In this document: positions 1 to 13,441 of the stretch, piece by piece
Layout: the number at the start of each line of letters is the position of its first letter
How positions within the stretch are numbered: position 1 is the first letter of the stretch
Source: Acidimicrobiales bacterium
GTDB taxonomy: Bacteria; Actinomycetota; Acidimicrobiia; Acidimicrobiales; Poriferisodalaceae
Direction: 5' to 3'
Length of the DNA: 13,441 nt
Assembly: GCA_020439485.1 (NCBI GenBank)
Contig: JAGQSP010000195.1
Coordinates: 1-13,441 of the forward strand
Made by a program: the position numbers and the translations under genes
The notes under the pieces: generated by a model
The model's database searches: none
Seen by the model: the letters and a program-made list of their open reading frames with translations, nothing else
Told to the model about the DNA's origin: nothing

Positions 1-1451
1 GCGAGGTCGGCATCGCCATCGCCGTCGAGGTCGCCGGCACGCAAGAACACGGCCCGGTCGGGGCGGTCGGGATCGATGACGGTGCGCTGCCAACCGTTGG
101 CCAGCGCGGTCGCCTCGCTGTTGATCCACACATCGAGCCTGGGGGTGTCCCAGTTGAACGGCTTCGAGACGATGTCGAGGTCGCCGTCGCCGTCGACGTC
201 GCCGAACGACGAGGCATGGTTGTCCATACCAAACGAGATGTCTCGCGTTTCGAACGAGCCCGCGCCGTCGTTCAGGAACACGGTGAGCCTTGCGGCGTCG
301 CCGACCTCCAGACGCATCTCACCGCTCAAGATGTCGACGTCGCCGTCGCCGTCTACATCGCCGGCGTCGAGACTGTGGCCCTGGTTCGTGACCGAACGCA
401 GCTCGTTACGGACCCACTGCGAGCCGTCCCACTGGAACCACACCGTCGGCCCCGCTGCCTCGCCGGAGTCGAAGATCAGCTCGGCGGCATCGCCTGCGAC
501 CAGCTGGGCCATGAGCGCTCGTCCACCGACCAGATCGGCGGCGATTTCGGTGGCGGAGAAGCCGCCGGATCCGTCGTTGACCAGCAGATTGCCGCCCGCC
601 AGAAGGTCTATGTCGCCGTCGCCGTCGACATCACCGGCATCGAGGCCCTCGCTGGCGTCGGTGCCGAAGAAGATGCTGTCGCGGTTCCATTGGCCGGCCG
701 AAGTCGGATCGGCAGGAATCGTCGCCGCCCACAGAGTCGGGGTCTCGGACCTCTGATTCCAGAAGATCAGCTCGGCCGGGCCGTCGCCGTCGATGTCGGC
801 GAACACCATGTCGTGGTGCTTGGGACCGCCGTTCGTCTTGATGGTGCGGCGCGTCCAGCGCTGTTCGATGTTGTCGGCTCCGGGGTTCTCCCACCACCAC
901 ACATCCTGGCTGGAGAAGTCGCCGCCCATCGCCAGGTCTAGGTCGCCGTCGCCGTCGATGTCGTGTGCTGCCCCGCCGGCCTCGATGCTGAGTTCGTCTG
1001 GCTCGATCACTGCTGTGGACCAGCCAGACGGGGTCAGGCGCATCAGTTGCAGAGCGTTCTCGCCGCGCCTGCCACCAACGATGATGTCGTCGCTGCCGTC
1101 GCCATCGAAGTCGGCCACGACCAGGGCGGTCTGCTCTGGGATTGGCTGCATGGCGGGAAGCTCGCCAGTCGACGTGCCGGTGTGGAACCAGCCCCACTGG
1201 GTCGAGAACCCGACGGGAACACTGTTGCCCTCGGTGGTGGTCGTTGTGCCGGCGGTGTCGTCGGTGGTGACGGTCGTGGTCGGCGAGGCGGTGGTCGTAG
1301 ACGTCGGGTCGTTTGAGACCGTTGTCGAGGTGGACGAGGCAGAACTCTGAACCTCAGAGTCAGAGTCGGTGTCTGTCAACAGACCCAGCGCCACACCGAC
1401 CACCACAGCCACCGCGACAGCTGCCGGAAACCACAGCCAACGAATACTCAC
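1..1451 (-). CDS. FG-GAP/VCBS repeat surface protein, N-terminal part (3' end beyond window)
   Basis: Open from a GTG at 1451-1449 to the left edge (483 codons) with no stop. Residues about 5-25 form a hydrophobic stretch (WLWFPAAVAVAVVVGVALGLL), a signal peptide or membrane anchor, which supports this start although no clear Shine-Dalgarno is visible. Residues about 27-78 are a Ser/Thr/Asp-rich linker, as in exported stalks. FG-GAP/VCBS repeats follow, each with a DxDGDGxxD calcium-type loop, beginning at residues 114, 164, 219, 274, 365, 418 and 474. The 91-residue gap between 274 and 365 holds a degenerate repeat near 321 (GDAAELIF) without the acidic loop. Such repeats usually build a beta-propeller on integrin-like or secreted proteins, binding Ca2+ in the loops. 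It lies 67 bp downstream of the transporter gene on the same strand. The actual ligand or enzyme partner is unknown, and the missing C-terminus could carry another domain. Confidence 0.85.
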   Translation of the reverse strand, partial: MSIRWLWFPAAVAVAVVVGVALGLLTDTDSDSEVQSSASSTSTTVSNDPTSTTTASPTTTVTTDDTAGTTTTTEGNSVPVGFSTQWGWFHTGTSTGELPAMQPIPEQTALVVADFDGDGSDDIIVGGRRGENALQLMRLTPSGWSTAVIEPDELSIEAGGAAHDIDGDGDLDLAMGGDFSSQDVWWWENPGADNIEQRWTRRTIKTNGGPKHHDMVFADIDGDGPAELIFWNQRSETPTLWAATIPADPTSAGQWNRDSIFFGTDASEGLDAGDVDGDGDIDLLAGGNLLVNDGSGGFSATEIAADLVGGRALMAQLVAGDAAELIFDSGEAAGPTVWFQWDGSQWVRNELRSVTNQGHSLDAGDVDGDGDVDILSGEMRLEVGDAARLTVFLNDGAGSFETRDISFGMDNHASSFGDVDGDGDLDIVSKPFNWDTPRLDVWINSEATALANGWQRTVIDPDRPDRAVFLRAGDLDGDGDADL

Positions 1452-1474
1452 CCGAGAGAGTCTGCCCCAAATAG

Positions 1475-1500
1475 CAACCTCGGTTGGGTCACCGAAGCCG
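1475..1500 (-). terminator. Possible hairpin terminator after the MFS gene
   Basis: In minus-strand RNA, 1500 to 1475 can fold as a 10-bp stem around a 6-nt loop (core UCGGU/ACCGA, lower stem extended by G-U pairs). It begins 18 nt after the transporter stop and is followed by CUAUUUGGGG, a poor U-tract. The wobble pairs become A-C mismatches on the other strand, so the fold is minus-specific. It may separate the transporter transcript from the FG-GAP gene. No convincing promoter for the FG-GAP gene was found in the 67-bp gap. Confidence 0.35.
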
Positions 1501-1518
1501 TATCTGTGTCGCCCGCGG

Positions 1519-2736
1519 TCACTCGACGGTGCGAATGGCAGGTCGCAGGCTGATGGTGGCAGCCGCGCACGACACGACGAAACCGGTGATCACCAGCGTG
1601 TTGGGCGGCCCGATGGTGGCGTTGAGCCAGCTGGCCAGCGCTGCGGCCAACGGCAGGCTTCCGGTCATGGTCAACATCAGCAGGCCCATCACCCGGCCCA
1701 TGTACTCGCCGGGTGTGTGCTCTTGGATCAAGGTCCGCTGCATGGTGACGACGATTCCGCCGCCCAGGCCCCAGGCCAACATCGCAACCGCAGACAGTGC
1801 ATAGACCTTGCTGAACCCCAGCACCACCATCATCGAGCCCGAAATGCTGGAGAACGCCAGCGCCATCCAAAGACCCCGGCGCGAGATGGTCTTGCGGCTG
1901 GCGATGAATGCCGTGGTGGCAAACATTCCCACGCCCAGGAACAGGTTCAGCAAGCTGGCGGGCCCAGCGCCCAGACCCATCTCGTCGCGAACGATGTCGG
2001 GCGTCGAGATCTGCACCAGCGCACCTGCGGTCGACATCACCAAACCGCAGGCGACGAGGCTGCGCACGGGTTCGAGCCTGCGTACCAGCCGCAGCCCATC
2101 GCGTATTGCACCGGCACGAGCAGGCGGTTGCCCGGACGCTTGGGCGATGATGACCGGTCGCATCAAGTAGGCGGCCAGCACCAGGAACACCGCCATCACG
2201 GCGAACGAGGTCTGGATGTCGAATACCTCGATCACCACACCACCGACGACGGCTCCGGCCATCAGCGAAACGTTCATCGCCATCGACCCCAGGGCCACAC
2301 CGCTCATCAACAACTCGGGTTCGACCAACCTGGGAATGGCGGCCTGCAACGCCGGGCTCATCATGGCGATGGCGGCCCCGGCCAAGATCGCCACCGCAGC
2401 CGCCCACCGGGGGGTGGCGATGTCGGTGGCCACGAGGACGGCCGTGGTGATCATCACGCACGCAGCGGCCAGTGCCATGGCGATGATGAGATTGCGCTGG
2501 CTGACCCGGTCGCTGAGCGAGCCGGCCTGCAGGCTCAGCATCATGGCGGGCAACCCAAACCCCAGGATGACCAGACCGGGCGCGCCGTCCCAGTCTGTGA
2601 GCTCCTCTGTCAGCCACACGAACTGGAATCGCAGGCTGCCGCCCACGGTCATGATCAAGAAGTTGGCGGCCAGAAACCGCCGAAACAGGGGCCGCGACAG
2701 CAGTTCGCGGGCCGGGTGGCGGGCCGTTGCGGTCAG
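1519..2736 (-). CDS. MFS transporter (EntS/MFS_3-like)
   Basis: A 405-residue integral membrane protein with about twelve hydrophobic helices, the usual size for a single-polypeptide major facilitator. The loop GSLSDRVSQRN (residues 72-82) matches the MFS motif A between helices 2 and 3. Overall character suggests the MFS_3 drug/siderophore exporter branch (inference; substrate unknown). The start is unusual: the frame upstream has no ATG, GTG or TTG until 2970, deep inside the preceding gene. A CTG at 2736-2734 overlaps the TGA stop of that gene as CTGA, with GAGG 7 nt upstream (2744-2747). Starting there gives a short basic N-terminus (TATARHPARELLSRP) before helix 1, normal for the family. 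The internal ATG at residue 29 would cut helix 1. It is translationally coupled to the ThDP enzyme, so the pair may process and export, or import and process, one compound. Confidence 0.85.
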   Translation of the reverse strand: MTATARHPARELLSRPLFRRFLAANFLIMTVGGSLRFQFVWLTEELTDWDGAPGLVILGFGLPAMMLSLQAGSLSDRVSQRNLIIAMALAAACVMITTAVLVATDIATPRWAAAVAILAGAAIAMMSPALQAAIPRLVEPELLMSGVALGSMAMNVSLMAGAVVGGVVIEVFDIQTSFAVMAVFLVLAAYLMRPVIIAQASGQPPARAGAIRDGLRLVRRLEPVRSLVACGLVMSTAGALVQISTPDIVRDEMGLGAGPASLLNLFLGVGMFATTAFIASRKTISRRGLWMALAFSSISGSMMVVLGFSKVYALSAVAMLAWGLGGGIVVTMQRTLIQEHTPGEYMGRVMGLLMLTMTGSLPLAAALASWLNATIGPPNTLVITGFVVSCAAATISLRPAIRTVE

Positions 2737-4265
2737 AGGAGGGCCTCGATGAGGTGGGGCCCCGGCTCTGCGTTTGCCCGGTCGAATGCAGCGACGAATT
2801 CGTCGGCTGTGGTGGCCCTGGTCGCGTCTACGCCCATTCCCTTGGCGACGGTGGCGAAGTCGATGACCGGATTGCCCAGCGACGTCAGCGAGGCCGCCTT
2901 GGGCCCCGGCTTCTCGATGCCGGCGCGCAACAACTCGACCTCGAGAATGGCGTAGCGCTGGTTGTTGCACAGAACCACGGTCACGTCGAGGTTCTCACGC
3001 GCCATCGTCCACAGTGACTGGATGGTGTACATCGACGAGCCATCGGCCTGGAAGGCGATGACACGACGGTCGGGTTGGGCACAGGCAGCTCCGACCGCCA
3101 GCGGAAGCCCGCCGCCGATTGCCCCGCCCGTGGGCGAGAAGCTGGGGTGGGTAGGGGCGCTGAGCGAATAGCGGCGAAGCCCCGCAGCCGACGTGATGCC
3201 TTCCTGGACCATCATGGCGCCGTCGGGCATGCCGGCGATGACCGCCGCGCCCAGGGTGTCGACGTTCAGCGGGCCGGTGGGCTTGTCGGGGCGGGCAGGT
3301 GTGCTGACCGGCTGGCGGGCTGCGCCGAGGGTCTGGGCGAGAGCGCCCAGCGCGGCCGCCACGTCGGCTTCGGGACCGCCCATCGAGAAGCGTCGCGAGC
3401 CTGCGGGCAGCGTTTCGCTGGGGGTATCGGGATAGCCGAAGAAGGTCACCGGTTCGGTGGTGCCAAGCATCACGGCGGTCTCGACATCGGCCAGCGCCTG
3501 CATGGCCTGTTCGGGGAAGTAAGGCACCTCGATGATTCGAGGTACTCCCTGGCCGACATCGGCGTTGGGCACCCGGTAGCTGAACAGCTGACAGCCGGTG
3601 GCGTGCGCGATGGCGGTGGCGTCGAGCGCCATGTCGGCAGTGAGCCAGGCGCCGCCCACGATCAAGGCGGTGCCGGGGCGTCGCAGAAGCTCGGCCGCCT
3701 CGGCTATGACGTCGTCGGCCACCGGGCTGAGGGCGCCGATCGTTGGCATGGTGATGTCGTCGGGAGCCTGTTCCCAGGTGACGTCGGCGGGGATGACCAG
3801 CGACGCTGGGCCCCGCTGGCCGGTGGTGGCGGCCTCGATCGCGGCGGCCGTGTCGGCGGAGATGTCGTTGGTCGACCGCACATAGCGGTGCCAACCGGCC
3901 CAGGTGGCGACCTTCTCGGTGTCTGAGGTCAAGGGAGCGTCGTAGGGGAGGTGCGACGTCGTCTGGTCACCGATCAGGTTGACCACGGGTGAGAAGCCGC
4001 GCCGGGCGTTGTGGTTGTTGGCCAGGGCGTTGGCGAACCCGGGGCCCAGGTGGAACAGGCCGAGCGCCGGCTTGCCGCTGGCACGCCAGTAGCCGTCGGC
4101 CGCTCCGGAAGCTACACCCTCGAACATCGTCAGCACAGCACGCATGCCAGGTACGCGGTCGAGGGAGGCCACCATCGCCATCTCGGTCGTGCCCGGGTTG
4201 GCAAAGCAGGTGTCGATTCCCGCCGCAAGGGCGGTCTGGAACATGATGTCGGATCCGGTCGGCAT
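2733..4265 (-). CDS. Thiamine-diphosphate-dependent enzyme, IlvX / acetolactate-synthase-like
   Basis: A 510-residue protein with the three-domain layout of ThDP enzymes. The N-terminal pyrimidine-binding domain contains FANPGTTEM (21-29) and the activating glutamate E49 in MFEGVASGAADGY. The central domain (about 185-315) holds LIVGGAWLTADMA. The C-terminal domain has the Mg/ThDP motif ADGSSMYT (407-414) followed by CNNQRYAI (433-440), with D408 and N435 as likely metal ligands. ADGS rather than GDGS, and the 510-residue length, fit the uncharacterised IlvX-type acetolactate-synthase-like family rather than true AHAS. The real substrate is unknown; benzoylformate-decarboxylase-like chemistry is the main alternative. 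I chose the ATG at 4265 because family homology begins there; GGAG lies too close to be a good ribosome site. An in-frame extension to 4397 reads non-homologous residues and crosses an inverted repeat. The gene overlaps the MFS gene by four bases. Confidence 0.88.
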   Translation of the reverse strand: MPTGSDIMFQTALAAGIDTCFANPGTTEMAMVASLDRVPGMRAVLTMFEGVASGAADGYWRASGKPALGLFHLGPGFANALANNHNARRGFSPVVNLIGDQTTSHLPYDAPLTSDTEKVATWAGWHRYVRSTNDISADTAAAIEAATTGQRGPASLVIPADVTWEQAPDDITMPTIGALSPVADDVIAEAAELLRRPGTALIVGGAWLTADMALDATAIAHATGCQLFSYRVPNADVGQGVPRIIEVPYFPEQAMQALADVETAVMLGTTEPVTFFGYPDTPSETLPAGSRRFSMGGPEADVAAALGALAQTLGAARQPVSTPARPDKPTGPLNVDTLGAAVIAGMPDGAMMVQEGITSAAGLRRYSLSAPTHPSFSPTGGAIGGGLPLAVGAACAQPDRRVIAFQADGSSMYTIQSLWTMARENLDVTVVLCNNQRYAILEVELLRAGIEKPGPKAASLTSLGNPVIDFATVAKGMGVDATRATTADEFVAAFDRANAEPGPHLIEALL

Positions 4266-4340
4266 CTCCGCAGTTTGGTCTGCCAAGAGCCTGGATGGCG
4301 AATCAGCTGCTCCGCTATCGGCCCCATGCCCGCGTCCAGG

Positions 4341-4415
4341 TCTTAGCGACAACTGAACCTCGGTGGCTCGTCCCCCGAGCTCCGACGGCGGCAGCACACG
4401 AGATTGTCGCTAAGA
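4341..4415. repeat. Perfect 12-bp inverted repeat, arms 4341-4352 and 4404-4415
   Basis: The left arm TCTTAGCGACAA and right arm TTGTCGCTAAGA are exact reverse complements separated by 51 bp. Arm centres are 63 bp apart, close to six helical turns, which would suit two operator half-sites on one DNA face. Alternatively, in the leader RNA of the ThDP gene they could pair as a 12-bp stem closing a large loop. The arms begin 76 bp upstream of the ThDP gene start. Confidence 0.6.
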
Positions 4416-4453
4416 GCCGGACGCAGACATACCCGAACGCACACGCACCAACC

Positions 4454-4476
4454 CCACCGGCAATTGCGCCGGGTGG
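4454..4476 (-). terminator. Terminator-like hairpin after the FHA gene
   Basis: On the minus strand CCACCCGGC, a 6-nt loop GCAATT, and GCCGGTGG form an 8-bp G+C-rich stem with one bulged C. It starts 14 nt after the FHA gene stop. The following GGUUGGUGCG is not a true U-tract, so termination may be weak or need factors, as is common in high-G+C actinobacteria. Confidence 0.45.
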
Positions 4477-4490
4477 CTCAGGACCGGGCT

Positions 4491-5042
4491 CTAGGTGAGA
4501 CGCAGGGCCGTCCAAGCGCCAACGAGGATGGTGGCGTCTGGTTCGACGGGCACCTCGATGCCTGGGTCGAGCATCACCGGCTGGGTGCCGGGTCGTCGCA
4601 GGTAGGTGCCGTTGGTCGACTCGAGGTCGGAGATGACCCACGACCCGTCGTCGCGGCGGCGCAGCATCGCCTGACGAGCAGACACCGCAGGGTCGCCGGT
4701 GAGCGCAGCCACGTCCACCTCGGGGTATACGGCACGACTGTCGCTGCGTCGGCCTACCAACGACGCCGGCGCCAACGTGACCTGGGTGGGTTCGGGGACC
4801 GGGTCGGGCAATTCGAGCTGCCCGTCGGGGTCGATGAACGCGTGGTGCTGCGGGTCGACCGAGACTACAACCGTGGACGGTGGCGAAACGGCACCCGGCT
4901 CGGCGGCCGCGACCTCGACCTCGACCTCTGGCGCTTCGGCCGCTGTGGACGTGATGAAGTCGAAACCGCACTTCTCGCAAAACAGATGGTCGGGCTCGGG
5001 CACCGAGCCACAACCCGGACACTGCGAAGGCGTGACGCTCAC
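4491..5042 (-). CDS. Zinc-ribbon FHA-domain protein
   Basis: A 183-residue cytoplasmic protein, last gene of the kinase operon. A zinc ribbon lies at residues 8-25 (C8, C11, C22, C25). An acidic, Pro-rich linker spans roughly 33-90. The C-terminal FHA domain (about 95-183) is a phosphothreonine-binding fold. G97-R98, S121 and N144-G145-T146 match the GR, SxxH and NGT positions, but the usual SRRH is SARQ, so the structural His is replaced by Gln. The GTG start at 5042-5040 overlaps the upstream VWA stop as GTGA, with a weak G-run upstream. The context with a PknG-type kinase suggests a role like GarA, the mycobacterial FHA target of PknG. However, it has a zinc ribbon GarA lacks, and no ETTS phospho-acceptor motif. 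It could instead read phosphothreonines on the kinase or its other substrates. Confidence 0.9.
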   Translation of the reverse strand: MSVTPSQCPGCGSVPEPDHLFCEKCGFDFITSTAAEAPEVEVEVAAAEPGAVSPPSTVVVSVDPQHHAFIDPDGQLELPDPVPEPTQVTLAPASLVGRRSDSRAVYPEVDVAALTGDPAVSARQAMLRRRDDGSWVISDLESTNGTYLRRPGTQPVMLDPGIEVPVEPDATILVGAWTALRLT

Positions 5043-6358
5043 GACGAAGCCCCCGGTTCGCGCCTGCGATTGACCCTGACCGTGCGTGTCGAGCGCACAT
5101 CGAGCGCCATCGCATCGGCCTGCTCGACCGACCTGCGCAAACGTACGGTGCCGGTCTCGGGATCTTCGACCTCGACGACCTTGGCCAGCAGCTTGACCGT
5201 GTCGTCGTTACCTGCTTCGTGGGCCAGCTGTACCGCTCGACCCAGCCGAACCGTCGCCGTGTCGTGATCGCCCGCCTGACGGGCAGCGAGGCCCTCGGCG
5301 ATGGCGTCGGCCAGCTCTGCCTGACCCGTGTAGTGGGCCACCTCGCCGTTGATGCGGGTCGACAGCACCTCGTCGTCGGTCCAGACCGCCTTCACCAGGG
5401 CAGCCGGTTGCTCTTGCCCGTCGACGACCAGCATGACCCTGGCCGCCAGGCGCTCCTGGCCGACGTTGCCGACCGGGATGTCGATACGCAGGTGATAGTC
5501 GCGCTCCTCGCCAGGACCCCACGCCCCGAGCGGATAGTCGGTGATGAGCGGGCTGACCACGTCCCCCTTGTCGGAAAGGTCCTCGAGGTTGGGCGACACC
5601 TGTTTGACGAACCCCAGCTGTGACCCCTTCGGCGACCACAGCCGCAGAGCGACCGACCCGATCTGTTTGGACATCGAAGCCATTGTGAGCGCCCTGAACT
5701 CGGCCTCGAGCTCGTCGGGTGATGGGACGATGTCGACGGTGCCGAGCAGGGCGTTGGCGACCTTGCGCAGCTCATCGACCTCCCAGTCGGTGCCGAGGCC
5801 CCGGGCATCACACTGGAACTTGCCCACCGACGCGGCGATGGCCTGGTCGAGCTGCCACGGCTTCTCGTGCTCGTTCTTTCCATCGGTCAGCAGCGTGCAG
5901 TGCGCCACACCGCCGGGCGACAAGCTGAACAGGGCCGCCGCTGCCAGCAACCACGACCCGATGGCTGTGCCGCCATCGGCACGAACCCTGGCTACCGCGT
6001 CGCAAGCCGCTTCTCTGGTGCGGTCGTCGGCCACGGCCAGGCCCTGGTAGGGGTACAACATGCGGGCCTCGTGGTTGCCCATGACCACGGCGAACTCTGT
6101 GCCGTCGGCCAACACGTTGATGGCCGCCATGGTGGCCTGGCGGGCCGCTTCGATCTTGGCGCCGTTGTCACCCATCATCGAACCGGACGTGTCGATGACG
6201 ATGACCTCGACCCGGCCACCCACCGGTTGGGCGGTGGCGTTGGCGCCGCCTGCAGCGCCCAGCTCGCCCGAGGACACGGTGATGATGGCATCGACCGACG
6301 TGGCGCCCGCGGGCAAGTACTCGTTCTGGAATACCGATGCGGCGAAGTTGGTGGTCAT
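5039..6358 (-). CDS. VWA (von Willebrand factor A) domain protein
   Basis: A 439-residue protein with no signal peptide or membrane helix, so probably cytoplasmic. A VWA domain begins near residue 48 with a complete MIDAS: DTSGS (D56, S58, S60), T131 in DGGTAIGSWL, and D159 in LLTDGKNE. This site should bind a metal ion and grip a partner's acidic residue. Residues about 235-330 look like a beta-sandwich, and about 345-439 are helical with charged repeats, possibly a TPR-like or coiled segment. The ATG at 6358 overlaps the PP2C stop as ATGA and has a strong Shine-Dalgarno GGAGGAG (6366-6372). It is the fourth gene of the kinase operon. VWA proteins commonly act as adaptors or scaffolds; a role in assembling kinase, phosphatase and FHA protein is inferred from context alone. 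Confidence 0.9.
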   Translation of the reverse strand: MTTNFAASVFQNEYLPAGATSVDAIITVSSGELGAAGGANATAQPVGGRVEVIVIDTSGSMMGDNGAKIEAARQATMAAINVLADGTEFAVVMGNHEARMLYPYQGLAVADDRTREAACDAVARVRADGGTAIGSWLLAAAALFSLSPGGVAHCTLLTDGKNEHEKPWQLDQAIAASVGKFQCDARGLGTDWEVDELRKVANALLGTVDIVPSPDELEAEFRALTMASMSKQIGSVALRLWSPKGSQLGFVKQVSPNLEDLSDKGDVVSPLITDYPLGAWGPGEERDYHLRIDIPVGNVGQERLAARVMLVVDGQEQPAALVKAVWTDDEVLSTRINGEVAHYTGQAELADAIAEGLAARQAGDHDTATVRLGRAVQLAHEAGNDDTVKLLAKVVEVEDPETGTVRLRRSVEQADAMALDVRSTRTVRVNRRREPGASS

Positions 6359-7323
6359 GTGGCGTCTCCTCCGGGATTGGGCCCGAACTCGGCGATCGCA
6401 ACGGTGATGTTGTCATGTCCGCCGCTGCTGTTTGCGTAATCGACCAGGGCCTGTGCCAGCTGAACCGGTTGGGGGTTGTCGGTTCGCAACCGGGCGACGG
6501 TGGCCGCCAGCGCCTGGGGTTCGTCCAGATAGCGCCACAACCCGTCGGTGCACACGATGAGCAAGCCCGGCGCCTGAGCGCGAAAGTCGACGCTGGATGG
6601 GGTGACATCGGCGGCGTCGAGGCCCAGCCAGCGGGTGATAGAACCCGACTGTTCGTCACCCGGTGGACCGTCGTACACGTGGTCAGCGGTCAGGCGCAGC
6701 GCCTCGGCACCCACCCAGTAGGCGCGGCTGTCGCCCAGCCAGCCGACCACTCCCGAAACACCGTCTGAGTCGGCACGAGCGACGGCGACCACCAGGGTGG
6801 CGGAGGGCGGAAGGTCTCCCGCCCGGGGCGGATCGGCCTGGGTGATGGCTATCACCTGGTGCTGGGCCGCCGCCGCTGCCTTGGTGAGGTCGACATCGGC
6901 GACGACCGCCACTGCACGCAAGTCGTCGGACAACGCGTCGCTGGCCGCGGTGGCCGCAGCCCTGGCCGCAGCGGCCGGCGAGTCTGTACTGCCCACCCCA
7001 TCGCACACGGCTATCACCGCAGTGCCGTTTGCATCGGTGACCGAGAACGCGTCCTCGTTGCCCGCGCGCCTGGACCCCTTGTGGGTGACCGCGGCAACCC
7101 AGCCGAGATCGACCACCACGTGATCGTGCTCGCCGGGCTGTCTGGCGCCGCACGAACCGCAATAACCGTCGACGATGCCTTCGCCCGGCGCACCACAATC
7201 GGCACATGGCGGTGACGGCGCAGGCCCGTCTAGATCGGCCCCGCACGCCTCGCACCACGACGCAGCCCCAACAGCGGGCTCGCCACATGCAGGGCAGGCG
7301 TCGGCACCGGTCGAAGTGGTCAA
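6355..7323 (-). CDS. PP2C-family Ser/Thr protein phosphatase with two N-terminal zinc ribbons
   Basis: A 322-residue soluble protein. Two CxxC...CxxC ribbons lie at residues 10-27 (C10, C13, C24, C27) and 40-58 (C40, C43, C55, C58). The PP2C domain spans about 72-313 with the expected motifs: RRAGNEDAF (D91), CDGVGS (D108), GWLGDSRAYW (195-203), CTDGLW (D260) and GGHDNITVAI (D304). These aspartates should hold two Mn/Mg ions that activate water for phosphate hydrolysis. It is probably the counter-enzyme of the adjacent kinase. The start is TTG at 7323-7321, overlapping the kinase stop as TTGA, with AAGGA 7 nt upstream. Its second ribbon ends VDGYCGSCG, closely resembling the kinase's DDGYCDTCG ribbons. 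No membrane segment is present, unlike mycobacterial PstP. Confidence 0.93.
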   Translation of the reverse strand: MTTSTGADACPACGEPAVGAASWCEACGADLDGPAPSPPCADCGAPGEGIVDGYCGSCGARQPGEHDHVVVDLGWVAAVTHKGSRRAGNEDAFSVTDANGTAVIAVCDGVGSTDSPAAAARAAATAASDALSDDLRAVAVVADVDLTKAAAAAQHQVIAITQADPPRAGDLPPSATLVVAVARADSDGVSGVVGWLGDSRAYWVGAEALRLTADHVYDGPPGDEQSGSITRWLGLDAADVTPSSVDFRAQAPGLLIVCTDGLWRYLDEPQALAATVARLRTDNPQPVQLAQALVDYANSSGGHDNITVAIAEFGPNPGGDAT

Positions 7324-9779
7324 AAGAGGGTCCTTGGTCGGATGCTGTTGGCCCTGTCGACCAACTCGATCCGCAGATCTGGATCTGAGGCCAGCCTTGC
7401 CCGTTCGCGGTAGGCGGCCTCGAGCCCTCGCTTCAGTTCGCGGCGGTCGAGGGGACGGCCGAACAGCGTGACGTTCTGGCTGCCGCGGGAAAGCGCGTCT
7501 GGATCGGTGTCGGCCAGTGCCAGGGCACGCTCGAGGATGTCTGTGGTGAGAGCTGCACGCTCTGCGGCATCGATCTGCAGACGTTCGACCGTGGCGGCGG
7601 CTCGGGCCAGCTCGGCAGGAGTCGGCGCTGTGTCGTGATCGACGGCGGCCAGCAACCTGGCGACCTCGGATTGGGCCGCGCCGTAGGCGGCCGAGCTGCG
7701 TGGAACCCGATCGAGTGCGGCGGCCCCTCCCGCCCGGTCGCCACCGGCTGCCAGGCAGCGGGCCAGGCCGAACGCGGCCGACACGTCGGTGGGGTCGACC
7801 GACACGACCCGTTCGTACAGCTGGGCGGCACGCACCACTTCGCCGGCGGCTTCAGCGGCCATGGCCACCGCCAGCTGGGGTGCCAACTCGCCGGGCACCG
7901 CTGTCCAGACGTTCGAGAACCGCTCGGCTGCCACCACCGCACGCTGCTGGGACAATTCGAACAGGCCCCTGTACCAATCGACGCGCCACTCCCAGGGGTC
8001 AGCCTCGACGATCGAATCCAGCACCGGACCGGGGTCGCGTCCGGCCTCTACCAGGGCCCGAGCTCGGCGCAGCTCGACCTCTCTGGACGAGCCCAGCTGA
8101 CCGCTGGCGATGCCCTGGTCTATGAGGTCGAGCGCCTGCGAGCCCTCGACCTCGTCCATCTCGATGAGAGCCGCCGCCGACGGATCGGCCGGGTCGACCA
8201 GCGTGCGGGGCAGGGCCCTCCACTCGACATCGTGGACCACAGCGTTCGACCCCTCGTGCAACAGGGCTGGGGCGCGGTCGGGCCCGAACAGGGTGCTCGG
8301 TGTCGGCTTCGGTGACGACGTCTCGACCGCAACGATTTCCCTGAGCACGCCGATGAGCTGCTGGCTCATCTCGCCTGCGGTTTGGAATCGGTCGTCTGGA
8401 TGCGGCGCTGTTGCCTTCAGCAAGAAGCGATGAAGAGACTCCCACCGGGCGAACAACGGCTCGTCTGCGGGGCCGGGCAGCGCATGCATGTAGGGCCCGC
8501 TGTGGAACACGAAGTTGAGGATCAACACGGCGAGCGTGCGGCCCACTGTGTACAGGTCTGACTGCACAGAAGGTCCGGCCGAAGCCACCTCTGGAGCTTG
8601 GAAGCCCTGGGTGCCGAATATGGCCGCATCGTGGTCGTCGGCCCGCATGACCGCACCCACATCGATGAGCTTGACACCATCGTCCACCGCCATGATGTTG
8701 GCGGGCTTGAGGTCGTTGTAAACCAGGCCGCGGTCGTGCAGGTATCCGAACGCGGGCAGGATGCCGAGGATGTAGGCGATGGCTTCGGGCACTTCCAGCG
8801 GCAGGGGAACCCCGCCGTTCGACCGCCTGCGGGCTTTCAGCTTCGAGTTCAACGACTCGCCGCCCACATACTCCATGACGATGTAGCCCGACCCGGCGTG
8901 GGTCACGAAGTTGTAGATGTTGACGATGGCGCCGTGTTCGATCTGGGCGAGGAACTGGCGCTCGGCCACTGCGGCCAGCGCCGCGTCGGGATCGGACGAA
9001 TCGATCAGGCCCTTCAGCACCACCCATCGGTCTGACACGGCCTTGTCTCGACCCAGATATATCCAGCCCATGCCGCCGTGGGCGATGGGCCCCAGCACCT
9101 CGTACTGGCCGGCCACCAACTCGCCGGCGACGAGAGCCGGCGCGTTGGACGCAAAGTCGAAAGGGGCCCGACAATTGGAACAGAAACCCTTGATACGGCC
9201 CTCGCGGCCATCGCTGGACCGGCCTACCTGGCTGTCGCACGAGCGGCAGAACCGCTCGTCTTCGGGGGTTACCTCGACGACCTCGGCGATCTCATCGGGG
9301 GTCATCACCGCAGCCGCCGGATCGCCACCGGGTGTGGGGGCCACCGAGACCAGACCCACGCCGAGGCTGGTGCGAGCGCTGGTGGTGCGCGAAGACCCGG
9401 TGCGGCGCCGGCTGCCCGCAACGGTCGCCGAAACCGAAGGCGCCGATGCCAGGGCGATGGACGAGGTGGTCGAGGACGAGCCCGGCGCACCCGTGCCGCC
9501 GGCCGCGCCGCCCGATGGCACCGGCTGAGGGGCGAGCGTGCCGCAGGTGTCGCAGTAGCCGTCGTCGAGAACCGTGCCGGTGCATCCGGCGACGGTGCAC
9601 CCGCCACCACCACTAACTGCGATGGGCGAAGTCGGCGACGCGGGCACGACAGACGGCGGCGCTTGCGGCGGGCTGGGGGCGCTGGAGCCCACCACAGGTC
9701 CGGGGCTGCCGCAGGTGTCGCAGTAGCCGTCGTCGAGAACTGTGCCGGTGCATCCGGCCATGGTGCATGCGGTGCTCAC
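7320..9779 (-). CDS. pknG: PknG-type Ser/Thr protein kinase (zinc ribbons, rubredoxin, kinase, TPR)
   Basis: An 819-residue soluble kinase, longer than M. tuberculosis PknG (750). Two near-identical zinc ribbons lie at residues 5-23 and 61-79 (ending LDDGYCDTCG). A Ser/Thr-rich linker (100-140) contains TTS at 132-134. The PknG rubredoxin follows (C178, C181, C200, C203). The kinase domain (about 225-485) has AHGGMGWIYLG, catalytic K256 in VVLKGL, VYNDLKPANIM with D356 replacing the usual HRD context, and LIDVGAV instead of DFG, both PknG traits. Also PknG-like are GTQGFQAPE, YTVGRTLA and PGELAPQLAVA in the C-terminal TPR region, and the ending NSIRPRTLF. PknG controls glutamate/2-oxoglutarate metabolism through FHA proteins in mycobacteria and corynebacteria. 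The GTG start at 9779-9777 overlaps the upstream stop as GTGA, with GGAGG at 9786-9790. An in-frame extension to 10799 is a shadow of the upstream gene. Confidence 0.95.
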   Translation of the reverse strand: MSTACTMAGCTGTVLDDGYCDTCGSPGPVVGSSAPSPPQAPPSVVPASPTSPIAVSGGGGCTVAGCTGTVLDDGYCDTCGTLAPQPVPSGGAAGGTGAPGSSSTTSSIALASAPSVSATVAGSRRRTGSSRTTSARTSLGVGLVSVAPTPGGDPAAAVMTPDEIAEVVEVTPEDERFCRSCDSQVGRSSDGREGRIKGFCSNCRAPFDFASNAPALVAGELVAGQYEVLGPIAHGGMGWIYLGRDKAVSDRWVVLKGLIDSSDPDAALAAVAERQFLAQIEHGAIVNIYNFVTHAGSGYIVMEYVGGESLNSKLKARRRSNGGVPLPLEVPEAIAYILGILPAFGYLHDRGLVYNDLKPANIMAVDDGVKLIDVGAVMRADDHDAAIFGTQGFQAPEVASAGPSVQSDLYTVGRTLAVLILNFVFHSGPYMHALPGPADEPLFARWESLHRFLLKATAPHPDDRFQTAGEMSQQLIGVLREIVAVETSSPKPTPSTLFGPDRAPALLHEGSNAVVHDVEWRALPRTLVDPADPSAAALIEMDEVEGSQALDLIDQGIASGQLGSSREVELRRARALVEAGRDPGPVLDSIVEADPWEWRVDWYRGLFELSQQRAVVAAERFSNVWTAVPGELAPQLAVAMAAEAAGEVVRAAQLYERVVSVDPTDVSAAFGLARCLAAGGDRAGGAAALDRVPRSSAAYGAAQSEVARLLAAVDHDTAPTPAELARAAATVERLQIDAAERAALTTDILERALALADTDPDALSRGSQNVTLFGRPLDRRELKRGLEAAYRERARLASDPDLRIELVDRANSIRPRTLF
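9540..9758 (-). repeat. 51-bp direct repeat encoding duplicated zinc ribbons (9540-9590 and 9708-9758)
   Basis: The two 51-bp copies differ at one base, C/T at 9573 versus 9741. They are offset by 168 bp (56 codons) and encode the core of the two N-terminal zinc ribbons of the kinase. The intervening 117 bp, coding for a Pro/Ser/Ala-rich linker, is not repeated. Near identity at the DNA level suggests a recent duplication or gene conversion. Confidence 0.9.
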
Positions 9780-10975
9780 GTCGAGCCTCCATCCGAAGCC
9801 TTGCGCAGGCCGTCGCCGTAGCGTTCCACGAGGCTTGATGCTCGCGCCACATCTACGGGCGCGGTGAACAGTTCGTTGTGTGCCGAGTCGGCCAAGTCGG
9901 CTAGGTCTGGGTGGGTGACCGCGGCGATTCCCATCGCTCTGGCCTTGGCCCGGTATGCGGCAAGGCGGCCGCGGAGCTCGTCGCGGCGATCGAGGCCGGC
10001 GCGGTTGGCGGACAGCGCCCGTTCGAGCTGGTCGGCGACCGCCTGAGCGGTGCGATTCCAGCGGCGGAACTCGGCCAATGCCACCGGGCCCATCGTCGCG
10101 ATCGAGGTGGCCTGTTCGGCCAAGCCACCCACTCCGTCGATGATCTGCGGGCCTGGTGGCTTTATCAACTCGCCGGGGGCGGCGATCTTGGCCTTGGCCT
10201 CGGAATAGGCTGCCGCGGCTTGGGCTCGCAGCAACCTCAGCGACGCCAGACGCTTGTCGATGCCCGCCAGCTCTGCGCTGAGACTGGCGGCCTCGGCCAT
10301 GAGCGCGTCGACCCGATCGGCGGCGTCTTCGACGGCGGCGTCGAGGTCGCGCCCGGCGTTTGGGCCCACCGCCAAAGGGTCGGTCAGCACGATGCGGTCG
10401 AGTTCTTCGAGTGCCAGGCGAGCCGCCGCCATTTCGGCTGGTTCGCCCACGCCGGCCTCTTGAAGGTGCTGCCCCATCGACGCGAGCGAACGGCGTGCCG
10501 CATCGAGCCTGGGCAGCACCCCAGACCAGATCGAGTCGATCTCGGCCACGGCGTCTCGAAGCGGGCCATAAACCGCACCCATGCGCTCGATCAACTCTTC
10601 GACGGTTATCGACCTCGTGGTTGTCTTGGGGTCGAGCATCCCTCGTTCGCCCAGGGGCACGTCGTCGGTCGACAGCACTACCGACCGGCCGGCCAGCAGC
10701 TCGCGAAGTTGTTGGGCCCGCTCGCCCCTGGGCCGACCCTGCTGACGCAACTCTCCGGCGCGATCGACGATGTCGCCCAGCTGCGTCAACCACCGCCACA
10801 ACAACGGGGCGGCCTCGAGCGCAGCTCCTACGCGGCCCACGGTGGCGGGGCCGACATCACCGTTCGACAAGATCTCGTACGCCCGATGGTTGTCTAGGTC
10901 GACCAGGTTCGCGGCGATGCGGCTGTGGGCGACGCGGTAGCGCTCGAGTAGTGCGTCCAGCTCGTCACCGTTCAT
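9776..10975 (-). CDS. Helical/coiled-coil protein of unknown function, first gene of the kinase operon
   Basis: A 399-residue protein that I do not recognise. It has no signal peptide, no membrane helix and no cysteine motif, and is predicted cytoplasmic. Most of it looks alpha-helical: residues about 125-270 and 300-360 are rich in Ala, Leu, Glu and Arg with heptad-like spacing, consistent with coiled coil. A Pro-rich break (KPPGPQIIDG) lies near 272-281. Residues 118-131 (TTTRSITVEELIER) hold a small Thr cluster. The start is ATG at 10975-10973. There is no Shine-Dalgarno, but a TAACAT -10-like hexamer sits 10 nt upstream, so the message may be almost leaderless. Its stop overlaps the kinase start, and it lies divergent to the GlnX-like sensor. 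By position it could be an adaptor between sensor and kinase; this is inference only. Confidence 0.85.
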   Translation of the reverse strand: MNGDELDALLERYRVAHSRIAANLVDLDNHRAYEILSNGDVGPATVGRVGAALEAAPLLWRWLTQLGDIVDRAGELRQQGRPRGERAQQLRELLAGRSVVLSTDDVPLGERGMLDPKTTTRSITVEELIERMGAVYGPLRDAVAEIDSIWSGVLPRLDAARRSLASMGQHLQEAGVGEPAEMAAARLALEELDRIVLTDPLAVGPNAGRDLDAAVEDAADRVDALMAEAASLSAELAGIDKRLASLRLLRAQAAAAYSEAKAKIAAPGELIKPPGPQIIDGVGGLAEQATSIATMGPVALAEFRRWNRTAQAVADQLERALSANRAGLDRRDELRGRLAAYRAKARAMGIAAVTHPDLADLADSAHNELFTAPVDVARASSLVERYGDGLRKASDGGST

Positions 10976-11017
10976 GGCGCGGCCGATGTTAACCGTGATG
11001 AGTAGAGTTCGGCCTTG
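10976..11017. promoter_or_regulatory. Compact divergent promoter region between kinase operon and sensor operon
   Basis: Only 42 bp (39 bp if the sensor begins at TTG 11015) separate two divergent operons. On the plus strand TAGAGT (11003-11008) fits TANNNT and would start transcription around 11015-11018, at the sensor start codon. On the minus strand TAACAT (10991-10986) lies 10 nt before the ATG at 10975. Neither gene has a good Shine-Dalgarno, which fits leaderless or near-leaderless mRNAs, common in actinobacteria. Matching -35 boxes are not evident and would fall in the opposing promoter or gene. Confidence 0.5.
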
Positions 11018-12250
11018 ATGTCGTCGAAGCCGACCCTCTCGACGCCACGGCTGTTCCGGCTGTGGGCGGTGCTATGTGTGCTGGCCGCTGCAGTCGCGGG
11101 CGTGGTGGGGTTCATCGCCACCTCGAGCCTGGTGTCGTCGACCGAACGTATCCGCGACAACTCGGGCCCAGTACTGGTGGCCACCCAGGACGTCATCGCC
11201 AGCGTCGCCGAAGCCGATGCCGCGTCCACCGCCGTCTTCTTGTCCGGCCAGGACCAGGACCGCTCGCAACGCCTGCTGTACGAAGAGGCATTGGCCAGAT
11301 CCATCTCGCAGGTCGAGGAGGTGGCCAGGCTGATTGGCGACGACGACACGGCCCACCTGTCGTTGAAAGACGTCGCTGCGAATCTGGTTCGATACGCAGG
11401 CCAGGTCGAGGCGGCACGAGGCGCCAACCTGAACGCCGAGGCCGGGGCCGACGATTTGTTGCGTGCCGCTCTGGCCACCGTTCGAGACGACATCTTCCCC
11501 CAGATCGATGTGGTTGCTGCCCGTGCCGACACCCAGCTGGCCGACGACGGCCGCGGACTGGTGCCCACGGTGCTGGCCGTGGTGGCGGCCGCAATGGCCG
11601 GCGTGGTCATGCTGGCGGCGAACGGCGTGGTCCGCAGGCGCACCAACCGGCTGTTGAACCCCGGCCTGGTCGTAGCCGGTCTGATGCTGTTGGTGTTTGC
11701 CCTGTGGGTTGCGGTGGCCTCGGCCAGCCGCAGCGCCGAGCTGGACAACGCCGAAACCGGAGGGTTCGACACCATCGCGGCGACTGCGCGTATCCAACAG
11801 GCCGGGTTCAGCTACAAGACCGCCGAAGCGGTGTCGATAGTCGACGGTCGCTCCGACCCAGGCCTCGACGCCCAGGCCGCCGAGGTACAGGCACTGTTGG
11901 CAGAGGCGGGGGCCTTGGCCGACTCCGACCGGGAAGACGCCGCAGTTGCCGAACTGGTGGTGCGCTGGGATCGCTACCTCGAGGTCAGCGATCGCGTCGA
12001 GCAGCTGTTGGCATCGGGCGACGCATCAGGGGCCCGTGTTGTCGCATCGGGCGAGGGCAACTCGGCGTTCAATGGGTTCAACACAGCGGTCGAGAGCGTG
12101 CTGCTGGACAACCGGACCCAATTCGCCGAAGGGGTGCAGGCCGCAACTGCAGCGCTGGGGTATCTCAGGGTCGCATCGGTGGTGCTGGCCGCAGCAGCGG
12201 CCTTGGCCGCGTGGTTCGGCTTCCAGGCCCGGATAGGTGAGTACTCGTGA
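11018..12250 (+). CDS. GlnX-like membrane sensor with two extracytoplasmic helical domains
   Basis: A 410-residue membrane protein with four hydrophobic segments: about 14-35, 181-203, 215-236 and 384-402. Between segments 1-2 and 3-4 lie helical domains of about 145 residues each, resembling four-helix-bundle chemoreceptor ligand domains (for example YAGQVEAARGANLNAE near 126-141). This topology, with no cytoplasmic output domain, is that of GlnX (Rv0412c), which in M. tuberculosis links the binding protein GlnH to PknG. Here the next gene is a solute-binding lipoprotein and the PknG operon is divergent, so the same role is likely. I chose the ATG at 11018; a TTG at 11015 directly before it is equally possible. 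Its stop overlaps the next start as GTGA. No HAMP, kinase or methyl-accepting domain was seen, so it is not an ordinary chemoreceptor or histidine kinase. Confidence 0.85.
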   Translation: MSSKPTLSTPRLFRLWAVLCVLAAAVAGVVGFIATSSLVSSTERIRDNSGPVLVATQDVIASVAEADAASTAVFLSGQDQDRSQRLLYEEALARSISQVEEVARLIGDDDTAHLSLKDVAANLVRYAGQVEAARGANLNAEAGADDLLRAALATVRDDIFPQIDVVAARADTQLADDGRGLVPTVLAVVAAAMAGVVMLAANGVVRRRTNRLLNPGLVVAGLMLLVFALWVAVASASRSAELDNAETGGFDTIAATARIQQAGFSYKTAEAVSIVDGRSDPGLDAQAAEVQALLAEAGALADSDREDAAVAELVVRWDRYLEVSDRVEQLLASGDASGARVVASGEGNSAFNGFNTAVESVLLDNRTQFAEGVQAATAALGYLRVASVVLAAAAALAAWFGFQARIGEYS

Positions 12251-13401
12251 AGCAGAATCTCTCAACGTCCGGCCGCCCGGTGTCGCGACGAACCTTCATC
12301 GCCACCGCGTCTGCGCTGCTGCTGGCCGCATGTGCCAACGATCGACGCACCTTCGACCTGGGCGGGCGTTCGGAGCTGTCGATCTGGAACTGGGCTGACT
12401 ACGTCGACCCCACCGAAGACGGCGCGGTCGGATCGGTCGACCGGTTCGCTGCCGACACAGGCATACGCGTCTCCTACGACGATTCGTACGAAGACAACGC
12501 GGCCGCGTTCGACGACGTCATCGCCCCGGCTCTGGGCGGGGGAGGGCGGGTCGGCTACGACATCATCGTTCCGACCTACTGGTTGGCGGCGCGGATGCTG
12601 GACCGCAACTGGCTCGAGCCCATACCTCTGGAGATCGTGCCCAATCACGTCAACATCGATCCGTCGTTCCTGACGCCGTCGTGGGACAGGGGGGCTCGGT
12701 TCAACATGCCGTGGCAGGCGGGCATCACGGGCATCGCCTACAACCCAGAGCTGACCGGCGGTCGGGTGCCTACGGTTGCCGACCTGTTCACCACACGTTT
12801 CGACGCCGGCATCGGCATGGTTCGAGAAATGCGCGAGACCGTGGGCCTGGCGATGCTGGTCGACGGCAACGACCCCACCCGACCCACGCTCGACGCTGCG
12901 ATGCAAGCCCTGGACCGAATCGAGGCCGCGGCGACGTCTGGGCAGGTGAACCGATTCACCAGCTTCCAGTTCGCCGACGGGTTGGCTTCGGGCGAACTGG
13001 CCGCCGCGATGGCGTGGTCTGGCGACATCGTGCAGCTTCAGCGCGAACGCCCCGACATCGAGTTCGTGATACCCGACGAGGGTGCGATTCAGTGGTTCGA
13101 CACCATGGTCATTCCCAAAGGCGCAGCCAACGTGGCGGCCGCGGGCGAGTGGATGAACTTCGTGTACGACCCGGCCAACGCAGCGCAGCTGACCACCTGG
13201 GTGCAGTACATCTCGCCCGTCATCGGGGTGCGTGACGAACTGGTGGCACTGGGCGGAGAATCCGCCCAACTGGCCGACAACCCGATTCTGTTTCCCGACT
13301 CGACCACCAGGCAGCGGTTGTACACGTGGGGCTCGATGCCCGAGGTCGACGAGTTGGCGGTCGAGGAACGATTTGCGTCGATCATCGGGGAGGGCGAGTG
13401 A
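12247..13401 (+). CDS. PotD/PotF-like solute-binding lipoprotein (Tat signal)
   Basis: A 384-residue periplasmic-type binding protein. Residues 13-29 carry a twin-arginine motif (SRRTFI) and a lipobox LLAAC with C29 as lipidation site, so it is exported folded and anchored to the outer face of the membrane. The mature protein resembles spermidine/putrescine-binding proteins: LSIWNWADYVDP (44-55), YDIIVPTYWLAARML (104-118), MPWQAGITGIAYN (154-166), AMAWSGDIVQLQ (254-265) and WFDTMVIPKGAANV (283-296). W283 and D285 align with E. coli PotD W255 and D257, which contact polyamine, supporting but not proving a polyamine ligand. The GTG start at 12247 overlaps the sensor stop and has AGGTGA upstream (12235-12240). 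Mycobacterial GlnH in this position belongs to a different, amino-acid-binding family. Confidence 0.9.
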   Translation: MKQNLSTSGRPVSRRTFIATASALLLAACANDRRTFDLGGRSELSIWNWADYVDPTEDGAVGSVDRFAADTGIRVSYDDSYEDNAAAFDDVIAPALGGGGRVGYDIIVPTYWLAARMLDRNWLEPIPLEIVPNHVNIDPSFLTPSWDRGARFNMPWQAGITGIAYNPELTGGRVPTVADLFTTRFDAGIGMVREMRETVGLAMLVDGNDPTRPTLDAAMQALDRIEAAATSGQVNRFTSFQFADGLASGELAAAMAWSGDIVQLQRERPDIEFVIPDEGAIQWFDTMVIPKGAANVAAAGEWMNFVYDPANAAQLTTWVQYISPVIGVRDELVALGGESAQLADNPILFPDSTTRQRLYTWGSMPEVDELAVEERFASIIGEGE

Positions 13402-13441
13402 CACCGACGGGGCCCGAGTACCGCATGCACCACTACAGCGA
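13398..13441 (+). CDS. Start of an unidentified coupled gene (3' end beyond window)
   Basis: A GTG at 13398-13400 overlaps the binding-protein stop as GTGA and is preceded by GGAGG at 13389-13393, a good Shine-Dalgarno. It opens a frame beginning MTPTGPEYRMHHYS that runs off the window. Fourteen residues are too few to identify it. In a transport operon the next gene would often be a PotA-type ATPase; in a sensing-only locus it could be anything else. An alternative ATG lies at 13425. Confidence 0.6.
   Translation, partial: MTPTGPEYRMHHYS

Follow-up and report, generated by a model that had tools for sequence, protein, structure and literature searches.

A PknG-linked GlnX locus in an Acidimicrobiales bacterium, with a PotD/PotF-type lipoprotein as candidate amine receptor in place of GlnH

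Results

A divergent locus pairs a PknG module with a GlnX-type sensor and a PotD-like lipoprotein

We propose, with a probability of about 0.68, that the locus described here represents a modified form of the nutrient-sensing system GlnH-GlnX-PknG, in which a PotD/PotF-type lipoprotein replaces GlnH and the input is of the polyamine or diamine type. The window (the whole stretch of DNA that was analysed, 13,441 nucleotides) carries two divergent gene groups, FHA-VWA-PP2C-PknG-CC on one strand and glnX-SBP-decarboxylase on the other, where SBP denotes the binding protein. The features are as follows.

4491..5042, minus strand: FHA protein with a zinc-ribbon-like N-terminus, a possible local phospho-threonine reader (PF00498, E 6.3e-9)
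5039..6358, minus strand: VWA_3 / VWA_3_C protein (PF13768, PF18571)
6355..7323, minus strand: PP2C-type phosphatase with a zinc-ribbon-like N-terminal segment (PF13672, E 1.6e-11)
7320..9779, minus strand: PknG-type Ser/Thr kinase with rubredoxin, kinase and TPR domains (PF16919, PF00069, PF16918; 2pzi)
9776..10975, minus strand: CC, a conserved protein without known function and a possible adaptor, adjoining PknG in loci of both sensor types
11015..12250, plus strand: GlnX-type sensor of the PotD-partner clade, with four predicted TM segments and two predicted periplasmic helical parts (NF058618, E 1.1e-60, under cut-off; AF2 model; tree)
12247..13401, plus strand: Tat lipoprotein SBP of the PotD/PotF family, a predicted polyamine/diamine receptor (profiles, PDB sequence matches, contact residues)
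13398..13441, plus strand: PLP-dependent group II decarboxylase, gene start only, the remainder lying past the window on the same contig

The glnX stop and the SBP start share a GTGA at 12247-12250, and a second GTGA joins the SBP gene to the decarboxylase gene starting at 13398. That gene start was overlooked in the first-pass annotation, and the locus is larger than first noted. The contig extends past the window to 17588; the decarboxylase gene spans a scaffold gap of 117 bases (13442-13558) and reaches 14746 of L002. The next gene, read across that gap, encodes a PLP decarboxylase, not potABC, the arrangement immediately downstream that the first-pass annotation had set against its own reading. 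No promoter was found in a simple scan of the divergent gap, and no viral relatives were found.

Among the Ser/Thr kinases of actinobacteria, PknG has been studied intensively. Here, each of its three Pfam domains scored over cut-off, and residues 138-818 align with the M. tuberculosis PknG structure 2pzi (E 4.6e-130); we corrected the start to the GTG at 9779, which overlaps the stop of the upstream gene (GTGA). Pfam matches likewise bear out the presence of FHA and PP2C genes, together with VWA_3, alongside the kinase. The zinc ribbon matches of the FHA protein fall under the Pfam cut-off, and its gene is kept in the kinase module of the loci whose neighbourhoods were compared. No Pfam family above cut-off was found for CC, either here or in four homologues.

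The binding protein retains the contact residues of polyamine receptors

The first-pass annotation had described the gene overlapping glnX as encoding a Tat lipoprotein with PotD-family motifs, and this description holds: the protein has an SBP_bac_8 domain in Pfam, and the RR motif and the lipobox cysteine (Cys29) show no variation across 40 aligned homologues. It does not carry PF00497 (SBP_bac_3), the domain of GlnH. Its best NCBIfam matches are PotD (100.8 of the 582 bits required) and PotF (99.8 of 636 bits), both well under the equivalog cut-offs, and the majority of its top PDB sequence matches are PotD/PotF-type proteins. Using contact residues from PMC11414716 and PMC8666671, a residue alignment showed that the residues through which E. 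coli PotD contacts spermidine, four acidic and four aromatic (W34, E36, Y37, D168, E171, W229, W255 and D257), are all retained (W49, D51, Y52, E194, E197, W257, W283 and D285), two of them as Asp/Glu exchanges. Equivalents of PotF D247 and D278 are kept as well. From these residues, we predict a ligand of the polyamine or diamine type.

An alternative, unlikely but with real weight, is that the protein is a dedicated GlnX-linked receptor for something other than a polyamine, e.g., an aromatic amine, a GABA-like compound or a cationic amino acid tied to the decarboxylase. The fold class also includes receptors for GABA and opines, and PknG pathways elsewhere sense amino acids (PMC6069109). The decarboxylase, whose family was called from a scan of a same-genus homologue, scored nearly equally against DfoJ (5o5c, 172.6 bits) and 4obu (171.6 bits), followed by aromatic decarboxylases. 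Against this alternative stand the PotD and PotF contacts kept in the protein and the fact that polyamine receptors are its top matches in both structure and sequence. A polyamine or diamine remains our preferred ligand. To that extent, the contact residues and the separate GlnX clade described below support the earlier suggestion that the ligand differs and may be a polyamine.

GlnX-linked binding proteins form one clade without transporter genes

Among the loci of the best 79 of 196 SBP relatives, 27 have GlnX upstream (26 of them directly), 48 have Pot-type ABC genes and 4 were left unassigned. A gene-order survey of 58 places gave 24 of the GlnX type and 34 of the ABC type, with L201 counted as GlnX-type from coordinates rather than by detection. 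Judged by their record titles, all 27 GlnX-linked loci come from metagenome bins. A chance neighbour or chimera is ruled out by the same gene order in many bins, and a single odd genome by the recurrence seen in both the locus set and the order survey. The GlnX-linked SBPs form a single clade in the SBP tree (support 97), and the sister SBPs sit in ABC operons. In one genome (L086), the SBP and GlnX are 4 kb apart.

The two groups also differ in content. The decarboxylase is present in 29 of the 30 members of the GlnX-linked clade, the window included, and the 30th (L087) stops at a contig edge; it is found at 0 of the 48 ABC-linked loci among the best 79 of 196 relatives. For the residue alignment, labels were taken from the neighbourhood comparison: 27 loci and the window were labelled GlnX, 48 ABC and 4 unknown (L063, L090, L108 and L131). 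In this set, an acid at the position of PotD E36/PotF D39 (residue 51 here) occurs in 26 of 28 GlnX-linked SBPs versus 0 of 48 ABC-linked SBPs, a contrast that largely reflects one evolutionary split.

Could the SBP be an ordinary ABC-importer component that merely adjoins glnX? The ABC operons of its sisters and the public annotation of such proteins as transporter SBPs speak for this, but the stretches flanking the 27 GlnX-linked loci, like the window, yielded no Pot-type permease or ATPase, the gene overlaps glnX by four bases and one SBP clade is tied to one GlnX clade, so that we regard an importer role as very improbable. There is good support for a dedicated receptor role of the GlnX-linked SBP.

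Classifying GlnX neighbours by binding-protein family, a check that the first-pass annotation had put forward, yielded two kinds of locus in the host's class: GlnX with GlnH (SBP_bac_3; PF00497 matched in 4 of 4 scanned) and GlnX with a PotD-like SBP (SBP_bac_8). In the GlnH-type loci, too, the kinase has PP2C, VWA, FHA and CC genes beside it. A single-sequence GlnX search found matches in 5 of 198 genomes; because it was insensitive, we relied on a family model and on the SBP route. The family model, with up to 5 candidates scored per genome, matched at least 16 of 296 genomes at E<=0.001, ten of the 16 being convincing by score or length.

GlnX falls into two subtypes that differ in the periplasm

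The sensor aligns with NCBIfam NF058618 over positions 2-412 of 413 (E 1.1e-60) at 206 bits, under the cut-off of 250, and scores 27.9 bits against 4HB_MCP_1 (cut-off 27). Hydropathy gives four hydrophobic segments and the AF2 model is all-helical (pLDDT 91), together predicting four TM segments with two helical bundles on the periplasmic side, in agreement with the initial description of a GlnX-like four-TM sensor. No PotD-type GlnX scores above the NF058618 cut-off, the best reaching 249.3 bits (G337); every sensor above it is of the GlnH type apart from G111, for which no SBP could be seen, and one GlnH-type GlnX (G015, 243.5 bits) falls under it too. By that rule, PotD-type GlnX is a sister clade of GlnX rather than a member.

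PotD-partner and GlnH-partner GlnX form separate clades (support 100) in a tree from which L190 and L191 were excluded. Eleven rows were labelled GlnH-type, eight with an adjacent GlnH seen and three (L029, L031 and L032) without an SBP in view. L032 (G223), whose SBP is predicted to be PotD-type, grouped with the PotD-type sensors and was left out of the GlnH set in the hydropathy and position comparisons; ten rows remained, two of them without a seen SBP. With compartments assigned by hand from the AF2 model and hydropathy, all 27 partner-specific positions are periplasmic, versus 16 of 25 shared positions, and cytosolic residues are common to both types. Docking of the SBP at the distal tips of GlnX was considered and dropped: by the AF2 helix limits, partner-specific residues are found close to the tips but also in that half of the second bundle which is nearer the membrane.

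A Foldseek search with this model returned no match at E<=0.001; human TTYH proteins ranked first, and 4HB receptors appeared with high probability and weak E. XylFII-LytS (PDB 5xsd), a weak-E match, likewise pairs an SBP with a helical-bundle sensor domain; unlike the GlnX-SBP pair, it is a two-component sensor with a sugar SBP.

The sensor operon is probably linked to PknG, with exceptions

The module was initially suggested to be self-contained. Its kinase, phosphatase and FHA genes do sit together, but the sensor operon also includes the decarboxylase, sensor and kinase genes can be separated, as in the genomes of L064, L078 and L086, and a candidate OdhI/GarA-like FHA protein, under the OdhI cut-off, is encoded elsewhere in the host genome (L260:104-571); proteins of this kind are the established targets. 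An OdhI model matched 25 of 25 genomes; the best match in each had an E between 1.7e-38 and 1.1e-52, and no match exceeded the cut-off of 200 bits. The model also matched 3 of 14 control genomes without an OdhI over the cut-off.

A swap between kinase and sensor in L067 and L070 is not indicated by the unrooted PknG tree, in which these two meet the kinases of the GlnH type and the remaining ones of the PotD type at a single point, in agreement with the GlnX and SBP trees. The sole remaining mismatch is G265, whose kinase is of the PotD-type lineage and whose GlnX is of the GlnH type only; kinase type and sensor type are hence not strictly tied. It is nevertheless hardly credible that GlnX and the SBP control the adjacent decarboxylase or another target uncoupled from PknG, as the decarboxylase beside the sensor genes at every locus with room and the occasional separation from the kinase might suggest: kinase-module genes adjoin 23 of the 27 GlnX-linked operons among the best 79 of 196 relatives, PknG is present in 19 of 19 searched genomes with PotD-type loci and the cytosolic GlnX residues are shared with the GlnH type.

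Discussion

The GlnH-GlnX-PknG-GarA/OdhI systems of M. tuberculosis and C. glutamicum (PMC6069109, PMC9769921 and PMC8546545) share with our locus a rubredoxin/TPR PknG, a GlnX-type sensor and a lipoprotein SBP; a candidate OdhI/GarA-like FHA protein is encoded in the host genome. They differ in that here the SBP is PotD-like rather than SBP_bac_3, GlnX scores under the NCBIfam cut-off and forms its own clade, the sensor genes are coupled to a decarboxylase gene and PP2C, VWA, FHA and CC accompany the kinase. The NspS-MbaA polyamine-sensing pair of Vibrio and Sinorhizobium (PMC9993111) likewise uses a PotD-homologous SBP as sensor, its gene overlapping the receptor gene; that receptor is a proteobacterial GGDEF/EAL c-di-GMP enzyme, whereas GlnX is proposed to feed a Ser/Thr kinase. 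PotABCD and PotFGHI transporters share the SBP fold and contact residues, and their ATPase and permease genes were not detected around GlnX-linked loci.

In the variant that we favor, an extracellular polyamine or diamine, suggested by the contact residues, would close the tethered SBP. The SBP would then engage periplasmic helices of its own GlnX subtype, as gene overlap, co-inheritance and partner-specific periplasmic residues suggest. By analogy with the published GlnX-PknG model, the signal would cross the membrane to PknG, perhaps with the CC protein, and PknG and PP2C might set the phosphorylation of FHA proteins, both the local one and the OdhI/GarA-like one elsewhere. The decarboxylase probably makes or handles an amine tied to the signal.

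PknG-linked GlnH homologues are expected to bind amino acids, according to PMC6069109; the PotD-type partner clade lies outside this expectation. Since a polyamine-type receptor and a decarboxylase recur with the PknG pathway in relatives, the pathway seems to have changed its input. Related kinase modules with two receptor classes and two GlnX subtypes offer a natural comparison, and the GlnX positions that may read the SBP are now pointed out, making the communication of GlnX with SBP and PknG directly testable. In these bacteria, SBPs that carry a spermidine/putrescine transport annotation may instead be receptors. More speculatively, and as a possibility that we hold only tentatively, this would be a Ser/Thr kinase circuit reading extracellular amines: with the receptor and a decarboxylase that produces an amine encoded in the same operon, cells may respond to a diamine signal of their own making. 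Through joint change of the SBP and its GlnX, the PknG input may have been re-wired to polyamines from acidic amino acids, and the kinase may accept either sensor.

A PotD-type binding protein gene overlaps glnX

The minus strand of the window encodes an FHA protein, a VWA protein, a PP2C phosphatase, a PknG-type kinase, and a protein that we call CC. Diverging from these, the plus strand carries glnX, the gene of a PotD-like binding protein (SBP), and the opening codons of a decarboxylase gene; ~39 bases separate the CC and glnX start codons. As the first-pass annotation had claimed, glnX overlaps the gene of a PotD-family Tat lipoprotein, by the four bases GTGA (12247-12250); the SBP and decarboxylase genes (13398-13401) and the PknG and CC genes overlap by GTGA as well.

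Features of the window and of its contig beyond it (L002)
3-1451: FG-GAP repeat protein; flanks the locus, not among recurrent neighbours
1519-2970: MFS transporter; flanks the locus, not among recurrent neighbours
2733-4397: acetolactate-synthase-like TPP enzyme; flanks the locus, not among recurrent neighbours
7320-9779, minus: PknG-type kinase
9776-10975, minus: protein CC; no Pfam family assigned; neighbours PknG in loci of either sensor type
11015-12250, plus: GlnX
12247-13401, plus: PotD-like SBP
13398-13441 and L002:13559-14746, plus: PLP group II decarboxylase, coupled to the sensor operon

The window lies on C741, one of 777 contigs of its genome. This contig extends to 17588 and is interrupted by scaffold gaps at 13442-13558 and 15979-16092. 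The decarboxylase gene starts inside the window, just before a gap, and had been overlooked. potABC genes directly downstream had been named as evidence against the proposed locus; on the window's contig, the decarboxylase gene follows that of the SBP, and there is no potABC.

GlnX-linked and ABC-linked SBPs occupy separate loci

We scanned an SBP alignment over GTDB species genomes, examined the best 79 loci of 196 relatives, and assigned neighbours by profile and sequence searches. The proposed pairing of GlnX with a PotD-type binding protein recurs in 27 of these 79 loci, with GlnX upstream of the SBP directly in 26 and 4 kb from it in one (L086). Pot-type ATPase and/or permease genes lie at 48, and none of the 79 has both GlnX and Pot-type ABC genes. 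Four fall in neither class: L063 and L090 break off at the SBP, and L108 and L131 match neither type. Kinase-module genes are on the fetched stretch in 23/27 GlnX-linked loci, divergent in 21 and colinear in two (L067 and L070); one of the four others, L065, is a 3.9-kb contig. In the remaining three, PknG lies 11 kb from the sensor genes (L064) or on another contig of the genome (L078 and L086). It was found in all 19 genomes searched from the 27 loci.

A second sample, overlapping the first in organisms, covered 397 genomes of the window's order. At an SBP cut-off of E<=1e-60, it gave 58 places in 57 genomes (64 stretches processed, seven of them refetches), 34 ABC-type and 24 GlnX-type. The latter comprise 22 with GlnX detected, the window, and L201, where GlnX and ABC genes are out of view but which we counted as GlnX-type because it has the same contig coordinates as L086 and is thus that very place.

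The decarboxylase gene follows the same division. It comes after the SBP in every GlnX-linked locus with room for it: 26/27 in the first sample (L087 stops at the SBP, and at L086 the gene is directly behind GlnX) and 21/22 places in the second, where L206 stops at the SBP. It also lies behind the SBP at L063, L090, and on the window's own contig. Within the fetched stretches, which are short in the second sample, it was found at 0/48 and 0/34 ABC-linked places. Two homologues scanned contain PF00282. The top named relatives are the diaminobutyrate decarboxylase RhbB (NCBIfam, far below cut-off), DfoJ (desferrioxamine synthesis), and the decarboxylase of entry 4obu, probably a tryptophan decarboxylase, whose score is close to that of DfoJ. 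DfoJ-type enzymes make cadaverine. That the decarboxylase makes the amine that is sensed is a tentative suggestion, and rather doubtful.

Two GlnX clades share a kinase module

The neighbour comparison across genomes that the first-pass annotation had proposed separated GlnX with PotD-type partners from GlnX with GlnH partners. In the GlnX tree the two sides split with support 100. L032, whose SBP lies beyond the contig end, is the sole row crossing its label; L029 and L031 fall on the GlnH side without an SBP in view. In a quick SBP tree (82 rows, E. coli PotD and PotF as outgroup, with a program warning of long outgroup branches), GlnX-linked SBPs form a single clade (SH-aLRT 97) beside five ABC-linked SBPs, and one linkage change, in either direction, accounts for the tree with the four unassigned rows left out. 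We saw no GlnX paired with an SBP of the other clade. A single GlnX is present in 20/21 PotD-type genomes searched; G349 holds both types. Of its three GlnX genes (L188, L189, and L086), two are paired with GlnH and one is PotD-type, with its SBP 4 kb off and the decarboxylase directly behind GlnX.

The PknG tree is consistent with this history except in genome G265 (L144 and L026). Its kinase groups with PotD-type kinases (12-row group, support 100), no GlnX was found beside its kinase genes, and the only GlnX detected is GlnH-type, paired with GlnH on another contig. From this mismatch, it is possible that sensor and kinase have been re-paired at least once. L067 and L070, the first branches in the SBP and GlnX trees, have the colinear order CC-PknG-PP2C-VWA-FHA-GlnX-SBP-decarboxylase, other loci being divergent; we dropped them as an argument for exchange of kinase and sensor modules, the PknG tree being consistent outside G265. 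Dropping them leaves the likelihoods given here for receptor, ligand, and decarboxylase unchanged.

We compared 29 PotD-type with 10 GlnH-labelled GlnX sequences, calling a position PotD-type-specific when its residue occurs in >=80% of the former and <=25% of the latter. All 27 such positions are in periplasmic parts. The 25 positions common to both groups are 16 periplasmic, 7 cytosolic (one the start Met; others include T10, R15, R212, N215, R406, and Y410), and 2 in membrane segments (periplasm versus cytosol, Fisher p 0.0025, or 0.005 without Met; a guide only, as rows are related). This pattern fits one common output with two kinds of input. No PotD-type GlnX passes the NCBIfam GlnX model (one falls short by <1 bit); one GlnH-type also fails. 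In loci whose GlnX falls in the GlnH-side clade, an AAA+ ATPase-like gene, judged from sequence, lies directly upstream of GlnX at L030:11065-12504, L029:1161-3197, and L027:3521-5017.

A profile built from 23 CC proteins of PotD-type loci picks up homologues next to the kinase or GlnX at the GlnH-type loci L024, L025, L027, L028, and L030 (E 1.8e-67 to 2.4e-14). CC thus belongs to the module of both types and is a candidate adaptor. The profile also matches in L031 (genome G263, a 4.7-kb contig), where a CC-like gene directly follows GlnX with no SBP between.

In all 25 genomes searched, GlnH-type included, FHA proteins match the OdhI model (best per genome E 1.7e-38 to 1.1e-52), none above the curated cut-off; these matches are no proof of OdhI, since the model also matches some control genomes outside actinobacteria. 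The OdhI/GarA-like copy of the window's genome (L260:104-571, minus) keeps HPDSDIFLDDITVSRRH. Some relatives have, ahead of the FHA domain, an ETT motif that presumably resembles the phospho-site region of GarA; it is not plain in this copy. Cysteine-rich, zinc-ribbon-like N-terminal segments are present on this copy and on the window's FHA, PP2C, and PknG proteins (4491-9779).

The SBP retains polyamine-contacting residues

The SBP belongs to SBP_bac_8, and among its top sequence matches in the PDB, most are PotD or PotF proteins. Across 40 homologues, neither the Tat arginines nor the cysteine of the lipid anchor varies. A model built with these homologues has a mean pLDDT of 90.3 and is structurally closest to PotD, PotF, and SpuD/SpuE entries, with GABA and opine receptors ranking lower. 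In PotD (PMC11414716), spermidine contacts E36, D168, E171, and D257 through its amine groups and packs against W34, Y37, W229, and W255; for PotF, PMC8666671 gives D39 and D247 as proximal acids and E185 and D278 among the distal ones. At these contact places the window SBP has D51, E194, E197, D285, W49, Y52, W257, W283, and D260. All 28 GlnX-linked SBPs keep W49, Y52, E194, E197, W257, W283, and D285, and 26/28 keep D260. Position 51 is acidic in 26/28 GlnX-linked and 0/48 ABC-linked SBPs, a contrast that is mainly one evolutionary split, since the compared rows share ancestry; the other contacts are mostly retained in the 48 as well. Given a dedicated PotD-type receptor for GlnX/PknG, the ligand is probably a polyamine or diamine.

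Discussion

The GlnH-GlnX-PknG model is described in PMC6069109, PMC9769921, and PMC8546545. The role proposed for the window SBP resembles that of NspS, a PotD homologue serving as a sensor with MbaA (PMC9993111). Searches of open-access papers, judged mostly by title, turned up no PotD-type partner for GlnX/PknG. Thus, the parts are of known kinds; what appears new is how they are combined, how widely this arrangement is spread, and the coupled decarboxylase. We consider it very likely (roughly 90%) that the SBP is a PotD-type receptor dedicated to a distinct GlnX subtype and that this pair feeds the PknG pathway.
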